From assembly GCA_018700895.1 (NCBI GenBank), contig JABIUV010000028.1, positions 1-60,015 of the forward strand: 60,015 nt of DNA, in the 5' to 3' direction. This DNA is from Bacteroidota bacterium (lineage in GTDB: Bacteria; Bacteroidota; Bacteroidia; NS11-12g; UBA9320). Both the position numbers and the translations under genes were made by a program. Position 1 is the first letter of the stretch; each line of letters starts with the position of its first letter. Below the pieces are notes generated by a model. That model was not told where the DNA came from. It was given only the letters and a program-made list of their open reading frames with translations, and searched no databases. This document shows positions 1-60,015 of the stretch, piece by piece.

Positions 1-2850
1 ACTGCTGGTCAGTCCAATACAAGTACAATTTATTGTTTTTACCCTGCCTACGCAAATGGTGATGTTGCCAATAATATTATTTACGCAAATGTTAATAAGA
101 CGGCTGGTACTATTTACGGTATCTACGGATTTGATGCAGCCGGAATTGGAGGGCCTACAACGTTCACTCACAATAACATTCACTTAGATGATGTGACAGG
201 CGGTGGAACTAAAATTTACGCATATTATAATGCCACTTATGCGACTTTTCCTTTACTCTCAGGTTCAGTGGGGTCTAACTGGTATAATAAGTCTGTCAGT
301 TTTGCAGATCAACCAGCACAAGACTATAGACTTAGTTCTTTTGGGCTAGGAAACCTTGGTACTCCATATACAAGTGTAACTACTGACATAGAAGGTACTA
401 CGCGTAGCACAACTACACCAGACTTAGGAGCTGTAGAGTATGATCTTGATTTCTCTACCACTTCTATCGACTTTACAACACTTGCTTCAGAGTGTGGTAA
501 CTTTAGTGATACTGTAGGTATTACTATCAAAAACGAAGGAGCGTATGCCGTTACAGGGATTCCTGTTGCCTATGATGTGAACGGAGGAACTAAGGTTTCA
601 GAGGTTGTTGCTGGTCCTGTGGCCGCTGGAGCTTCAGTAAGCTATGAGTTTACTACTATTCCTACATTCAATACAGCAGGCACTAACACAGTGTCAGCGT
701 ACATAGACGGTACAGACGATGATTTAAATAATAATGAAGATGACTATACTTTTGATATCGTAACTTCACCTACCGGAGGTAGCTTAACAGAAGCTGCGGT
801 TTTTGGTGGATATTTTAATGGCGGTACGATGGCTAGTCCAGATGCTGTGGTAAACACATATGTGTCTAACTATGACATTGTAGATCCTGCAACAGCTACG
901 AACTATGCATACACACTTACAGCTACTACTTCAGGTGGTACGGATGTAACTGCAGATGGGTTCACACTTACGAGTTCAGATAAAGTAATGACAGTAGATC
1001 CAGCCACTACCTTAGCTGGAGAGACTATCTTTATGGAGATAGAAGTATTAGACAACACAACCGGTTGTGATACTACATTTGGTAGATACTTATATGTACC
1101 ACATACGCCAGTAGCATCATTTGATGCATCAGACATCTGCTTAGGCGATGTAGCACAATTCAAAAACACAAGTACACTAGCAGGAACAAGTTACATCGTA
1201 ACGAGCTGGGAGTTTGATGATCCAGATGCATCGGTAATGGATGATAATTCAGATATCAAAGATGGTTTCTGGCAGTACACTACTTATGGTAATGATGTAA
1301 ACGTGGAGATGACTGTAGCAAATGGTCAGTATCCTAAGTTTGAGTATACAGCATTTAATTTAATTGATGTAACACCAAAGCCAGAGATAGACTTCAAAGT
1401 ATTAAACGCTTGTGAAGGATTGCCTGTTACCATAGTAAATAGCACAACATTGCCTACAAGTAGTGCAATCAGTTATGCGTGGGATTTTGGAGGAGAATCT
1501 ACTTCTACAGATGTAAATCCATCATATACATTTAGCACTCCAGGTCAGCGTCAGATTACAGTAGTAGCATCTGCCAACGGATGTGATGCATCACTTACTA
1601 AAAATGCTTATCAGTTTGAGAAGCCAGTAGCTTCATTCACCAGCACAGGCGAGTGTAACTTTGTAGACGTAGACTTTATAAATACATCAACGATACCAAA
1701 CGGAGCCGGAATGGGTTATGCTTGGGATTTTGACGGAGTAGGCATATCAAGACTAGAGTCACCATCGTATGCATTTGCGACGGCGGGAGCTAAGTCGGTA
1801 ACCTTAACAGCGACATCAGAGTTTGGATGTGTAGATGCAGTAACTCAAGTAGTAAACTTGAACGTATCGCCAGAAGCAGATTTCACATTTGATGCAGCGT
1901 GTAACTTAACACCGACTAACTTTACCAGAACTGGTTCAGCAGATCCAGCACAAAGTACTTGGACTTGGGATTTCAATGGAGAATCTACTTCAGGAATCGA
2001 GAATCCATCATACTTATTTAGCAACGTAGGAACTAAGGAAGTAACATTGACAATTGATGATGTGAACGGATGTTCAAATTCAATCACTAAGGAGCTAGAA
2101 GTAGTGCTACAGGCAGTTGCAGATTTTGAGGCAGGTTCCGTATGTGAGGGCGACAAAGCAGTATTCACAAACAGCTCTACAGTAGCAGCAGGAGACTTAA
2201 GCTATGTATGGTCATTCGGAGACGGAGTATCAAGTTCAGACTTATCACCTACTCACGTATACGGAGCACCAAACACGTATAATGTGACATTAGAGGCGAT
2301 AGTAGCAGGTGGATGTAGCGATCAAGTAACGAAGCAAGTTACTGTAAACGCAGCACCAGATGCGACATTTATGGCAGCTAGAGATGGTAGAACAGTAGTA
2401 TTTACCGGACCAGCAGGAAACGATGAGTACAGATGGACATTTGGAGATGGTGGTAGAGACCAATCTCAGAGCCCAACGTATACTTATGTAAATGTAGATA
2501 TAGCAACATTTGAGGCTTGTCTAGCGACTAAGAAAGGTGAGTGCTGGAATGAGGCATGCGAGACAGTAGCTATCAACCTAGTAGGAGTAGAGGACTTGAC
2601 TAACAATGATGCTATGATCAATGTATATCCAAACCCATCAACGGGTAAATTCAACGTAACTGTAGAGAATGCAGGAGACGTGGTATTGAAAGTTGCAGAT
2701 ATCTTGGGTAATGTAATAGCAATAGATGTAGTAGACAATATGAACGGTACATACAGTGTAGATATGTCAGCAGTAGCAGACGGAGTATACTTTGTACAAG
2801 TTAAGAATGGCGATTACTACGCAACTAAGCGAATCACTGTATCTAAATAA
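1..2850 (+). CDS. Secreted PKD-repeat protein with T9SS C-terminal sorting domain (5' end outside window)
   Basis: The reading frame is open from the first base of the window, so the N-terminus and signal peptide lie upstream. The visible 949 residues hold at least five PKD-type beta-sandwich repeats, recognisable by aromatic-x-W-x-F-(G/D)-G cores such as YAWDFGG, WTWDFNG, YVWSFGDG and YRWTFGDG, each followed by a P-[ST]-[YH]-x-[FY] segment. The last 80 or so residues are a type A sorting domain (NVYPNPSTGKF, then GVYFVQV, then KRITVSK), so the protein should be exported by the type IX secretion system and anchored or released at the cell surface. PKD modules suggest adhesion or a structural surface role. 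The ligand is unknown and no catalytic domain is visible in this part. Confidence 0.9.
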   Translation, partial: TAGQSNTSTIYCFYPAYANGDVANNIIYANVNKTAGTIYGIYGFDAAGIGGPTTFTHNNIHLDDVTGGGTKIYAYYNATYATFPLLSGSVGSNWYNKSVSFADQPAQDYRLSSFGLGNLGTPYTSVTTDIEGTTRSTTTPDLGAVEYDLDFSTTSIDFTTLASECGNFSDTVGITIKNEGAYAVTGIPVAYDVNGGTKVSEVVAGPVAAGASVSYEFTTIPTFNTAGTNTVSAYIDGTDDDLNNNEDDYTFDIVTSPTGGSLTEAAVFGGYFNGGTMASPDAVVNTYVSNYDIVDPATATNYAYTLTATTSGGTDVTADGFTLTSSDKVMTVDPATTLAGETIFMEIEVLDNTTGCDTTFGRYLYVPHTPVASFDASDICLGDVAQFKNTSTLAGTSYIVTSWEFDDPDASVMDDNSDIKDGFWQYTTYGNDVNVEMTVANGQYPKFEYTAFNLIDVTPKPEIDFKVLNACEGLPVTIVNSTTLPTSSAISYAWDFGGESTSTDVNPSYTFSTPGQRQITVVASANGCDASLTKNAYQFEKPVASFTSTGECNFVDVDFINTSTIPNGAGMGYAWDFDGVGISRLESPSYAFATAGAKSVTLTATSEFGCVDAVTQVVNLNVSPEADFTFDAACNLTPTNFTRTGSADPAQSTWTWDFNGESTSGIENPSYLFSNVGTKEVTLTIDDVNGCSNSITKELEVVLQAVADFEAGSVCEGDKAVFTNSSTVAAGDLSYVWSFGDGVSSSDLSPTHVYGAPNTYNVTLEAIVAGGCSDQVTKQVTVNAAPDATFMAARDGRTVVFTGPAGNDEYRWTFGDGGRDQSQSPTYTYVNVDIATFEACLATKKGECWNEACETVAINLVGVEDLTNNDAMINVYPNPSTGKFNVTVENAGDVVLKVADILGNVIAIDVVDNMNGTYSVDMSAVADGVYFVQVKNGDYYATKRITVSK

Positions 2851-2870
2851 GATATAGCGACCGATAAAAC

Positions 2871-2909
2871 AAAAATCCTGTTCTCACACTGTGGGGACAG
2901 GATTTTTTT
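2871..2909 (+). terminator. Rho-independent terminator of the PKD/T9SS gene
   Basis: A 12-bp inverted repeat (AAAATCCTGTTC pairing with GGACAGGATTTT, one G-T wobble) is followed by a run of T. It lies 20 bases after the stop codon and directly before the tatD promoter. Confidence 0.85.
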
Positions 2910-2915
2910 ATGTCC

Positions 2916-2923
2916 TACATTTG
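2916..2923 (+). promoter_or_regulatory. Bacteroidota -7 box for tatD
   Basis: TACATTTG matches TAnnTTTG exactly and ends 9 bases before the tatD ATG. Transcription would start only a few bases before the start codon. No clear -33 TTG is seen at the usual spacing. Confidence 0.55.
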
Positions 2924-2932
2924 CCTCCATAT

Positions 2933-3691
2933 ATGATAGATACGCACGCACATCTGTATGCCGAAGAGTTTGATAGTGACAGAGAAGAGGTTTTGATGAA
3001 TGCCATAGAATGTGGTATTACAAAAATTTTACTCCCCAATATAGACGAAACTACTATTGAGAGGTTGCATCAATTATCCAATAGTTCCGATGTTTGTGTT
3101 CCTATGATGGGTCTTCATCCTTGCTATGTTTCGTCTGATTATAAAACTCAGTTGGAAATCATAAAGAGACAATTTGAGAAGCATAAATACGTCGCGGTAG
3201 GTGAAATTGGCATAGATCTCTATTGGGATAAGTCTACTCAGGATATTCAAAAGCTAGCGTTTTTGGAGCAATGTAGGTGGGCAAGGGAGTTTGGGCTGCC
3301 TATAGCCATCCACTCACGCGATTCTACTTCATTAATTATTGACCTGCTCAAGTCCAATGAACTTGAAAATGTAGGTGGAGTATTTCACTGCTTTGGGGGA
3401 ACTATAGAGGAGGCGAAGGAGGTTGTAGATATGGGTTTTAGTTTAGGTATAGGTGGAGTGCTTACCTTTAAGAATACGACCCTAAGAGAAGTGTTGCAAC
3501 ACGTCTCGTTAGATCATATAGTCATTGAAACAGATGCACCATATCTCGCACCTACACCTTACCGTGGTAAGCGTAACGAACCGGCGTATGTTATAAAGGT
3601 AGCTGAGCAGCTATCTTATGTATATGATTTGCCTTTAGAGCACATAATTCAGAGAACAACGGACAATGCATTGACATTGTTCGAATTATAA
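2933..3691 (+). CDS. tatD: TatD family metal-dependent hydrolase / DNase
   Basis: A 252-residue TIM-barrel amidohydrolase of the TatD family, the normal length. Metal ligands are visible in family order: N-terminal DTHAH, the GEIGID glutamate, AIHSR, the HCF histidine and the ETDAPY aspartate. TatD enzymes are 3'-5' exonucleases linked to DNA repair and oxidative-stress tolerance. A longer reading frame exists upstream, but it begins inside the preceding terminator hairpin. The ATG giving MIDTHAH fits the family N-terminus and sits just after the -7 box. The gene is monocistronic, followed by tRNA-Ser. Confidence 0.93.
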   Translation: MIDTHAHLYAEEFDSDREEVLMNAIECGITKILLPNIDETTIERLHQLSNSSDVCVPMMGLHPCYVSSDYKTQLEIIKRQFEKHKYVAVGEIGIDLYWDKSTQDIQKLAFLEQCRWAREFGLPIAIHSRDSTSLIIDLLKSNELENVGGVFHCFGGTIEEAKEVVDMGFSLGIGGVLTFKNTTLREVLQHVSLDHIVIETDAPYLAPTPYRGKRNEPAYVIKVAEQLSYVYDLPLEHIIQRTTDNALTLFEL

Positions 3692-3707
3692 TTTACTTTG
3701 CAATATT

Positions 3708-3798
3708 GGAGAGGTGTCCGAGTGGCTTAAGGAGCACGCTTGGAAAGCGTGTGTACATCACAAGTGTACCGAGGGTTCGAATCCCTCTCTCTCCGCCA
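3708..3798 (+). tRNA. tRNA-Ser (anticodon GGA)
   Basis: A class II cloverleaf: acceptor stem GGAGAGG/TCTCTCC, a D arm, an anticodon stem CACGC/GCGTG with loop TTGGAAA (anticodon GGA at 3742-3744), a long variable arm and a T arm with GGTTCGAAT. The discriminator is G and the CCA end is encoded. It reads UCC and UCU serine codons. Confidence 0.97.
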
Positions 3799-3820
3799 TT
3801 AATCAAATTGTCAAAAAACA

Positions 3821-4600
3821 ATGAAGTCAAAAGCATTTTTAGTTGTTGTCCTCTTTCTTATGTGGTCAGTTGTGAGTGGGTGGTACTTCATTTGCAAAAT
3901 AAAGCAAGCTTGTCCAAGTAGCAATAGTGAGCTCCCTACTACGGCTCATATATTATACGATAAAGGTTCAGCAACGCCTAAGCTACAGCCTACGTTTAGT
4001 GACTTTAAGGTTAAGTTGTTAAGTCAGTTGAGTGATTCTAATGCTTGGGCTTTGGAAATAATTGGTTTATATGATGAAGATGAGGTCAGTGACTCTGCGA
4101 CGGAGAATTTGGGAGTGGCCAGGGCAGTGGGTGCAAGAGAACTATTTAGAGAAGTACCTGATGGCGAAGTAGAGCTATCCTCACGATTGTTAAATTTTAC
4201 AGCAGACTCTAATAAGCTTGACGCGGTTAGATTTAGAGTATTAGTACGAAATGATAATGTGACAGAAACTTCATTTGGTGCCTATATATATTACGAAGGT
4301 GTAATAGCAAAAGATACCGTGCCAGCTAAAATAGAAGCTTACTTAACCAAATTGGTAAAGGAAGAACGTGAGAGTCTTATAGAAATAGTAGGTTATACGG
4401 ACGATACCGGTGGCGAACAAGAGAATTTTGAACTGGGGCTTGAGCGAGCTACAGCTTTGGGTGATTTGCTGTCTGAATTGGGTTTTGCCACAGAACGACT
4501 TATTATAAGTAGTAAAGGGCAGAACGAGCCAATAGCCGATAACAGTACAGAGGAGGGAAGAGCAAAAAATAGAAGATTGATGTTAATAATCAAGAGATAA
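3821..4600 (+). CDS. OmpA-like domain protein with N-terminal membrane anchor
   Basis: A 259-residue protein with one hydrophobic N-terminal segment (residues 4-24, uncleaved anchor or signal peptide) and a C-terminal OmpA/MotB-like peptidoglycan-binding domain (EIVGYTDDTGG, LGLERATALGDLL, AKNRRLMLIIK). The middle region looks like a second, degenerate OmpA-like fold (EIIGLYDEDEV, LGVARAVGARELF). It probably tethers the envelope to peptidoglycan. Two bases separate it from the next gene, so the two are likely co-transcribed and may act together. Confidence 0.75.
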   Translation: MKSKAFLVVVLFLMWSVVSGWYFICKIKQACPSSNSELPTTAHILYDKGSATPKLQPTFSDFKVKLLSQLSDSNAWALEIIGLYDEDEVSDSATENLGVARAVGARELFREVPDGEVELSSRLLNFTADSNKLDAVRFRVLVRNDNVTETSFGAYIYYEGVIAKDTVPAKIEAYLTKLVKEERESLIEIVGYTDDTGGEQENFELGLERATALGDLLSELGFATERLIISSKGQNEPIADNSTEEGRAKNRRLMLIIKR

Positions 4601-4602
4601 TT

Positions 4603-5328
4603 ATGATGGACATAGAAAAATTTATAGAAGGGCCAGGTAGTCTAACAGCAGAAAACTACGTTTGGCATGTAGCACTTATAGTTTTCGTACCTTTCCTGTT
4701 GGGTTACTGGTTGCGGTCTATTCTAAATTCGGCATTAAAGACGAAATTGAAAAATGCAGAAAATGAAAAGTTAAAATTACTTACCGAACTGGCAACCCTA
4801 AAAAAAGATAGCATAGACGGTGAAATTTATGAGAAGGAAATATTAAATCTCAAAGCGGAGTTGGAGAGTACGAAACTCAAGGTTTCAAATCAAGTAGTAC
4901 AAAAGATTAATGCGGAGAATGAAAGAAATGCTTTACAACTGAAATTAGATGCGTTGAAAAATACATACGAGTCAGAAAAAACAGAAGTCAAGACAGAAGT
5001 AGAAACTAAGACGTCATCTTCTTATTCATCTGCGATAATACCTGCAGAATCGGCTACTCAATCTTCAGGATTTGATGATTTGAAAAAGGTGGAAGGCATT
5101 GGGCCGAAAATAGAGCAATTATTGAATGAGGATGGGATAAAAACCTATACCGACCTTGTTTCGGTGAGTGTGGATCGTATAAAAGGTGTGCTGATAGCAG
5201 CAGGCCCTAATTATGCAGTACACGATCCTAGTACGTGGGGTGAGCAAGCACAATTGGCAAATGAGGGTAAGTGGGAAGCCTTAGACCTCTTACAAGAAGA
5301 CCTAAAGGGTGGAAAGCGTAAGAGTTAA
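4603..5328 (+). CDS. Membrane-anchored coiled-coil protein with C-terminal helix-hairpin-helix domain
   Basis: A 241-residue protein. One transmembrane helix (about residues 20-42) is followed by a Glu/Lys-rich coiled coil (about 48-125), a Ser-rich linker and a C-terminal helix-hairpin-helix module (DDLKKVEGIGPKIEQLL, then DPSTWGEQAQLA). This module resembles the domain described as 'predicted flap endonuclease-1-like 5' DNA nuclease', but no nuclease active site is visible, so DNA or protein binding is the safer inference. The gene follows the OmpA-like gene by 2 bases, suggesting one operon joining peptidoglycan binding and a membrane-held HhH domain. Confidence 0.72.
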   Translation: MMDIEKFIEGPGSLTAENYVWHVALIVFVPFLLGYWLRSILNSALKTKLKNAENEKLKLLTELATLKKDSIDGEIYEKEILNLKAELESTKLKVSNQVVQKINAENERNALQLKLDALKNTYESEKTEVKTEVETKTSSSYSSAIIPAESATQSSGFDDLKKVEGIGPKIEQLLNEDGIKTYTDLVSVSVDRIKGVLIAAGPNYAVHDPSTWGEQAQLANEGKWEALDLLQEDLKGGKRKS

Positions 5329-5339
5329 ATAGGAGCTAA

Positions 5340-5831
5340 CTACTCCCCTTTTATTTTATTAATAATAGATGTGCTACTGTGACCATCTAAGAATGGAATA
5401 ACGTGTACGGACCCCTTAGTCTCCAGTACCTCTCTAGCTCCTACTATTGTTTCTTCGGTGTAATCACCTCCCTTAGCTAGTACATTAGGCTTGATGGTGG
5501 TAATTAAGTTTAATGGTGTTTCCTCATCGAAGAGTATTACAGCATCTACAAAGGCTAGAGCAGCCAACTTGGTTAAGCGGGTGTGCTCATCTATAATCGG
5601 TCTAGTAGGACCTTTTAGCTTGCTCACTGAGGAATCTGTATTTACCCCAATAATTAGTCGGTCACCTAAATCTGCAGCTTTACATAGGTAATCAATATGA
5701 CCCATATGGAGTAGGTCAAAACAACCGTTGGTGAAAACCACTTTTTCATTGTACAGGTGCCAAGTGGTTACTTGCGTAGCGAGTTCATAATAACTCGTAA
5801 ATACCTTGTTATTTATAAGATCATTCCACAT
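5340..5831 (-). CDS. rfaE2: D-glycero-beta-D-manno-heptose 1-phosphate adenylyltransferase
   Basis: A 163-residue cytidylyltransferase-fold enzyme corresponding to the C-terminal (HldE domain II) half of the bifunctional enzyme. It has the nucleotide-binding motif HMGH at residues 42-45 within TNGCFDLLHMGH, and the later GGDYTEE and HSSTSII motifs. It converts heptose 1-phosphate plus ATP to ADP-heptose for LPS core synthesis. The separate kinase domain is not in the window. It overlaps the upstream flippase-like gene by 11 bases, so it is probably translationally coupled in a panD-flippase-rfaE2 operon. Confidence 0.92.
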   Translation of the reverse strand: MWNDLINNKVFTSYYELATQVTTWHLYNEKVVFTNGCFDLLHMGHIDYLCKAADLGDRLIIGVNTDSSVSKLKGPTRPIIDEHTRLTKLAALAFVDAVILFDEETPLNLITTIKPNVLAKGGDYTEETIVGAREVLETKGSVHVIPFLDGHSSTSIINKIKGE

Positions 5832-6816
5832 TTTTCTTTTTTAACCTTTGGGTCTTAATGACGAAGTAAAGGACTGAGAATGCTCCGACACCGATTATTA
5901 CCATAAATTGGATGGCGTGTGTGATGACGGCATAGCTTTTAGCTACTACTTCGGTTATTCCGTATAAATCCAGTGCAGCAGGAACCATAAATTCGAATGC
6001 ACCAACACCGCCAGGTATGGGTACAATCATAGCAGCCGTTCCAAATAGAAGTACTGTAAGTCCAGCCGAAGCACCAAGATGTGCCGTACTATCCAAAGCA
6101 AAGAGAATAAAGTATGGCATACAGAAGTACATGACCCAGATAAAAAGGCTATAAAATATGAAGAGCCCTTTTTGTTCGAGATTGAAAACAGTCTTCATTC
6201 CGTCGAGTAATCCTTCAATAAACGATTGAAACTTTCCAATAATCGGGAGAGTATAAAACCAATGTCGTTTCTTATAAATGATGTAAATAACTAAGATGAG
6301 TATTAAGGCAATACCTCCATAAAGCAATACACCTTGCGAGTTAACATCTCCAAAAATTTTTATAAAAAAATCAGCAATGATTTGAAATTGGATAAAGAAA
6401 ATCGCAACGGCTATGAGTGCGGTTATAAGTAAATCTACTACGCGTTCTACTACCACTGTTCCTACTAGTTTATTTAACGGTATGCCCTCTAACTTAGAAA
6501 GTACTGCTGGCCTTGTGATTTCGCCTACTCTAGGCAGCCCCATATTTACTAAATAACCTAAAATGACTGCGTGGAAACTGCCAGCTGAAGTAGCTTTATA
6601 CCCCATGGGTTCAAGCAATAGGTTCCATCTTAGTGCTCTTGCTAGGTGACTGAGAATACCACAAATCATAGAAACGATAATCCACTTCTTATCAGCATCT
6701 TTTATGTTTTCCCAGACTTTAGATGGGTCTTGGCTACCCACTGCCCAATAAAAAAGTAATCCTCCCAATACTAAGAAGACTATGGTTTGAATAGCTGTTT
6801 TGGTATTTTTAGTCAA
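5821..6816 (-). CDS. Flippase-like (LPG synthase TM / YbhN-type) integral membrane protein
   Basis: A polytopic membrane protein of about 331 residues with the family features of lysylphosphatidylglycerol-synthase TM domains (PF03706-like): about eight hydrophobic helices, the motif [11 protein letters not shown] after helix 2, [12 protein letters not shown], and [11 protein letters not shown] near the end. Such proteins lack the aminoacyl-transfer domain and are thought to move lipids or glycolipids. The start chosen is a TTG that overlaps the panD stop by 8 bases. An ATG at 6894 is also in frame but would overlap panD by 86 bases. The lipid substrate cannot be told from sequence. Confidence 0.8.
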
Positions 6817-7162
6817 GGAGGGCCTTATTGTTTTTATCTGGAAACACCAAGTATGGTGTGAATTTCTTAGCTTCTTCAAATTCCATATGGGCAAACGAAA
6901 TGATAATTACAATATCACCCTTAGCTGCTTTGCGAGCTGCAGCCCCATTGAGACAAATCATGCCGCTGCCTCGTTCACCGGCTATCGCGTATGTCTCCAG
7001 ACGTTCGCCGTTATTATTATTTACAATGAGCACTTTTTCTCCTTCTATCATATTGGCTGCATCCATTAGATCTAGGTCTATGGTGATACTTCCTACATAA
7101 TCCAGCTCTGTTTGAGTGATTTTGGCTCTGTGTATTTTAGATTTTAAAACTTCTATCAACAT
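6809..7162 (-). CDS. panD: Aspartate 1-decarboxylase (pyruvoyl-dependent)
   Basis: A 117-residue PanD proenzyme. The self-cleavage site is Gly24-Ser25 in YVGSITID, preceded by the family N-terminus [10 protein letters not shown] with the catalytic Lys9. The C-terminal half keeps [19 protein letters not shown]. The enzyme makes beta-alanine from aspartate for pantothenate and coenzyme A. A longer frame exists, but the ATG at 7162 gives the exact family length and lies 19 bases after a good -7 box. It is the first gene of a three-gene minus-strand operon. Confidence 0.95.
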
Positions 7163-7181
7163 ATTGCTCCATTTAGTGAAG

Positions 7182-7189
7182 CAAAAGTA
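7182..7189 (-). promoter_or_regulatory. -7 box for the panD operon
   Basis: On the minus strand TACTTTTG matches TAnnTTTG exactly, 19 bases before the panD ATG. No clear -33 element is seen. Confidence 0.5.
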
Positions 7190-7291
7190 CGTTTTATTTG
7201 AGTAACGTATTGTTAGGATGGCTTGGTGAAGTGGATGCCCGCATTGGTGAATTGTGTGAAATCTAAGCAACTATCTTATCGGTATATAAGT

Positions 7292-7771
7292 ATGAGAAAG
7301 CAGCAAGAAATCAATACAGGGTCTATGGCAGATATTGCCTTTTTACTTTTAGTCTTCTTCTTAGTAACGACTAATATTGTAGAGGATAAAGGAATAAAAA
7401 CTACGATTTCTAAACCTTTTGAAGCACCGGACAGTTTGTACATCGTTCAGTCTACCTTGCTTGTCGACAATGAGGGTGCGTATATGCTGAATGGCGAAAG
7501 ACTAAAAGGCTCGGAACTTGGCGATAAAATGTCTCTTGCCTTTGACAAGAGAGAAAAAGTGAAGAATGTACTTCTTGTAAAATCCAAAAGAGATTTGGAA
7601 TATTATGCTTTTATTCAAGCTTTAGATCGTAGCAAAGTGGCTTTCAAGACTTTTTATGATGACTTGTCTCAAACTAAATTTGACAAGTATTACAATGAAC
7701 TCAGCGATTCTGAGAAGGCAACTTTGAAGGAACTACACCCTGTAGCCTTAGCAGAGGATGTGGTATACTAA
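7292..7771 (+). CDS. ExbD/TolR family biopolymer transport protein (paralogue 1)
   Basis: A 159-residue single-pass inner-membrane protein. The N-terminal segment INTGSMADIAFLLLVFFLVTT carries the conserved membrane aspartate of ExbD/TolR, which takes part in proton transfer with ExbB. The periplasmic domain has a VLVKSKRDLEYYAFIQALD-like fold end. The start is placed at the ATG giving MRKQQEINTG, because the upstream in-frame extension is not like ExbD. It stands apart from the main exbBD cluster, separated by radA on the other strand, and is near-identical in its membrane segment to paralogue 2. Confidence 0.87.
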   Translation: MRKQQEINTGSMADIAFLLLVFFLVTTNIVEDKGIKTTISKPFEAPDSLYIVQSTLLVDNEGAYMLNGERLKGSELGDKMSLAFDKREKVKNVLLVKSKRDLEYYAFIQALDRSKVAFKTFYDDLSQTKFDKYYNELSDSEKATLKELHPVALAEDVVY

Positions 7772-7784
7772 TAGTGAAGAATAT

Positions 7785-9137
7785 TTAAGTCAATAGCAGA
7801 TCGAATACCTGCCTTACATTCCCTACTTGGTGCAACTTAATGGTATAATCGCTTTGTTTCACATCCAGTTGATCAGAAAGTATAAAGCCCGTAAAACCAA
7901 GTTTTTCGGCTTCTTTGAGCCGTTGGTCTATTCTGTTTACGCCACGTATCTCACCGCTTAGCCCTATTTCACCTGCAAAAACAACCTTATTAGGCAATGC
8001 CAAATTTTCAAATGAAGAAACTATGGAGGCTGCTATTCCGAGGTCGGTAGCTGGGTCATTTATTTTCAGTCCTCCTGCTATATTTACAAATACATCTTGC
8101 TGGCTGAGTTTGTAGCCACATCGTTTTTCGAGTACGGCAAGCAGCATATTAAGACGTTTTATGTCGTATCCGTTAGTATTTCGTTGTGGATTGCCATATA
8201 CCGCAGCACTTACAAGGGCTTGAGTTTCTATGAGTAGACTTCTATTTCCTTCTAGCGAAGCCACTACTCCAATTCCACTCAAATTTTCACTTCGTTGGTT
8301 TATGAGTATCTCACTTGGGTTGTCTACCTCTCGCATTCCCTCAGATGTCATTTCATATATACCCAGCTCCAAACTACTCCCAAACCTGTTTTTTAAGGTA
8401 CGCAGAATACGATAGCTGTTTTGTGTTTCACCTTCGAATTGTAATACAGTGTCAACCATATGTTCCAATAGCTTAGGGCCAGCGAGTTGTCCATCCTTAG
8501 TTATATGACCTACGAGGATTATCGGCACTTCGTTTTGCTTGGCATACTGTATCAGTAGCGAACTACTCTCTCTTATTTGCGAAATAGTACCGGGAGTAGA
8601 GTCTAAGTATTTGCTGAACATTGTCTGTATAGAGTCTATGATTACAAAAGATGGCTTAGTCTCTTTGAGTTTGCCAATGATATTTTCTACAGATGTTTCA
8701 TTGAGCAAGAGGCACTCCTCATTAGTAACGCCTATGCGATCTGCTCGCATTTTTATCTGATTCAAACTTTCCTCACCACTTACATACAGCACTCGTTTGT
8801 TCATACGAAGAGCACTTTGTAGGAGTAAGGTAGACTTACCTATACCGGGTTCCCCGCCCAATAGTATGACCGACCCAGGCACTATGCCACCGCCCAACAC
8901 TCTATTGAGTTCTATGCCGGGAGCTTTTAGCCTGCGGAGTTCTATGGCGTCCACACTATTTACGGGTGTCACTACGCCATCTATGTCATTCAGATTCATC
9001 ATACTTCCGCTTTTGGGTTTTATCACTACCTCTTCCTGTATGGTATTGAACTCTCCGCACGAAAAACATTTGCCCATCATTTTGGCATAGTTGCTTCCGC
9101 AGTGGGAACAGATGTATACTTTTTTAGCCTTGGCCAT
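7785..9137 (-). CDS. radA: DNA repair protein RadA (Sms)
   Basis: A 450-residue protein of normal RadA length. It has an N-terminal four-cysteine zinc finger (Cys10, 13, 24, 27), a RecA-like ATPase with Walker A GGEPGIGKST at 94-103, the RadA-specific KNRFGS motif near the middle, and a C-terminal Lon-protease-like domain. RadA promotes branch migration during recombinational repair. It converges on the ExbD-like gene with only 13 bases between stop codons and no obvious terminator. Confidence 0.96.
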   Translation of the reverse strand: MAKAKKVYICSHCGSNYAKMMGKCFSCGEFNTIQEEVVIKPKSGSMMNLNDIDGVVTPVNSVDAIELRRLKAPGIELNRVLGGGIVPGSVILLGGEPGIGKSTLLLQSALRMNKRVLYVSGEESLNQIKMRADRIGVTNEECLLLNETSVENIIGKLKETKPSFVIIDSIQTMFSKYLDSTPGTISQIRESSSLLIQYAKQNEVPIILVGHITKDGQLAGPKLLEHMVDTVLQFEGETQNSYRILRTLKNRFGSSLELGIYEMTSEGMREVDNPSEILINQRSENLSGIGVVASLEGNRSLLIETQALVSAAVYGNPQRNTNGYDIKRLNMLLAVLEKRCGYKLSQQDVFVNIAGGLKINDPATDLGIAASIVSSFENLALPNKVVFAGEIGLSGEIRGVNRIDQRLKEAEKLGFTGFILSDQLDVKQSDYTIKLHQVGNVRQVFDLLLT

Positions 9138-9308
9138 ATTATTATCTTCCTTTGGTAAAGCGAAAATGGTTGTTTTTATATTCTAATGAAAATAATGTAC
9201 GATGTAGATGCACCTTTGAGTTAATGAAACAAGCGGATAGAATAGTAGTAATGAGAAAAGATAATTTTAAAATAACATGCATAATCGCGAACCGAACTTA
9301 AAATTTTC

Positions 9309-9316
9309 TATTTTTG
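9309..9316 (+). promoter_or_regulatory. -7 box for the exbB operon
   Basis: TATTTTTG matches TAnnTTTG exactly, 34 bases before the exbB start. The A-rich leader (AATTAAAATAAAAATG) is typical of well-translated genes in this phylum. Confidence 0.5.
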
Positions 9317-9350
9317 TCCGCAATACGTAATAATCAGAATTAAAATAAAA

Positions 9351-10190
9351 ATGAAAAAATTCACATCATTGTTAATGTTGTTATTTCTAATGACATTGAG
9401 TGTTCAAACTGTAGTAGCTCAAGACGAAGATACTTCAGGTGTAGTAGAGGCAGCAGCTGACTCAAGCAAAGTAGATTTAGCAGCGGCAGCGGATGCGGTA
9501 GCAACAGATGCTGATGCTCCAGCAGTAGAAGGAGCAGAAGCACCAGAAGAAAGCGGACTACAAGTAATCAAGAAGAAGTTTATAGAGGGAGATCCTTGGT
9601 TTATGCTTTTCCCGCTTATCTGTCTTATCTTAGGATTGGCAATAGCAATAGAGCGAATCATATCTCTTTTCTGGATGAGTATCAATACAGACAAGTTCGT
9701 AGCTCAGATAGAAGATGAAGTAGCAGCAGGCAACTTAGAAGGGGCTAAAGAAATATGCAGAAATACAAGAGGACCGATAGCAAGTATATTCTACCAAGGT
9801 TTGGATAGAGCTGATCAAGGTTCGATAGACGTTGTAGAGAAATCAGTAGTTAGCTACGGTTCTGTACAAATGGGTATCTTAGAAAAAGGACTTGTATGGT
9901 TATCGCTTTTCATCGCTCTTGCTCCTATGCTTGGGTTTATGGGTACGGTATTCGGTATGATCGAGGCATTTGATAGAATTGAGACAGCAGGAGATATCTC
10001 TCCAGCAGTAGTAGCAGGTGGTATTAAGATAGCACTTCTTACAACAGTTGCAGGTCTTATTGTAGCAATTATTCTTCAAATTTTTTATAATTTCATTACC
10101 TCTAAGATAGATGGTATAGTGAACAGAATGGAAGATGCATCTATCTCATTGATAGATATCTTAGTAAAAAACAAAGTAGTAAAAGCATAA
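9351..10190 (+). CDS. exbB: ExbB/TolQ/MotA family proton channel protein
   Basis: A 279-residue protein. A signal-peptide-like N-terminus (MKKF...VVAQ) is followed by an Ala/Asp-rich linker (about residues 28-65) and the MotA/TolQ/ExbB domain with three membrane helices: PWFMLFPLICLILGLAI, then SLFIALAPMLGFMGTVFGM, then IALLTTVAGLIVAIILQIF. It would form the proton-conducting core that energises TonB-dependent outer-membrane transport or a related motor. It leads a four-gene operon (1-6 base gaps) with a small membrane protein and two ExbD paralogues, ended by a strong terminator. Confidence 0.92.
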   Translation: MKKFTSLLMLLFLMTLSVQTVVAQDEDTSGVVEAAADSSKVDLAAAADAVATDADAPAVEGAEAPEESGLQVIKKKFIEGDPWFMLFPLICLILGLAIAIERIISLFWMSINTDKFVAQIEDEVAAGNLEGAKEICRNTRGPIASIFYQGLDRADQGSIDVVEKSVVSYGSVQMGILEKGLVWLSLFIALAPMLGFMGTVFGMIEAFDRIETAGDISPAVVAGGIKIALLTTVAGLIVAIILQIFYNFITSKIDGIVNRMEDASISLIDILVKNKVVKA

Positions 10191-10191
10191 T

Positions 10192-10605
10192 ATGGGAAGA
10201 ATTATAAGAATAATCTTCTATACAATCGTAGTGATTTTAACCATTGTCACTGTATTTTGGTTAGCTACGGATGTATATGGAGGAGCAGGTTTCGGCTTGA
10301 ACTTTGCACGAGTATTAACCATTATAGCGGCTCTTGGGGTAGTAATATCATCGGTACTGTATATGGTAAATTCGCTAAAGAACGCCGTGAAGCCCTTAAT
10401 CGGGTTTGGTTTAATTCTTCTAGTAGGAGTGATAAGCTTTTTTGTATCGCCAGGAGAAGTGCTTGATGAGTACATTGAGTTTGGAATAGAAACTGTTAAC
10501 CAGTCTAAAATAGTAGACGTAGGGATATACCTTACGCTAGTATTGAGTGCTGCCGCAGTCGTTATTACCTTGGTATCAGAAGGAATATCATTATTTAAAA
10601 ATTAA
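10192..10605 (+). CDS. Small four-helix membrane protein in exbB-exbD operon
   Basis: A 137-residue hydrophobic protein with four predicted membrane helices (about residues 5-26, 36-60, 68-87, 107-130) and no recognised catalytic motif. It begins one base after exbB and ends six bases before exbD, so it is almost certainly co-translated with them. An accessory subunit of the ExbB-ExbD motor is a reasonable inference from position only. Confidence 0.8.
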   Translation: MGRIIRIIFYTIVVILTIVTVFWLATDVYGGAGFGLNFARVLTIIAALGVVISSVLYMVNSLKNAVKPLIGFGLILLVGVISFFVSPGEVLDEYIEFGIETVNQSKIVDVGIYLTLVLSAAAVVITLVSEGISLFKN

Positions 10606-10611
10606 GGAAAC

Positions 10612-11166
10612 ATGGGAAGTAGAAGACGAGATATACCAGAAATTAATGCCGGCTCTATGGCCGATATCGCCTTCTTACTATTGGTTTTCTTTTTGGTAAC
10701 CACTACAATGGATATCCCAACGGGATTGCAAGTAGCGTTACCACCAATATCGGAAGAACCACCACCAGATAGTAAACAACGTAAGCGTGAAGTACTTGAG
10801 GTACTTGTAAACGCTGGCGACCAGCTACTCGTGGAAGGTGCTCCGCTCAGTATAGATAGATTACGTCAGAAAACAATGGATCACCTTACTAACGAAGGTA
10901 AAGATCCTACACTTTCTACTACGTCTACAAAGGCCGTCGTGTCTTTGAAGAATGATAGAGGAACGTCGTACGATATGTATGTACAAGTGTATAATGAGTT
11001 GACCGCTGCTTATAATGAGGTAAGAGATGAGTATTCGATGACAGAATTTGGAAAGGAATATAGCAAACTTGACCCTACTCGAGAAAAAGAGAAGATAAAG
11101 CAAGTGAAAGCTAAATACCCGAAAAAACTGTCAGAAGCAGAACCAGTAAGTTTAGGAGGAAATTAA
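10612..11166 (+). CDS. exbD: ExbD/TolR family protein (paralogue 2)
   Basis: A 184-residue single-pass membrane protein with N-terminal EINAGSMADIAFLLLVFFLV. Asp18 is the conserved intramembrane proton carrier. A Pro-rich linker (LPPISEEPPPD) leads to the periplasmic domain. It is the first of two adjacent ExbD genes, one base before the next start. Its membrane segment is almost identical to the separate ExbD gene beyond radA, suggesting duplication. Confidence 0.9.
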   Translation: MGSRRRDIPEINAGSMADIAFLLLVFFLVTTTMDIPTGLQVALPPISEEPPPDSKQRKREVLEVLVNAGDQLLVEGAPLSIDRLRQKTMDHLTNEGKDPTLSTTSTKAVVSLKNDRGTSYDMYVQVYNELTAAYNEVRDEYSMTEFGKEYSKLDPTREKEKIKQVKAKYPKKLSEAEPVSLGGN

Positions 11167-11167
11167 T

Positions 11168-11629
11168 ATGGCAAAATTTAAAAAAGACGGAGGAAGAGGC
11201 TTACCAGCTATCAATACATCGGCACTGCCAGACATTGTATTTATGCTCCTTTTCTTCTTTATGGTTGCAACTAAAATGAGAGACAGGGAAATGAAGGTGA
11301 GAACCCAACTTCCCCAAGCTACGGAAGTAGAAAAGTTAGAGAAAAAATCACGTTTGCACTACATCTTTGTAGGGCCACCGCTAGATGAAGCTCTAGGTAC
11401 TACTCCGCGTATACAATTAGACGACGCATTTGCTAAGGTAAATCAGATTCAAGAGTATATCACACTCAAAAATAGTCAGAAGGATGAAAAAGAGATTCCA
11501 TATATGACTACCTCACTGAAAGCAGACAAAGTAGTGAAGATGGGGATTATAACTGATATCAAGCAGGAACTAAGAGAAGTAAATGCATTGAAACTAAGTT
11601 ATACTGCATCCAAAGCTGTAGACAATTAA
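11168..11629 (+). CDS. ExbD/TolR family protein (paralogue 3)
   Basis: A 153-residue ExbD-like protein, more diverged than its neighbour. The membrane segment is INTSALPDIVFMLLFFFMVAT with the conserved aspartate at residue 22. A Lys/Arg-rich N-terminus would stay in the cytoplasm. It is the last gene of the exbB operon, directly before a perfect-stem terminator. Two different ExbD subunits beside one ExbB may form a hetero-oligomer. Confidence 0.9.
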   Translation: MAKFKKDGGRGLPAINTSALPDIVFMLLFFFMVATKMRDREMKVRTQLPQATEVEKLEKKSRLHYIFVGPPLDEALGTTPRIQLDDAFAKVNQIQEYITLKNSQKDEKEIPYMTTSLKADKVVKMGIITDIKQELREVNALKLSYTASKAVDN

Positions 11630-11656
11630 TTGAATTGATATAGAATATTACGATAG

Positions 11657-11685
11657 AAAAAAGAGAGCAATTGCTCTCTTTTTTT
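11657..11685 (+). terminator. Rho-independent terminator of the exbB operon
   Basis: AAAAAAGAGAGCAA followed directly by its complement TTGCTCTCTTTTTT and more T. It is a perfect 14-bp inverted repeat whose innermost bases form the loop. Confidence 0.9.
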
Positions 11686-11729
11686 GTTAATAGAGAGAAT
11701 AGCGATATTCTTTGCACAAGAACAACGGT

Positions 11730-12704
11730 ATGACCTCACCTTTAGCCTACATAAAATCACCCATAGAGCAAGAACTCAAAGTGTTTGAAGACCGCTTTAA
11801 GCAATCGGTGAAGAGTAAAGTGCCTTTGCTCGATACCATAATGGGCTATATCGTAAAACGTAAGGGGAAGCAAATGAGGCCCTTACTCGTACTGCATTGT
11901 GCCAAGCTTTTTGGAGAGATAAATGAGGCCACCTACCGCGGAGCAGCATTAGTAGAGTTACTGCATACGGCCACATTGGTACACGATGATGTGGTAGATG
12001 AGGCTAATATGCGTAGAGGTTTTTTCTCCATTAATGCACTTTGGAAAAATAAAGTGGCCGTACTCGTAGGTGATTATCTGCTTAGTAAAGGGCTGCTCTT
12101 GTCCCTTCGTAATAAGGATTTTAAGGCATTAGAGATCTTAAGCAGTGCCGTGGAGCAAATGAGTGAAGGTGAGCTACTCCAAATGGAGAAAGCTCGTAAA
12201 CTGGATATCACAGAACAGGTTTACTTTGATATAATTACCAAAAAAACAGCATCTTTGCTCGCAAGCTGTTGTGGCATAGGTGCTAATAGTACCAATCAAG
12301 ATGAGGATACACTCAACGACATCATTGCAATGGGCAATGCAGTAGGTATCGCTTTCCAGATTAAAGATGACCTTTTTGATTATGGCGATAACAAAGTGGG
12401 CAAACCTACTGGAATAGACATCATAGAGAAAAAGATGACACTTCCTCTTATTTATGCACTCAATACCGCTGCTAAAGAAAAGCGTAGAGCTGTCATACGT
12501 ATTATTAAAAAGGACAAGAAAACAAAAAAACAGGTAAACGAGGTTATAGCCTTTGTAAAAGAGATGGGCGGATTAGAGTATGCTCAAAAACGTATGCTAG
12601 AATACAAGGCAGATGCCGAAAAGCTATTAAGTGGCATCCCAGGCGATGGTGATACGTCTTATATTGCTGCTCTAATAGACTATGTAATAGAGCGTAAGAA
12701 GTAA
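11730..12704 (+). CDS. Polyprenyl (octaprenyl-type) diphosphate synthase
   Basis: A 324-residue all-alpha trans-isoprenyl diphosphate synthase. The first Asp-rich motif is DDVVD at 86-90 in LLHTATLVHDDVVDEA. The second is QIKDDLFDYGD, with GKPTGIDIIEKKMTLPLI after it. It elongates farnesyl or geranylgeranyl diphosphate to the long side chain of menaquinone. The ATG is preferred to an upstream TTG because that TTG falls inside a promoter-like TATTCTTTG (11706-11714). The product would feed the menaquinone pathway, to which menB (32.4 kb) also belongs. Confidence 0.92.
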   Translation: MTSPLAYIKSPIEQELKVFEDRFKQSVKSKVPLLDTIMGYIVKRKGKQMRPLLVLHCAKLFGEINEATYRGAALVELLHTATLVHDDVVDEANMRRGFFSINALWKNKVAVLVGDYLLSKGLLLSLRNKDFKALEILSSAVEQMSEGELLQMEKARKLDITEQVYFDIITKKTASLLASCCGIGANSTNQDEDTLNDIIAMGNAVGIAFQIKDDLFDYGDNKVGKPTGIDIIEKKMTLPLIYALNTAAKEKRRAVIRIIKKDKKTKKQVNEVIAFVKEMGGLEYAQKRMLEYKADAEKLLSGIPGDGDTSYIAALIDYVIERKK

Positions 12705-12709
12705 AGTTC

Positions 12710-14347
12710 TTACTCTACCATTCCTAATACATCAAGTCCTTGCTCAAAAACTACGTCTACAGGTATGCCTGCAGTGCTTAATCTGTCAAGGTCAGCTTGA
12801 AGTGCTTCGGCTACGTTTCCATCTTTTTTCATAAGAGCTATTACTCCTTCTTTGTTACCATCTCCTTGCAAGCGAAGGATTAAAGCCGAAAGCCCAGCTA
12901 TGGCATCTTTCATTTTATCCATATTTACAGCGTAGGTGCCATCCTCATTTCTAGTGAATGCCTCTTGTTGATTGAAGTAGTTAAAACGGAGCATATTAGC
13001 CTTACCGTGTGCACTACTAGCTCCAAATCTTACGGAACGGAATATACCTGCCAAGAATGTTACATAATAATCCATCATTTCGCCTTCTTGCAGTAATCCT
13101 TGCTCTTTGAGCTGTGTGACCATATAAAGACCTAGGACATCTGCTTTGCCCTCTTCTAACGCACTAAACTGCTCACCTAAAGCTTGGCGTACCATTCCTT
13201 TACCATTTATAGTTTCTTTTATGCCAAGTCCGTGGGCCACCTCGTGAAACATTGTATTGCTAAAAAATGCGTTGAACGTGATGTGCTTGCGTTGTTCTTC
13301 GGATATTAGGATATCAGATATAGGCAGCAATATATGGTCAAACTTAGCTTTCATGGCATTTTTGAGTTGACTACGGCGTGTACCATATTCCAATTGTAGT
13401 CGCTCGTCATTGGGTAGGTTTACGGCAATTGTTTTACTCCCTGCATTACAATCTCCTGCATAAAATATAACATCATATGCATTGAGCTGTGCCCCGTCAC
13501 TATTAGGTGTTTCGGCTTTGTACTCATCGGCTACCGGCAGGTTGGCTTGCAGTTGAGGTAAGTAGCTAGCGTATTTTTCTAGTTTTGCACTCCAGCTTTT
13601 ATCTTTTACGAGGATGTATGCCTCGTAAGCGGTACGGTAATTATACAGCTTATCTTCATAGTTTTCGGTAGGACCTACTATGATATCAAGGGTATTGTTT
13701 TTCATATTTATCCAAGCAATGTCACTAGCATCATATCTATTACTAAGGAGTGCTTTCGCCCTAAGCTCCAGATAATTTTTCAACTCACCATCCTCACAAA
13801 TTTCAGCAGCCTGCATCAAGTGACCACTAGCTTTTTCCAGTTGTGGTCTAAAAAACTCATTGTACGCAATAGTATATAGCTTGCCCATACTGTCTCTACG
13901 TACCATACTGTATTGGTCTTTTTCATCAGGTAATCCTAGTTCTTCAAACTCTTCTTTGGTGATATCTACAGGGTAAATATTGGATCCCGCAGGTTTGGTT
14001 TCTACATTGTCTAAGAAAGGTTTGTCGTTATCCAATCGGTCCCAAGGGCCGTAGTTGATACGGGCGAATTCTCTTAGTTGTGGATTTGGGATAGAGCTTA
14101 ATAGCTGCTCCTTGTCACCGTACGCTTGTATCCAAAAAAGTTCATTCATTACGTCGGCTGCAGCAAATAGATGAGGCAACATTTGTTTTTCACTTTCGGT
14201 AAGTTGAGAAAGGTCAGTAGTCAGTTTTACAGGGATGTATGTTGTAAGACCTTCTATGTAATCTGCAGCAGATTCTTCTTCGGGACCTTGGCTACAGGCG
14301 GCCAACAAGGTTACTAATATGAATAGGTATGAGGATAGTTTAAGCAT
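12710..14347 (-). CDS. M49-type (dipeptidyl peptidase III-like) zinc peptidase lipoprotein
   Basis: A 545-residue lipoprotein: signal peptide with lipobox LAAC (Cys18), then a domain related to peptidase family M49. The zinc site is His368-Glu-Val-Ala-His372 followed by Gly-Leu-Gly. The second motif LEEGKADVLG (Glu398/Glu399) supplies the third ligand. Animal and yeast DPP III has a longer HExxGH motif, whereas a plain HExxH form is known in plant and bacterial members of the family. It probably trims peptides at the periplasmic or outer-membrane face. It ends five bases from the convergent polyprenyl synthase gene. Confidence 0.85.
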   Translation of the reverse strand: MLKLSSYLFILVTLLAACSQGPEEESAADYIEGLTTYIPVKLTTDLSQLTESEKQMLPHLFAAADVMNELFWIQAYGDKEQLLSSIPNPQLREFARINYGPWDRLDNDKPFLDNVETKPAGSNIYPVDITKEEFEELGLPDEKDQYSMVRRDSMGKLYTIAYNEFFRPQLEKASGHLMQAAEICEDGELKNYLELRAKALLSNRYDASDIAWINMKNNTLDIIVGPTENYEDKLYNYRTAYEAYILVKDKSWSAKLEKYASYLPQLQANLPVADEYKAETPNSDGAQLNAYDVIFYAGDCNAGSKTIAVNLPNDERLQLEYGTRRSQLKNAMKAKFDHILLPISDILISEEQRKHITFNAFFSNTMFHEVAHGLGIKETINGKGMVRQALGEQFSALEEGKADVLGLYMVTQLKEQGLLQEGEMMDYYVTFLAGIFRSVRFGASSAHGKANMLRFNYFNQQEAFTRNEDGTYAVNMDKMKDAIAGLSALILRLQGDGNKEGVIALMKKDGNVAEALQADLDRLSTAGIPVDVVFEQGLDVLGMVE

Positions 14348-14403
14348 AATGCGATATTACTAAAATAATGAGAGACCTTTACAAAGTGGCGAGTGCATTC
14401 TTC

Positions 14404-14411
14404 TAAATTTG
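14404..14411 (+). promoter_or_regulatory. -7 box for the YbaB-like gene
   Basis: TAAATTTG matches TAnnTTTG exactly, 18 bases before the ATG. Confidence 0.45.
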
Positions 14412-14429
14412 CAAGTAAATATTATAGAA

Positions 14430-14726
14430 ATGCTAGGTTTAGGAAAAATAAAGGAAGCGAAAGAGAAAGCAGAGAAGTTAAAAGTAAAATTAGCTGCGAT
14501 GGACTTTGAGGGATGGTCATATAACAATAAGGTCAGCATAAAGTGTACGGGAGATAAGCGTTTTCATTCGCTTGAAATAGACGATAGCATCTTCAAAATA
14601 AGAAGCAGAGAAGAGGTGCAAGACATGATACTAGAAGCAATAGACCGAGCTCAGATGCAGGCGGACAATACCATTAAGGACGAAATGGCGGCTATTATGC
14701 CCAACATACCGGGTATGGGCCTATAG
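14430..14726 (+). CDS. YbaB/EbfC family nucleoid-associated protein
   Basis: A 98-residue protein with an N-terminal helix rich in Lys/Glu (GKIKEAKEKAEKLK), a central beta region and a C-terminal helix (MILEAIDRAQMQADNTIKDEM) ending in the Met/Pro/Gly-rich tail usual for YbaB/EbfC. These small dimers bind DNA and the ATG fits family length. An upstream in-frame TTG lies within the promoter box and is rejected. Its 3' end overlaps the convergent outer-membrane gene by 6 bases. Confidence 0.85.
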   Translation: MLGLGKIKEAKEKAEKLKVKLAAMDFEGWSYNNKVSIKCTGDKRFHSLEIDDSIFKIRSREEVQDMILEAIDRAQMQADNTIKDEMAAIMPNIPGMGL

Positions 14727-15341
14727 TCTGAAATTTAATCCTAGTGTAATTATAGCGGGTGCTCCAGTGGCTAATTCAAAATTTAAGGCAAGTTCATCGG
14801 TCATATAATAACGCCCGCCAATAGGTATCAATGAAATGGCTGGCCTGCCTGCCCCTAGGTTACTAAGAACATCAATATTGGAGTCTTCTACATCAAAGTT
14901 GCCTTGCCAAAAAATGAATCCAGCACGAACACCTGAATATAATTCTAACTGCTCATTATCCATATTATAATGGTACTTAGGAGTAATGCCTAGGTACAAT
15001 CGGTTCAGGTTTATGTCTACATTTCGTGTGGTTAATAAAGTATCCCCTATGTTTACAGACCTGCTATTAATATCAGCATTAAAATGTTGAATGCCAAACA
15101 TAGCTCCAATAGAAAAATTGGATGAAATACCATAGTCGAACATAGCTCCAAACACAGGTAGGTTACTACCTCCATAAAAATCCGTATTCGCAGAGTCGTT
15201 TACGGTAATATTGGAAGCAAGCCGATAGGCAAACCCCGTGGTACTAAATCCAGTGTAGACACCGATAACTTTTTCATCTTGACCTTGGCCAAAGGAGGTA
15301 TAAGATAAGGATGCGAGTAGTATTATAATTATATTTTTCAT
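14721..15341 (-). CDS. Outer-membrane beta-barrel protein, uncharacterised
   Basis: A 206-residue protein with a cleavable signal peptide (MKNIIIILLASLSYTSFGQ) and alternating hydrophobic beta-strand pattern ending in GLNFRL, with a terminal strand typical of outer-membrane barrels. No specific family is recognised. It follows the alkyltransferase-like gene by 6 bases on the same strand, so the two may share a transcript. Confidence 0.75.
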   Translation of the reverse strand: MKNIIIILLASLSYTSFGQGQDEKVIGVYTGFSTTGFAYRLASNITVNDSANTDFYGGSNLPVFGAMFDYGISSNFSIGAMFGIQHFNADINSRSVNIGDTLLTTRNVDINLNRLYLGITPKYHYNMDNEQLELYSGVRAGFIFWQGNFDVEDSNIDVLSNLGAGRPAISLIPIGGRYYMTDELALNFELATGAPAIITLGLNFRL

Positions 15342-15347
15342 GGCTGT

Positions 15348-15686
15348 TTATATTTTTAACGCTTCTTGCGGTTCCCAAAAGTGTGCTTTAAAATCAACAA
15401 TTTGGTCATTTTCTATTACAATTCCTTCTTTTTCTAGTAGCTCCTGCATTCTACAAGGAGGATTAAAATGGCCTTTCCCAGTTAAAAGTCCGTTGCGATT
15501 GACAACACGGTGTGCTGGCACGGGAGGTGCTTGTTCTTGGGCATTATTCATCGCCCAGCCTACCATTCGTGCTGACCTTGCAGCACCTAGGTAAGTGCCT
15601 ATAGCACCATACGAAGTAACCATACCAGGGGGTATTAATCGGGCAACGGCATATACATCTTGAAAAAAATCTGATTTATCAGGCAT
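15348..15686 (-). CDS. Alkyltransferase-like protein (MGMT family without catalytic Cys)
   Basis: A 112-residue protein matching the DNA-binding domain of O6-methylguanine-DNA methyltransferase (PPGMVTSYGAIG, ARMVGWAMNN). The active-site signature PCHR(V/I) reads PAHRV here, so the methyl-accepting cysteine is replaced by alanine. Such alkyltransferase-like proteins cannot demethylate. They bind alkylated guanine and hand it to nucleotide excision repair. The C-terminal LLTGKGHF segment is also typical. Function is inferred from family behaviour. Confidence 0.9.
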   Translation of the reverse strand: MPDKSDFFQDVYAVARLIPPGMVTSYGAIGTYLGAARSARMVGWAMNNAQEQAPPVPAHRVVNRNGLLTGKGHFNPPCRMQELLEKEGIVIENDQIVDFKAHFWEPQEALKI

Positions 15687-15730
15687 TATATTTGTTAAAT
15701 AATAAGAAGTATGAGCAACAAAACTAAAGC

Positions 15731-15758
15731 TTGTTGCGTCTTACAGCTGTTATATTTG
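15731..15758 (+). promoter_or_regulatory. Complete Bacteroidota promoter (TTG-N17-TATATTTG)
   Basis: A -33 TTG at 15731-15733 and an exact -7 box TATATTTG at 15751-15758 with a 17-base spacer, inside the accepted 17-23 range. It precedes the thioredoxin-fold gene by 40 bases. Confidence 0.65.
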
Positions 15759-15798
15759 TACAATCCTTAAGAAAAATATTAATCATTAACATATTTAC

Positions 15799-17238
15799 AT
15801 GATCAGAAAAATCTTTACTCTACTTGGCTTTTTATTTTGCATTGTTACGTACGCTCAGTACGACATCACGGTTAAAATTGATGGATTAACTTGTGAAGAT
15901 GAGCTACTATTGGCCAACCACTTTGGTGATAAGCAATATTTGAAAGACACCTCAGAATGCATTGATGGTGTAGTTCACTTTCGTGGAGAAGAGACCTTAG
16001 AGTCAGGTGTATACTTAATTATACTACCAAAAAAAACGTGGTATGAGGTTTTAATCTCTGAAGATGAAGACCAAACTAAGTATTCATTCCAAGCGGATAC
16101 ATCTCTAAATCCTGAGAATATGAAAGTTAGTGGTTCAAAGGAGAATGAACTTTTCCTGGCGTTCAACTTATTTGCAAGAGAGCAGAGTAAAATTGCCAAG
16201 GGGATAAACGAAAAAATGCAGGCTGCAACGGATGAGGATGAAAAAGCTAAGCTAAAAAAGAAACTATATGAACCTGGAGAGAGAGTAGCAGAGAAACGTC
16301 AAGAAATTGCGAAGAGCCATCCTATGTTATTCATAGGCAAACTTTATAATGCTATGGGAGATGTTAATTTGCCAGAAACACCAAGTTCCATTACAGAAGA
16401 AGATGATATAAAAACGTGGCAGTATTTGTGGCTTCGCAATCACTATTGGGATAATGTAGACCTGGAAGAAGATGGATTGGTAAGATCACCAGTATTTCAT
16501 AGTAAACTAAAAGGTTACTTTGATAGCTACATGCCTCCGTTAGCAGATACTGCAATTATGATGGCTGATGACCTTATTAATCGTATAGAAAAATCGGGAA
16601 GCAAAGAGCAGTACAAGTATTCAGTACATTATCTTCTTGGTTATTTTGAGGACGCGAAGTACATGTGTTTTGACAAAGCTGTATGGCACATGGCCAAAAA
16701 TTACTATTGTGCAGGAAAAGCATGGTGGAGTGACTCTTCATACGTAGCCAAAATGTGTGAAGAAAGTGCGAAGATGGAGCCGACACTGTGCGAGATGCTT
16801 GCCCCTGAGCTTGTAATGCCAGATACCAGCTTGAGACAGAGAGTTACAATGTCGGCTATTGATAAGCCTGTAACGGTACTTATTTTTTGGGATATAAATT
16901 GTGGACATTGTAAAAAAGAGATGCCAATCGTAAGCAGACAGTATGATAGTATGACCAACAAATATCATGAGATTTATGCGGTATATACACAAGGAGATTG
17001 GGAAGGATGGAAAAAAAGAGTGAAAGAAGAAGGGTATAAATTTATTAATGTTGCCAATGCATTTGGTGAAGATAAATTTCGCAATAAGTATAACATCAGA
17101 ACTACTCCTCAGATTTTTATACTAGACAAGGATAAGAATATACGATTCAAGAAAATAGGTGCAAAGGATATACCAGGGACCGTACAATACTTGTTAGAAG
17201 AGCAAGGCGTAGTGCCTAAGAAAGAGAAGTCAGAGTAA
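15799..17238 (+). CDS. Secreted thioredoxin-fold protein (TlpA-like, CGHC) with DUF4369-like N-terminus
   Basis: A 479-residue exported protein: signal peptide (ending TYAQ), an N-terminal DUF4369-like beta domain, a long helical region resembling DUF5106, and a C-terminal thioredoxin/TlpA domain with active site Cys368-Gly-His-Cys371 and the cis-Pro segment RTTPQIFIL. It should act as a periplasmic or outer-membrane thiol-disulfide oxidoreductase. This architecture is common in Bacteroidota. It is a single gene with its own promoter, convergent with the next. Confidence 0.86.
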   Translation: MIRKIFTLLGFLFCIVTYAQYDITVKIDGLTCEDELLLANHFGDKQYLKDTSECIDGVVHFRGEETLESGVYLIILPKKTWYEVLISEDEDQTKYSFQADTSLNPENMKVSGSKENELFLAFNLFAREQSKIAKGINEKMQAATDEDEKAKLKKKLYEPGERVAEKRQEIAKSHPMLFIGKLYNAMGDVNLPETPSSITEEDDIKTWQYLWLRNHYWDNVDLEEDGLVRSPVFHSKLKGYFDSYMPPLADTAIMMADDLINRIEKSGSKEQYKYSVHYLLGYFEDAKYMCFDKAVWHMAKNYYCAGKAWWSDSSYVAKMCEESAKMEPTLCEMLAPELVMPDTSLRQRVTMSAIDKPVTVLIFWDINCGHCKKEMPIVSRQYDSMTNKYHEIYAVYTQGDWEGWKKRVKEEGYKFINVANAFGEDKFRNKYNIRTTPQIFILDKDKNIRFKKIGAKDIPGTVQYLLEEQGVVPKKEKSE

Positions 17239-17241
17239 TTG

Positions 17242-17883
17242 TCACCTTACCTTCTCCTTTAGCTCTTGATACAGCGGAGCTATGAGCACAGACAAACCTA
17301 TATTGTAGTAAGGAGAACTAAGGCGTCTGGATTCTTTCGGCCCAATATTGATTCGATAGCCGGTACCTGCTTTTATCCCGACACAAGGAACAATTGCAAA
17401 GTGGGCATTTATTCCAGTTTCTAAAGGTGATACGCCAAATTTTTCTGTGCGTATGTGGTCCTCATTCAGCGTCGTATAGTTATACTTTATTGTTCCCAAA
17501 CCTAGTTGTACAGGAATACTTAGGCTTAGTCTGTCTCTTTCATAAAAGTCATATTCTACCCCTAAACTAAAATAAGCAGTATTAGTAGTACGGTAAACAG
17601 AATCCTCACTAAAATCTGAACGATTGGTCAACAGTGTTTTGTCAGCCCTACCAAAGCCATAAACTCCTGCATAGAATTTTACTTTTTCTTCAAAATCTAG
17701 ACCCCCTACTAGACCAAACAATTTAGTTTTTTCGGATAGAATAAAGGTGTTTCTGTTGTGAAATCCTACAAACACTTTGTATTCTCCTCTAAGTGCGTGT
17801 GAGATAGAATACAAAACATTGGTTTGTGACCAACAGACTTGGTGAAGAGCAGATGCGAGAGTTATGAGGAGGATTTTTCTCAT
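17242..17883 (-). CDS. Outer-membrane beta-barrel protein, uncharacterised
   Basis: A 213-residue protein with signal peptide (MRKILLITLASALHQVCWSQ) followed by alternating polar/hydrophobic strands (VEYDFYERDRLSLSIPVQLG, KAGTGYRINIG). No enzymatic motif is seen. It is co-directional with the MarC-family gene upstream, 15 bases away. Confidence 0.7.
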   Translation of the reverse strand: MRKILLITLASALHQVCWSQTNVLYSISHALRGEYKVFVGFHNRNTFILSEKTKLFGLVGGLDFEEKVKFYAGVYGFGRADKTLLTNRSDFSEDSVYRTTNTAYFSLGVEYDFYERDRLSLSIPVQLGLGTIKYNYTTLNEDHIRTEKFGVSPLETGINAHFAIVPCVGIKAGTGYRINIGPKESRRLSSPYYNIGLSVLIAPLYQELKEKVR

Positions 17884-17898
17884 CGACCTTAATTTGTA

Positions 17899-18471
17899 TT
17901 AAAGGAACAGTGCTTTTGCATTAGCACTGAAAAGCTTTACGGCTATGGCCAATAGAATAATCCCAAAAACCTTGTTTAATATTTTGGCACCAACGGGTCC
18001 TAATAGCTTTTTGATGCGGTCCACGGAACGTAAAACGATGTATACCACAATCATATTCAGTATGATAGCTAGCACTACATTTACAATGGCGTACTCTGCA
18101 CGTATGGAGAGTATGGTGGTGAGTGATCCCGCCCCTGCTAATAGAGGAAAAGCTAAAGGAATTACCGATGCTGTTGCTGTATCTGCATCGTCGTCCTTGA
18201 AAATCTGTATGCCGAGTAGCATCTCGAAGGCGATGAATGCCATTAGAATACTGCCGGCTACGGCAAATGACTTAATATCTACCCCCACTACCTTAAGCAT
18301 AGACTCACCCAAGAAAAGGAATGATATCATAATTACTGCTGTAACGAGTGTAGCAAGTGCCGGTCGTATATCCGTTTTTTCTTTGATAGCAATTATAAGA
18401 GGAATAGCTCCAAATACATCTATCACAGCAAATAGTACCAAGAAAGCTGAAAATATTTCATTGATATTCAT
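17899..18471 (-). CDS. MarC family (UPF0056) membrane protein
   Basis: A 190-residue protein with six predicted membrane helices. The MarC signature is clear: FAVIDVFGAIPLIIAI near the start, SILMAFIAFEMLLGIQIF in the middle and the VIPLAFPLLAGAGSLTTIL loop. The name comes from the multiple-antibiotic-resistance region, but a role in resistance has not been upheld and the substrate is unknown. Confidence 0.88.
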   Translation of the reverse strand: MNINEIFSAFLVLFAVIDVFGAIPLIIAIKEKTDIRPALATLVTAVIMISFLFLGESMLKVVGVDIKSFAVAGSILMAFIAFEMLLGIQIFKDDDADTATASVIPLAFPLLAGAGSLTTILSIRAEYAIVNVVLAIILNMIVVYIVLRSVDRIKKLLGPVGAKILNKVFGIILLAIAVKLFSANAKALFL

Positions 18472-18532
18472 TAATAAGTATCTTTTTTAATCCGTACTGC
18501 AAACGTGAATTAAAAATATTGAAAAAGGAATA

Positions 18533-19021
18533 TTATCCGACAGGTTTAAACCCTTCAAAGGCTTGTTTACAATTATTACAATAATGAAGACTTCGACACA
18601 GGGTGGGCCCAAACGGACTTTTCATACTCGTGTCGCTACTCTCGCAATAGGGGCAAGGTGTTGCTTCTAGCAGATCCATTGTAATGTTTGAGCAGTTGCG
18701 TTTTGGGGGAGCTAATCCGTGTTTTTTTATGGCTTCGTGCCCCTCGGGGGTGATGAGGTCTGTGGTCCATGTAGTGGCAAAACTGGTTTCTACAGTTATC
18801 GTTCCTAATTGCTCATACGAGCCAAGATGCTCTTTTACCATATCTTCCATCATACGCAAAGCAGGACATCCAGCAAAAGTAGGAGTGAGGGTAACGTGTA
18901 CATCATTGTTCTCACTTACATCTATGCCAGTTACTATCCCCAGATCTACGATGGATATGGTAGGAATTTCGGGGTCCTTTACTTGTTTTAGCTCTTGGCG
19001 AATGTATTTTGGTGTTGTCAT
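18533..19021 (-). CDS. paaD: 1,2-phenylacetyl-CoA epoxidase subunit PaaD
   Basis: A 162-residue PaaD: the DUF59/MIP18-like domain has DPEIPTISIVDLGIV and PTFAGCPALRMM. The C-terminal part carries paired cysteines (CPYC, then HYCNNC) as in PaaD. The protein is thought to help mature the metal centres of the PaaABCE epoxidase, which converts phenylacetyl-CoA to its ring epoxide. It is the last gene of the minus-strand paa operon. No paaE reductase gene follows. Confidence 0.94.
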   Translation of the reverse strand: MTTPKYIRQELKQVKDPEIPTISIVDLGIVTGIDVSENNDVHVTLTPTFAGCPALRMMEDMVKEHLGSYEQLGTITVETSFATTWTTDLITPEGHEAIKKHGLAPPKRNCSNITMDLLEATPCPYCESSDTSMKSPFGPTLCRSLHYCNNCKQAFEGFKPVG

Positions 19022-19083
19022 ATTGAGATTTATGTTTGGGCTTTACGTTTTCTAACAATAGTTTCCTTTTAAAAAGGAAACTA

Positions 19084-19842
19084 TTACCAATCTGCTGTTG
19101 GGTCTATAGTATAAACCTCAGTCATTTCACTTAGTAGCGGCTGTAGATGTTCGGTATGTTCACCTTTTCTACCGCCATAGATAGGAGCCCATTCAGATTG
19201 CGATGGGATGACTAGGTTGCTTTTTTCTAATAAAGGAGTGATAACCTCTAACCATTGCTCCCGCAGAGCCGTTTCACCTATGAAAATATTTTCTGTTATT
19301 AACACATCTTCGGCTGGTCCTGGTTCAAACATACCTAGGGCATAATTCCAGGCATAGTTGAGTGACTCTTGCATCTTGCCATTGCTCTCCCCATTGCCGT
19401 GGCCTAGCTGGTGTACCCAAGTGTTGGCGTGCATGGTATGATATTTTATCTCACCAAAGAATTTTTTAGCTACTTGAGCAAGCGGCTGATAAGCTGATGT
19501 TTTCAAGGCTTCGAAACGGAGATACTCGGCAAAGTCGAACAGGAAATGCCTGATTAGACTGAAGTCGTAACCACCTATGGGTAATTCCACTAGTTGAGAA
19601 CAGTGAAATTGTGGTGCGTTGCGTGTGAATGCTACTGTATCGGCATCTGCCTCACCCAGTTGGTGAAGGAGATTGTAGATATGCTCACTCTGCCCTATTT
19701 TGTCTTGAGCCATACTGGAGAAAGCGATATCTTCTTCTAATATGGGCCCTAGTCCCGTCCATTCGCTATTTCTGTGGCCAATAATGAGTTGGTCGTCCGC
19801 TATTTTGTATAGTAATTCCTTTAATGCTGCTATGCTGTCCAT
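19084..19842 (-). CDS. paaC: 1,2-phenylacetyl-CoA epoxidase structural subunit PaaC
   Basis: A 252-residue ferritin-like helical protein matching PaaC (ELLYKIADDQLIIGHRNSEW, VAKKFFGEIKYHTMHANTWV, QLGHGNGESNGKMQESL). PaaC is the non-catalytic partner that forms the AC core with PaaA. It begins 49 bases after paaB and ends 62 bases before paaD in the same operon. Confidence 0.94.
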   Translation of the reverse strand: MDSIAALKELLYKIADDQLIIGHRNSEWTGLGPILEEDIAFSSMAQDKIGQSEHIYNLLHQLGEADADTVAFTRNAPQFHCSQLVELPIGGYDFSLIRHFLFDFAEYLRFEALKTSAYQPLAQVAKKFFGEIKYHTMHANTWVHQLGHGNGESNGKMQESLNYAWNYALGMFEPGPAEDVLITENIFIGETALREQWLEVITPLLEKSNLVIPSQSEWAPIYGGRKGEHTEHLQPLLSEMTEVYTIDPTADW

Positions 19843-19891
19843 GTGGTGTTAGTTTTAGACTGATTGATTTAATATGTATGACTTAGGATTT

Positions 19892-20296
19892 TTATACTTC
19901 TCTGGAAATGCTCTTCTCTCTCTCTTTCCACTCTTGTATTCTGTCCATTACTTTGTAAGAGGCGGGGTTGCGATATAGCTTTTCCGGTGTGGTACTGAAT
20001 ATATCATCGTCTTCATATTCCGTAGCACTTATGCAGCTACTTGGTACTACCCAGATGTTTGCCGTTACTTCGCGGCGGGCGTATTGTTCCTTAGCATATA
20101 GTAGTGCCATATCCGCATTGGGTGCGTGTACGATGCCTACGTGCTTGTGGTGCGTGCCTCGCTTACTCTGATGAAAAACCTCAAAGGTTTGGAAATGTGT
20201 CATTCCTTCCATGTCAGCGTGATTGCCACCTGTAAGCTGGGCACGTGATATACGTGGGTCTAGTGATTCTATTGTTTTATTATTTTCGTTTGCCAT
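19892..20296 (-). CDS. paaB: 1,2-phenylacetyl-CoA epoxidase subunit PaaB
   Basis: A 134-residue PaaB: the core TFEVFHQSKRGTHHKHVG, APNADMALLYAKEQYARR and NIWVVPSS is diagnostic. PaaB bridges AC heterodimers of the epoxidase. About 30 extra N-terminal residues precede the core. Its first 28 bases overlap, in another frame, the tail of an orphan T9SS sorting domain, showing that the gene boundary was reshaped by an upstream rearrangement. Confidence 0.94.
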   Translation of the reverse strand: MANENNKTIESLDPRISRAQLTGGNHADMEGMTHFQTFEVFHQSKRGTHHKHVGIVHAPNADMALLYAKEQYARREVTANIWVVPSSCISATEYEDDDIFSTTPEKLYRNPASYKVMDRIQEWKEREKSISREV

Positions 20297-20556
20297 TGCT
20301 GGTGGTTATTATTGTTTGTGGTAAGTATATATACTCCTGATTTAAGATGTGTAAGGTCTAAAGAGATATTATCATTGTGAAGGATGCCACTCATCACTTG
20401 CGTGCCTGTTAGGTTTGTGACGGGGTAGATTTTGTGTTGTTGTTTTATGGTTATCGTCTTGTTAAATGGATTGGGAAATACAGTGTGGTTGCCAACAGAA
20501 GAAGGTGCTATACTTACTTTATTATCTAGCTCATTTACAAATGAAAGCGTACTGCA
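20269..20556 (-). pseudogene. Orphan second T9SS sorting domain, in frame after a TGA
   Basis: Directly after the TGA of the upstream T9SS cargo gene, the same frame stays open for 95 codons. It encodes a second complete sorting domain: VFPNPFNKTITI, then LTHLKSGVYILTT, then WQTKIIKQ and TAG. It has no start of its own and ends inside paaB. It is best read as the tail of an older cargo gene whose body was replaced, or as a tandem-duplicated domain cut off by a nonsense change. Translation would need TGA readthrough. Confidence 0.8.
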
Positions 20557-21957
20557 TCATTTTGATTTTTTATGAGCCTTGATGGTTATCGTTTCGTCTT
20601 TCTCGGTAATAATGGTAATAAAGTACATCCCGTCAGAAAGGTTGCTCAAGTCTAGCTGGTTGCGGTATGCAGTTAGTGTATGTCTCTGACCAATAGTACT
20701 TCTTGCCTCAGCTTGTTCTATGTTTAATCTACTATCCAAGTATAGTTTGCCAGCGGTAGGATTAGGATAATAGTGATTGGAAATTGATAATTCGTCAACG
20801 GTTAGTTTGAGTGGTTCGGGTTCCATTACAAATTCTAATTGGTCAACATATAATTGTGTATTTATCCCGTGCTCGTTTCCTTTGTCATATGATGAGTAGA
20901 GTATTAGCGAAGCACTATCTGGGTATATTACATTATTATAGCCGAGTGGGATACTAAAAAATGTCCATTCTGCTTTCTCCTCATGAAGGTATAGATCGTC
21001 AAATGACCGTCTGCCACCATTGGCATATGTTCGCACATTGATACGAGCGGTATCTTCTCCATCTGGCAAAAACTTGTAATACCCTTGCAGGTATCTAAAG
21101 GTGTCAGCAAAGGGGAAGTGAGGGGTGTAGTAATCATTGTTCTCGTCTCCTAAGAAGGCGTACCCTCTGTATACATTTTCGCCACTTTTATAATTTTTAA
21201 TAACCAATGAATTTGCTCCAAGATTAGTATTACCGCTTTCAGATAGTGTGCACGATTTTGATTGTAAGAAATTGGTGTATGAATCATAGGCGAGTAGGTC
21301 TACGCTTCTCCATTGGCTAGGAAAATCAATTCCGATATTGTACCACTCTTCGAACCCGCCATTATAAAACGTACCTACCTTCTCTCCGATGTTTTCGAAA
21401 TGTAAATCATCAAAAATTACGTATCCGTCACCGTCTACTTGGTTTTCGGTGTAAGAGTATAACGTGAACCAAGTCGTATCTATTTGTCTGGACCCAGATG
21501 TTCCCCATTCTATAGGCACACTAAATTCCACAAACTTATTATTGCTCGATCCAGTGAATTTAAAATCGATTTTCCCACGATAGACTCCCTTTTGCCTCAA
21601 CACGGCATATACGCGAGCCGTATCTCCTATAGCCAAATCGTACTTACACCAAAAAGCGAGACTCAATGCGTCAGCATTAGAGGCTAATCCATTTATTTCG
21701 TTCTTGTTGTTATAATCTATCGTTCGAGCAAGGCCGCGGGTCCCACTAGCCCCTTCTACATAAGTGTTGGATAGCTTCAGGGCATAATTGCCTTCTTTGC
21801 TATCGGTAGTACGCTCTACATTCTTGGTCCACGTATACCATCTGTCTAGTTTGAAATGATCACGTACTTCCAATTCTTCAAAACTTCCATTAGGGATATT
21901 TTGAGCAAATGTGCTGATAGTGAAAGCCATTATTACTAATGTAAAGAAATGTTTCAT
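20557..21957 (-). CDS. T9SS-exported cargo protein embedded in the paa operon
   Basis: A 466-residue secreted protein: signal peptide (MKHFFTLVIMAFTISTFAQ), two similar carbohydrate-binding-like halves beginning IPNGSFEELEV and FYNGGFEEWYN (each with a later D-x-W-F-T/F-S-I segment), and a C-terminal sorting domain (HYYPNPTAGKLYL, then DGMYFITII). No catalytic motif is visible. It starts 6 bases after paaA and precedes paaB, so it sits inside a catabolic operon where such a gene is unexpected. Confidence 0.85.
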   Translation of the reverse strand: MKHFFTLVIMAFTISTFAQNIPNGSFEELEVRDHFKLDRWYTWTKNVERTTDSKEGNYALKLSNTYVEGASGTRGLARTIDYNNKNEINGLASNADALSLAFWCKYDLAIGDTARVYAVLRQKGVYRGKIDFKFTGSSNNKFVEFSVPIEWGTSGSRQIDTTWFTLYSYTENQVDGDGYVIFDDLHFENIGEKVGTFYNGGFEEWYNIGIDFPSQWRSVDLLAYDSYTNFLQSKSCTLSESGNTNLGANSLVIKNYKSGENVYRGYAFLGDENNDYYTPHFPFADTFRYLQGYYKFLPDGEDTARINVRTYANGGRRSFDDLYLHEEKAEWTFFSIPLGYNNVIYPDSASLILYSSYDKGNEHGINTQLYVDQLEFVMEPEPLKLTVDELSISNHYYPNPTAGKLYLDSRLNIEQAEARSTIGQRHTLTAYRNQLDLSNLSDGMYFITIITEKDETITIKAHKKSK

Positions 21958-21963
21958 GACGTT

Positions 21964-22947
21964 CTACGCAAAAGGTCTAACATACTCGGCATCTTCATTG
22001 TGAATAGCACGAGTTACCCATTCCCCATTTTCTTCGGCCATACGTCGTACAGCAAGACGCTCAGCATTGCAAGGTCCGTCTCCGTTTATCACACGTTTAA
22101 ACTCTTCCCAGTCGGGCTCCGTATACTCCCATAGTCCTGTTTCTTCGTTTTTCTTCAATAGTGGATCTGGCAGGGTAAGCCCGAGGTCCCATATTTTGGG
22201 CACATACATATCCATAAACTGCTGACGCATAGCGTCGTTGCTTGCCATTTTTACTTTCCAACGCATTAAGGTTTCGGAGTGAACAGATGCTTTATCGCTT
22301 GGCCCAAAGAAATGCATCAGGGGTGGCCACCATCGGGTCATTGCTGCTTGTACCATCTCACGCTGTTTTTTAGTGCCAGTGGCAAGGTGTACCACGTTGT
22401 CATGTCCATATTTTAGGTGAAATGACTCTTCGTAACAGATACGTTCTAATGCACGACAGTACGGACCATAAGACCCTTTACTATTGGCCAATTGATTTAC
22501 AATAGCACCTGCATCTACAAGCCATGCGATAACCGCACTATCTGCCCATGTTAGAGCAGGATAATTGAATATGTTAGAATATTTAGACTTACCCGTGATA
22601 AGATCATTCATCATATCCTCACGGCTTTTGCCCAATGTTTCGGCAGCGGAGTATAGCAACTGTGCGTGTCCTACTTCGTCTTGTACCTTAGCCATAAGAG
22701 CTAATTTACGGCGGAAACCTGGGGCACGGGTAATCCAAGTCCCTTCGGGCAGCGAACCAATAATCTCGGAGTGAGCGTGTTGCTCTATCATTCTGATAAG
22801 CTGCTTGCGGTACATTGCTGGCATCCAATCTTGTGGTTCTATCTTATCTCCTTTATCTATTCTAGCCTGAAAAGCTGCCAAAAGTTCGGGAGTTTCCTCT
22901 TGGTTTTCGAATTTGTCGGTTGGGTCTATGTATGCGTTTCCGTACAT
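21964..22947 (-). CDS. paaA: 1,2-phenylacetyl-CoA epoxidase catalytic subunit PaaA
   Basis: A 327-residue diiron oxygenase subunit of normal length. Iron-ligand motifs typical of PaaA are present: the QDEVGHAQ segment with Glu91/His94 and YEESFH with Glu172 or Glu173 and His176. It binds phenylacetyl-CoA and performs ring epoxidation with O2 and electrons from PaaE. It follows a UPF0175-like gene and tetR in a minus-strand operon. Confidence 0.96.
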
Positions 22948-23005
22948 GGTCTATTTTTTAGATGTTTAAGTGTAATGATTTCTATTTGTTGTTTCACGAA
23001 CCTTT

Positions 23006-23179
23006 TCATTTGTATTTGCCGACTACTTCGATAAATGCTCTCTTGCTTAAACCCACAAAATCAGCTGCTTGCCCAATAGAGAGTTTGCCTTCTTCCATGC
23101 ATTTAGTAGCCAAATACATTTCTATATCGAATTTGCTTAAATCGATGTTTTGGGGAAGGTTTAAATTTATTTGTTTCAT
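23006..23179 (-). CDS. Small UPF0175-like protein between tetR and paaA
   Basis: A 57-residue protein starting at an ATG that overlaps the tetR stop (ATGA). It resembles UPF0175 proteins: an N-terminal strand MKQINLNLP, then FDIEMYLATKCMEEGKLSIGQAADFVGLSKRAFIEVV, the latter being a helix-turn-helix-like segment. UPF0175 proteins are often antitoxin-like partners of PIN-domain genes, but no PIN gene is adjacent here. The tight overlap suggests it is co-translated with TetR and may help regulate the paa genes. Confidence 0.75.
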   Translation of the reverse strand: MKQINLNLPQNIDLSKFDIEMYLATKCMEEGKLSIGQAADFVGLSKRAFIEVVGKYK

Positions 23180-23751
23180 ATCATTTCTTTTTTTAATCCG
23201 CTCAATATAAAATTACTCAATTTATCTGCGATTTGTTCAGCATTCAATTTGCCGTCTACCTTATACCACTCTACTATCCAGTTTACGCTACTTAGTATGG
23301 TAAGTGCTGCAAATTTTTTGTCCGTTTCGTTAAAAACGCCTTCGTCTATTCCTGTTTGCACTATCTCTCTGAATCCTTTTTCGTACGCATTTCTTTTGGT
23401 TAAAAATTGCTCTAAAGCTGTACCTGTAAGATTTCGCCAATCGCGTATAAATATGATGGCTGAATCTAAGTTTTGTGTCAATATTTCAACGTGTAGTTTA
23501 ATAGCTAAACGCAGTTTTTCTTCCGCATTGAAATAAATGTCGTTCACCTCTCTTACAGCTAATTCAAACTTATCAGCCATATCAAAACACGTGATTTTCA
23601 GGATGTCTTCTTTGTTTTTGAAATGACTGTACAAGCTGGCAGGCTCCATTTCTAGGGCCTTAGCTATATCTCGTACCGAAGTAGCCGCGTATCCTTTCTC
23701 TTTGAGTACACTTTGGCTCGATGCTAATATTTCTCTTTTGCGTTCGGTCAT
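23176..23751 (-). CDS. TetR/AcrR family regulator of the paa operon
   Basis: A 191-residue TetR-family repressor. The N-terminal helix-turn-helix (REILASSQSVLKEKGYAATS, then IAKALEMEPASLYSHFKNKE) is followed by an all-helical ligand domain. As first gene of the paa operon it most likely senses phenylacetyl-CoA or a related thioester, as PaaR-type regulators do, and represses its own operon through the palindrome just upstream. The ligand is an inference from context. Confidence 0.9.
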   Translation of the reverse strand: MTERKREILASSQSVLKEKGYAATSVRDIAKALEMEPASLYSHFKNKEDILKITCFDMADKFELAVREVNDIYFNAEEKLRLAIKLHVEILTQNLDSAIIFIRDWRNLTGTALEQFLTKRNAYEKGFREIVQTGIDEGVFNETDKKFAALTILSSVNWIVEWYKVDGKLNAEQIADKLSNFILSGLKKEMI

Positions 23752-23765
23752 TTTCGTCTTGCAAA

Positions 23766-23779
23766 CTAACGTTCGTTAG
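23766..23779. promoter_or_regulatory. Palindromic operator CTAACGTTCGTTAG
   Basis: A perfect 14-base palindrome made of CTAACG, TT and CGTTAG, placed 14 bases upstream of the tetR ATG and overlapping the predicted transcription start. Position and symmetry fit a TetR-family autoregulatory operator. Confidence 0.75.
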
Positions 23780-23780
23780 G

Positions 23781-23811
23781 CAAATATAGCTTTTTGATGT
23801 GAGTTGTGCAA
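23781..23811 (-). promoter_or_regulatory. Promoter of the tetR-paa operon
   Basis: On the minus strand a TTG (-33) at 23811-23809 is followed after 20 bases by an exact -7 box TATATTTG at 23788-23781. The start site would fall within the palindromic operator. Confidence 0.7.
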
Positions 23812-23842
23812 ATTGGGGATTCTGTAGTAATTTCGAAACATT

Positions 23843-24499
23843 ATGATGAGAACTAAAATTATTTGTACACTCAGCCTCTGTGTATTTGGAATGGTAGTAA
23901 GTGCACAGAACGACAAAAAGCATGAGTTAGGACTTAGCGTGTTGACCTATGCCACCAATTCAAGTTTAGCTTATGATGCCATGAGTTGGGATAGATTTCA
24001 GTTTGTAAATGGCGTGAGTTACAAGTTGCACCATGAGCGATCTGCTTTCCGAAGCTTTGTGGGTATAGAAAGCAATGGTTTTGAGTATGACGATACACAG
24101 TCTAATGGAATATATGCTGCTGCTACCTCTAATGGAATAATAATGATGGCTGGATGGCAATACGCGTTGGGAGATAAGAGGCTTGTGCTATCTCCACTCA
24201 TAGATGTGAAATACCAACTTAGAAATATAGAAGGGGAAAGTACGGGTGGTATCGTCCCGGGACGAAGGGTGTTTAGTTATAATGAAAATTTGATAGGTCT
24301 GGCTCCTGGATTTAATCTGGCATACGTAATCACAGGTTCATTCTCTGTTCAGCTAGAAACTAATATATCATTTCTCCAAAATTATAGAACAGGAGAGCAG
24401 GTACAATATGGAGCGGATTTGAGCACACCAATCAAAGAAAATTTACAAGAGATACAGTACCGACCGATAAGTATATTGTCTTTGAACTTTCGGTTTTGA
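23843..24499 (+). CDS. Outer-membrane beta-barrel protein, uncharacterised
   Basis: A 218-residue protein with signal peptide (RTKIICTLSLCVFGMVVSAQ) and repeated amphipathic strands ending SILSLNFRF, with terminal Phe typical of outer-membrane barrels. It is divergent from tetR, and its start lies 91 bases from the tetR start, so its promoter region may overlap the operator. A second ATG directly follows the first, so the start is uncertain by one codon. Confidence 0.72.
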   Translation: MMRTKIICTLSLCVFGMVVSAQNDKKHELGLSVLTYATNSSLAYDAMSWDRFQFVNGVSYKLHHERSAFRSFVGIESNGFEYDDTQSNGIYAAATSNGIIMMAGWQYALGDKRLVLSPLIDVKYQLRNIEGESTGGIVPGRRVFSYNENLIGLAPGFNLAYVITGSFSVQLETNISFLQNYRTGEQVQYGADLSTPIKENLQEIQYRPISILSLNFRF

Positions 24500-24552
24500 T
24501 TTAGCTTATACAAGTTGAAACACTATTTTAGCACTAAATTTCTATTATCAAC

Positions 24553-25091
24553 GTGAAGTTTTATCAAGACAAAGAGGGAGTCATCGTGCACAGTAATGAG
24601 TCGTTTTTCAAGGCTTTGCGATATTCATTAATTGTAATTGCACTCATTATAGCTTTAGTACTCAGTAGCAATGTGATGAATGCTTGGCGTATTTTCTCAT
24701 TTCTCCTGGCAGGCATTGTGATAGTAATATTACTCATTACTCGGCTCGTGATACAGATTGATGTGGCGAATAAGCGATATTGACAAGGGTTTAAGGTTCT
24801 GGGCTTTGTTAGTGGACGTTGGATAGAGGTGAATGAAATTTCGTATGTATCTATATTCCCTACACTCGGTTCTAAGGATCGATCTGCACCTATAACGGGA
24901 GGAGCCTTAATAAGCGAAGTTCAGATGAAGGAGCTACGTATCAACTTGGTAGTAGATAACAGAAAACGGATATGCTACAATCCAATATGAGCACAAAAGA
25001 AGCTCGTGAGGTTTCGTTACGATTGGCTGAAATGCTTGGTGTGGGCGTGTACGACTGCACGGGTGCCAAAAACGTATGTATAAAAGAATAA
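24553..25091 (+). pseudogene. Disrupted paralogue of the following membrane gene
   Basis: The frame encodes two membrane helices then hits TGA after VANKRY. Beyond it the same frame continues with GFVSGRWIEVNEISYVSIFP, which aligns with the intact neighbour (YVSVFP). The TGA sits where the neighbour has CGA (Arg). About 200 bases later a one-base deletion near 24985 shifts the frame, and the tail reading VGVYDCTGAKNV matches VGVYDCTGKENV of the neighbour. So it is a tandem duplicate inactivated by two separate lesions. The first reading frame would start at GTG. Confidence 0.88.
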
Positions 25092-25096
25092 ATTTG
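25089..25096 (+). promoter_or_regulatory. -7 box for the intact paralogue
   Basis: TAAATTTG matches TAnnTTTG. Its first bases are the stop codon of the dead copy, and it ends 14 bases before the next ATG. Confidence 0.5.
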
Positions 25097-25110
25097 CCCT
25101 ATTTAAGAAT

Positions 25111-25641
25111 ATGGCAGCAACTGTAAAAGACGGCGTACTAACTTTCACTCGGGGACATTATTTTTTATTTCATTTTAGGGCAGTGGGTTTGGTACTTATG
25201 GCTCTAGGTGTTTACAATCTAGTTGTAGGTTCACTCATTTCGGCTGTTGTATTCATAGCTCTTGGTATTCTGCTTTTTTTCCCAAAAGAGGCGGTCCAAA
25301 TCAGATTTGCTGACAAACACTATCGTGAATCCGTGTCATATTTTGGCCTTGTGCTTGGCAAGTATCAGAGCTTACCGTGGGTAGAGTACGTTTCTGTTTT
25401 CCCAACCAAGCTATCTCAGACTATGGGTTCTGCAACTACAGCTTTACAAACTACCGCTTCTTTCAAAGAAATAAGAGTTAATCTTATCTACGCAAAGAAC
25501 AAGCGACTTCATATCGCTAATTTTAATGACGCAGAAAAATCTGCGGCGTTTGGTATGATGGTGGGTGAGCAACTGAATGTCGGTGTATACGACTGTACGG
25601 GTAAAGAGAATGTATGGATTCGAGAGAAAAATGTAAAATAA
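25111..25641 (+). CDS. Two-helix membrane protein, uncharacterised (intact member of tandem pair)
   Basis: A 176-residue protein with an N-terminal cytoplasmic segment, two close membrane helices (about residues 24-64) and a C-terminal soluble domain containing PWVEYVSVFP and VGVYDCTGKENVW. No known domain is recognised. The disrupted gene upstream is its paralogue, so the fold existed twice and only this copy has been kept intact. Confidence 0.75.
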   Translation: MAATVKDGVLTFTRGHYFLFHFRAVGLVLMALGVYNLVVGSLISAVVFIALGILLFFPKEAVQIRFADKHYRESVSYFGLVLGKYQSLPWVEYVSVFPTKLSQTMGSATTALQTTASFKEIRVNLIYAKNKRLHIANFNDAEKSAAFGMMVGEQLNVGVYDCTGKENVWIREKNVK

Positions 25642-25690
25642 TATACCATAAGCACACATTGCACAAGATAAGAAAATCGACTACTACTCT

Positions 25691-26581
25691 ATGAAATTTG
25701 GCAAAGTAGATAACCCCGGAGCATTAGACCTGAGTTTACCCTCAGACCATGCCGAAACTAAGCGAGTATTGGCAGCTGGCGGTTATACAGATAAAAAGCC
25801 TAAGGTATATGTAGGTTGCCCCCGATGGAGCAAAGCGGAGCTCAAGGGATTTTACCCGCGAGGCACCAAAGATGAGTTGACGTACTATTCCTCTCAGTTC
25901 AATAGTATTGAGATGAATGCCTTCTATTACCGGATTTTTCCTACGAGTACGGTAGATAAATGGTACGAACGTAGTGCGGCTGATTTTACTTTTTTTCCAA
26001 AGGTACCGCAGCTTATTAGTCAGTTCAGAAGACTCAAAAACTGTGAGAATGAGCTCAATGATTATCTCGTTAGTATCTCACATTTCAAGGAGAAACTGGG
26101 AACGGTATTTCTTCAGATGAATGATAACTATAACCCAAGCAACTTTGATGATTTGGCGGCGTTTGTAGAACAGTGGCCAAAAGACTTACCGCTAAGTGTA
26201 GAGCTACGACATACCGATTGGTACAACGACCCTACGGTGGCCAATAGGCTATATGCTCTTCTGGAGGAAAACAAGGTGTGCCATACCATTACCGATACAG
26301 CAGGTAGACGCGATATTATGCACATGCGATTGACCAATAATCAAGGTTTTGTCCGTTTTACAGGAGCTAATCACCCGAGTGATGTAGATAGATTAGACGA
26401 GTGGTTTGAGCGGCTTACAGAATGGAAGGAGCAAGGCATAGAGCAAATCAATTTCTTTATACATCAAACTGTAGAAAAAGACCTGCAAATGCTAAGTTCT
26501 CGCCTAATCTCTAAGATAAATGCGGAGTGGGGATACGATATGAAAGTGCCTGGTGGCGAGGTACAGGGGAGTTTGTTTTAG
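25691..26581 (+). CDS. DUF72 domain protein (YecE family)
   Basis: A 296-residue TIM-barrel-like protein of the DUF72/YecE family: VYVGCPRWSKAELKGFYP, QFNSIEMNAFYY, FPKVPQLISQFRRL, ELRHTDWYND and the final FFIHQTVE segment. The biochemical role of the family is unknown. It follows the membrane protein gene by about 50 bases without an evident terminator. Confidence 0.9.
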   Translation: MKFGKVDNPGALDLSLPSDHAETKRVLAAGGYTDKKPKVYVGCPRWSKAELKGFYPRGTKDELTYYSSQFNSIEMNAFYYRIFPTSTVDKWYERSAADFTFFPKVPQLISQFRRLKNCENELNDYLVSISHFKEKLGTVFLQMNDNYNPSNFDDLAAFVEQWPKDLPLSVELRHTDWYNDPTVANRLYALLEENKVCHTITDTAGRRDIMHMRLTNNQGFVRFTGANHPSDVDRLDEWFERLTEWKEQGIEQINFFIHQTVEKDLQMLSSRLISKINAEWGYDMKVPGGEVQGSLF

Positions 26582-26958
26582 TTCTGGGTGCATTTATTTT
26601 GGACGCAGTTAGGGACTGATTAAAACGATACACAAGCGCTAGTACAAGGTAAATTTGCATAATATCAATTCAATTCCTCAGAACTAACTTTTCTTTTTAG
26701 CTATTAGATGCGCTGTTTTATCGTGATGACTTTGAGCTAATTAAATATAAAAGCGACATCTTTAAGCATAAAAATACAGAATAAATAATTTTTTTTAAAT
26801 TATTTTTAGACTGGTAAACAACACAATACAAGGCCGTTAGCGGGAAAACAGATCTAATTCTGTTTTAACAAATACAAAGAAATGCAACAAAACCTTAAAC
26901 AAAATTAGGGAGATACAGGTTTAGTATTTATTATTGTTTAAAATTAAAATTAAAAATT
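26582..26958 (+). other. Long AT-rich 5' region of the rhodopsin gene
   Basis: No gene is seen in these 377 bases. A TAAATTTG box occurs at 26650-26657, about 300 bases before the rhodopsin start. The last 200 bases are strongly AT-rich and end in a run of AATTAAAATTAAAAATTATG. On the minus strand a TAATTTTG box lies at 26900-26907 but drives no visible gene. The start site for rhodopsin mRNA, possibly light- or nutrient-regulated, cannot be fixed by eye. Confidence 0.5.
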
Positions 26959-27693
26959 ATGTTATTAAATGTACTTACAATTCCGAAAGATGATCCAATC
27001 GCTTTTACCTTCTTTACAGGGTATATGGCAATGTTGGCAGCATCCGTGTTTTTCTTTTTCGAGCGTGGTAGCGTAGATGGAAAATGGAAACTATCCTTAC
27101 TTGTGTCCGGTTTAATTACTGGTATTGCAGCGGTTCACTATTATTATATGAGGGACTACTACATGGCGACAGGAGAAAATCCTACAGCATTACGTTACAT
27201 TGATTGGACGCTCACAGTGCCACTTATGTGTGTCGAGTTTTACTTGCTTACCAAAGTAGCTGGAGCCAAAACAAGTCTGCTTTGGAAACTAATCGCAGCT
27301 TCTGTATGGATGCTGGTGACCGGTTACATTGGTGAGGCATTTAATCCCGTAGGAGGCAGTACTACTCACTCTGTACTTTGGGGTTTCTTATCTACTTTGG
27401 GCTATTTATATATCCTGTATACTGCGTGGTATGGAGAAGTGGCCAAGTTGGCAGATAACAGTGGCGACGCAGCCGTTAAAAAAGGAGTACGCACGCTTGC
27501 GTGGTTCGTTCTAGTAGGATGGGCTATTTATCCTATAGGCTATATGTGTATGCCAGGTGGATGGTTAAACGTTGGGTTAGGATGGGAGTCTGCAAATGTA
27601 GATTTATTCTACAATATCGCAGATGCTATCAATAAAATAGGCTTTGGTTTGGTAGTATATTCTATCGCGATATCAGCCAAAAAGACGGCTTAA
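26959..27693 (+). CDS. Proteorhodopsin (light-driven proton pump type)
   Basis: A 244-residue seven-helix microbial rhodopsin. Key residues match proton-pumping proteorhodopsin: Arg79 and Asp82 (counter-ion and proton acceptor) and Thr86 and Glu93 (proton donor) in RYIDWTLTVPLMCVEF, the His60 that pairs with the acceptor, Asp222, and the retinal-binding Lys226 in ADAINKIGFG. The DTE motif indicates outward H+ transport. The spectral-tuning position (105 in the reference numbering) is Met90, the green-absorbing type common in Bacteroidota. The gene is followed by a strong terminator and then a decayed blh gene. Confidence 0.97.
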   Translation: MLLNVLTIPKDDPIAFTFFTGYMAMLAASVFFFFERGSVDGKWKLSLLVSGLITGIAAVHYYYMRDYYMATGENPTALRYIDWTLTVPLMCVEFYLLTKVAGAKTSLLWKLIAASVWMLVTGYIGEAFNPVGGSTTHSVLWGFLSTLGYLYILYTAWYGEVAKLADNSGDAAVKKGVRTLAWFVLVGWAIYPIGYMCMPGGWLNVGLGWESANVDLFYNIADAINKIGFGLVVYSIAISAKKTA

Positions 27694-27716
27694 TTCTTTC
27701 ACATTAAAAATATCTT

Positions 27717-27751
27717 TAGGGGAATACGACTGCGTGTTCCCCTATTTTTTT
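27717..27751 (+). terminator. Rho-independent terminator of the rhodopsin gene
   Basis: TAGGGGAATAC pairs with GTGTTCCCCTA (one wobble) around a 6-base loop, followed by seven T. It separates rhodopsin from the blh remnant. Confidence 0.9.
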
Positions 27752-27776
27752 ACTTTAAAAATTAGAACCACAAAAT

Positions 27777-28680
27777 ATGAAAAAACCACTGATAATGTTT
27801 ATTATACTCAATGTAGTTAGATATGCGGTGGATAGTATATGCGGTGGTCTTTCTTTAGAAGTACAACCAGCCATATCAGCTGGCTTGATTGCACTAGTAG
27901 GCATACCTCTTGGAGCAATCAATCACATCTTGTTTTTTGCAAAACAATGACGTCAGCAAGATAAAATTTTACGGAGGGTATTTTACTCTCATGACCTTAG
28001 TAGTGCTTGTTTGGTTTCTAAATCCTCTGCTTGGGCTAGTATGTTTTTTGGTGTTGTCCGCTTATCATTTTGGACAGTCACAATTTACCAAATATTCTAG
28101 TATCAGTCAATACAAGGCGAAATCTTTATACCTGACGTGGGGTGTTGCGGTCACATCGGGATTATGCTTATTTAACAACCAAGAAATACTAAATTTGGGT
28201 GCAAGCACGCATGATTTGTCAGATACACTCCCCTTATTTCAAGCTGACCTTTTTACTTGGTTATTTCTTATTTCGTCGTCATTATTTATAGTTATTATAC
28301 TTTCTATAGTGCCAGAAATTGGCTTGCATTTGATGCTTTTAGAATGTTTGATTTTCGGATTAATAGTTTTGTCATTATACGTACATTCTCTGTTAATTGG
28401 ATTTAGCATATATTTCGCAACGCTCCATTCTTGGAAGGTACTTGGCCAAGAGTTTCAATTTTTGTATTATCTGAATTACTTTTTGCGTAACCAACCTATA
28501 GGTTTTACATCTCCATTGGTCATAGAGAATTTGCCGTTGGCAGATTTGAGTTTGTATGTTCCCCTTGTCTTACCTTTTATTTTTTGCTGTATTACCTCAA
28601 CTGTTGTATCTCCAATCTTAGCTACGATTGCTACCTGTCCATATTTTGAGAGTGGGAAACAAACTAAGCCACCTACTTGA
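27777..28680 (+). pseudogene. blh: Decayed beta-carotene 15,15'-dioxygenase (Brp/Blh family)
   Basis: Blh splits beta-carotene into retinal and usually accompanies proteorhodopsin. Here the N-terminal frame (from ATG 27777) ends at TGA 27948. The rest continues in the +1 frame, and removing one T from the T6 run at 27933-27938 restores one protein. Conserved motifs are also altered. PHGAxDH reads PLGAINH (His to Leu, Asp to Asn), and the HSxxH pair reads HSWKV, losing the second histidine. SAYHFG and the LHS histidine remain. The final PH-type motif appears to read CPYFES. Several independent changes argue for real decay rather than one assembly error. Confidence 0.85.
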
Positions 28681-28718
28681 GGCTTCGTAGTGTAATCGTT
28701 GTAGTATTGGTACAGGAC

Positions 28719-28889
28719 TCATCCTTTTTTGAATTTGCCTTGTCCTGCAGCTATATTCCAAAAACATTTGGCGTGGCCGTAGGTATTAGGGAACTTATGC
28801 TTGTACACATCATAGTAGTATCTTTTCATAAACTCAACACAAAACAGTAACGAAAACCGTTGCAAATAAGGCAGCTTATACCACAGAAG
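28719..28889 (-). other. Open minus-strand remnant of unknown origin
   Basis: Within the gene-poor gap after blh, a minus-strand frame of 56 codons is open between two stops. It has protein-like composition (WYKLPYLQRF, MKRYYYDVYKHKFPNTYGHA, FWNIAAGQGKFKKG). An ATG exists at 28829, giving 36 residues. It could be the 3' remnant of a deleted gene. No family is recognised. Confidence 0.3.
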
Positions 28890-28957
28890 CTACAGTGCCT
28901 GCTCAGTACCACACTTCGATACAATTTCTAATTCCATTTCTCTCCATCAAAAATCAC

Positions 28958-29722
28958 TCAGTTTGACAACGTAATACCCACCGGGCAATGGTCGCTCCCA
29001 AAGGTGTCATTATCTATAAATGCATCAGTCATCTTAGGCATAAGAGTGTCTGATAACAAGAAGTAATCTATTCGCCATACCGCATTATTCTTTCGGGCAT
29101 TGAAACGCATACTCCAAAAACTGTACTTTACCTCTTCGGGGTGTAATTCTCTAAAGGAATCTTTTAGCCCTATACCTAATATGCTATCTAGTCCATCAAT
29201 CTCTACTTGTGTATAGCCACTTGTTTTATTATAGTTGCTTTTATCATTTTTGAGGTCTATGGCACGGTGAGCTACGTTAAAATCACCCGTAACGACAATA
29301 GGCTTTTTGCTTTGCAGATCATTTAAGTAATTTTTAAAAGCTTCATCCCATGTGGCTCTGTATTCGAGCCTCTTTAGGCCAGCACCACTATTGGGTACAT
29401 ATACATTTACAAGATAAAAATCGGCGTACTCCGCACAAATTATGCGGCCCTCATCATCGTGCTCGGCAATACCCATATCGGTTGTTACACAGATAGGTTC
29501 AGTTTTGCTCAGTATAGCTACGCCACTGTATCCCTTTTTGGTAGCAGAGTTAGAGTAAATGTGGAAACCATTGAGATCGGCAAGCGCCTCCTGTACTTGG
29601 TCATCTTGTGCTTTGGTTTCTTGCAGGCAATAGATGTCTGCACCACTATCGTTTATGATATCAATAAGTCCTTTTTTGACCGTGGCTCTTACGCCATTCA
29701 CATTCCAAGAGATGATTTGCAT
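28958..29722 (-). CDS. xthA: Exodeoxyribonuclease III (AP endonuclease)
   Basis: A 254-residue exonuclease/endonuclease/phosphatase-fold enzyme of normal length. ISWNVNGVRA, the metal-binding Glu in LQETKAQDD, VNVYVPNSG, TGDFNVAHRAIDL and the final SDHCPVGI match ExoIII/APE1. It cuts DNA at abasic sites in base excision repair and also trims 3' ends. It is monocistronic and divergent from the methyltransferase gene. Confidence 0.95.
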   Translation of the reverse strand: MQIISWNVNGVRATVKKGLIDIINDSGADIYCLQETKAQDDQVQEALADLNGFHIYSNSATKKGYSGVAILSKTEPICVTTDMGIAEHDDEGRIICAEYADFYLVNVYVPNSGAGLKRLEYRATWDEAFKNYLNDLQSKKPIVVTGDFNVAHRAIDLKNDKSNYNKTSGYTQVEIDGLDSILGIGLKDSFRELHPEEVKYSFWSMRFNARKNNAVWRIDYFLLSDTLMPKMTDAFIDNDTFGSDHCPVGITLSN

Positions 29723-29757
29723 ACCTCAATGTTAATCAAATTTTGAGGGGATTTCAA

Positions 29758-29765
29758 TACTTTTG
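29758..29765 (+). promoter_or_regulatory. -7 box for the methyltransferase gene
   Basis: TACTTTTG matches TAnnTTTG and lies 23 bases before the GTG start. Confidence 0.45.
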
Positions 29766-29788
29766 TTCAACATCATATCAGACTCCCC

Positions 29789-30433
29789 GTGGATATACTA
29801 AACCAGCTTAAAAATATAGACTTATACCTGCTCGATCAGATAATGAAAGGGCGGCTTAATGCATCAAGCCGTATACTGGATGCAGGTTGTGGCGAAGGGC
29901 GAAACTGCCACTTTTTGATAGATCAAGGATGTTCAGTTCTTGGAATTGATCCGCTGCCTGAAGCTATAGCAACGCTCCAAGAGGTGTATCCTCATTTGTC
30001 AGAAGAGTTTATAGTATGTGCTATAGAAGATTATAAAACGGAAGAAAACTTTGACTTTATTATTTGTAATGCGGTTCTCCATTTTGCAGAATCGCATTAT
30101 CAGTTTCAGTGTATGATGGCTGCTTTGGCTAACCTTTTGACCGAAACGGGTGTGTTGTTCATACGTATGACATCGGATTTTGCAACTAGTATGGCTTTTG
30201 TATCAGATGAGAATGGTCGTGCTGATTTGCCCGACGGAACCAATAGATATTTAATGACAAAGAGTGAATTGGTGAAAGCGATGAATGAGAATAAACTTCA
30301 CTTCGTAGAGCCGCTCAAAACCATAAATGTGGATGACCAACGCTGTATGTCAACCTTGGTACTTTCCAAAGAAGCAAAGGTAGCACTAGATATAGGGTGG
30401 CTTGACCTAAGCCAAAATCCTATGATGCGATAA
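29789..30433 (+). CDS. Class I SAM-dependent methyltransferase
   Basis: A 214-residue Rossmann-fold methyltransferase. Motif I is ILDAGCGEGRNCHFL, followed by the acidic GIDP and the post-motif FDFIICNAVLHF. The GTG start gives an N-terminus (MDILNQLKN) suitable for the fold. The substrate is unknown. The gene is close to tellurite-resistance/ubiE-like small methyltransferases in overall look, but this is not diagnostic. Confidence 0.85.
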   Translation: MDILNQLKNIDLYLLDQIMKGRLNASSRILDAGCGEGRNCHFLIDQGCSVLGIDPLPEAIATLQEVYPHLSEEFIVCAIEDYKTEENFDFIICNAVLHFAESHYQFQCMMAALANLLTETGVLFIRMTSDFATSMAFVSDENGRADLPDGTNRYLMTKSELVKAMNENKLHFVEPLKTINVDDQRCMSTLVLSKEAKVALDIGWLDLSQNPMMR

Positions 30434-30440
30434 TAAGGAA

Positions 30441-30887
30441 TTAAACTATGGAAATAATTTTCTCTTTTTTACCTGCAAAGGTGACTTCTCCACCTTGCTC
30501 CATACCCATAAGTTGCTGACCAATAGGCGATGATGAAGATATAACGAAAATGGTGTCTTCTCCTACGGCTACCTTACCTAGCCCAACGGCCATGTAAATT
30601 ACTTTCACATCTGTAGTGATAAGAGCTCCAAGCTGTACAGAGTCACAAGGCTTTGTAGCTTCAATCTGATTTAAGATATTCATTTCTCTCACAGCTACAT
30701 TCATAGTTTGGTTGAGTCGGTCCATTTCTTCCTGACCCATAGCTCTGGCGGTTTCAAATTTGTTACCTGCAGTGCTATTGTCCTCACCTTCTATAGATTC
30801 TTGTACCTTGTCTATAGCGTTTTGGAGTTCTTCTATTTTCGTTTGCTGCTTGGCTACACAAGCGGCATATATATCTGACTTATTCAT
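30441..30887 (-). CDS. GreA/GreB-type transcription elongation factor-like protein
   Basis: A 148-residue protein with an N-terminal coiled coil (KQQTKIEELQNAIDKVQ through MNVAVREMNIL) and a C-terminal FKBP-like GreA/GreB domain (LGALITTDVKVIYMAVGLG, SSSPIGQQLMG, VTFAGKKEKI). Such short GreA-like proteins are widespread in Bacteroidota and probably act in the RNA polymerase secondary channel. Automatic pipelines sometimes call them 3-oxoacyl-ACP synthase, which the sequence does not support. Confidence 0.82.
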   Translation of the reverse strand: MNKSDIYAACVAKQQTKIEELQNAIDKVQESIEGEDNSTAGNKFETARAMGQEEMDRLNQTMNVAVREMNILNQIEATKPCDSVQLGALITTDVKVIYMAVGLGKVAVGEDTIFVISSSSPIGQQLMGMEQGGEVTFAGKKEKIISIV

Positions 30888-30898
30888 ACTTGTCTGTT

Positions 30899-30906
30899 CA
30901 AAATTA
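30899..30906 (-). promoter_or_regulatory. -7 box for the GreA-like gene
   Basis: On the minus strand TAATTTTG matches TAnnTTTG exactly, 11 bases before the ATG. Confidence 0.45.
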
Positions 30907-30963
30907 GGGTTTTGTTACCTGAGTTGCAATACAAAATAACAGATTAACACACATTTGTACCCA

Positions 30964-31269
30964 ATGTTAGGATTTATCAAACGATTGTTTGGTCCGGGAG
31001 TAGACCTGGCCGAAAAGATGAAAGAAGGAGCAATAATAGTAGATGTGCGTGGCCCTGGAGAGTATGCAGGTGGCCATGTGAAAGGGAGTAAAAATATCCC
31101 ACTAGGTAATATTAATGCAAAAATGGACACCATCAAAAAGTGGAAAAAACCTGTAATAACCTGCTGTGCTAGTGGAATGAGAAGCGGCAGTGCAGCAAGT
31201 ATTTTGAAACGCAACGGTGTGGAGGCCTACAATGCAGGACCTTGGCAAAAGGCGGATAGGTTGGTGTAG
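30964..31269 (+). CDS. Rhodanese-like domain protein
   Basis: A 101-residue single rhodanese domain: IVDVRGPGEYAGGHVKGSKNIP is the typical substrate-loop region, and the active-site loop CASGMRS contains the catalytic cysteine. It probably carries persulfide sulfur or acts in thiol chemistry. The ATG giving MLGFIKRLFG is chosen over an upstream TTG lying in a promoter-like CATTTG. It is followed by a strong terminator. Confidence 0.88.
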   Translation: MLGFIKRLFGPGVDLAEKMKEGAIIVDVRGPGEYAGGHVKGSKNIPLGNINAKMDTIKKWKKPVITCCASGMRSGSAASILKRNGVEAYNAGPWQKADRLV

Positions 31270-31270
31270 G

Positions 31271-31298
31271 AACACGCCTGCAGGCGTGTTTTTTTTTC
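31271..31298 (+). terminator. Rho-independent terminator of the rhodanese gene
   Basis: AACACGCCTG pairs perfectly with CAGGCGTGTT and is followed by a run of T. It lies two bases after the stop codon. Confidence 0.92.
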
Positions 31299-31360
31299 GT
31301 TGTTACATAACGGAACGTTTATTGATCTAATAGTTCTATAATTGAATTATTCAAAAAAAT

Positions 31361-31651
31361 ATGGCAAGTTTTAAAGAAGCAGTAAGTGGAGATATACCTG
31401 TTTTGGTAGATTTTCATGCAGAGTGGTGTGGTCCGTGTAAGATGATGCCACCTATTCTAGAGGAAGTGAAAGATGAGTTGGGTGACCAAGTCAAAATTAT
31501 TAAAATAGACGTAGACAAAAATAAAGCCTTGGCCGAAGCTTACGCGGTACGAGGAGTTCCTACGCTTATGATTTTCAAAGATGGAAAACTAGCGTGGCGT
31601 GATAGCGGAGTAAGGCAGGCTGGGGAGCTGGTTGATTTGTTGAAGGGGTAG
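31361..31651 (+). CDS. Thioredoxin
   Basis: A 96-residue classical thioredoxin fold: active site Trp22-Cys23-Gly-Pro-Cys26, KIIKIDVDKN and the cis-proline segment VRGVPTLMIF. There is no signal peptide, so it acts in the cytoplasm on ribonucleotide reductase, peroxiredoxins or similar. It lies just after a rhodanese gene but is separated from it by a terminator. Confidence 0.93.
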   Translation: MASFKEAVSGDIPVLVDFHAEWCGPCKMMPPILEEVKDELGDQVKIIKIDVDKNKALAEAYAVRGVPTLMIFKDGKLAWRDSGVRQAGELVDLLKG

Positions 31652-31736
31652 AGAAAGAAGATTTTAGAAAGTAGAATTTAGAAGTTAGACTCCCTTTGCT
31701 CTGGCTTCTGTAAGTTGGTTGCTCATCCTTCGGTAC

Positions 31737-31753
31737 ATTCCGCTGTGCGGAAT
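31737..31753. repeat. REP-like hairpin in an intergenic repeat
   Basis: ATTCCGC-TGT-GCGGAAT forms a perfect 7-bp stem with a 3-base loop, inside a 200-base gap that also holds CATTCTGAGTG-type repeat sequence and a TTAGAA-rich tract at about 31660-31690. It has no T-run, so it is not a simple terminator. Confidence 0.5.
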
Positions 31754-31852
31754 ACTCAGGACGACAACGTCTCCGATCTAATGGTTGTGGATTGTCATTC
31801 TGAGTGTTATTCAACGAAAGGGGAATAATTTATCGAGGAATGGACAAGATGA

Positions 31853-32215
31853 CTAGTTTTTAATTAACGAAATTGTTTCATTTATAATGGCATCTTCACG
31901 CACCCTGTCAAATATTACTGAGTCGTTTACAATTATCTTATAGACTATGTTAGAATGCTCTAAGTCCCTTATAGCTCCTTTTTCAAGCAGAAGAGTAATT
32001 GGTGCACGCTTAGGTGTCGTCTCAAAAAAACGCATAATTCGACCATAACTCTTACTGTTTGCCTCTAAATGAAACCATTGTGGATGTTGAAAAATCTGAA
32101 TTTTAGCAACTCTAGAACTATGTTTACGTCTAGCCTTGTATTCATTATGACTAAATGAGCCGATTACTTTATCGTATTTTTTCGGTCTATGGTCTACAAA
32201 TATTACGTAACACAA
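31853..32215 (-). CDS. Hypothetical protein, probably membrane-anchored, uncertain 5' end
   Basis: A 120-residue frame from TTG with a basic, polar body (NEYKARRKHSSRVAKIQIF, MRFFETTPKRAPITLLL). The frame stays open upstream to 32284 without an ATG, and that extension adds a basic stretch and a hydrophobic helix (VFTILGLIGLCYVIFV). The true start may therefore be a rare codon, or the 5' end may have been displaced by the adjacent repeat tract. No family is recognised. Confidence 0.5.
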   Translation of the reverse strand: MCYVIFVDHRPKKYDKVIGSFSHNEYKARRKHSSRVAKIQIFQHPQWFHLEANSKSYGRIMRFFETTPKRAPITLLLEKGAIRDLEHSNIVYKIIVNDSVIFDRVREDAIINETISLIKN

Positions 32216-32290
32216 ACCAATCAGTCCAAGAATGGTAAATACCTTCGAAATATTCTCTTTGGTCTTTTTCTTTATTGATGAATGTTATAT

Positions 32291-32374
32291 AGTCTCATAT
32301 CTCTAGTCTAACATCTACAGTCTGTTTTCAAGGTGTCATATATCTAGTCTCATATCTAAAGTCTACCGTCTAAA
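32291..32374. repeat. Short degenerate direct-repeat tract (AGTCTCATATCT units)
   Basis: AGTCTCATATCT occurs exactly at 32291-32302 and again at 32346-32357, with related AGTCTA/CATCTA/CAGTCT words between and after. It lies just 5' of the hypothetical gene and next to the menB stop. Confidence 0.5.
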
Positions 32375-32379
32375 ATTGC

Positions 32380-33216
32380 CTATGGCAAATACTCCTTCTT
32401 AAAGTTCGGTTTACGTTTTTCTAAAAAGGCATCACGTCCTTCTTTGGCTTCGTCGGTCATGTAGGCAAGGCGTGTAGCTTCACCAGCAAATACCTGCTGC
32501 CCTACCATGCCATCATCGGTGAGGTTCATAGCAAATTTGAGCATCTTGATACTCGTAGGTGATTTTTCTAAAATTTCTTGAGCCCATTGGTAGGCTGTAT
32601 CTTCTAACTCGGCGTGTGGTACTACGGCATTTACCATTCCCATTTCAAACGCTTCTAGAGCAGAGTAATTTCGTCCTAGGAAAAATATCTCACGGGCACG
32701 TTTCTGACCTACCATTTTGGTCAAGTATGCAGAGCCATATCCACCATCAAAACTGGTTACATCTGCATCGGTTTGCTTGAAAATGGCGTGCTCCTTACTT
32801 GCTAGCGTCATATCGCATACCACATGTAGACTATGTCCGCCACCTACGGCCCATCCTGGAACAACTGCAATTACAACCTTAGGCATAAAGCGGATTAATC
32901 GCTGTACATCCAATATGTTGAGTCTATGGTAATTGTCTTCTCCTACGTAGCCTTGGTGTCCGCGAGCTTTTTGGTCGCCACCACTACAAAATGAATAAAC
33001 ACCATCCTTAGAACTAGGCCCCTCGGCACTAAGTAGCACCACGCCTACGCTCAGGTCTTCTTGTGCATCGTGAAAAGCATCGAGCAATTCACTCGTGGTC
33101 TTGGGGCGAAAGGCATTACGCACGTTTGGTCTGTTAAACGCGATACGGGCTACTCCATCGCATTTTTTATAGGTAATATCCTCGTATTCTTTTATAGTGG
33201 TCCAGTTTTGGCTCAT
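32380..33216 (-). CDS. menB: 1,4-dihydroxy-2-naphthoyl-CoA synthase
   Basis: A 278-residue crotonase-fold enzyme of normal MenB length. The motifs NVRNAFRPKT, SFCSGGDQKARG, VPGWAVGGGHSLHVVCDM, TDADVTSFDGGYGSA and the C-terminal MTDEAKEGRDAFLEKRKP are diagnostic of MenB, not of paa-pathway hydratases. It closes the naphthoate ring in menaquinone synthesis. A -7 box ends 4 bases before the ATG, so its mRNA may be leaderless. Confidence 0.96.
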   Translation of the reverse strand: MSQNWTTIKEYEDITYKKCDGVARIAFNRPNVRNAFRPKTTSELLDAFHDAQEDLSVGVVLLSAEGPSSKDGVYSFCSGGDQKARGHQGYVGEDNYHRLNILDVQRLIRFMPKVVIAVVPGWAVGGGHSLHVVCDMTLASKEHAIFKQTDADVTSFDGGYGSAYLTKMVGQKRAREIFFLGRNYSALEAFEMGMVNAVVPHAELEDTAYQWAQEILEKSPTSIKMLKFAMNLTDDGMVGQQVFAGEATRLAYMTDEAKEGRDAFLEKRKPNFKKEYLP

Positions 33217-33220
33217 AGGG

Positions 33221-33228
33221 CAAAGTTA
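33221..33228 (-). promoter_or_regulatory. -7 box for menB, 4 bases from the start codon
   Basis: On the minus strand TAACTTTG matches TAnnTTTG exactly and ends 4 bases before the ATG, predicting transcription from about the start codon itself. Confidence 0.55.
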
Positions 33229-33340
33229 GTGATTAGGAATTTGGGGAAATCATTTTATTGAGACGAATGATTATTCTCCGCATTATTACAGCTATCTATA
33301 GAAAATTCTATACGTCGTCTGAATGTATTGCTGACGGTAG

Positions 33341-33970
33341 TGTCATTTGGATTGGCTAGGGTATAATACATTTTGGTATAGTGATTTTAAATCTATACAG
33401 ATGCATAGATATCAGCAGTTTAGCAATTTTAGCATAGCAGGCAGTAGCTTACAAATTATGGCGGGGGCATCGGTAGGTGTATAGCGAAACAAACAATACT
33501 ATAAAAAATGGAATTACAGTGGTATATATCACTATCGCTTTGCCGGGAAAGGGGAGCTAGCACAACTAGCACCTACACATAGTGCTGTGGCTCAAGTAGG
33601 AAGAAAAGGCACAGCAGCGGCGATTCTCAATAAGGTATTTGGCACTAGCTTGAAATGGGATGGAGACATAAGTACGGGGTATAGGAGCAGAGCAGCCATA
33701 TTGACGAACGGCTCAGTTACCGATCAACGAATGCGGAATCTATTTTTTACAGATGTATCCTACACACTTTCCAATAGAAGAAATTATAGCGGATACCGCT
33801 ACATTGGGTATGACAACAAGGGTACGTGGCTTTTCACGATTGAGGTACAAAATATGTTCAACGCTCAAACGCTAACTGCAGAGCAACGTGAAACCACGGC
33901 ACTACTTCTTACCAAAGGGATCCGCACCGCACGACAAATCAAGTTAGGGGTATCGTATAAGTTTAGGTAG
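33341..33970 (+). pseudogene. C-terminal remnant of a TonB-receptor-like outer-membrane protein
   Basis: One frame runs from 33341 to the stop at 33968-33970 with a single internal TAG at 33482 (MAGASVGV, stop, RNKQYYKKW). The C-terminal part (LFFTDVSYTLSNRRNY, TWLFTIEVQNMFNAQ, RQIKLGVSYKFR) is a clear outer-membrane beta-barrel end with a terminal aromatic/Arg strand. No plug domain, signal peptide or start exists upstream, so only the last part of the gene survives. The TAG could derive from CAG. Confidence 0.72.
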
Positions 33971-34030
33971 TGATTTCCGACGGAATACTGTTACTACAGC
34001 GAATTTAGCACGCAGAGCACGCTGATTGAG

Positions 34031-34195
34031 CAGATTATCACGGATTTGATAAGTTGGCGAGTTTAAACTTAATTTTAGATTTAAGCTTAAGCTTCTCTAC
34101 TCTGCACACGGATGACACGGATCGGGCAGATTTACACGGATTGGGCTTTTATGTAGTCTTAGCCTTAAACTTAGATTTAAACTTATTCCTAATAA
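34031..34195. repeat. Intergenic tract with four CACGGAT units and TTTAAACTTA words
   Basis: CACGGAT occurs at 34039, 34107, 34116 and 34135, with GCAGATT words between, and is flanked by TTTAAACTTA/TTAGATTT words. A related tract (GCAGATTGG, GCAGATTTT, AAGGAT) is near 40645-40680. It is non-coding and its origin is unknown. Confidence 0.5.
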
Positions 34196-35349
34196 CTCCC
34201 CTCCACAATATCCTTTACGGCCTCAGGGGTCACTGCTTTATGCTCACCTAGAGCTACCCAACCGCGTTCACGTAGTGTTTCGCTTACTTTTTCGGCAGTG
34301 CCTGCGTACTGATCGGTATAATCGCTTAGACGAGTAGGTATATCCATTGAGTGGAAGAATGCCTCCGTTTTAGCGATGGCAGCTTTAGCTCGCTCTTCCA
34401 CCGTTCCTTCGGTGATATTCCATACGCGTTCTCCATACAGAGCAAGTTTTTCTTTTTTATTTTCTAAAAAGTGGGTGTAGTGTCTCGGTGCTATGATAGC
34501 CAATGTACGAGCGTGATCTATGCCATACAGAGCCGTAAGCTCATGACCCATGGCGTGTATGGCCCAGTCGGTTGGCACTCCTTTTTGTATTAATCCGTTG
34601 AGAGCCATGGTGCAGCACCACATAAAATTAGCAGCTACAGTATAGTCGCTTGGGTCTGCCATCACCTTAGGAGCGGTGGCTATGAGGCTGCTCATTATGC
34701 TTTCAGCAAATCTATCTTGCAAATCGGCACCAATGGGGTACGTCATATATTGCTCCATGACATGTGTAAAAGCGTCAGTTATGCCATTGGCCAACTGCCG
34801 CTTTGGTATGGTAGCCACCACAGTAGGGTCTAGTATGCTAAACTTTGGAAAGAGTCCAGGTCCACCCATAGCACGTTTTTCACCGAGTTCTCTACGAGAT
34901 ATTACCGAGCCGCTATTCATTTCAGTTCCGGTAGCAGGCAAGGTAAGTACTGTACCGAATGGCATTCCTTTATTCGTACGAATCCCATTAGCCAATATAT
35001 CCCAAGGCTCCTCACCTTCGTATAATGCGGCCGATGCTAAGAATTTCACTCCATCTATTACCGAGCCACCACCTACTGCTAGTAGAAAATCTATTTTTTC
35101 GGATTTGATAATAGCCAAGGCATCCATCAATACTTCATACTCAGGGTTAGCAGGTATCCCGCCAAATTCCGTGTAATTATAATCACTCAGAGCTGCAACT
35201 ACTTGGTCATATACACCATTTTTTTTGATACTTCCTCCGCCGTATAGCATAAGTATATTGGCATCTTTGGGCAGTTGGGTGGGTAGCTTGGCTATTTGAT
35301 CTTTACCAAAAAGAATTTTTACGGGGTTTTGTAATTCGAAGTTGAGCAT
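34189..35349 (-). CDS. yqhD: Iron-containing alcohol dehydrogenase, YqhD/BdhA type
   Basis: A 386-residue group III alcohol dehydrogenase. It follows E. coli YqhD closely in order and length: PVKILFGKDQIAKL, LYGGGSIKKNGVYDQV (the GGGS motif binding NADP), FLLAVGGGSVIDGVKF, TLPATGTEMNSGSVISR, and the metal-binding NGITDAFTHVMEQY and HAMGHELTALYGIDHA. It probably reduces short-chain aldehydes with NADPH. It is a single gene on the minus strand. Confidence 0.92.
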   Translation of the reverse strand: MLNFELQNPVKILFGKDQIAKLPTQLPKDANILMLYGGGSIKKNGVYDQVVAALSDYNYTEFGGIPANPEYEVLMDALAIIKSEKIDFLLAVGGGSVIDGVKFLASAALYEGEEPWDILANGIRTNKGMPFGTVLTLPATGTEMNSGSVISRRELGEKRAMGGPGLFPKFSILDPTVVATIPKRQLANGITDAFTHVMEQYMTYPIGADLQDRFAESIMSSLIATAPKVMADPSDYTVAANFMWCCTMALNGLIQKGVPTDWAIHAMGHELTALYGIDHARTLAIIAPRHYTHFLENKKEKLALYGERVWNITEGTVEERAKAAIAKTEAFFHSMDIPTRLSDYTDQYAGTAEKVSETLRERGWVALGEHKAVTPEAVKDIVEGSY

Positions 35350-35404
35350 GTGGTTATGTTGTAGTTGTTTAACGATTGATTAGTGGATTGGTTTGGGCGA
35401 GTTT

Positions 35405-36694
35405 TCAGGTCCGAGCACTTTCAATTTGGTACTTTTTGATTTTATATCTTCGATACAATGGTCTTTCTCTAAATTTCAAGAGTCCTTTTTCATTTTTTAC
35501 ACGAGGTTCATCTTTTCTTTTGCCACAGCGGCTAAATATCCTGCGTTTGGCCAGCTCATACGGTCGTTGTGCCGAGATTAGTAGCCTTTTACCGTTTTTC
35601 TCAGATAAGGTAACTTTCATATACCCGTCACCAACAAAACACGGCATTTCTTTCTTTATCTTGTGTGCACTCTTATTTTTTCCGGGTGTAAGTGTATAGT
35701 TGTAAAATGGGCAGCTATCATAAAGTACGATGCTGTCGATGGTAAAATTTCGGTTTACCCTAAAGGTTACTTTGGGTGGCCGTTCTACTTTGCAGTCCAA
35801 GTTTTTCATGGTATTGCTGCACGGGTTTGCAATGGTGAATTGGAAGTATCTAGCTCCGTTTATCGTGACTACTCGTACTTGGCCGTTATTGCCTCTTGTT
35901 CTACTCCAAGAGTTGCGTGTATTGAGATCGAATAATGACGGAGTACCACGATAACAGTTAGATTTTGGGAATGGAATATTAACTGTCAAAGGAGCAGTCA
36001 AGCAAGTTTTTTGGCATCCGGGTCTCGCATCAATGGCAAACATTCCAAAGCTTACTAGCGGGTTTTCTCTATTGTCTACGGTGTTTACATTTCTTCTCTG
36101 TACAGCACTTGGGGTGAGTATTTCTTCAAAATTGACACAGTCTTTTTTCTTCAAGAATTCACACGTATTCAGTGTAAGTAGTGTCCCTTGGGGGAGTGCA
36201 ATGGTGGTGTCTCCCTGGCACGTATCTTTTGGAGTTTGGTCTAGTTCATTTTCCTTTTTTTCAAGACTAACTTTTCTGAGCGTGTAGAGCACACGTAGAT
36301 GCACTCTTCTGTTTAGAGCTTTGCTTTTTTCATCGCTATTGGCGGCTACTGGTTTTGCTTCGCCGTGGTATGTCATTCTCAGCACATTGCTATCTATCCC
36401 CCTGATGCTCAGTAGTTTTTTAATTTCAGTTGTTCTGTTTTTAGACAGTTCTACGTTATACAAACTATCTGCATCACTATCGGTATGGCCAGTAAGGTAA
36501 ATGCGTTTCACATCATACTGCTGTAGAGAGTCCACAAAACTATGGAGTAGCTCAGCTTCGTTTTTTGTGAGGTGATATTGGTCCGACTCAAAATGAACGG
36601 AATACTCAATCCGTTGTATTGGTTCTTGAGCATGAATTTGTAAAGTGGAGATAATTAAGATAAGCAAAAGGAGGATGTTTTTAGGTTCTATCAT
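35405..36694 (-). CDS. Exported protein with N-terminal OmpA-like domain
   Basis: A 429-residue protein: signal peptide (ending IHAQ), then an OmpA/MotB-like domain directly after it (residues 30-135: YSVHFESDQYHLT, YLTGHTDSDADS, NRRVHLRVLY), then about 290 residues of beta-rich sequence with cysteines (KKDCVNFEEIL, DARPGCQKTCLTAP, NPCSNTMKNLDC) and a very basic C-terminus. OmpA domains usually sit at the C-terminus, so the order is unusual. It probably binds peptidoglycan. The downstream domain is unrecognised. Confidence 0.75.
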   Translation of the reverse strand: MIEPKNILLLLILIISTLQIHAQEPIQRIEYSVHFESDQYHLTKNEAELLHSFVDSLQQYDVKRIYLTGHTDSDADSLYNVELSKNRTTEIKKLLSIRGIDSNVLRMTYHGEAKPVAANSDEKSKALNRRVHLRVLYTLRKVSLEKKENELDQTPKDTCQGDTTIALPQGTLLTLNTCEFLKKKDCVNFEEILTPSAVQRRNVNTVDNRENPLVSFGMFAIDARPGCQKTCLTAPLTVNIPFPKSNCYRGTPSLFDLNTRNSWSRTRGNNGQVRVVTINGARYFQFTIANPCSNTMKNLDCKVERPPKVTFRVNRNFTIDSIVLYDSCPFYNYTLTPGKNKSAHKIKKEMPCFVGDGYMKVTLSEKNGKRLLISAQRPYELAKRRIFSRCGKRKDEPRVKNEKGLLKFRERPLYRRYKIKKYQIESART

Positions 36695-36747
36695 ATTTCG
36701 GTACTACGAAAACGGATAGTCTAGCGAGATTATTTTGCTAAATAATT

Positions 36748-37416
36748 TCAAGACTGACTCTTCAGCAGCTTCACTTCCCTCTCCAAAGCAGTAAGTCGGT
36801 CTAGAATGGTTTCACTGTTTTGGGGTGGTTAATTGGTGTTTAGCTTGGCAGCTACCCTCCATATTTTCGCACAGTCTTGTGCGGGGATAGGTGGTGCCAA
36901 TGTACTCCGTATGATGCCGTCTATAAATGTGCTATCTATTTGTAGTAGCTGTTTCATATAGAGCACTGCGTAGGTGTTTTTGCTTTTGCTATTGGTGTGA
37001 GTATCAGTATCGGTCACGATCATAATATCACCCGGCGATAATGATGCCGATGTATATTGCATACTTAACAGAGGATTGCATTGAAATGCGAGAATAACCT
37101 CAGTTTTTACAGGAATGTGAATCGAATCGACACCAGATAGAAGTGTATCATCCCAAGAGTCGACCATTAAGCTATTTATTTTAGCATTGCCAACCAAAGT
37201 AATGCTAATAATATCAGAATCACTTTTTTGCTCTACGTGTTCGTTTATGTCGGTGCTAAATTTGAGTAGCTGATTTACAGTAAGTTATCTGGCAATAAGT
37301 GGGTCTCTAGACACCTTAAAGTGCTTCGAAACCTTTATGAAGGTGTCTATCTTAGGCTCGCTACGTCCTTCTTCATTTGCACCAAGCATCCCCTTTTTTA
37401 AGTCAAACAAGGCGGC
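36748..37416 (-). pseudogene. Truncated and interrupted XRE-family regulator
   Basis: Reading the minus strand, the sequence ALFDLKKGMLGANEEGRSEP, then KIDTFIKVSKHFKVS, is the second half of an XRE helix-turn-helix. It is followed in the same frame by TAA (37287-37285), a 152-codon linker domain, a second TAA (36831-36829) and a coiled-coil tail (ILDRLTALEREVKLLKSQS). This order of HTH, linker and C-terminal coiled coil is common in Bacteroidota XRE proteins. The first HTH helix and start are missing, where the acs upstream region now begins. Confidence 0.78.
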
Positions 37417-37490
37417 ACAAGTGCGAAGCACACGGAGCCGTGGACACACCCTGAGAGGAAAATAAAAAATTCGTAATATCTTGCAGCCAA

Positions 37491-39419
37491 ATGAAGCACA
37501 TAGTAAATACCCAAGCAGAATATAACGCGGCGTATCAAGCGAGTTTGGACGATCCTGAAAAATTTTGGAGAGACTTTGCAGAAAAGGAATTTACGTGGCA
37601 CAAAAAGTGGGACAATGTGCTGAACTACACTATGAGTCCAGAGGCAGGTAAACTAGGTGTAAAATGGTTTGAAGGAGCTAAGCTGAATATAACAGAAAAC
37701 TGCATAGATCGACATTTAGAGAAGAGAGGGGAGCAGACGGCCATCATTTTTGAAGCGAATAATCCTAATGAAAAACCGCTGCATATCACCTACCGTGAAC
37801 TTGCCAAAAACGTAAATAAAACAGCCAATATGCTAAAGGCTAACGGTGCTAAAAAAGGCGATAGGATATGCCTCTATATGCCTATGACTCCGGAGTTGGC
37901 ATATGCGGTATTGGCCTGTGCGAGGATAGGAGCGGTGCACTCGGTAGTGTTTGCAGGATTTAGTGCTAAGAGTTTGAGCGATAGGATAATGGACGCCAAA
38001 TGCAATATAGTGATAACGGCAGATGGCGGATACAGAGGAAGTAAAATAACACCACTAAAAGACATAACAGACGAGGCATTGCAAAGCTGCGACTGCGTGC
38101 AAAAAGTAATCGTACTCAACCGCACCAATAGCAAAATACCGATGGTGTACGGTAGGGATGTGTGGTGGCAAGATGAGTTTGCCAAGGCGAGCGATGTGTG
38201 CCCTGCCGAGGTGATGGATGCGGAGGATATGCTATTCATACTCTACACGAGCGGCAGTACGGGCAAGCCCAAAGGGATGGTGCACACGTGTGGCGGATAT
38301 ATGGTGTATGCTAACTATAGCTTTAGGAATGTTTTTCAGTATCAAGAAGGCGATATATACTGGTGCACGGCTGACATAGGTTGGATTACAGGACATAGCT
38401 ATATCGTATACGGCCCACTCAGTGCAGGGGCTACTACGGTGATGTTTGAAGGAGTGCCGAGCTACCCAGATATGGGTCGTTTTTGGGAGGTGGTACAAAA
38501 GCATAAAGTAAATATATTCTATACGGCACCTACGGCTATACGCTCGCTGGCTACGTGCGATATGAGCTTGGTAACTAAGCACGACCTCAGCAGCCTAAAA
38601 ACCCTTGGGACGGTAGGCGAACCCATAAACCTAGAGGCATGGGAATGGTATGATGAGCATATAGGTAAGAAGAATTGCCCGATAGTAGATACGTGGTGGC
38701 AAACCGAAACTGGCGGAATAATGATAAGCAGCTTAGCGGGCGTGACAAAGGATATTCCTACCTATGCTACATTGCCACTGCCCGGGATACAGCCGTGCTT
38801 GATGGACGAAAATGGAGTAGAACTGCCCGACGGAGCACAAGAAGGCAGACTCTGCATAAAGCACCCTTGGCCGAGCATGGCACGCACGATATACGGAGAT
38901 CATCAGCGGTATGCCGATACGTATTTTAGTACTTTTTCGGGTAAATATTTTACGGGAGATGGAGCCAAGAGAGATGCCGAGGGCAACTACAGGATAACGG
39001 GGAGAGTAGACGATATAGTGATAGTGAGTGGCCATAACCTAGGCACCGCCGAAATAGAAAATGTAATAAACGAACACCCCAACGTGGCTGAAAGTGCAGT
39101 GGTGGGCTACCCGCATGACGTGAAGGGAAATAGTATATATGCGTATGTAACGATGAAGACTCAAGATGGCTTGACACAGGACTCAGAACAGGTGGAAAAA
39201 GAGATAAAAAATCTGGTGGCCAAAACACTTGGGCCGATATGCAAGCCTGAGAAGATACAGTTTACCTCTGAACTACCTAAGACAAGAAGTGGCAAGATAA
39301 TGCGTCGCATACTCCGCAAAGTGGCGGCAGACGAGTTCGAAAACCTGGGAGATATATCTACCCTACTCAATCCGGAGTGTGTGGAGGAAGTTGTGAGAGG
39401 GGCTTGTTCGCGGGGCTAA
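37491..39419 (+). CDS. acs: Acetyl-CoA synthetase
   Basis: A 642-residue AMP-forming acetate-CoA ligase. Adenylate-forming motifs are intact: LYTSGSTGKPKGMVHT, the acetate-specific WWQTETGG, TGDGAKRDAEGNYRITGRVDD, and the C-terminal lysine loop LPKTRSGKIMRR, whose Lys is the usual acetylation switch. It activates acetate or links phenylacetate breakdown products to central metabolism. The last residues (CSRG) and the stop codon lie inside a REP-like palindrome, so the original C-terminus has been overwritten. Confidence 0.96.
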   Translation: MKHIVNTQAEYNAAYQASLDDPEKFWRDFAEKEFTWHKKWDNVLNYTMSPEAGKLGVKWFEGAKLNITENCIDRHLEKRGEQTAIIFEANNPNEKPLHITYRELAKNVNKTANMLKANGAKKGDRICLYMPMTPELAYAVLACARIGAVHSVVFAGFSAKSLSDRIMDAKCNIVITADGGYRGSKITPLKDITDEALQSCDCVQKVIVLNRTNSKIPMVYGRDVWWQDEFAKASDVCPAEVMDAEDMLFILYTSGSTGKPKGMVHTCGGYMVYANYSFRNVFQYQEGDIYWCTADIGWITGHSYIVYGPLSAGATTVMFEGVPSYPDMGRFWEVVQKHKVNIFYTAPTAIRSLATCDMSLVTKHDLSSLKTLGTVGEPINLEAWEWYDEHIGKKNCPIVDTWWQTETGGIMISSLAGVTKDIPTYATLPLPGIQPCLMDENGVELPDGAQEGRLCIKHPWPSMARTIYGDHQRYADTYFSTFSGKYFTGDGAKRDAEGNYRITGRVDDIVIVSGHNLGTAEIENVINEHPNVAESAVVGYPHDVKGNSIYAYVTMKTQDGLTQDSEQVEKEIKNLVAKTLGPICKPEKIQFTSELPKTRSGKIMRRILRKVAADEFENLGDISTLLNPECVEEVVRGACSRG

Positions 39420-39428
39420 AGCCCCGCG
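39409..39428. repeat. REP-like palindrome at the 3' end of acs
   Basis: CGCGGGGCT-AA-AGCCCCGCG is a perfect 9-bp inverted repeat with a 2-base centre. It contains the acs stop codon and shares its GGCTNNAGCC core with the palindromes flanking the transposase remnant. Confidence 0.8.
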
Positions 39429-39493
39429 AAATTAATTGCTTTAGAATCAAGACTAGTTACCTCTAGCTTTAGCCGTTCGTTAATAAATAATTA

Positions 39494-39513
39494 CCACAGG
39501 CTTCAGCCTGTGG
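39494..39513. repeat. REP-like palindrome, left of the transposase remnant
   Basis: CCACAGGCT-TC-AGCCTGTGG, a perfect 9-bp inverted repeat with a 2-base centre. Confidence 0.85.
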
Positions 39514-39552
39514 AACGTGACGCAGCACGAATAGGCGTTAGCCTAACTTTCT

Positions 39553-39560
39553 TATTTTTG
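39553..39560 (+). promoter_or_regulatory. -7 box of the transposase remnant, 4 bases from ATG
   Basis: TATTTTTG matches TAnnTTTG. It is followed by AGGA and then ATG, so the transposase had a near-leaderless promoter. Confidence 0.5.
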
Positions 39561-39564
39561 AGGA

Positions 39565-39999
39565 ATGCCATTGATCAAAATCTACGTTCATCTGGTTTTT
39601 ACCACTTAAAATTCATACTCGTTTTTAGATACACCAGAAAAGCGATCGAAAGTATGGAAACACATCAAAGAAAATGTAGCGAAGACAGGTGTTTTTATAG
39701 ATGCGGTGAACGGGTATTCGCAGTATTGCCATTGCCTGGTGTCTTTGGATTCAAACCAGACGATAGCTGAGATAGCACAACTAATAAAAGGAGAGTCCTC
39801 TTTTTGGATAAATAAGAATGAGTTGACCAGCAGCAAGTTTGGCTGGCAGGCATAATATTGGGCAGTTTCGGTTTCAGAATCAATAATACCGAGGGTACGG
39901 AGTTATATCTTTATGCAGGAGTAACATCATAGTAAAAAAAGTTTTGAAGAGGAGTGCAGGGAGTTTGAAGAGAAGTTCAAGATGGATAGGCTAGGCTAA
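39565..39999 (+). pseudogene. REP-associated (IS200-like, Y1) transposase with three nonsense codons
   Basis: From ATG to a final TAA the frame is continuous for 145 codons except for TAA at 39607, 39853 and 39922. Between them the protein is highly recognisable: MPLIKIYVHLVFTT, TPEKRSKVWKHIKEN, FIDAVNGYSQYCHCLVSLDS, IAQLIKGESSFWINKN, SVSESIIPRVRSYIF, SFEEECREFEEKFKMD. Each TAA fits a single change from AAA or GAA. The metal-binding HUH motif appears to be damaged too (YCHCL where an H-x-H is expected). No frameshift is present. Confidence 0.9.
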
Positions 40000-40071
40000 A
40001 GCCACGAAGATGCTTCGCAGTTTAAAGCGGGGCTCAAGACTTGCCAAATTGATTTTAATGAAAGATTTTTA

Positions 40072-40091
40072 CCTCGGGCTTCAGCCCGTGG
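40072..40091. repeat. REP-like palindrome, right of the transposase remnant
   Basis: CC-T-CGGGCT-TC-AGCCCG-T-GG: a 6-bp core stem extended by two outer C-G pairs around one T-T mismatch. It is close in design to the left palindrome and directly abuts the DnaJ-like gene. Confidence 0.8.
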
Positions 40092-40098
40092 AGTAAAA

Positions 40099-40548
40099 CT
40101 ACTCTGCCTCTACGGTACGTTTAGACTTACGATAGGTAAACGAATTAAAAATATTGCGACGAGCGAAACGCTGCATTTTGTCGGCATTCACTAGTTTAGA
40201 AAACAAATTTTTATTCACCCCAAAGTACTCATACGTAGCCCCATCGGTAAAGGTGATTTCCAACAAAAGACTCTTATGCTGTAGATCGTCTATGAAAGCA
40301 TTTTCTATAGTATTGGTGTACTCATCCAACCCTTTGGCTATGGTTTCGGGAGCTATACTTTGCAGAAATGCATATCCATCTGTGATCTGACGACTCATCT
40401 CTTCGGCTTCTTCCTTTTTGGTATCATCAGCCGTATGTTTGTCGGGGTGCCACTCTTTTACTAGGTTGCGGTAGCTAGTTTTTAGCGTTTGTAGGTCTAT
40501 GTCTCCTTCTACTCCGAAAAGCTTTTTGTATTGGTTGATGCGTTTCAT
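40099..40548 (-). CDS. J-domain protein with C-terminal KTSC domain
   Basis: A 149-residue protein with an N-terminal DnaJ domain (residues 5-65, HPD motif in VKEWHPDKHT) and a C-terminal segment resembling the KTSC domain (YEYFGVNKNLFSKLVNADKM, then RRNIFNSFTYRK). The J domain should stimulate an Hsp70 (DnaK) ATPase, and the KTSC part may bind nucleic acid or client proteins. The 3' end stops 7 bases from the REP element. Confidence 0.82.
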   Translation of the reverse strand: MKRINQYKKLFGVEGDIDLQTLKTSYRNLVKEWHPDKHTADDTKKEEAEEMSRQITDGYAFLQSIAPETIAKGLDEYTNTIENAFIDDLQHKSLLLEITFTDGATYEYFGVNKNLFSKLVNADKMQRFARRNIFNSFTYRKSKRTVEAE

Positions 40549-40757
40549 ACGGTTGTGCGTGGATTTTTATCGGCCGCGAAGGTATCTTTTATGTGATGGT
40601 AAAGACCTACTAATGTGTACCATCAAACAAAAAAGTACCAAGATAACGCAGATTGGACTTGTTTAAGCAGATTTTCAAGGATCAAAAAACTAGCTACACC
40701 CATTTGTCACAAAGTTGGCTTTACCATTATATTATTCTTTTAGCCACTCGTATTTAT

Positions 40758-40765
40758 TACGTTTG
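40758..40765 (+). promoter_or_regulatory. -7 box for the DUF5916 gene
   Basis: TACGTTTG matches TAnnTTTG and ends 8 bases before the TTG start codon. Confidence 0.5.
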
Positions 40766-40773
40766 CACCAGCC

Positions 40774-42966
40774 TTGAGGATAGTTAACACCATACTTTTT
40801 TGTCTTGTTATTTGCAGCCTGTGGGCTCAAAAACCGCTACCTAGTTATTCTATACAAAAATCTACAGATAAGGTAAAAGTAGATGGAATTTTGAGCGAAG
40901 GGGTATGGCAGCAAACCGCCAAAGCGGGAGACTTTTATATCAGTACGCCTATAGACACAGCCTATGCTCAAACCAAAACAGAGGTAATGCTCACCTACGA
41001 TGATAAAAATATTTATGTAGCTGCAATATGCTACGACGAGCTACCTGGCGATTATGTGATACAGAGTCTTAAACGCGACTTTAGTTATCCAAGGTCTGAT
41101 GCATTTTCGGTGATTTTAGATCCGTTTAATGACAAAACCAATGGCTTCAGTTTTGCGGTAAATCCGCGAGGAGTGCAACGCGAAGGAGTCATACAAGGAG
41201 GAGGCAATTTTGGTGTCTCTACCTCGTGGGATAACCTATGGTATTCGGCTGTTTCGGTGGGCGATGGCAAATGGTTTGTTGAAATGGCGATACCGTTTAA
41301 TAGTATTCGTTTCAAAGAAGGAGGGAATGAGTGGAGCATAAACTTTACGCGAAATGACCTCAAACGCAATGAAAGCTCAGCTTGGGCTGCCGTTCCGCGT
41401 AATTTTAATATTGCTACGCTCAATTTTTGTGGCAAACTCCTGTGGGATAAACCATTGGCGAAGCCTAAAAAATACGTAGCACTCATACCATACCTAAGCG
41501 GCGGTGTGAGCAAAGACTACAAGGCTGCAACAGCTACAAAGCCAATAGGCAATGCTGGGATAGATGCTAAAATTGCAGTTACGTCTAGCCTACAGTTAGA
41601 TCTTACGGTAAACCCAGATTTTTCGCAAGTAGAGGTAGATAGGCAACAAACGAATCTGAGTAGATTTAGCCTCTTTTTCCCCGAGCGTCGTAATTTCTTT
41701 TTAGAAAATAGCGACTTGTTTGCCAACTTTGGTTTCAGGCAGATACGCCCATTTTTTAGCAGGCGTATTGGTTTGCAAAGCGGTACGGCCATCCCTATAC
41801 TAGGCGGAGCAAGGCTAAGCGGAAAAGTGGGAGATGACTGGCGAGTAGGCGTGATGAATATGCAAACCGACAGAACATCGGTGGGTCTAGCTCAAAACTT
41901 TAGCGTAGCGGCCATACAGCGGCAAATTGGTGAGAGTTCAAATCTAGGTGTAATAGGCGTAAATAGGTCGACAATAGAGGAAGGTGAGTTTGTAAAATCG
42001 GAATTTAATCGGATGATAGGGACAGATTTTAACTTCGCATCTAGCGACAGAAAACACGCAGGAAAGGTGTTTTTGCATAAAAGTTTTAGCCCTACTAAAT
42101 TGCCCAATGATTATACTCACGCATCGTGGTATGCGTACTCCACGCCCAGTTTTTTTGCAATGTGGAATCACGAGTATGTAGGCGAAAATTATGAAGCCCA
42201 AGTAGGTTTTGTGCCGCGTGTCAATAGGTACAATCCCCTGATAGACAGTGTAGAACGCAAAGGATATTGGAGACTAGAGCCCATGTTTCGTTATCGTTTT
42301 TATCCTAAAAAATCGAGCAAATTTATATACCACGGCCCGAGTATTTACTTGGATAGGTATACCGACAAAGATTACCGCCTTACTGATAATCAGCTGCGAT
42401 ATGGCTACGAGGCACTGTTCAAAAATACGAGTGAACTCCTGGTGCATTATAACCAATGGTACACCTATTTATACTTTGATACGGATGTTACCTTCACAGG
42501 TGATTCAGCCATAGATGCAGGTGGATATCGCTATCAAAATATGCGGGTAACCTACACTACCAATCCTCGTAAACCGCTCAATGCCAAACTTGTAGGATTT
42601 TATGGAGAATACTACAACGGGCACCGCACCAATCTACAATCTGAGCTCAACTATCGCTGGCAGCCTTGGGGTACTTTTGGGGCTTCGTACAACTTTAACA
42701 GGCTGGATATGCCTCATCTTCAAAAGGATGTAGACATTCATCTGTTAGGAGCTTCTGCTGAGTTATCGTTTACTAAGTCCATATTTTTTACTACTTTTTT
42801 TCAGTACAACACACAAGCCGAAAACTTCAACATCAATTCGCGGTTGCAGTGGAGGTTTAGGCCGTTGTCCGATTTCTACCTCGTGTACTCCGAAAACTAC
42901 GAAACGGTAGATTTGGGCTTAAAAAACCGAGCGTTAATCCTGAAATTTATATACTGGTTCCAATAG
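40774..42966 (+). CDS. DUF5916 outer-membrane protein with N-terminal carbohydrate-binding-like domain
   Basis: A 730-residue exported protein starting at TTG with a good signal peptide (ending CSLWAQ). The N-terminal 200 residues form a CBM9-like domain (KVDGILSEGVWQQTAKAGDF, DAFSVILDPFNDKTNGFSFA). The rest is the DUF5916 beta-barrel with NPDFSQVEVDRQQTNLSRF, FFPERRNFFLENSDLF and a terminal aromatic strand (ILKFIYWFQ). It probably sits in the outer membrane. Its role is unknown and the substrate is not evident. A TonB-type receptor gene follows. Confidence 0.85.
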   Translation: MRIVNTILFCLVICSLWAQKPLPSYSIQKSTDKVKVDGILSEGVWQQTAKAGDFYISTPIDTAYAQTKTEVMLTYDDKNIYVAAICYDELPGDYVIQSLKRDFSYPRSDAFSVILDPFNDKTNGFSFAVNPRGVQREGVIQGGGNFGVSTSWDNLWYSAVSVGDGKWFVEMAIPFNSIRFKEGGNEWSINFTRNDLKRNESSAWAAVPRNFNIATLNFCGKLLWDKPLAKPKKYVALIPYLSGGVSKDYKAATATKPIGNAGIDAKIAVTSSLQLDLTVNPDFSQVEVDRQQTNLSRFSLFFPERRNFFLENSDLFANFGFRQIRPFFSRRIGLQSGTAIPILGGARLSGKVGDDWRVGVMNMQTDRTSVGLAQNFSVAAIQRQIGESSNLGVIGVNRSTIEEGEFVKSEFNRMIGTDFNFASSDRKHAGKVFLHKSFSPTKLPNDYTHASWYAYSTPSFFAMWNHEYVGENYEAQVGFVPRVNRYNPLIDSVERKGYWRLEPMFRYRFYPKKSSKFIYHGPSIYLDRYTDKDYRLTDNQLRYGYEALFKNTSELLVHYNQWYTYLYFDTDVTFTGDSAIDAGGYRYQNMRVTYTTNPRKPLNAKLVGFYGEYYNGHRTNLQSELNYRWQPWGTFGASYNFNRLDMPHLQKDVDIHLLGASAELSFTKSIFFTTFFQYNTQAENFNINSRLQWRFRPLSDFYLVYSENYETVDLGLKNRALILKFIYWFQ

Positions 42967-43014
42967 GCATTTTATTGGGAGAACATTTCATACACCTATC
43001 CGTTTTTACACTCT

Positions 43015-45399
43015 ATGTTAATGAACAAATACGTTAGAATAATCACCGTCACACTTGTGGCTGTACTATGCTATTTTAGTTCATCGGCACAAATAGGCGA
43101 TTATACCGTACAAGGTTCTGTAGCCGAAGCAAACTCCAAGGCTGCTTTGGGATTTGTAACGGTGATGGTCTACAAATCTGCAGATAGCACAAGACTTACC
43201 GGCACTACTAGTGCAGAGGACGGTGCATTTAGGCTACAAGTAGCAGAGCAAAATGTCTATTTGGTAATCTCGTACATGGGTTGTAAAACCAACGTGGTGC
43301 AAGTGGACAATTGGCAAAAAAATATAGCCCAAGTAGGTACTGTATTGCTTTCGCCAGATAATGAGGCACTAGGCCAAGTCACCGTGCGTGCCGAAAAATC
43401 TTCAGTAGAGTTTAAGCTTGACAAACGGGTGTTTAATGTAGGGAAAGACCTAAGCAGTAAAGGTGCTAGTGCGTTGGAAGTGCTTAATAATGTACCTTCG
43501 GTAAATGTGAGTATAGAAGGTGATATTAGCCTCAGAGGAAGCACGGGAGTGCAGGTACTTATCAATGGTAAACCCTCAGTAATAGCCAGTGAGCAGGGCA
43601 ATGCCATGGGAACTATCACTGCCGATATGATAGAAAAAGTAGAGGTAATTACAAATCCATCAGCCAAATACGATGCCGAAGGAACATCAGGGATTATTAA
43701 TATTGTGCTCAAAAAAGAGGAGCGACGGGGTGTGAATGGCTCTGTAAGTGTGAATACGGGAGTGCCTCATAATCATAGCTTTGGGTTAAGTCTTAATAGA
43801 CGTACCGAGAAGTTTAATCTCTTTAGTCAAGCTGGGGTAGGTTATAGAGAATTGCCGCGATACAAAAAGAATATAAACCATGATTTGGTAAATAATACTA
43901 CCGTAAAAACGGAGGGCATTGAGTATAGAAACGAGTTGTTTTACAATGCGATACTGGGTACGGATTATTACATCAATAAGTACAATACTATTACCCTTTC
44001 GGGAAATTTTGCCTACGAGATAGAAGATCAACCATCTGAGACCGATTTTGAACGCATTGATGCCAATGGGCTGGTAGAATCGCAATGGAGGCGAACTGAA
44101 GTCACCACTGCACTCAATCCCAAGTGGCAGTATGAGCTCAACTACAAAAAGGATTTTAAGAACAAGAAGAAGCATACGCTGCTCTTTACTACCTTGGGTA
44201 ATTTCTTTGGAAAAGACCAATCGTCCGAATTTGCCAATGTAGAAATTGCCAATTTTACGGGAGTGAATAACCAGCGAACGGCTACCGCTTTTAATGAGGA
44301 ACGCTACTCGTTTAATCTAGATTATACAAATCCCATCACAGACAAAATAACCCTAGAAGCAGGTTCGCAATACGTAGCCTTGGACGTAGGCAATGATTTT
44401 GAGGTAAGTAATTTGATAACCAATGAGTGGGTAGTAGACGAAGGACTCACTAATATATTTGAGTTTGATCAAAATGTGCTAGGTGTCTATACCACAGGAG
44501 CTTACGAAGGAGATAAGTGGGGACTTAAAATGGGCGTACGAATGGAAAACACCCAACTCAACACCTTGCTCATCAATACCGAAGAACGTAACAATCAGAA
44601 TTACAATAACTTTTTCCCAAGTGTACATTCATCATACAAAATATCAAAAGCGGTAAGTATGCAGCTGGATTATTCGCGGCGTATTTTCCGACCACGAATG
44701 CGAGATTTGAATCCATTTTTCAATATCCGAAATGACTTTGCCATACGACAAGGAAATCCGGATTTGCAGCCAGAATTTACCGATGCGTATGAGATTTCTA
44801 CCATTTTTACGGGTAAAAAGGTGAGTGCCAATACCAGTATTTACCATCAATACACCACCGACAAGATAGACCGGGTATCTACCTTCGAAAAAAATGTGAG
44901 CATCACCGCTCCGTATAATATAGGTACGAGTAGAAATACAGGTTTGGAGGTAAATGGGAAGTACACTGCTACAAGTTACCTATCGTTTACTGGAGATTTC
45001 AACTACGGTATATTCATGCGAGAAGGTATATTTGAAAACACCGATTTTGATTTCACAGCCAATATTTGGAGTACAAAGGTTACCGCTAAGGCTAAGCTCC
45101 CATTCGATTTTGATATAGAGAGTACCGGCCGATTTAGGTCTAAACAACAACGCGTGCAGGGCGTACAGTCGAGCCAGCTTTGGGCAGATATAGGCGTTCG
45201 TAAGAAAATACTAGACAGTAAGGGTGTGTTCAGCTTTAGTGTACGCGATATTTTTGCCTCACGTATACAAGAAACCATCACCACTCAACCTGACTTTTAT
45301 CTCTATAATCAAGGATTCAGAGGACGATTTATCACACTAGGTTTTAGCTACGGCTTTGGCAAAGGCGAAGCAATGGAATATTCGGGTAGAAGGAAGTAA
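43015..45399 (+). CDS. TonB-dependent receptor-like outer-membrane protein
   Basis: A 794-residue protein: signal peptide (ending SSSAQ), carboxypeptidase-regulatory-like domain (TVQGSVAEANSKAALGFVTV), plug domain (ALEVLNNVPSVNVSIEGDI, STGVQVLINGKPS, MIEKVEVITNPSAKYDAEGT, SGIINIVLKK) and a C-terminal 'OMP_b-brl_3'-type barrel (YSRRIFRPRMRDLNPF, RQGNPDLQPEFTDAYE). No SusD partner is adjacent, so it is probably not a starch-utilisation-type glycan system. The substrate is unknown. The exbB operon at 9.3-11.6 kb could energise it. Confidence 0.9.
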   Translation: MLMNKYVRIITVTLVAVLCYFSSSAQIGDYTVQGSVAEANSKAALGFVTVMVYKSADSTRLTGTTSAEDGAFRLQVAEQNVYLVISYMGCKTNVVQVDNWQKNIAQVGTVLLSPDNEALGQVTVRAEKSSVEFKLDKRVFNVGKDLSSKGASALEVLNNVPSVNVSIEGDISLRGSTGVQVLINGKPSVIASEQGNAMGTITADMIEKVEVITNPSAKYDAEGTSGIINIVLKKEERRGVNGSVSVNTGVPHNHSFGLSLNRRTEKFNLFSQAGVGYRELPRYKKNINHDLVNNTTVKTEGIEYRNELFYNAILGTDYYINKYNTITLSGNFAYEIEDQPSETDFERIDANGLVESQWRRTEVTTALNPKWQYELNYKKDFKNKKKHTLLFTTLGNFFGKDQSSEFANVEIANFTGVNNQRTATAFNEERYSFNLDYTNPITDKITLEAGSQYVALDVGNDFEVSNLITNEWVVDEGLTNIFEFDQNVLGVYTTGAYEGDKWGLKMGVRMENTQLNTLLINTEERNNQNYNNFFPSVHSSYKISKAVSMQLDYSRRIFRPRMRDLNPFFNIRNDFAIRQGNPDLQPEFTDAYEISTIFTGKKVSANTSIYHQYTTDKIDRVSTFEKNVSITAPYNIGTSRNTGLEVNGKYTATSYLSFTGDFNYGIFMREGIFENTDFDFTANIWSTKVTAKAKLPFDFDIESTGRFRSKQQRVQGVQSSQLWADIGVRKKILDSKGVFSFSVRDIFASRIQETITTQPDFYLYNQGFRGRFITLGFSYGFGKGEAMEYSGRRK

Positions 45400-45438
45400 G
45401 TTTACTTCATAACTCCAATAGAATAACTCATATTTGAT

Positions 45439-45457
45439 AAACGGCAATGCCCGTTTT
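45439..45457 (+). terminator. Possible weak terminator after the TonB-type gene
   Basis: AAACGG pairs with CCGTTT around a 6-base loop followed by TTTT in total. Stem and T-run are short, so the call is tentative. Confidence 0.3.
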
Positions 45458-45499
45458 GTAAACGGATGGAGTTGCTTCATATCGCTATAATGGATTCTT

Positions 45500-45507
45500 T
45501 ATTTTTG
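45500..45507 (+). promoter_or_regulatory. -7 box 4 bases from the start of a T9SS cargo gene
   Basis: TATTTTTG matches TAnnTTTG. The ATG follows after AAGA, which predicts a leaderless mRNA. Confidence 0.55.
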
Positions 45508-45511
45508 AAGA

Positions 45512-46888
45512 ATGACTCGATTCCCCCTTCTTCTAATGCTTTTTTATGTAGGAACAAACGCCTATTCTCAGCAGTGGCAACTGTTCCCCAAAGACTCACT
45601 CAGGTGCTACGAGGTACGAGACGATAATTGGGAAGGGTATCTAAAAGGTATGGACTACAGAAGCTATGTAGATGAGAATAATGCTACTATTTTTCACTTG
45701 GATTCCTTCTCTAAGAGTATTTATATTCCCTTTGATTTTAATCAACCACGCAAACCGTACTTGGAATACCGATACCTCACGGGCAATTCTATATTAGGAC
45801 ACCGAATAAAGGTGACGGAGGATAGGTCACTACTCTACTTTGTGAACGACAGTAATAGGTCGGAAGTTACCGACAGTATGCTGTTTTTACCCAACGCAGC
45901 GTATGGGCAATGGTGGTTGTTTTATGAAAATGATTCAGTAGTAGTAAATGCACGCATCACCTCTAGTAAACAGGAAGAGACGCAACTGGGTATGGATAGT
46001 GTGAAACATATTGTTTTGGAGTCTTACCACAAGGACGATACGGCACGTATCTATACTAATGCACTTGCATTTTCCAAAAACTTTGGGTTGATAAAAACAT
46101 TGGATTTTGATAGTCTACGCAAGTTTGATTTTAGGTCAGAATTTTCGGAGGTCATCACCTTGAAGTACTATCGGGAGTATACGTGGCGGGCCTATTTTGA
46201 TATAAAAGCGGGCACCAAAACAAGTGGTGTTACGTGGCGAGGAGACTGGTTTGACTATACGAGCCTCTACACGAATAAGAAGTATTATGAAAACTCAGGA
46301 GATGTTTGGTATAGCACCACCACTTTCCAACAAGATTATAATACCACAGACGGCAAAGGACCGCTCACAGGTGATACGTTGCTCGACCAGCCGTATGTTG
46401 CACCTCAGTTGGGCGATTCCATTATCAATCCTATACCTAATGCGTATAATATAGGTACTCATCGTACTGAGAGCCTCTGCGATGGCAAGTTATTCAGAGT
46501 ACGAATGACCGATTATGATAACCAAGTACGTCGTATATCGCTAGACTCATTAGGATCGGATGGGGAGTTATATGATATAGCTCTTTTTGATTTTACACGA
46601 AGCTACGTGAAAGGAATAGGCTTAGAAACAGATTTTTATAGAGCGGGGAAGGGGACGCGATATTATCGTACCAACATTGTCTATTTCAAAACTCCAGAGT
46701 GTACCGTGGGTAAAGACTTATCGGTTTTTGCTTCAGTAGGCGAGTATACCACGGCGGATCTAGATGTATATCCCAATCCGGTACGGCATACACTCTTCGT
46801 GAATAATCTTAAGCTTGAACAGGCAGATGTATCTGTATACGGTACATTGGGTCAAGCGTTGCGTTGTACCAAAATGGGAATTCGGTAG
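45512..46888 (+). CDS. T9SS cargo protein truncated by a frameshift in its sorting domain
   Basis: A 458-residue secreted protein: signal peptide (ending NAYSQ), a beta-rich body without recognised catalytic motif, and the beginning of a sorting domain (DVYPNPVRHTLFVNNL, DVSVYGTLGQAL). The frame then breaks at a 5-base tandem duplication (GCGTT at 46856-46860 and again at 46861-46865). Removing one copy restores a complete domain ending IKQ at 46974. As it stands the product ends in an unrelated RCTKMGIR and should not be exported properly. Confidence 0.82.
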   Translation: MTRFPLLLMLFYVGTNAYSQQWQLFPKDSLRCYEVRDDNWEGYLKGMDYRSYVDENNATIFHLDSFSKSIYIPFDFNQPRKPYLEYRYLTGNSILGHRIKVTEDRSLLYFVNDSNRSEVTDSMLFLPNAAYGQWWLFYENDSVVVNARITSSKQEETQLGMDSVKHIVLESYHKDDTARIYTNALAFSKNFGLIKTLDFDSLRKFDFRSEFSEVITLKYYREYTWRAYFDIKAGTKTSGVTWRGDWFDYTSLYTNKKYYENSGDVWYSTTTFQQDYNTTDGKGPLTGDTLLDQPYVAPQLGDSIINPIPNAYNIGTHRTESLCDGKLFRVRMTDYDNQVRRISLDSLGSDGELYDIALFDFTRSYVKGIGLETDFYRAGKGTRYYRTNIVYFKTPECTVGKDLSVFASVGEYTTADLDVYPNPVRHTLFVNNLKLEQADVSVYGTLGQALRCTKMGIR

Positions 46889-46974
46889 ATGTAAGCCATT
46901 TGTCAATGGGTATTTATTTCTTAGAAATTATGATTGATAACGTGAAATATGCGACCAAGTTCATCAAGCAATAA
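46866..46974 (+). pseudogene. Detached 3' end of the T9SS sorting domain
   Basis: In the shifted frame the sequence reads QNGNSVDVSHLSMGIYFLEI, then KYATKFIKQ and TAA, the canonical second half of a type A sorting domain. It is not reachable from the upstream start without removing the 5-base duplication. Confidence 0.85.
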
Positions 46975-47108
46975 GTAGCTATTTCACCACCTTCTGGCTA
47001 TTCAAATATTTAAAGTTAATCTTATGTAATATGAAAATAAAATCTATGTAAATCGAAAATAATATCACGCAAAACACTGGCAATCAATTTTTCATATTAA
47101 AATATAAG

Positions 47109-47807
47109 TCATCCCTCAATAATAAAAATAGTAGGCTTCTTATGCAGCTCTATTTCGCGTGGTTTCCATGCAGATATAGGTTTGGATATGATGGTTTCTT
47201 TGCCTTCTTTTTCTATATCTACCGCTACACACAGTTTGGTGTCGTTTTGCAGGTTTTTGATAAGAAATTCTATAAACTGATTGTTGCGATACGGAGCTTC
47301 CATAAAAATTTGAGAAGCCTTACGAGAGCGATTCTCCATTTCTTTAAGTGCCTTTACCCGCTCACGTGTATCAATGGGTAAGTAGCCATTAAATTTAAAA
47401 TTTTGACCATTGAACCCACTAGCCATCAGAGCTAAGAAGAGTGATGAGCTGCCAGCCAGAGGCACCACTTTCACTCCTTTCGTATGTGCGTATTTAGCCA
47501 CCTCGCTACCTGGGTCGGCTATGGCAGGGAGGCCAGCTTCGGAGAGTACGCCTATGCTGTGAGCAGCGATGTGTTCATTAAAAAATCGCTTAAAACCTTC
47601 GTAGTTGTTATGCTTATCAAGCTCAACAAACACGAAATCATTTTGATGCGTAGGATGTTCTATTGCCTTTAGAAATGCACGTGCGGTTTTCACCTTTTCG
47701 ACTATGAAATGGGTGATTTTATAGGTTTCTTCCAAGGTGCGTTTGGGTAGGTACTCCTTGTCAAACTCTCCTATAAAATTGGGTATCATGTATACGGCTG
47801 TACTCAC
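47109..47807 (-). CDS. RsmI-like (tetrapyrrole methylase fold) SAM-dependent methyltransferase
   Basis: A 232-residue protein from a GTG start. It has the tetrapyrrole methylase fold used by RsmI: the N-terminal MIPNFIGEF replaces the usual PTPIGN loop, and GVLSEAGLPAIADPGSEVAK, VVPLAGSSSLFLALMASGFNGQ and the late VAVDIEKEGKETI are the matching core. Full RsmI has about 280 residues and 2'-O-methylates C1402 of 16S rRNA. This shorter form is typical of Bacteroidota and may have the same or a related RNA target. Confidence 0.85.
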   Translation of the reverse strand: MSTAVYMIPNFIGEFDKEYLPKRTLEETYKITHFIVEKVKTARAFLKAIEHPTHQNDFVFVELDKHNNYEGFKRFFNEHIAAHSIGVLSEAGLPAIADPGSEVAKYAHTKGVKVVPLAGSSSLFLALMASGFNGQNFKFNGYLPIDTRERVKALKEMENRSRKASQIFMEAPYRNNQFIEFLIKNLQNDTKLCVAVDIEKEGKETIISKPISAWKPREIELHKKPTIFIIEG

Positions 47808-47906
47808 CTTGCAATAATAAATATTGCATCTGTATATGAGAATTTTATTGTGATTTAATATCTTCGTGACATATTAGGAATTTCAATTCTAATTGACTAA
47901 AGGTTA

Positions 47907-48722
47907 ATGCTTTCCATTAAACAGAACACATTCACAATCAGGCTGTCATTCCTTTTTGTGCTTTTTTTTCACTGCCTACTAGATGTGAGAGCACAGACCT
48001 TAGAGCACGTGCTAGAACCTTACTATAATTCTTCTTTTGAGCCAGCAGAGCTAAATGAGACAAGTGCTAGTAGAGTACGCTCACTGTTTGAGTATTACTC
48101 AGATAAAAATAAGATTAAAGGAAGCTTTGATAGAAAGGAGTATGAAGACTTTGTGTATAGAGCAAATTTTTCACTGGAGCAATTAAATAAAAGCGGAGAG
48201 ATATTTTATAATGACAGTATAAGTTTATATCTCAATGATTTAAAGGACGCTATTGGTGGGTTCAGTGCTTCAGGAAGTGAAGAGATGTCAGGTATAGCTA
48301 GATGGAATGGTAGCCAGTGGGAAAAGCTAGGTGGAGGCTTAGATGGAACCGCATATACTGCTACAGTATATAATGGTAAGTTAGCTGTGGGCGGAAGATT
48401 CAAAAAAGCAGATGGCCGAGAGTGTAATGGTATTGCTATCTGGGATGGTTCGTCTTGGTCAGACTTAGATGGCGGATTTCAGGGCGAATATGACGTAGTA
48501 CTATCTCTCTTAGCTAATGGTGAGGAGCTGATAGTAGGAGGTGATTTTGAAGAAGCAGGCGATGTTTATTCTCCATATGTAATAAAGTGGGATGGTACAC
48601 AGTGGGTGGAGCTACCATCTAGTGTGCCTTCATCAGTAGGTGCTATGACTATTTATAATGATAAACTATACATAGTTAATGGGAGTAATTTAGATAATAA
48701 CTTCTTCCTTAGGCTGGACTAA
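47907..48722 (+). CDS. Secreted protein with W-D-G-type beta-propeller-like repeats
   Basis: A 271-residue exported protein: signal peptide (ending DVRAQ), a helical region, then three similar units with pattern I-A-x-W-x-G-x-x-W-x-x-L-x-G-G and L-x-V-G-G-x-F-x-x-A (ARWNGSQWEKLGGGL, AIWDGSSWSDLDGGF, IKWDGTQWVELPSS). The repeats suggest part of a propeller. Only three units are present and no sorting domain follows, so the gene may be shortened at its 3' end. The function is unknown. Confidence 0.68.
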   Translation: MLSIKQNTFTIRLSFLFVLFFHCLLDVRAQTLEHVLEPYYNSSFEPAELNETSASRVRSLFEYYSDKNKIKGSFDRKEYEDFVYRANFSLEQLNKSGEIFYNDSISLYLNDLKDAIGGFSASGSEEMSGIARWNGSQWEKLGGGLDGTAYTATVYNGKLAVGGRFKKADGRECNGIAIWDGSSWSDLDGGFQGEYDVVLSLLANGEELIVGGDFEEAGDVYSPYVIKWDGTQWVELPSSVPSSVGAMTIYNDKLYIVNGSNLDNNFFLRLD

Positions 48723-48833
48723 TATAGCCTTGTTAGTACAGTTTTATTCTAATGTCCTACTCGCTGGGTAGTATGTTAAAAGTTGATATGCTTATATTAT
48801 ATTAATGAAGTTAAATGTTTCGTTATTTGAAAT

Positions 48834-50018
48834 ATGAAACTTTTAGGATCACTTAATTCACTATTAGATATGAAACGAGCAAAACCAATTGGACTGACCC
48901 TTCTCCTCATGTCCATGATATGCAGCAGTGTGTTGGCACAAAACGTAGCACCCAACGACCACCTGTATTGGCTCCGCTACAGGACACACTCTTGGGGGAG
49001 GTATTATGCAGACTTTCCAGTAACTTATAACAAACAAGCAGAGTATGCCAAATCTCGCAACCTGACCCAGATGGTGCAAAAAAGACAATACTATCGCGAC
49101 AATGGTAAACCAAGAACACGAGTATTCTTTTGGGAATTTGCTTTTGATACCACCGGAAGAATTACAGCATTTTCTGGTGGGAGGGATGGCAAACCTGCAA
49201 AGTGGAGCTACGCATATACCTACAATGACAAGGGCAATCTCCAAAGAGCAGAACAAATCAACAGAAAAGGACAGCTTACCAAAGTCACACAACACGACTA
49301 CTACACCCAAGGTGATGTGCGTTTACATTTCTTTGAGCTAAACAAAAAAGGAGATACGACTCAGCAAAACATACAGGGTAGCTTAGATACGATAACTCTA
49401 CGCTCCAAAGACTATTATTACAAAAAAGGAAAGCTCAAGTACACGTGGGTAAATGAGTATTATCCAAACAAATCTGCCAAGCAAACGACCTTATACAATG
49501 CCAAAGGTCAGCAAGAATATGTGTGGAGTTTTGAGTGCAAGGAAGAAGGTGTAGAAATACTGAAACACAAGGATACATCTACAATATGTACGAGCAAAGA
49601 GTATGATGCAGACAGCACAGTAACCGAAGTTTCGCTAGCCACGGATAGCAGAGGCAAGTTGATAAAAACCGTTAAAAAGAGAAATAAGTATGGAAATCTG
49701 CTTGTGCTTACCAGAAGCAACGAGACAGACAACGAATATATTCAAACCGACAGTTTTGAGTATGATGAAAATGGTAAAACACAGTTAAAACACGCTTACC
49801 AAAATTTTTATAATGGAAAAATAACCGGGGAGTGGGTTACTCACTATGATACAAATGGCAACGTAACTGCCAAAAATGTGAAGCGATACAAAAAGGGAAT
49901 ACTAGATACAGAATCTCATGAGGTGTATACCTATGATAATCAGAACAGACCATCCCAAAAAGAAGTGCTCTTAGCCGATGGCAAGACCAAGGAGTTGATT
50001 CGGTTTAGTTATGAGTGA
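48834..50018 (+). CDS. Secreted protein with YD-like (MORN/YwqK-type) repeats
   Basis: A protein of up to 394 residues with many short repeats of form Y-[DN]-x-x-G-x-x-x-x-x-x-x-Y-x-x-G (YNDKGNLQRAEQINRKGQL, YDTNGNVTAKNVKRYKKG), recalling YD/RHS-type or YwqK-like antitoxin repeats. A signal peptide ends at SVLAQ. The ATG at 48870 (MKRAKPIGLTLLL) places the signal peptide at the very N-terminus and is perhaps the true start. The function is unknown. Confidence 0.7.
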   Translation: MKLLGSLNSLLDMKRAKPIGLTLLLMSMICSSVLAQNVAPNDHLYWLRYRTHSWGRYYADFPVTYNKQAEYAKSRNLTQMVQKRQYYRDNGKPRTRVFFWEFAFDTTGRITAFSGGRDGKPAKWSYAYTYNDKGNLQRAEQINRKGQLTKVTQHDYYTQGDVRLHFFELNKKGDTTQQNIQGSLDTITLRSKDYYYKKGKLKYTWVNEYYPNKSAKQTTLYNAKGQQEYVWSFECKEEGVEILKHKDTSTICTSKEYDADSTVTEVSLATDSRGKLIKTVKKRNKYGNLLVLTRSNETDNEYIQTDSFEYDENGKTQLKHAYQNFYNGKITGEWVTHYDTNGNVTAKNVKRYKKGILDTESHEVYTYDNQNRPSQKEVLLADGKTKELIRFSYE

Positions 50019-50052
50019 GTAGTTAAATTTTTAATATTGAAAACAACTTCAT

Positions 50053-50060
50053 TATATTTG
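50053..50060 (+). promoter_or_regulatory. -7 box 5 bases from the WG-repeat gene start
   Basis: TATATTTG matches TAnnTTTG. The ATG follows after GACGG, so the mRNA may be leaderless. Confidence 0.55.
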
Positions 50061-50065
50061 GACGG

Positions 50066-50452
50066 ATGAAATTCCCCATCTATCTATTTGCATTTATCCT
50101 ACTTTCGAGCTTTGATGCGGGACCTTCGTATGATGCCATAGGCGAATTTGACATCTACCGCACCAACTGGGCATTAGTACAGCAAGACGGACTTTTGGGT
50201 TTCATTAATGATAAAGGCGAAGAAGTGGTATCCCCTCAATATTCATCTATTGATATGTTTGACATTTACCGCACCAACTGGGCATTAGTAGAGCAAGACG
50301 GTTTACTCGGTTTCATTAATGATAAAGGCGAAGAAGTAGTATCCCCTCAATATGAATCTATTGACATGTTTGGCATAGAAAAAGATGGCTGGGCGAAGGT
50401 AAAAAAGGATGGTAAAGTTACGTTTATCAACTCTAAAGGGCAAGAGATCTAG
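50066..50452 (+). CDS. WG-repeat protein with near-identical tandem units
   Basis: A 128-residue exported protein: short signal peptide (MKFPIYLFAFILLSSFDAG) and three WG/KWG-type beta repeats. The first two are almost identical (DIYRTNWALV-Q/E-QDGLLGF, then INDKGEEVVSPQY) and the third is diverged (KDGWAKVKKDGKVTFINSKG). WG repeats are thought to mediate protein or surface interactions. The gene is flanked by other small exported proteins of unknown role. Confidence 0.82.
   Translation: MKFPIYLFAFILLSSFDAGPSYDAIGEFDIYRTNWALVQQDGLLGFINDKGEEVVSPQYSSIDMFDIYRTNWALVEQDGLLGFINDKGEEVVSPQYESIDMFGIEKDGWAKVKKDGKVTFINSKGQEI
50147..50368 (+). repeat. Two tandem 111-base units inside the WG-repeat gene
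   Basis: The unit starting TTTGACAT at 50147 recurs at 50258 with few differences, mostly synonymous. A third, diverged unit starts at 50369 in the same phase. The unit length is 37 codons. Confidence 0.9.
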
Positions 50453-50542
50453 TTTGTATACGACACGAAAATTTCGTTCGAGTAGATCAATGACATAAGT
50501 TTTCCGCCTCTGGTAAACTCATCGTTGCATTTATCAATGTTG

Positions 50543-50574
50543 TTGCTGTATCTGCCTGCTACGGTGTATTTTTG
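50543..50574 (+). promoter_or_regulatory. Complete Bacteroidota promoter (TTG-N21-TATTTTTG)
   Basis: A TTG at 50543-50545 and an exact -7 box TATTTTTG at 50567-50574 have a 21-base spacer. The start codon of the next gene is 9 bases downstream. Confidence 0.6.
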
Positions 50575-50583
50575 TACATATAA

Positions 50584-51624
50584 ATGAGAAATGTACTTGT
50601 AATTATTGCGTTGACATTTTCGGCAGTTACGCTAGTGGCTCAAGACTCCTTGGTGGTAAATCAACGATTGAGTTTTGGAGTAAGTCCCTTTGCTACTATC
50701 GCAACAGCAACAGGCATTAATGATGACAGGCCCCCCTATGGTGTAGGTGGAGATATGTTTGCTTCATATTGCTTGAATAAAAATTATCTGTACGGTAAGC
50801 TAGGTTATAAACGCTATTGGGTGAACACTCTTGCTTCTCAAACTACAGTAGAAGATATTCATCTACTCGCAGCATTCAAAAAACCACTCTCGCAAGCCAA
50901 AGGTGTAAATCTTGTTTTGGGTTATGTCCCTACGTTTGTGATAAATGCGTCTAGGCGATACAGAGGGAATAGCGACTCTATTCCTACTGTATTTTTCCAA
51001 GATCAATTGGAAAATAGATTCTCACACGGATTTTATGCGGGGCTAGAGTTTCAGAGCAAGGATAATGGTTCTATCGATTTTGGCTACACCTACATTGCTA
51101 ATAAAACAGAGACAAATGGTTTTTACGATGCGATACCTAGTCATTTTACCATAGCGTATAATTTTAATTTCAATACGAATGCTGAGGTGCCCGAGGATGT
51201 GTATCAAGCTAGGATGAGCCTTAAGCGACTGCAAAACGATACACTCTATTTTATCAATAGAGGTTGTGAAAGCGACTACACCTTTGAGCAGCTGGATTCA
51301 TTATTAGCTACCAATTATACCTACTCCGCTTATAGATTGCTTCACGACTCGGAAATAGATGTGGTGAGTAAGCAACCTAACGTGGTCCATTTTGCGGTCA
51401 TTGGCAAGCACTACGGTGGCTTGGCCGACCCCGAGAGTAATGGTATCTATCTGCTAGACAGTAAGCTGAATAGTACAGAATTCCCCTATCCTTACCATTC
51501 GTCTAATCCTAAAAACAGCAATGGATTTTCAGATTGTTTTGGAGGAATAGCCAATACTAAGGCACTTATTCGCAAGTTTAACTGGCGGTTAGACAAAAAA
51601 TACAACCAGCTCAGAGAGTATTAA
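50584..51624 (+). CDS. Exported outer-membrane-like protein, uncharacterised
   Basis: A 346-residue protein with signal peptide (ending TLVAQ). Residues 25-200 form a beta-barrel-like domain (RLSFGVSPFATIATATG, YLYGKLGYKRYWV, GFYAGLEFQSKDNGSIDFGYTYI). The C-terminal 150 residues are a separate soluble region (RGCESDYTFEQLDSLL) with no recognised motif. The combination is unusual, and the function is unknown. Confidence 0.7.
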   Translation: MRNVLVIIALTFSAVTLVAQDSLVVNQRLSFGVSPFATIATATGINDDRPPYGVGGDMFASYCLNKNYLYGKLGYKRYWVNTLASQTTVEDIHLLAAFKKPLSQAKGVNLVLGYVPTFVINASRRYRGNSDSIPTVFFQDQLENRFSHGFYAGLEFQSKDNGSIDFGYTYIANKTETNGFYDAIPSHFTIAYNFNFNTNAEVPEDVYQARMSLKRLQNDTLYFINRGCESDYTFEQLDSLLATNYTYSAYRLLHDSEIDVVSKQPNVVHFAVIGKHYGGLADPESNGIYLLDSKLNSTEFPYPYHSSNPKNSNGFSDCFGGIANTKALIRKFNWRLDKKYNQLREY

Positions 51625-51680
51625 TCGGCTTTAGGCTTAGATTACTCAGAAATCAACGTCCCTTTAGTAATATTGCATCT

Positions 51681-52352
51681 ATGAAGAATATTGTATTATC
51701 ACTTATCATATTGAGCTTGGCCAATGTTTCTATTGCTCAGCACTCACATATTCCGCTAGCTACTGAAGTAGATAGCGTATCATACGCCATTGGGATGAAC
51801 ATTGCCGCAAGCCTAAAAAACGGAGGTATAGATACTCTGAATTATGAAGTGTTCAAAGAAGCAGTGAAAGACGTGATGGAGTACAATCATGCAAATATGA
51901 GCGGCCAAGAGTCTCAGCAGGTAGTAAGTGAATACCTTGCCGAAGCTAAAGAGAAGAAAGTGGCTGATTTCACTCAAGCGGGCACTGAATTTTTGGAAGA
52001 AAACAAGAAGAAAGAGGGTGTGAAAGTGACCGAAAGTGGATTGCAATATAAGGTGATACAACAAGGCACAGGACCTATCCCTACCGATGGGCAAACGGTA
52101 AAAGCTCATTACCACGGGACACTGATAAACGGAACAAAATTTGATAGTAGCTACGATCGTGGCGAGCCAATTGCCTTTGGTGTGAATGGTGTAATACCTG
52201 GCTGGACCGAAGCCCTAAAAATGATGCCAGTAGGTAGCACTTGGGAACTTTACATACCTCAAAATTTGGCCTACGGCTCAAGAGCAATGGGCAAAATACC
52301 GGCATACTCTACGCTTGTGTTCATTGTAGAGCTGTTAGAAATAGTAGAGTAA
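51681..52352 (+). CDS. FKBP-type peptidyl-prolyl isomerase (periplasmic)
   Basis: A 223-residue exported protein: signal peptide (ending NVSIAQ), an FKBP_N dimerisation helix region (VDSVSYAIGMNIAASLKNG, then EYLAEAKEKKVADFTQAG) and a C-terminal FKBP domain (VKAHYHGTLINGTKFDSSYDRG, VIPGWTEALKMMPVGSTWEL, PQNLAYGSRAMGKIPAYSTL). It resembles FkpA/Mip chaperone-isomerases of the periplasm. It converges with the GH92 gene. Confidence 0.93.
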   Translation: MKNIVLSLIILSLANVSIAQHSHIPLATEVDSVSYAIGMNIAASLKNGGIDTLNYEVFKEAVKDVMEYNHANMSGQESQQVVSEYLAEAKEKKVADFTQAGTEFLEENKKKEGVKVTESGLQYKVIQQGTGPIPTDGQTVKAHYHGTLINGTKFDSSYDRGEPIAFGVNGVIPGWTEALKMMPVGSTWELYIPQNLAYGSRAMGKIPAYSTLVFIVELLEIVE

Positions 52353-52514
52353 ATTACTCCTCACCTATACCTACTTATTAGCTCGGGAATGTTCACTACG
52401 TGCACATCTCGTGATGTAGAATTAAATTTTTGAATTACGGTAATATTTATAATTATCGCCACAAATTGAAAGTTAAACTTTAGAAATGCGGGGATAATGA
52501 CAGTTTGGAGTGTC

Positions 52515-55406
52515 TCAATCAACGCTAATCTCATCCACAAAGAAAAATGCATCTCCATCCATCGTATGACCGGGATGTCCTTTGGGCAATTTGCCTGCAG
52601 AGTATATTTTTATTTGTAGTTTATCGGTTTTCACGCGTTTGTCTAGTTGGATGATGAATGTTTCTAAGAAATTCCCTTCGGTAAATGCATTGGGTAAGTA
52701 GACGATTCTCCCCACCAATTCACCGTCGTGGTATACTTCTACCTTACTCGGCATCAGTATCCACGAGCGAGCATCTTGCACAAAGCTAGCTGATACTTGG
52801 CTCACCTTTTTAGTTACTTTAAAATCTAGGTCAAACGTCACTTCCTCATTCTGATATCCTTGCCAGCGGCCGGCCTGCCAGTTTTCTGTTCCTTTTATTC
52901 CATCTATGAGTGCATCTGCTCCACCACCTGTATATTGTGAGTTGGGTGGTATGCTTGGTGTGCTGGTCCAGTTGTTTGGTTTCTTGTAGAAGGTAGCAGA
53001 GATAGCTGGGCTGGCATGAAAACTGTCCATCATTGCACCGTTTCTATGAACAGTTATTACCCGTTTAGACGCGTAAGCTCTCACTTTTGTCGTACCTCGT
53101 ATCGTAAACGGACCTGAATAATGATGAGACTTGTCATCATCATTAAGCCAATAGGTTATGAAATTGTCTGGATTTAAAGGTTTGATTTCAATAATCGTAG
53201 AATCTTGGAATATATCCTTTCCAAGCATTAATGGGGTCTCTACAAAATCTTGTACAATTTTCACTTCAGAAAATGACATATCAATAGGTATTGAACTTAT
53301 GAATCTAGCGGTCCTAGAAAACGTTAGTTTTGAGTTGTAAGCAAAGGCAGAATGCTTAAAATAATTGGATTTTGTTCCATTGACTATAGGTGTGCCATAG
53401 TTGTCCTCTGTTTCAGTTATTAATATGTCGTTTTCTCCATTGTGAATTACAACTCTCTTAAAGCTACCCTGTCCACAAAGATAATTTTTAGAGGCTGGTG
53501 CAACTGGATAGAAACCACAAGCACTAAATACATACCATGCACTCATCTGTCCGCAGTCTTCGTTACCTATTAATCCATCTGGAGTATTGGTATAAAATGA
53601 ATCGCAAATCTGTTTAATTATTTTTTGCCCTTTCTCAGGATGAGCTGTATAATCATATAGGTAGGCAATGTGATGACTTGGTTCATTTCCATGGGCATAC
53701 TGACCCACTAACCCGGTAATGTCCGATTGTGTTCTTCCGCTCGTTTGTTCTTTAGCAGCAAAAAGGGCATCTAGGCGTTTTTCTAAATCTTCTGATGAAC
53801 CTAAGATTCCTGCCTCGTGCTGCACAAAACTATACTGCCAACTATTGGCTTCTGTGAAGTGGAGATTCACTTCTTTAGGATCAAAATTCGGCAGCCAATC
53901 GCCATTGAGTCGTGGTGTAGCAAAGCCCGTTTCTGGATTAATGATGTTTCGCCAAGCTTCTGCTCTCCTGTAAAATACATCGGCTATACTATCCTCTCCC
54001 ATTTTTCTTGCCATTTGGGCTATACACCAATCGTCATACGAGTATTCCAGTGTCTTACTCACACTCTCCGACTCATCTTCTGCTCTTACAAATCCATACT
54101 TCTTATAGCTATCCAGCCCAAAAATATCTTCATTGGCACTGGCGACCATTGCTTCTAGAGCAAGCGTGGTATCAAACCCTCGTATACCTTTCATATACGC
54201 ATCGGCTATCACACTCACGCTATGGTATCCAATCATACAATCGGTCTCATTGCTCGCCAGTTCCCACACGGGTAATCGGCCACTTTGCTTGTAGATTTCT
54301 AGGAAACTATTGATAAAATCAGTCGTTCGCTGCTCATCAATAATAGTCATCAATGGATGAAGTGCCCTATACGTATCCCATAGCGAAAAGACAGTGTACT
54401 GCGTATGGTTTGGACTATCATGGATTTTACCATCATGTCCGCGGTATTTACCGTCAGCATCTTCAGCTATGTTGGGGTGAATCATGCAGTGATATAACGC
54501 AGTATAGAAGATGTGTTTCTTGTCTTCATCCGCTGTAAATACTTCTATTTTGGCCAGTTCTGAGTTCCACTTAGCTTTACCTTCTTGCATCTTACTTTCG
54601 AAGTTGGGCCACTCATACGCCATTCGTATGTCGTGAAAAAGGTTGTTTCTCGCTCCTGCTACCGATGTGAATGATATTCCTACGTAACACTCTAAGGTAT
54701 TATTCTTGAGTTTATCAAAATACAAAACCGCCTTACTGCTATCCGCATTATAGGATATAGAGGTGTAAGGGGCGTTGAAATCCATACTAAAGTAGCAATG
54801 TTGCTCCTTGGCCCACCCCTCGCTTATACGGAACCCCTCTAGGGTGTAATTACCGACTTGGGTAATGTCAAAGTCTAGTGTTTTGTCGCGATGTTTGAGG
54901 TCGAGTAATACATATCCTTCATTTTTATCAAAAATGTATTGATGTATGCCTGTCCACGTATCGGTGGTCAATCGTACCTTCACGCCATTGTTAGGTAAGT
55001 TTACTTGGTAGTAATTGGCTTCTGCTATCTCTTCCTTATGACTAAACTTAGTTTTGTATTCTTCTGGATCAAAAGAGATAGGATTTGCCGAAGGCAGAAG
55101 CAATATATCACCATAATCGCTCACACCAGTGCCACTCAGGTGTGTATGCGAAAACCCATAGATAAACGAATCTGAATAATGATATCCGCTGCACCCGTCC
55201 CAGCTTCCGTCTATACGCGTATCGGGACTCAGCTGCACCATCCCGAAAGGGACTGTCGCACCAGGGAATGTGTGACCGTGACCGCCAGTTCCTATGAATG
55301 GATTTACGTAAGAACTTAATGCAATGGGTTTAGAAGCTATAGCGTCAGATTGAGCGTTGGCTCGCGGAACAAGCGAAAATAGGAAGAGAAAAGACACAAA
55401 ACGCAT
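52515..55406 (-). CDS. GH92 family alpha-mannosidase with C-terminal F5/8-like domain
   Basis: A 963-residue exported glycoside hydrolase: signal peptide (ending RANAQ), GH92 N-terminal domain (YVNPFIGTGGHGHTFPGA, FSHTHLSGTGVSDYGD) and catalytic domain (SLWDTYRALHPLMTI, VWELASNETDCMIGYHS, GLIGNEDCGQMSAWYVFSA). A C-terminal beta-sandwich (NWQAGRWQGYQNEEVTFDLD) looks like an F5/8-type carbohydrate-binding module. GH92 enzymes are calcium-dependent exo-alpha-mannosidases, often acting on N-glycans or fungal mannan. It is a single gene without an adjacent SusCD pair. Confidence 0.93.
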   Translation of the reverse strand: MRFVSFLFLFSLVPRANAQSDAIASKPIALSSYVNPFIGTGGHGHTFPGATVPFGMVQLSPDTRIDGSWDGCSGYHYSDSFIYGFSHTHLSGTGVSDYGDILLLPSANPISFDPEEYKTKFSHKEEIAEANYYQVNLPNNGVKVRLTTDTWTGIHQYIFDKNEGYVLLDLKHRDKTLDFDITQVGNYTLEGFRISEGWAKEQHCYFSMDFNAPYTSISYNADSSKAVLYFDKLKNNTLECYVGISFTSVAGARNNLFHDIRMAYEWPNFESKMQEGKAKWNSELAKIEVFTADEDKKHIFYTALYHCMIHPNIAEDADGKYRGHDGKIHDSPNHTQYTVFSLWDTYRALHPLMTIIDEQRTTDFINSFLEIYKQSGRLPVWELASNETDCMIGYHSVSVIADAYMKGIRGFDTTLALEAMVASANEDIFGLDSYKKYGFVRAEDESESVSKTLEYSYDDWCIAQMARKMGEDSIADVFYRRAEAWRNIINPETGFATPRLNGDWLPNFDPKEVNLHFTEANSWQYSFVQHEAGILGSSEDLEKRLDALFAAKEQTSGRTQSDITGLVGQYAHGNEPSHHIAYLYDYTAHPEKGQKIIKQICDSFYTNTPDGLIGNEDCGQMSAWYVFSACGFYPVAPASKNYLCGQGSFKRVVIHNGENDILITETEDNYGTPIVNGTKSNYFKHSAFAYNSKLTFSRTARFISSIPIDMSFSEVKIVQDFVETPLMLGKDIFQDSTIIEIKPLNPDNFITYWLNDDDKSHHYSGPFTIRGTTKVRAYASKRVITVHRNGAMMDSFHASPAISATFYKKPNNWTSTPSIPPNSQYTGGGADALIDGIKGTENWQAGRWQGYQNEEVTFDLDFKVTKKVSQVSASFVQDARSWILMPSKVEVYHDGELVGRIVYLPNAFTEGNFLETFIIQLDKRVKTDKLQIKIYSAGKLPKGHPGHTMDGDAFFFVDEISVD

Positions 55407-55527
55407 AGTGGCGAATATACGTGAATACAGATTTATGAATATCGTTGAACTTCTGAATTAACCGTAATGAGAATTGGAACAAATCGATATGTACGCCATA
55501 CGCCTGAATAATACTACCTTACAAAAC

Positions 55528-55556
55528 AAAAAAAGGCTCCCACAGGAGCCTTTTAA
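55528..55556 (-). terminator. Rho-independent terminator after the dehydrogenase gene
   Basis: AAAAGGCTCC-CACA-GGAGCCTTTT is a perfect 10-bp stem with flanking A/T runs on both sides, so it can work in both directions. It lies 20 bases after the anmK-dehydrogenase operon on the minus strand. Confidence 0.9.
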
Positions 55557-55575
55557 CAAATTATCGTGTTATGAA

Positions 55576-56856
55576 TTAAGCCATTCCTCCTACGCCACTT
55601 CGGTGACTTGTGTCACCAGTGTCTACTAGGTCAGTAAGACTCATCTCTAGGGCCTTGCCGCTAAGTCCAGTGCTTCTTGGGTTGAATTGGTGTAGGCGTC
55701 TCATTTGGTTGCCTATGATTTCTGATGCGTCTTTGAGTATCTCTACGTCATCTACCTCACCTTTTTCACTCATTAGAAAACCGAAGGTGCGAGCCATACC
55801 GCAGTTGGCAATAAAGTCAGGCACTACGGCAATATTTGCATCAGCATACATACTTATTTCTCCCATAAATATTTCTGGGTCGGCAAAGGGTACATTTGCT
55901 CCGCAGCTTATCACTTCGCATTGTCCATCTATCAGGCTACTCACCTGATCCTTAGTCACCAGTCTACTTGCTGCTCCGGGTATAAATATCTCAGCACCAA
56001 GGTCCCAAATCTGCTCATTGGTTTCGGCAAAGGACATAAACCCAGGAGTATTTGCGTTGAGCTTATTCCCTTCTCGGTTGATAAACATTTCAGTCACTTC
56101 TTCTAGTGAGTAACCTTGCTTATTGATCAATCCACCATCTCGATCTATGATACCTACTATTCGCACACCGTGTTTGGCTAGGTAAAAAGCAGCCGCAGCA
56201 CTCACATTTCCCCAACCTTGTATAATGGCTGTTTTGTGGTTCATAGTGCCTCCCCATAGCTCGTAGTAATGACGAACACCTTCGCTTACTCCCCAGCCGG
56301 TTATCATATCTGATATACTATATTTTTTGCTTACGTCTGGCGTGAATCGCTCGTCTACGATAGGAAGCAATACGCCACTTTGTAATCGGGTGATGGCCTG
56401 TAGTTTTTCTACCTTGCTATAGTTTTTGTAATATCCTTGTACTACGCCTTCCTGTGGGTGCAATACGCCCAAATCTGCTGTGTATGGAATAACCTCAGCA
56501 TATTGGTCCACATTCATATCGCCACCGGTACCATAGTAATTGCGTAGCATTGGCATTACTGCTGCATACCACCTGCGAAGTACACCTTCTTTTCGAGGGT
56601 CTGCGGGGTCAAAGTTGATACCTGATTTAGCTCCGCCAATGGGTGGCCCTGCCACGGTAAATTTCACCTCCATTGTTTTGGCGAGTGATTCTACTTCACG
56701 CTTGTCCAGTCCTTTACGCATGCGTGTGCCACCTCCTGCGGCTCCGTTACGCAATGAGTTTATTACAACCCAACCTTCTGCTTCTGTCTCAGAGTCTTTC
56801 CACTCGAAAACGATCTCAGGCCGCTTACTTTCAAATTTCTTTAATAAATCTTCCAT
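55576..56856 (-). CDS. Glu/Leu/Phe/Val family amino-acid dehydrogenase
   Basis: A 426-residue oxidoreductase with the family catalytic-lysine region GPPIGGAKSGINFDP, GTGGDMNVDQYAEVIPYTAD, and a Rossmann NAD-binding part (AIIQGWGNVSAAAAFYLAKHGVRIVGIIDRDGG). It oxidatively deaminates glutamate or a branched-chain or aromatic amino acid. The specificity is not decided by sequence alone. It overlaps the anmK stop by one base (TAATG), so the two are co-translated. Confidence 0.9.
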   Translation of the reverse strand: MEDLLKKFESKRPEIVFEWKDSETEAEGWVVINSLRNGAAGGGTRMRKGLDKREVESLAKTMEVKFTVAGPPIGGAKSGINFDPADPRKEGVLRRWYAAVMPMLRNYYGTGGDMNVDQYAEVIPYTADLGVLHPQEGVVQGYYKNYSKVEKLQAITRLQSGVLLPIVDERFTPDVSKKYSISDMITGWGVSEGVRHYYELWGGTMNHKTAIIQGWGNVSAAAAFYLAKHGVRIVGIIDRDGGLINKQGYSLEEVTEMFINREGNKLNANTPGFMSFAETNEQIWDLGAEIFIPGAASRLVTKDQVSSLIDGQCEVISCGANVPFADPEIFMGEISMYADANIAVVPDFIANCGMARTFGFLMSEKGEVDDVEILKDASEIIGNQMRRLHQFNPRSTGLSGKALEMSLTDLVDTGDTSHRSGVGGMA

Positions 56857-57947
56857 TACACTAGTTTAGAAAAATCGCCGTATAAACTGCCACTTACGGA
56901 GTCTTTGCTCGCACCCGTAGCTGCACTTAGTACGTTTGTTTTGTTTTCTACTCGGAGCACGCCTAATAGAGCAAATGCCAGTGCTTCTTTATAGTTTACT
57001 TCGTCCTCATTGGGTACTACAATCTCTGCATCGGTGTGCGATTCTATGTGCGAGATGAGTGATTTGTTAAATGCTCCTCCTCCCGTAATGTAAACGCGTT
57101 TTCCTGCAGGTTCTCCGTTGGTGAGATCTTCAATGTTGTTGCCTATTTGTTGGGCAATATGGTCTACCAAGGTTCGCATTTTATCTTCTTTGTGGGCTTC
57201 ACTGTTTCTTACATTTCCCCAAAAATTGGAGCTTATCCATTCTCTCCCAAGTGATTTTGGTGGAGCGTAGCTGTAATACTCCACATCGTTTAAGTCTCCT
57301 AGCAAATCGTAGTCTATAGAGCCACGTTCTGCTATCTCACCATCTACATCGTACTCTTGGTCAAACTCTCGGGCTATTCTATTAAGCACGATATTGCAAG
57401 GGCATACATCATATGCTATTCGCTCGCTGTTTACCTCTACACTGATATTGGCAAATCCTCCTAGATTCAGACACATGGTGTATTCTCCAAACAAATACTT
57501 ATCTGCAATACCTACCAACGGAGCACCCTCGCCACCGAGTACTACATCTATCGCCCTAAAATTGGTAACTACGGGCAATCCTGTCATAGCAGTGATGCTA
57601 TTACCATCGCCTATTTGCACAGTTACGTTGTTTTCTGGTTGGTGAAAAACGGTATGACCGTGAGAAGCAATGAGTTCAGCTTCTAGGTTATTGTCTTTCA
57701 AAAACGTGTTGACTTGCTCGCCAATGAACTGACCGTAGTAGCGGTCTGTCTTGTGAAACACCATAGAATTTTGGTGCCTTAATTTGGAGAGTCTAAGTCT
57801 CCACTTTTCTTCGTAGGCTACGGTTATGCCAGCATTAATACTATACTCCCACTTGCCTGGTTCCTTCTCTTCTAGCGTAACGTGAGCTATATCCAATCCA
57901 TCCATAGATGTGCCAGACATGACGCCCACTACATTGTACTTTCTCAT
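56856..57947 (-). CDS. anmK: Anhydro-N-acetylmuramic acid kinase
   Basis: A 363-residue AnmK of normal length: VVGVMSGTSMDGLDIAHV (phosphate-binding loop), IASHGHTVFHQP, NFRAIDVVLGGEGAPLVGIADKYLF, NLGGFANIS and the late ITGGGAFN. It phosphorylates and opens 1,6-anhydroMurNAc during cell-wall recycling. Coupling with an amino-acid dehydrogenase is not a usual pair. A long imperfect inverted repeat lies about 60 bases upstream of its start and might affect its expression. Confidence 0.95.
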   Translation of the reverse strand: MRKYNVVGVMSGTSMDGLDIAHVTLEEKEPGKWEYSINAGITVAYEEKWRLRLSKLRHQNSMVFHKTDRYYGQFIGEQVNTFLKDNNLEAELIASHGHTVFHQPENNVTVQIGDGNSITAMTGLPVVTNFRAIDVVLGGEGAPLVGIADKYLFGEYTMCLNLGGFANISVEVNSERIAYDVCPCNIVLNRIAREFDQEYDVDGEIAERGSIDYDLLGDLNDVEYYSYAPPKSLGREWISSNFWGNVRNSEAHKEDKMRTLVDHIAQQIGNNIEDLTNGEPAGKRVYITGGGAFNKSLISHIESHTDAEIVVPNEDEVNYKEALAFALLGVLRVENKTNVLSAATGASKDSVSGSLYGDFSKLV

Positions 57948-58004
57948 ATATTCTTTATGATGTAATTTTTATTGTTTCTAAAAAAACCCTCTCCTCTATA
58001 CTAT

Positions 58005-58092
58005 GAAGTTGTTTAAACTTTCTAATTTGTTCCGAAGCTTCGGAATTCAAAATTCTCTTTTCAACTTCTAACCAGAAAGCTTAAACAACTTC
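58005..58092. repeat. 88-base inverted repeat with an inner perfect palindrome
   Basis: GAAGTTGTTTAAACTTTCT at 58005-58023 is complementary, with one mismatch, to AGAAAGCTTAAACAACTTC at 58074-58092. The 50-base loop contains the perfect 16-base palindrome TTCCGAAGCTTCGGAA at 58030-58045. It lies upstream of anmK on the minus strand. It could be a small MITE-like insertion or a regulatory hairpin. Confidence 0.75.
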
Positions 58093-58169
58093 CCTTCTAG
58101 AACTCCGTTACAAAGCTAAACTTTAATAGCTGATGTGCAAAGCCCGCCTTTATGTGCTAGGTATGTTAC

Positions 58170-58313
58170 TATTTATGACCAAGGGCTAAGGTTGTCTGTG
58201 AGTAGATTTTTATCAAGAAGCAAAAGCAATATCCGCTCAAAACTAGTCACTGTAATGGCATCAATACAATTATAATCTTCTGTATTAGAGTTGGTTACAA
58301 CGTATATGGGCAT
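58170..58313 (-). CDS. Small uncharacterised reading frame in the gap upstream of anmK
   Basis: A 47-residue frame (MPIYVVTNSNTEDYN, then a hydrophobic SFERILLLLLDKNLL) on the minus strand, open a further 11 codons upstream of its ATG before a stop. It has no clear promoter or family. It may be a gene fragment. The remainder of the 509-base gap (57948-58456) holds only the inverted repeat. Confidence 0.25.
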
Positions 58314-58456
58314 ATTGTCAAAATCTTGAGATGCAATGGTAGTACACTAAGTGAGTTTGTGGGAGCTACTCAGCTTTATCTCTTTTTTGGATAGAATATA
58401 AATGTAGTGCATTCCTTTCAACTACCTTCACCACCGATTAATAAGATCATCGTGTA

Positions 58457-59078
58457 TTGAACACCATAAAATTGGAAGACAGCATTTCAGAAATGCTGTC
58501 TTCTATAGAAACGAGGGGTTATTACTCCACTACGAATGTGATAACGCCCGAAGCTGCCGAAAATCTGCGTGCTTATATGGATGTGCATTATGGGCAAGAC
58601 CAATTTAAAAAAGCAGGAGTAGGCAAAGGAGCAGCACTAACGGTAAGCGAAGACGTACGCAAAGATTCCACTTTGGATAGACAGAGAGCCAAAGAATGGG
58701 CTCGTTTCAGACTATGCCGCCTTCGTTAATGGTCTATTCCCACAGCTTAATCGTCACTTCTTTTTGCCTTTGAAAGACATAGAACTGATGTATGCCATCT
58801 ATGAGAAAGGTTCTTTTTACAAAAAACACAGAGATAGATTCAAAGAAAATCAGCATCGCTTTTTTACTGTTGTGCTTTATCTTACTGATTGGCAGCCAGG
58901 CGATGGTGGCGAGCTTTTGATTTACAAAGATCATACGCAGATAAAGGTAAATCCTGTTGCTGGTACTTTCGCTATCTTTATGTCTGAACTCGAGCACGAG
59001 GTATTGCCTGCTAATGTTAGGCGGTACAGCATCACAGGATGGATTACAGATGTGCCTATTGGGTTGACGTTTTTGTAA
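58457..59078 (+). pseudogene. 2OG-Fe(II) oxygenase (prolyl 4-hydroxylase/SM-20 type) with a frameshift
   Basis: The first 90 codons (from TTG) end prematurely in RLCRLR. The protein continues in the +1 frame as SDYAAFVNGLFPQLNRHF and then the catalytic core: YKKHRDRF with His and Asp of the iron site, LYLTDWQPGDGGELLIY, ELEHEV with the distal His, and RRYSITGW with the 2-oxoglutarate-binding Arg. Removing one T from the TTT near 58705-58707 restores a 206-residue protein. A single one-base event could also be an assembly error. Confidence 0.82.
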
Positions 59079-59184
59079 ATACAGGGTGGGTGAATCGATT
59101 TATCAACGTGGAAATTCAATCAGTGAAAATCTGCTATATCCGGGTTATCTGCTTGCTGTTGCTGTTAATGTAAAAGGTAGTTAT

Positions 59185-59961
59185 CTAAACCCCCCTCAAA
59201 AAACTCACTGCCACATCATTGAAAACATGCGGTTGCTCTACATTTACTACGTGGCCGCAAGCGGGTACTACGTGTAGGGTAGCACTTTGGTGATCTTTTA
59301 CTATATTGGTAATGCTGGGCAAAAACATGTGGTCCTCAGCACCCATAATATACAGCGTAGGTACTCCAGCGTCTTTGAACCTAAAATATTTTAATAGCGG
59401 ATTAATGTCTGCTACTAGCGTAAACCAGCGTTTAAACTCTTTTTGATAAAGCTTTTTGGCTTCATTGATGAACAGATTACGACTTTCCTTGTGCGATTTT
59501 TTTGGCATAATGATATGAGCAAAAAATCGATAGAGCAGTAAGTAAGGCACCACCGACTTGAGTATTACACCTAACCTCATAAGTACCTGACCGCGTAGGT
59601 TCATTTTCATAATTGCACCGCCCATTATCATACTTCGTGTTCGCTCCGGGAAACGCTCCGTTATCTCACGAATAATGATAGTACCAAGCGATATTCCCAC
59701 CCAATGGGTAGAAGCAATCTTAAGATGGTCTAGGACCTCTATTACTTCATTGCCTATATTGTCAAACTGGTAACGTTTTAGTTTTTCGTAGATAGGTTTT
59801 TTAGATTTTCCGTGTCCGCGTAGGTCTACCAGCAGCACATTATACTCTTTTTGAAAAGCACGTACTTGCTTATACCATATACTACTGCTACCACCCGCAC
59901 CATGTACGAAGGTTACCCATTGGGCATCGTCGGAGTGGATATGTGTAGTGTAGTGCAGCAC
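59185..59961 (-). CDS. Alpha/beta-fold hydrolase
   Basis: A 258-residue hydrolase with the complete catalytic set: oxyanion HGAGG near the start, the nucleophile elbow GISLGT, Asp in MGAEDHMF and His in ACGHVVNVEQP. The cap region is basic and helical (PKKSHKESRNLF). It resembles esterases or lipases and 3-oxoadipate enol-lactonase-like proteins, but the substrate cannot be named. A TACCTTTG box lies 14 bases before the start. Confidence 0.9.
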   Translation of the reverse strand: MLHYTTHIHSDDAQWVTFVHGAGGSSSIWYKQVRAFQKEYNVLLVDLRGHGKSKKPIYEKLKRYQFDNIGNEVIEVLDHLKIASTHWVGISLGTIIIREITERFPERTRSMIMGGAIMKMNLRGQVLMRLGVILKSVVPYLLLYRFFAHIIMPKKSHKESRNLFINEAKKLYQKEFKRWFTLVADINPLLKYFRFKDAGVPTLYIMGAEDHMFLPSITNIVKDHQSATLHVVPACGHVVNVEQPHVFNDVAVSFLRGV

Positions 59962-59975
59962 AGCTTTAGTATCAA

Positions 59976-59983
59976 CAAAGGTA
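59976..59983 (-). promoter_or_regulatory. -7 box for the alpha/beta hydrolase gene
   Basis: On the minus strand TACCTTTG matches TAnnTTTG exactly. No -33 TTG is seen before the window ends. Confidence 0.5.
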
Positions 59984-60015
59984 GGCGAATATTCGTTTGT
60001 CGAGAGGTTGTTTAC

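Follow-up and report, generated by a model that had tools for sequence, protein, structure and literature searches.

A proteorhodopsin gene beside a decayed blh in a Bacteroidota bacterium whose genome also encodes a seemingly intact CrtY-Blh fusion

The DNA analyzed here, 60,015 nucleotides long and hereafter called the window, corresponds to positions 1-60,015 of the forward strand of contig JABIUV010000028.1 from an aquatic Bacteroidota bacterium (GCA_018700895.1), whose draft assembly comprises 59 contigs and has a completeness score of 100%. It carries a proteorhodopsin gene, a terminator-like hairpin, a decayed blh gene and the remnant of a CHAP-domain gene, with a DUF72 gene to their left and an exonuclease III gene to their right. 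These features are listed in Table 1 together with two loci found on other contigs, C1 and C21.

Table 1. Features of the rhodopsin locus and of the related loci on contigs C1 and C21.
Feature	Location	Strand	Remarks
DUF72 gene	window 25691-26581		left border of the inserted block
Inserted block	window 26582..28957	.	rhodopsin, dead blh and CHAP remnant
Proteorhodopsin gene	window 26959..27693	+	244 aa, intact; DTE motif and Schiff-base Lys; Pfam, PDB and dN/dS
Terminator-like hairpin	window 27717..27744	+	12-bp stem, loop of 4, T7 tail, -19.6 kcal/mol; between rhodopsin stop and blh start
Decayed standalone blh	window 27777..28464	+	T6 frameshift, PHGAxD changed to PLGAIN, C-terminus missing
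CHAP-domain gene remnant	window 28479..28829	-	internal stop; matches Pfam CHAP slightly below the curated cut-off (E=2e-5)
Exonuclease III gene	window 28958-29722		right border of the inserted block
CrtY-Blh fusion gene	C1:296-2293		666 aa from ATG 296, apparently intact
Locus L094 (G000:C21)	C21:7309-10700		CrtYcd in the crtI-crtB-crtZ cluster

The rhodopsin belongs to the Pfam family Bac_rhodopsin (PF01036; E=4e-43), and the nearest solved chains in the PDB are proteorhodopsins (1.5e-75). It contains D82 (the Asp acceptor), T86, E93 (the Glu donor) and K226, to which the Schiff base is formed, and on this motif it is predicted to be a light-driven proton pump. Comparison with its nearest relative, the 92% identical rhodopsin of genome G023, gave a dN of 0.078 and a dS of 2.1, values that show it to be under purifying selection; dS was mostly saturated in the rhodopsin comparisons, and this pair alone is quoted. 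A search of all 59 contigs found one rhodopsin only.

The DUF72 and exonuclease III genes are directly adjacent, with a gap of at most about 60 bp, in 17 of the 19 relatives compared, and the block of rhodopsin and pseudogene that lies between them is therefore an insertion in this lineage. Target-site repeats were looked for at its borders and none was convincing. The CHAP match was obtained with the full remnant, a partial peptide giving none, and no close copy of the remnant occurs among the fetched loci. Further to the right, a methyltransferase-like gene (29789-30433, plus strand) separates the exonuclease III gene from a GreA-like gene; it is found only here and in G023, whose counterpart is 53% identical, and a wider gap between the exonuclease III and GreA-like genes also occurs in G016 and G029. 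Given these differences, the neighbourhood of the two genes looks like an insertion hot spot.

The blh copy in the window is genuinely a pseudogene and bears several lesions. Read from the ATG at 27777, its frame runs ...LVGIPLGAINHILFFAKQ and ends at a stop at 27948, and Blh homology picks up in a different frame 3' of the T6 run at 27933-27938. The catalytic motif PHGAxD, retained in nearly all Blh examined (28 standalone and 95 fused), reads PLGAIN, with Leu in place of the His and Asn in place of the Asp; these two residues are among the three positions broken by the window copy out of 24 columns that do not vary among twelve intact relatives from its clade. Moreover, Blh homology stops at 28464 (tblastn), and about 70 C-terminal residues, including PHxxxM, are missing in all three frames, a region present in 26/28 standalone and 94/95 fused Blh. 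The CHAP remnant occupies the place of the missing C-terminus and overlaps the end of the open frame read as blh. Since homology ends at 28464, the C-terminus is absent and the antisense CHAP remnant occupies 28479-28829, the portion 28465-28680 of that frame is not blh. Three marks of a functional Blh, namely a single open frame, PHGAxD and PHxxxM, are thus all lacking in the window copy. The remainder of 27777-28464 is open in two frames and not grossly eroded, and for this reason the inactivation is probably not very old.

These results bear on an original prediction made for this DNA, which had described a rhodopsin with Asp82, Thr86, Glu93 and Lys226 in place beside a blh decayed by a one-base frameshift in the T6 run, by the change of PHGAxDH to PLGAINH and by the change of HSxxH to HSWKV. 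The four rhodopsin residues, the frameshift and the altered PHGAxDH motif were all recovered, and the decay goes beyond what had been claimed, since the C-terminus is gone as well. HSWKV, however, must be struck from the list of lesions: in intact standalone proteins from its own clade the motif is HSMQV, HSYKV, HSLMV, HAFKV or HSFKV, and none of the standalone Bacteroidia Blh examined has a histidine at position +4 of the HS motif. The 66A03 enzyme requires His21, His78, His188 and His192 (review PMC9227343).

A search of the whole assembly turned up another Blh domain, on contig C1, as the C-terminal half of a protein whose N-terminal half is a FAD-type lycopene cyclase. The Blh half scores 108 bits against PF15461 (curated cut-off 28) and 131 against TIGR03753 (cut-off 95). 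The motifs HG..D, YHF, HS and PH, invariant in the alignment of such fusions, are all present (PHGAVDH, YHFAQ, HSRLGWRH and PHVIRM), as are the conserved cyclase positions. The cyclase half scores 153 bits against PF05834 (cut-off 23.4) and is a divergent member of CrtY because it falls below the stricter NCBIfam cut-offs for that family. The predicted structure of a homologue, L097 (mean pLDDT 89), consists of a FAD-reductase-like half and a helical half; no solved structure matching Blh or the fusion by sequence was found. Housekeeping genes, named from their sequences and including that for CTP synthase, lie on contig C1 as well, which is hence chromosomal.

Family searches placed the upstream pathway on contig C21, where crtI, crtB, a CrtZ-like hydroxylase gene and CrtYcd lie side by side. 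The genome thus encodes two unrelated lycopene cyclases, the CrtYcd of this cluster and the FAD-type CrtY of the fusion. The carotenoid cluster has a cyclase of its own, and the second one is tied to Blh. We propose that the fusion converts lycopene to retinal as a dedicated enzyme and supplies the rhodopsin of the window. A pump deprived of its neighbouring blh had been expected either to draw on a second dioxygenase elsewhere or to take up external retinal, and a genome search for another blh or brp, for crtY and for crtI had been proposed. That search yielded CrtY-Blh on C1 and crtI on C21, in keeping with the first expectation, and with the fusion in the same assembly the second is not required by the data.

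The fusion is widespread. A scan of 84,980 species genomes returned 259 relatives, 80 of which were kept as near-full-length matches and are by title nearly all Bacteroidota metagenome-assembled genomes; a few are titled otherwise, perhaps through mislabelling. A survey across the class showed Blh in a frame of 650-718 aa in 33 of 72 Blh-bearing genomes; this length serves as a proxy for the fusion, and the examples that were fetched were fusions. A rhodopsin gene is found within 4 kb in 36 of the 49 fusion loci with full flanks. The protein on C1 belongs to this large Bacteroidota group.

The two Blh copies belong to separate families. The Blh tree places the pseudogene of the window within the standalone clade (100/100) and puts the C1 protein in the fusion clade (100/98), as sister to the fusion of G028. 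Among the rhodopsins, the window protein and the one from G023 are sisters (97/93), and in G023 an intact standalone blh lies beside the rhodopsin. PyrG, exonuclease III and DUF72 group the organism with G015, G022, G023 and G027, and not with G028. Two retinal cassettes of different descent thus appear to meet in this genome, the opsin of one having been kept and its blh lost, and the enzyme of the other remaining. Two observations on relatives may be added. G024 has two rhodopsins, one (L085, G024:C176) beside a CrtY-Blh fusion and a divergent one (L051, G024:C44) on a separate contig. G017, which is devoid of any rhodopsin, shows a weak, stop-riddled PF15461 match (L076, G017:C275, 13125-13409), which could be fortuitous or mark another dead blh.

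The hairpin between opsin and retinal gene recurs at the equivalent position in 50 of 56 related loci, against 0.25 expected from dinucleotide shuffles; close relatives share stems, so that the 56 loci are not all independent. It accompanies 13/14 rhodopsin-blh pairs and 37/42 same-strand rhodopsin-fusion pairs, and is conserved in position, the stem sequences differing between groups. Its simplest reading is that of a device likely to yield plenty of opsin and little enzyme, which fits the weak expression of blh in Dokdonia PRO95 (PMC3587595). In the window, it would now merely end the rhodopsin message.

Taken together, these data make it likely that an inserted proteorhodopsin-blh cassette kept its opsin, that its blh died by redundancy and that an intact CrtY-Blh enzyme feeds retinal to the opsin in trans. 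The proteorhodopsin-blh cassette entered between the DUF72 and exonuclease III genes. The CrtY half of the fusion, a FAD-type lycopene cyclase, would make beta-carotene, and the membrane-borne Blh half would cleave it into two retinals. Retinal would reach the window opsin from an enzyme encoded on another contig, and the standalone blh, redundant beside the fusion, would have lost selection and then decayed because retinal was supplied in trans. The death of blh is on this account the ordinary loss of a redundant gene, and judging from the genes present, the organism has very probably kept the ability to form retinal itself. The sequences show the lesions, the fusion and its unbroken frame, the upstream pathway genes, the insertion and the separate family membership of the two Blh copies; the activity of the fusion, its supply of this opsin and redundancy as the cause of the decay are what we infer.

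The most serious alternative, which we nevertheless consider unlikely, is that the fusion serves a second rhodopsin lying in the gap to the left of C1, the window rhodopsin being an unsupplied relict nearing decay. In the closest relatives of the fusion (G028, G018, G020, G021, G024 and G025), a rhodopsin gene lies about 310-420 bp away in divergent orientation, and on C1 the fusion sits about 300 bp from the left end, so that the contig stops before such a gene could appear. A left neighbour was sought with the end sequence of C1 and only C1 itself matched; C1:1-260 does not resemble the sequences that separate rhodopsin and fusion in relatives. Against this alternative, a single rhodopsin is present in an assembly scored as complete, and the window rhodopsin is intact, is under purifying selection and has kept its own terminator. 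Besides, retinal in the membrane could serve both opsins anyway. It is less probable still that the organism cannot make retinal and imports it: the opsin-linked blh is dead, and rhodopsin-bearing bacteria without blh do exist, some of which respond to added retinal (PMC7734400), but an intact CrtY-Blh frame and a full carotenoid pathway are found in the same assembly. Finally, homopolymer runs are error-prone and 27777-28464 looks otherwise conserved, yet a misread T6 run in a truly intact blh is scarcely credible and is refuted as sole cause, because one wrong base cannot remove the C-terminus, in whose place unrelated antisense sequence stands, together with the catalytic H and D.

Cassettes of rhodopsin and blh are already known, as is their exchange. 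The present arrangement, with probable supply in trans to an inserted opsin, can be set beside several described systems. The cassettes of marine flavobacteria such as Dokdonia PRO95 and MED134 (PMC3587595) likewise place a rhodopsin beside a standalone Blh (PF15461/TIGR03753), whereas here that blh has died and a fusion encoded elsewhere in the genome is the retinal enzyme. The Brp/Blh beta-carotene 15,15'-dioxygenase 66A03 (PF15461, TIGR03753) shares its family and the HG..D, HFG and HS motifs with the fusion on C1, in which, however, Blh is fused behind a CrtY cyclase; most fusions read HSxxGWxH. In the protist Thecamonas trahens, a four-domain CrtI-CrtB-CrtYc/d-Blh protein (PMC10016063) also unites a lycopene cyclase and a C-terminal Blh in one chain, but there the cyclase belongs to the heterodimer type (CrtYc/d), accompanied by CrtI and CrtB, while the bacterial fusion has two domains and an unrelated FAD-type CrtY (PF05834). 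Aurantimicrobium minutum and Rhodoluna (PMC7734400) likewise have a rhodopsin without a working retinal gene next to it; they are without any known blh, unlike the present genome with its fused one. No description of a two-domain CrtY-Blh fusion in bacteria was found in the open-access literature searched; the fusion of Bacteroidota may be described in other papers.

More tentatively, and as a possibility that we rate somewhat below even, CrtY-Blh could be a retinal synthase, widespread in the Bacteroidota and as yet undescribed, that is dedicated to converting lycopene directly into retinal for rhodopsins, apart from the beta-carotene handled by CrtYcd and CrtZ. It would move between species in opsin cassettes in which the hairpin sets the ratio of opsin to enzyme, and the window would be a snapshot of the displacement of standalone blh.

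For the biology of these organisms, a rhodopsin whose adjacent blh is broken need not be a pump without pigment. Judged by gene neighbourhood, this organism would be annotated as reliant on external retinal, whereas the genome as a whole encodes a fused enzyme in trans. The hairpin conserved between the opsin and enzyme genes would be a simple and testable device for setting an expression ratio, and the two-domain CrtY-Blh protein, common in aquatic Bacteroidota, provides a case in which the hand-over of substrate in the service of phototrophy can be tested.
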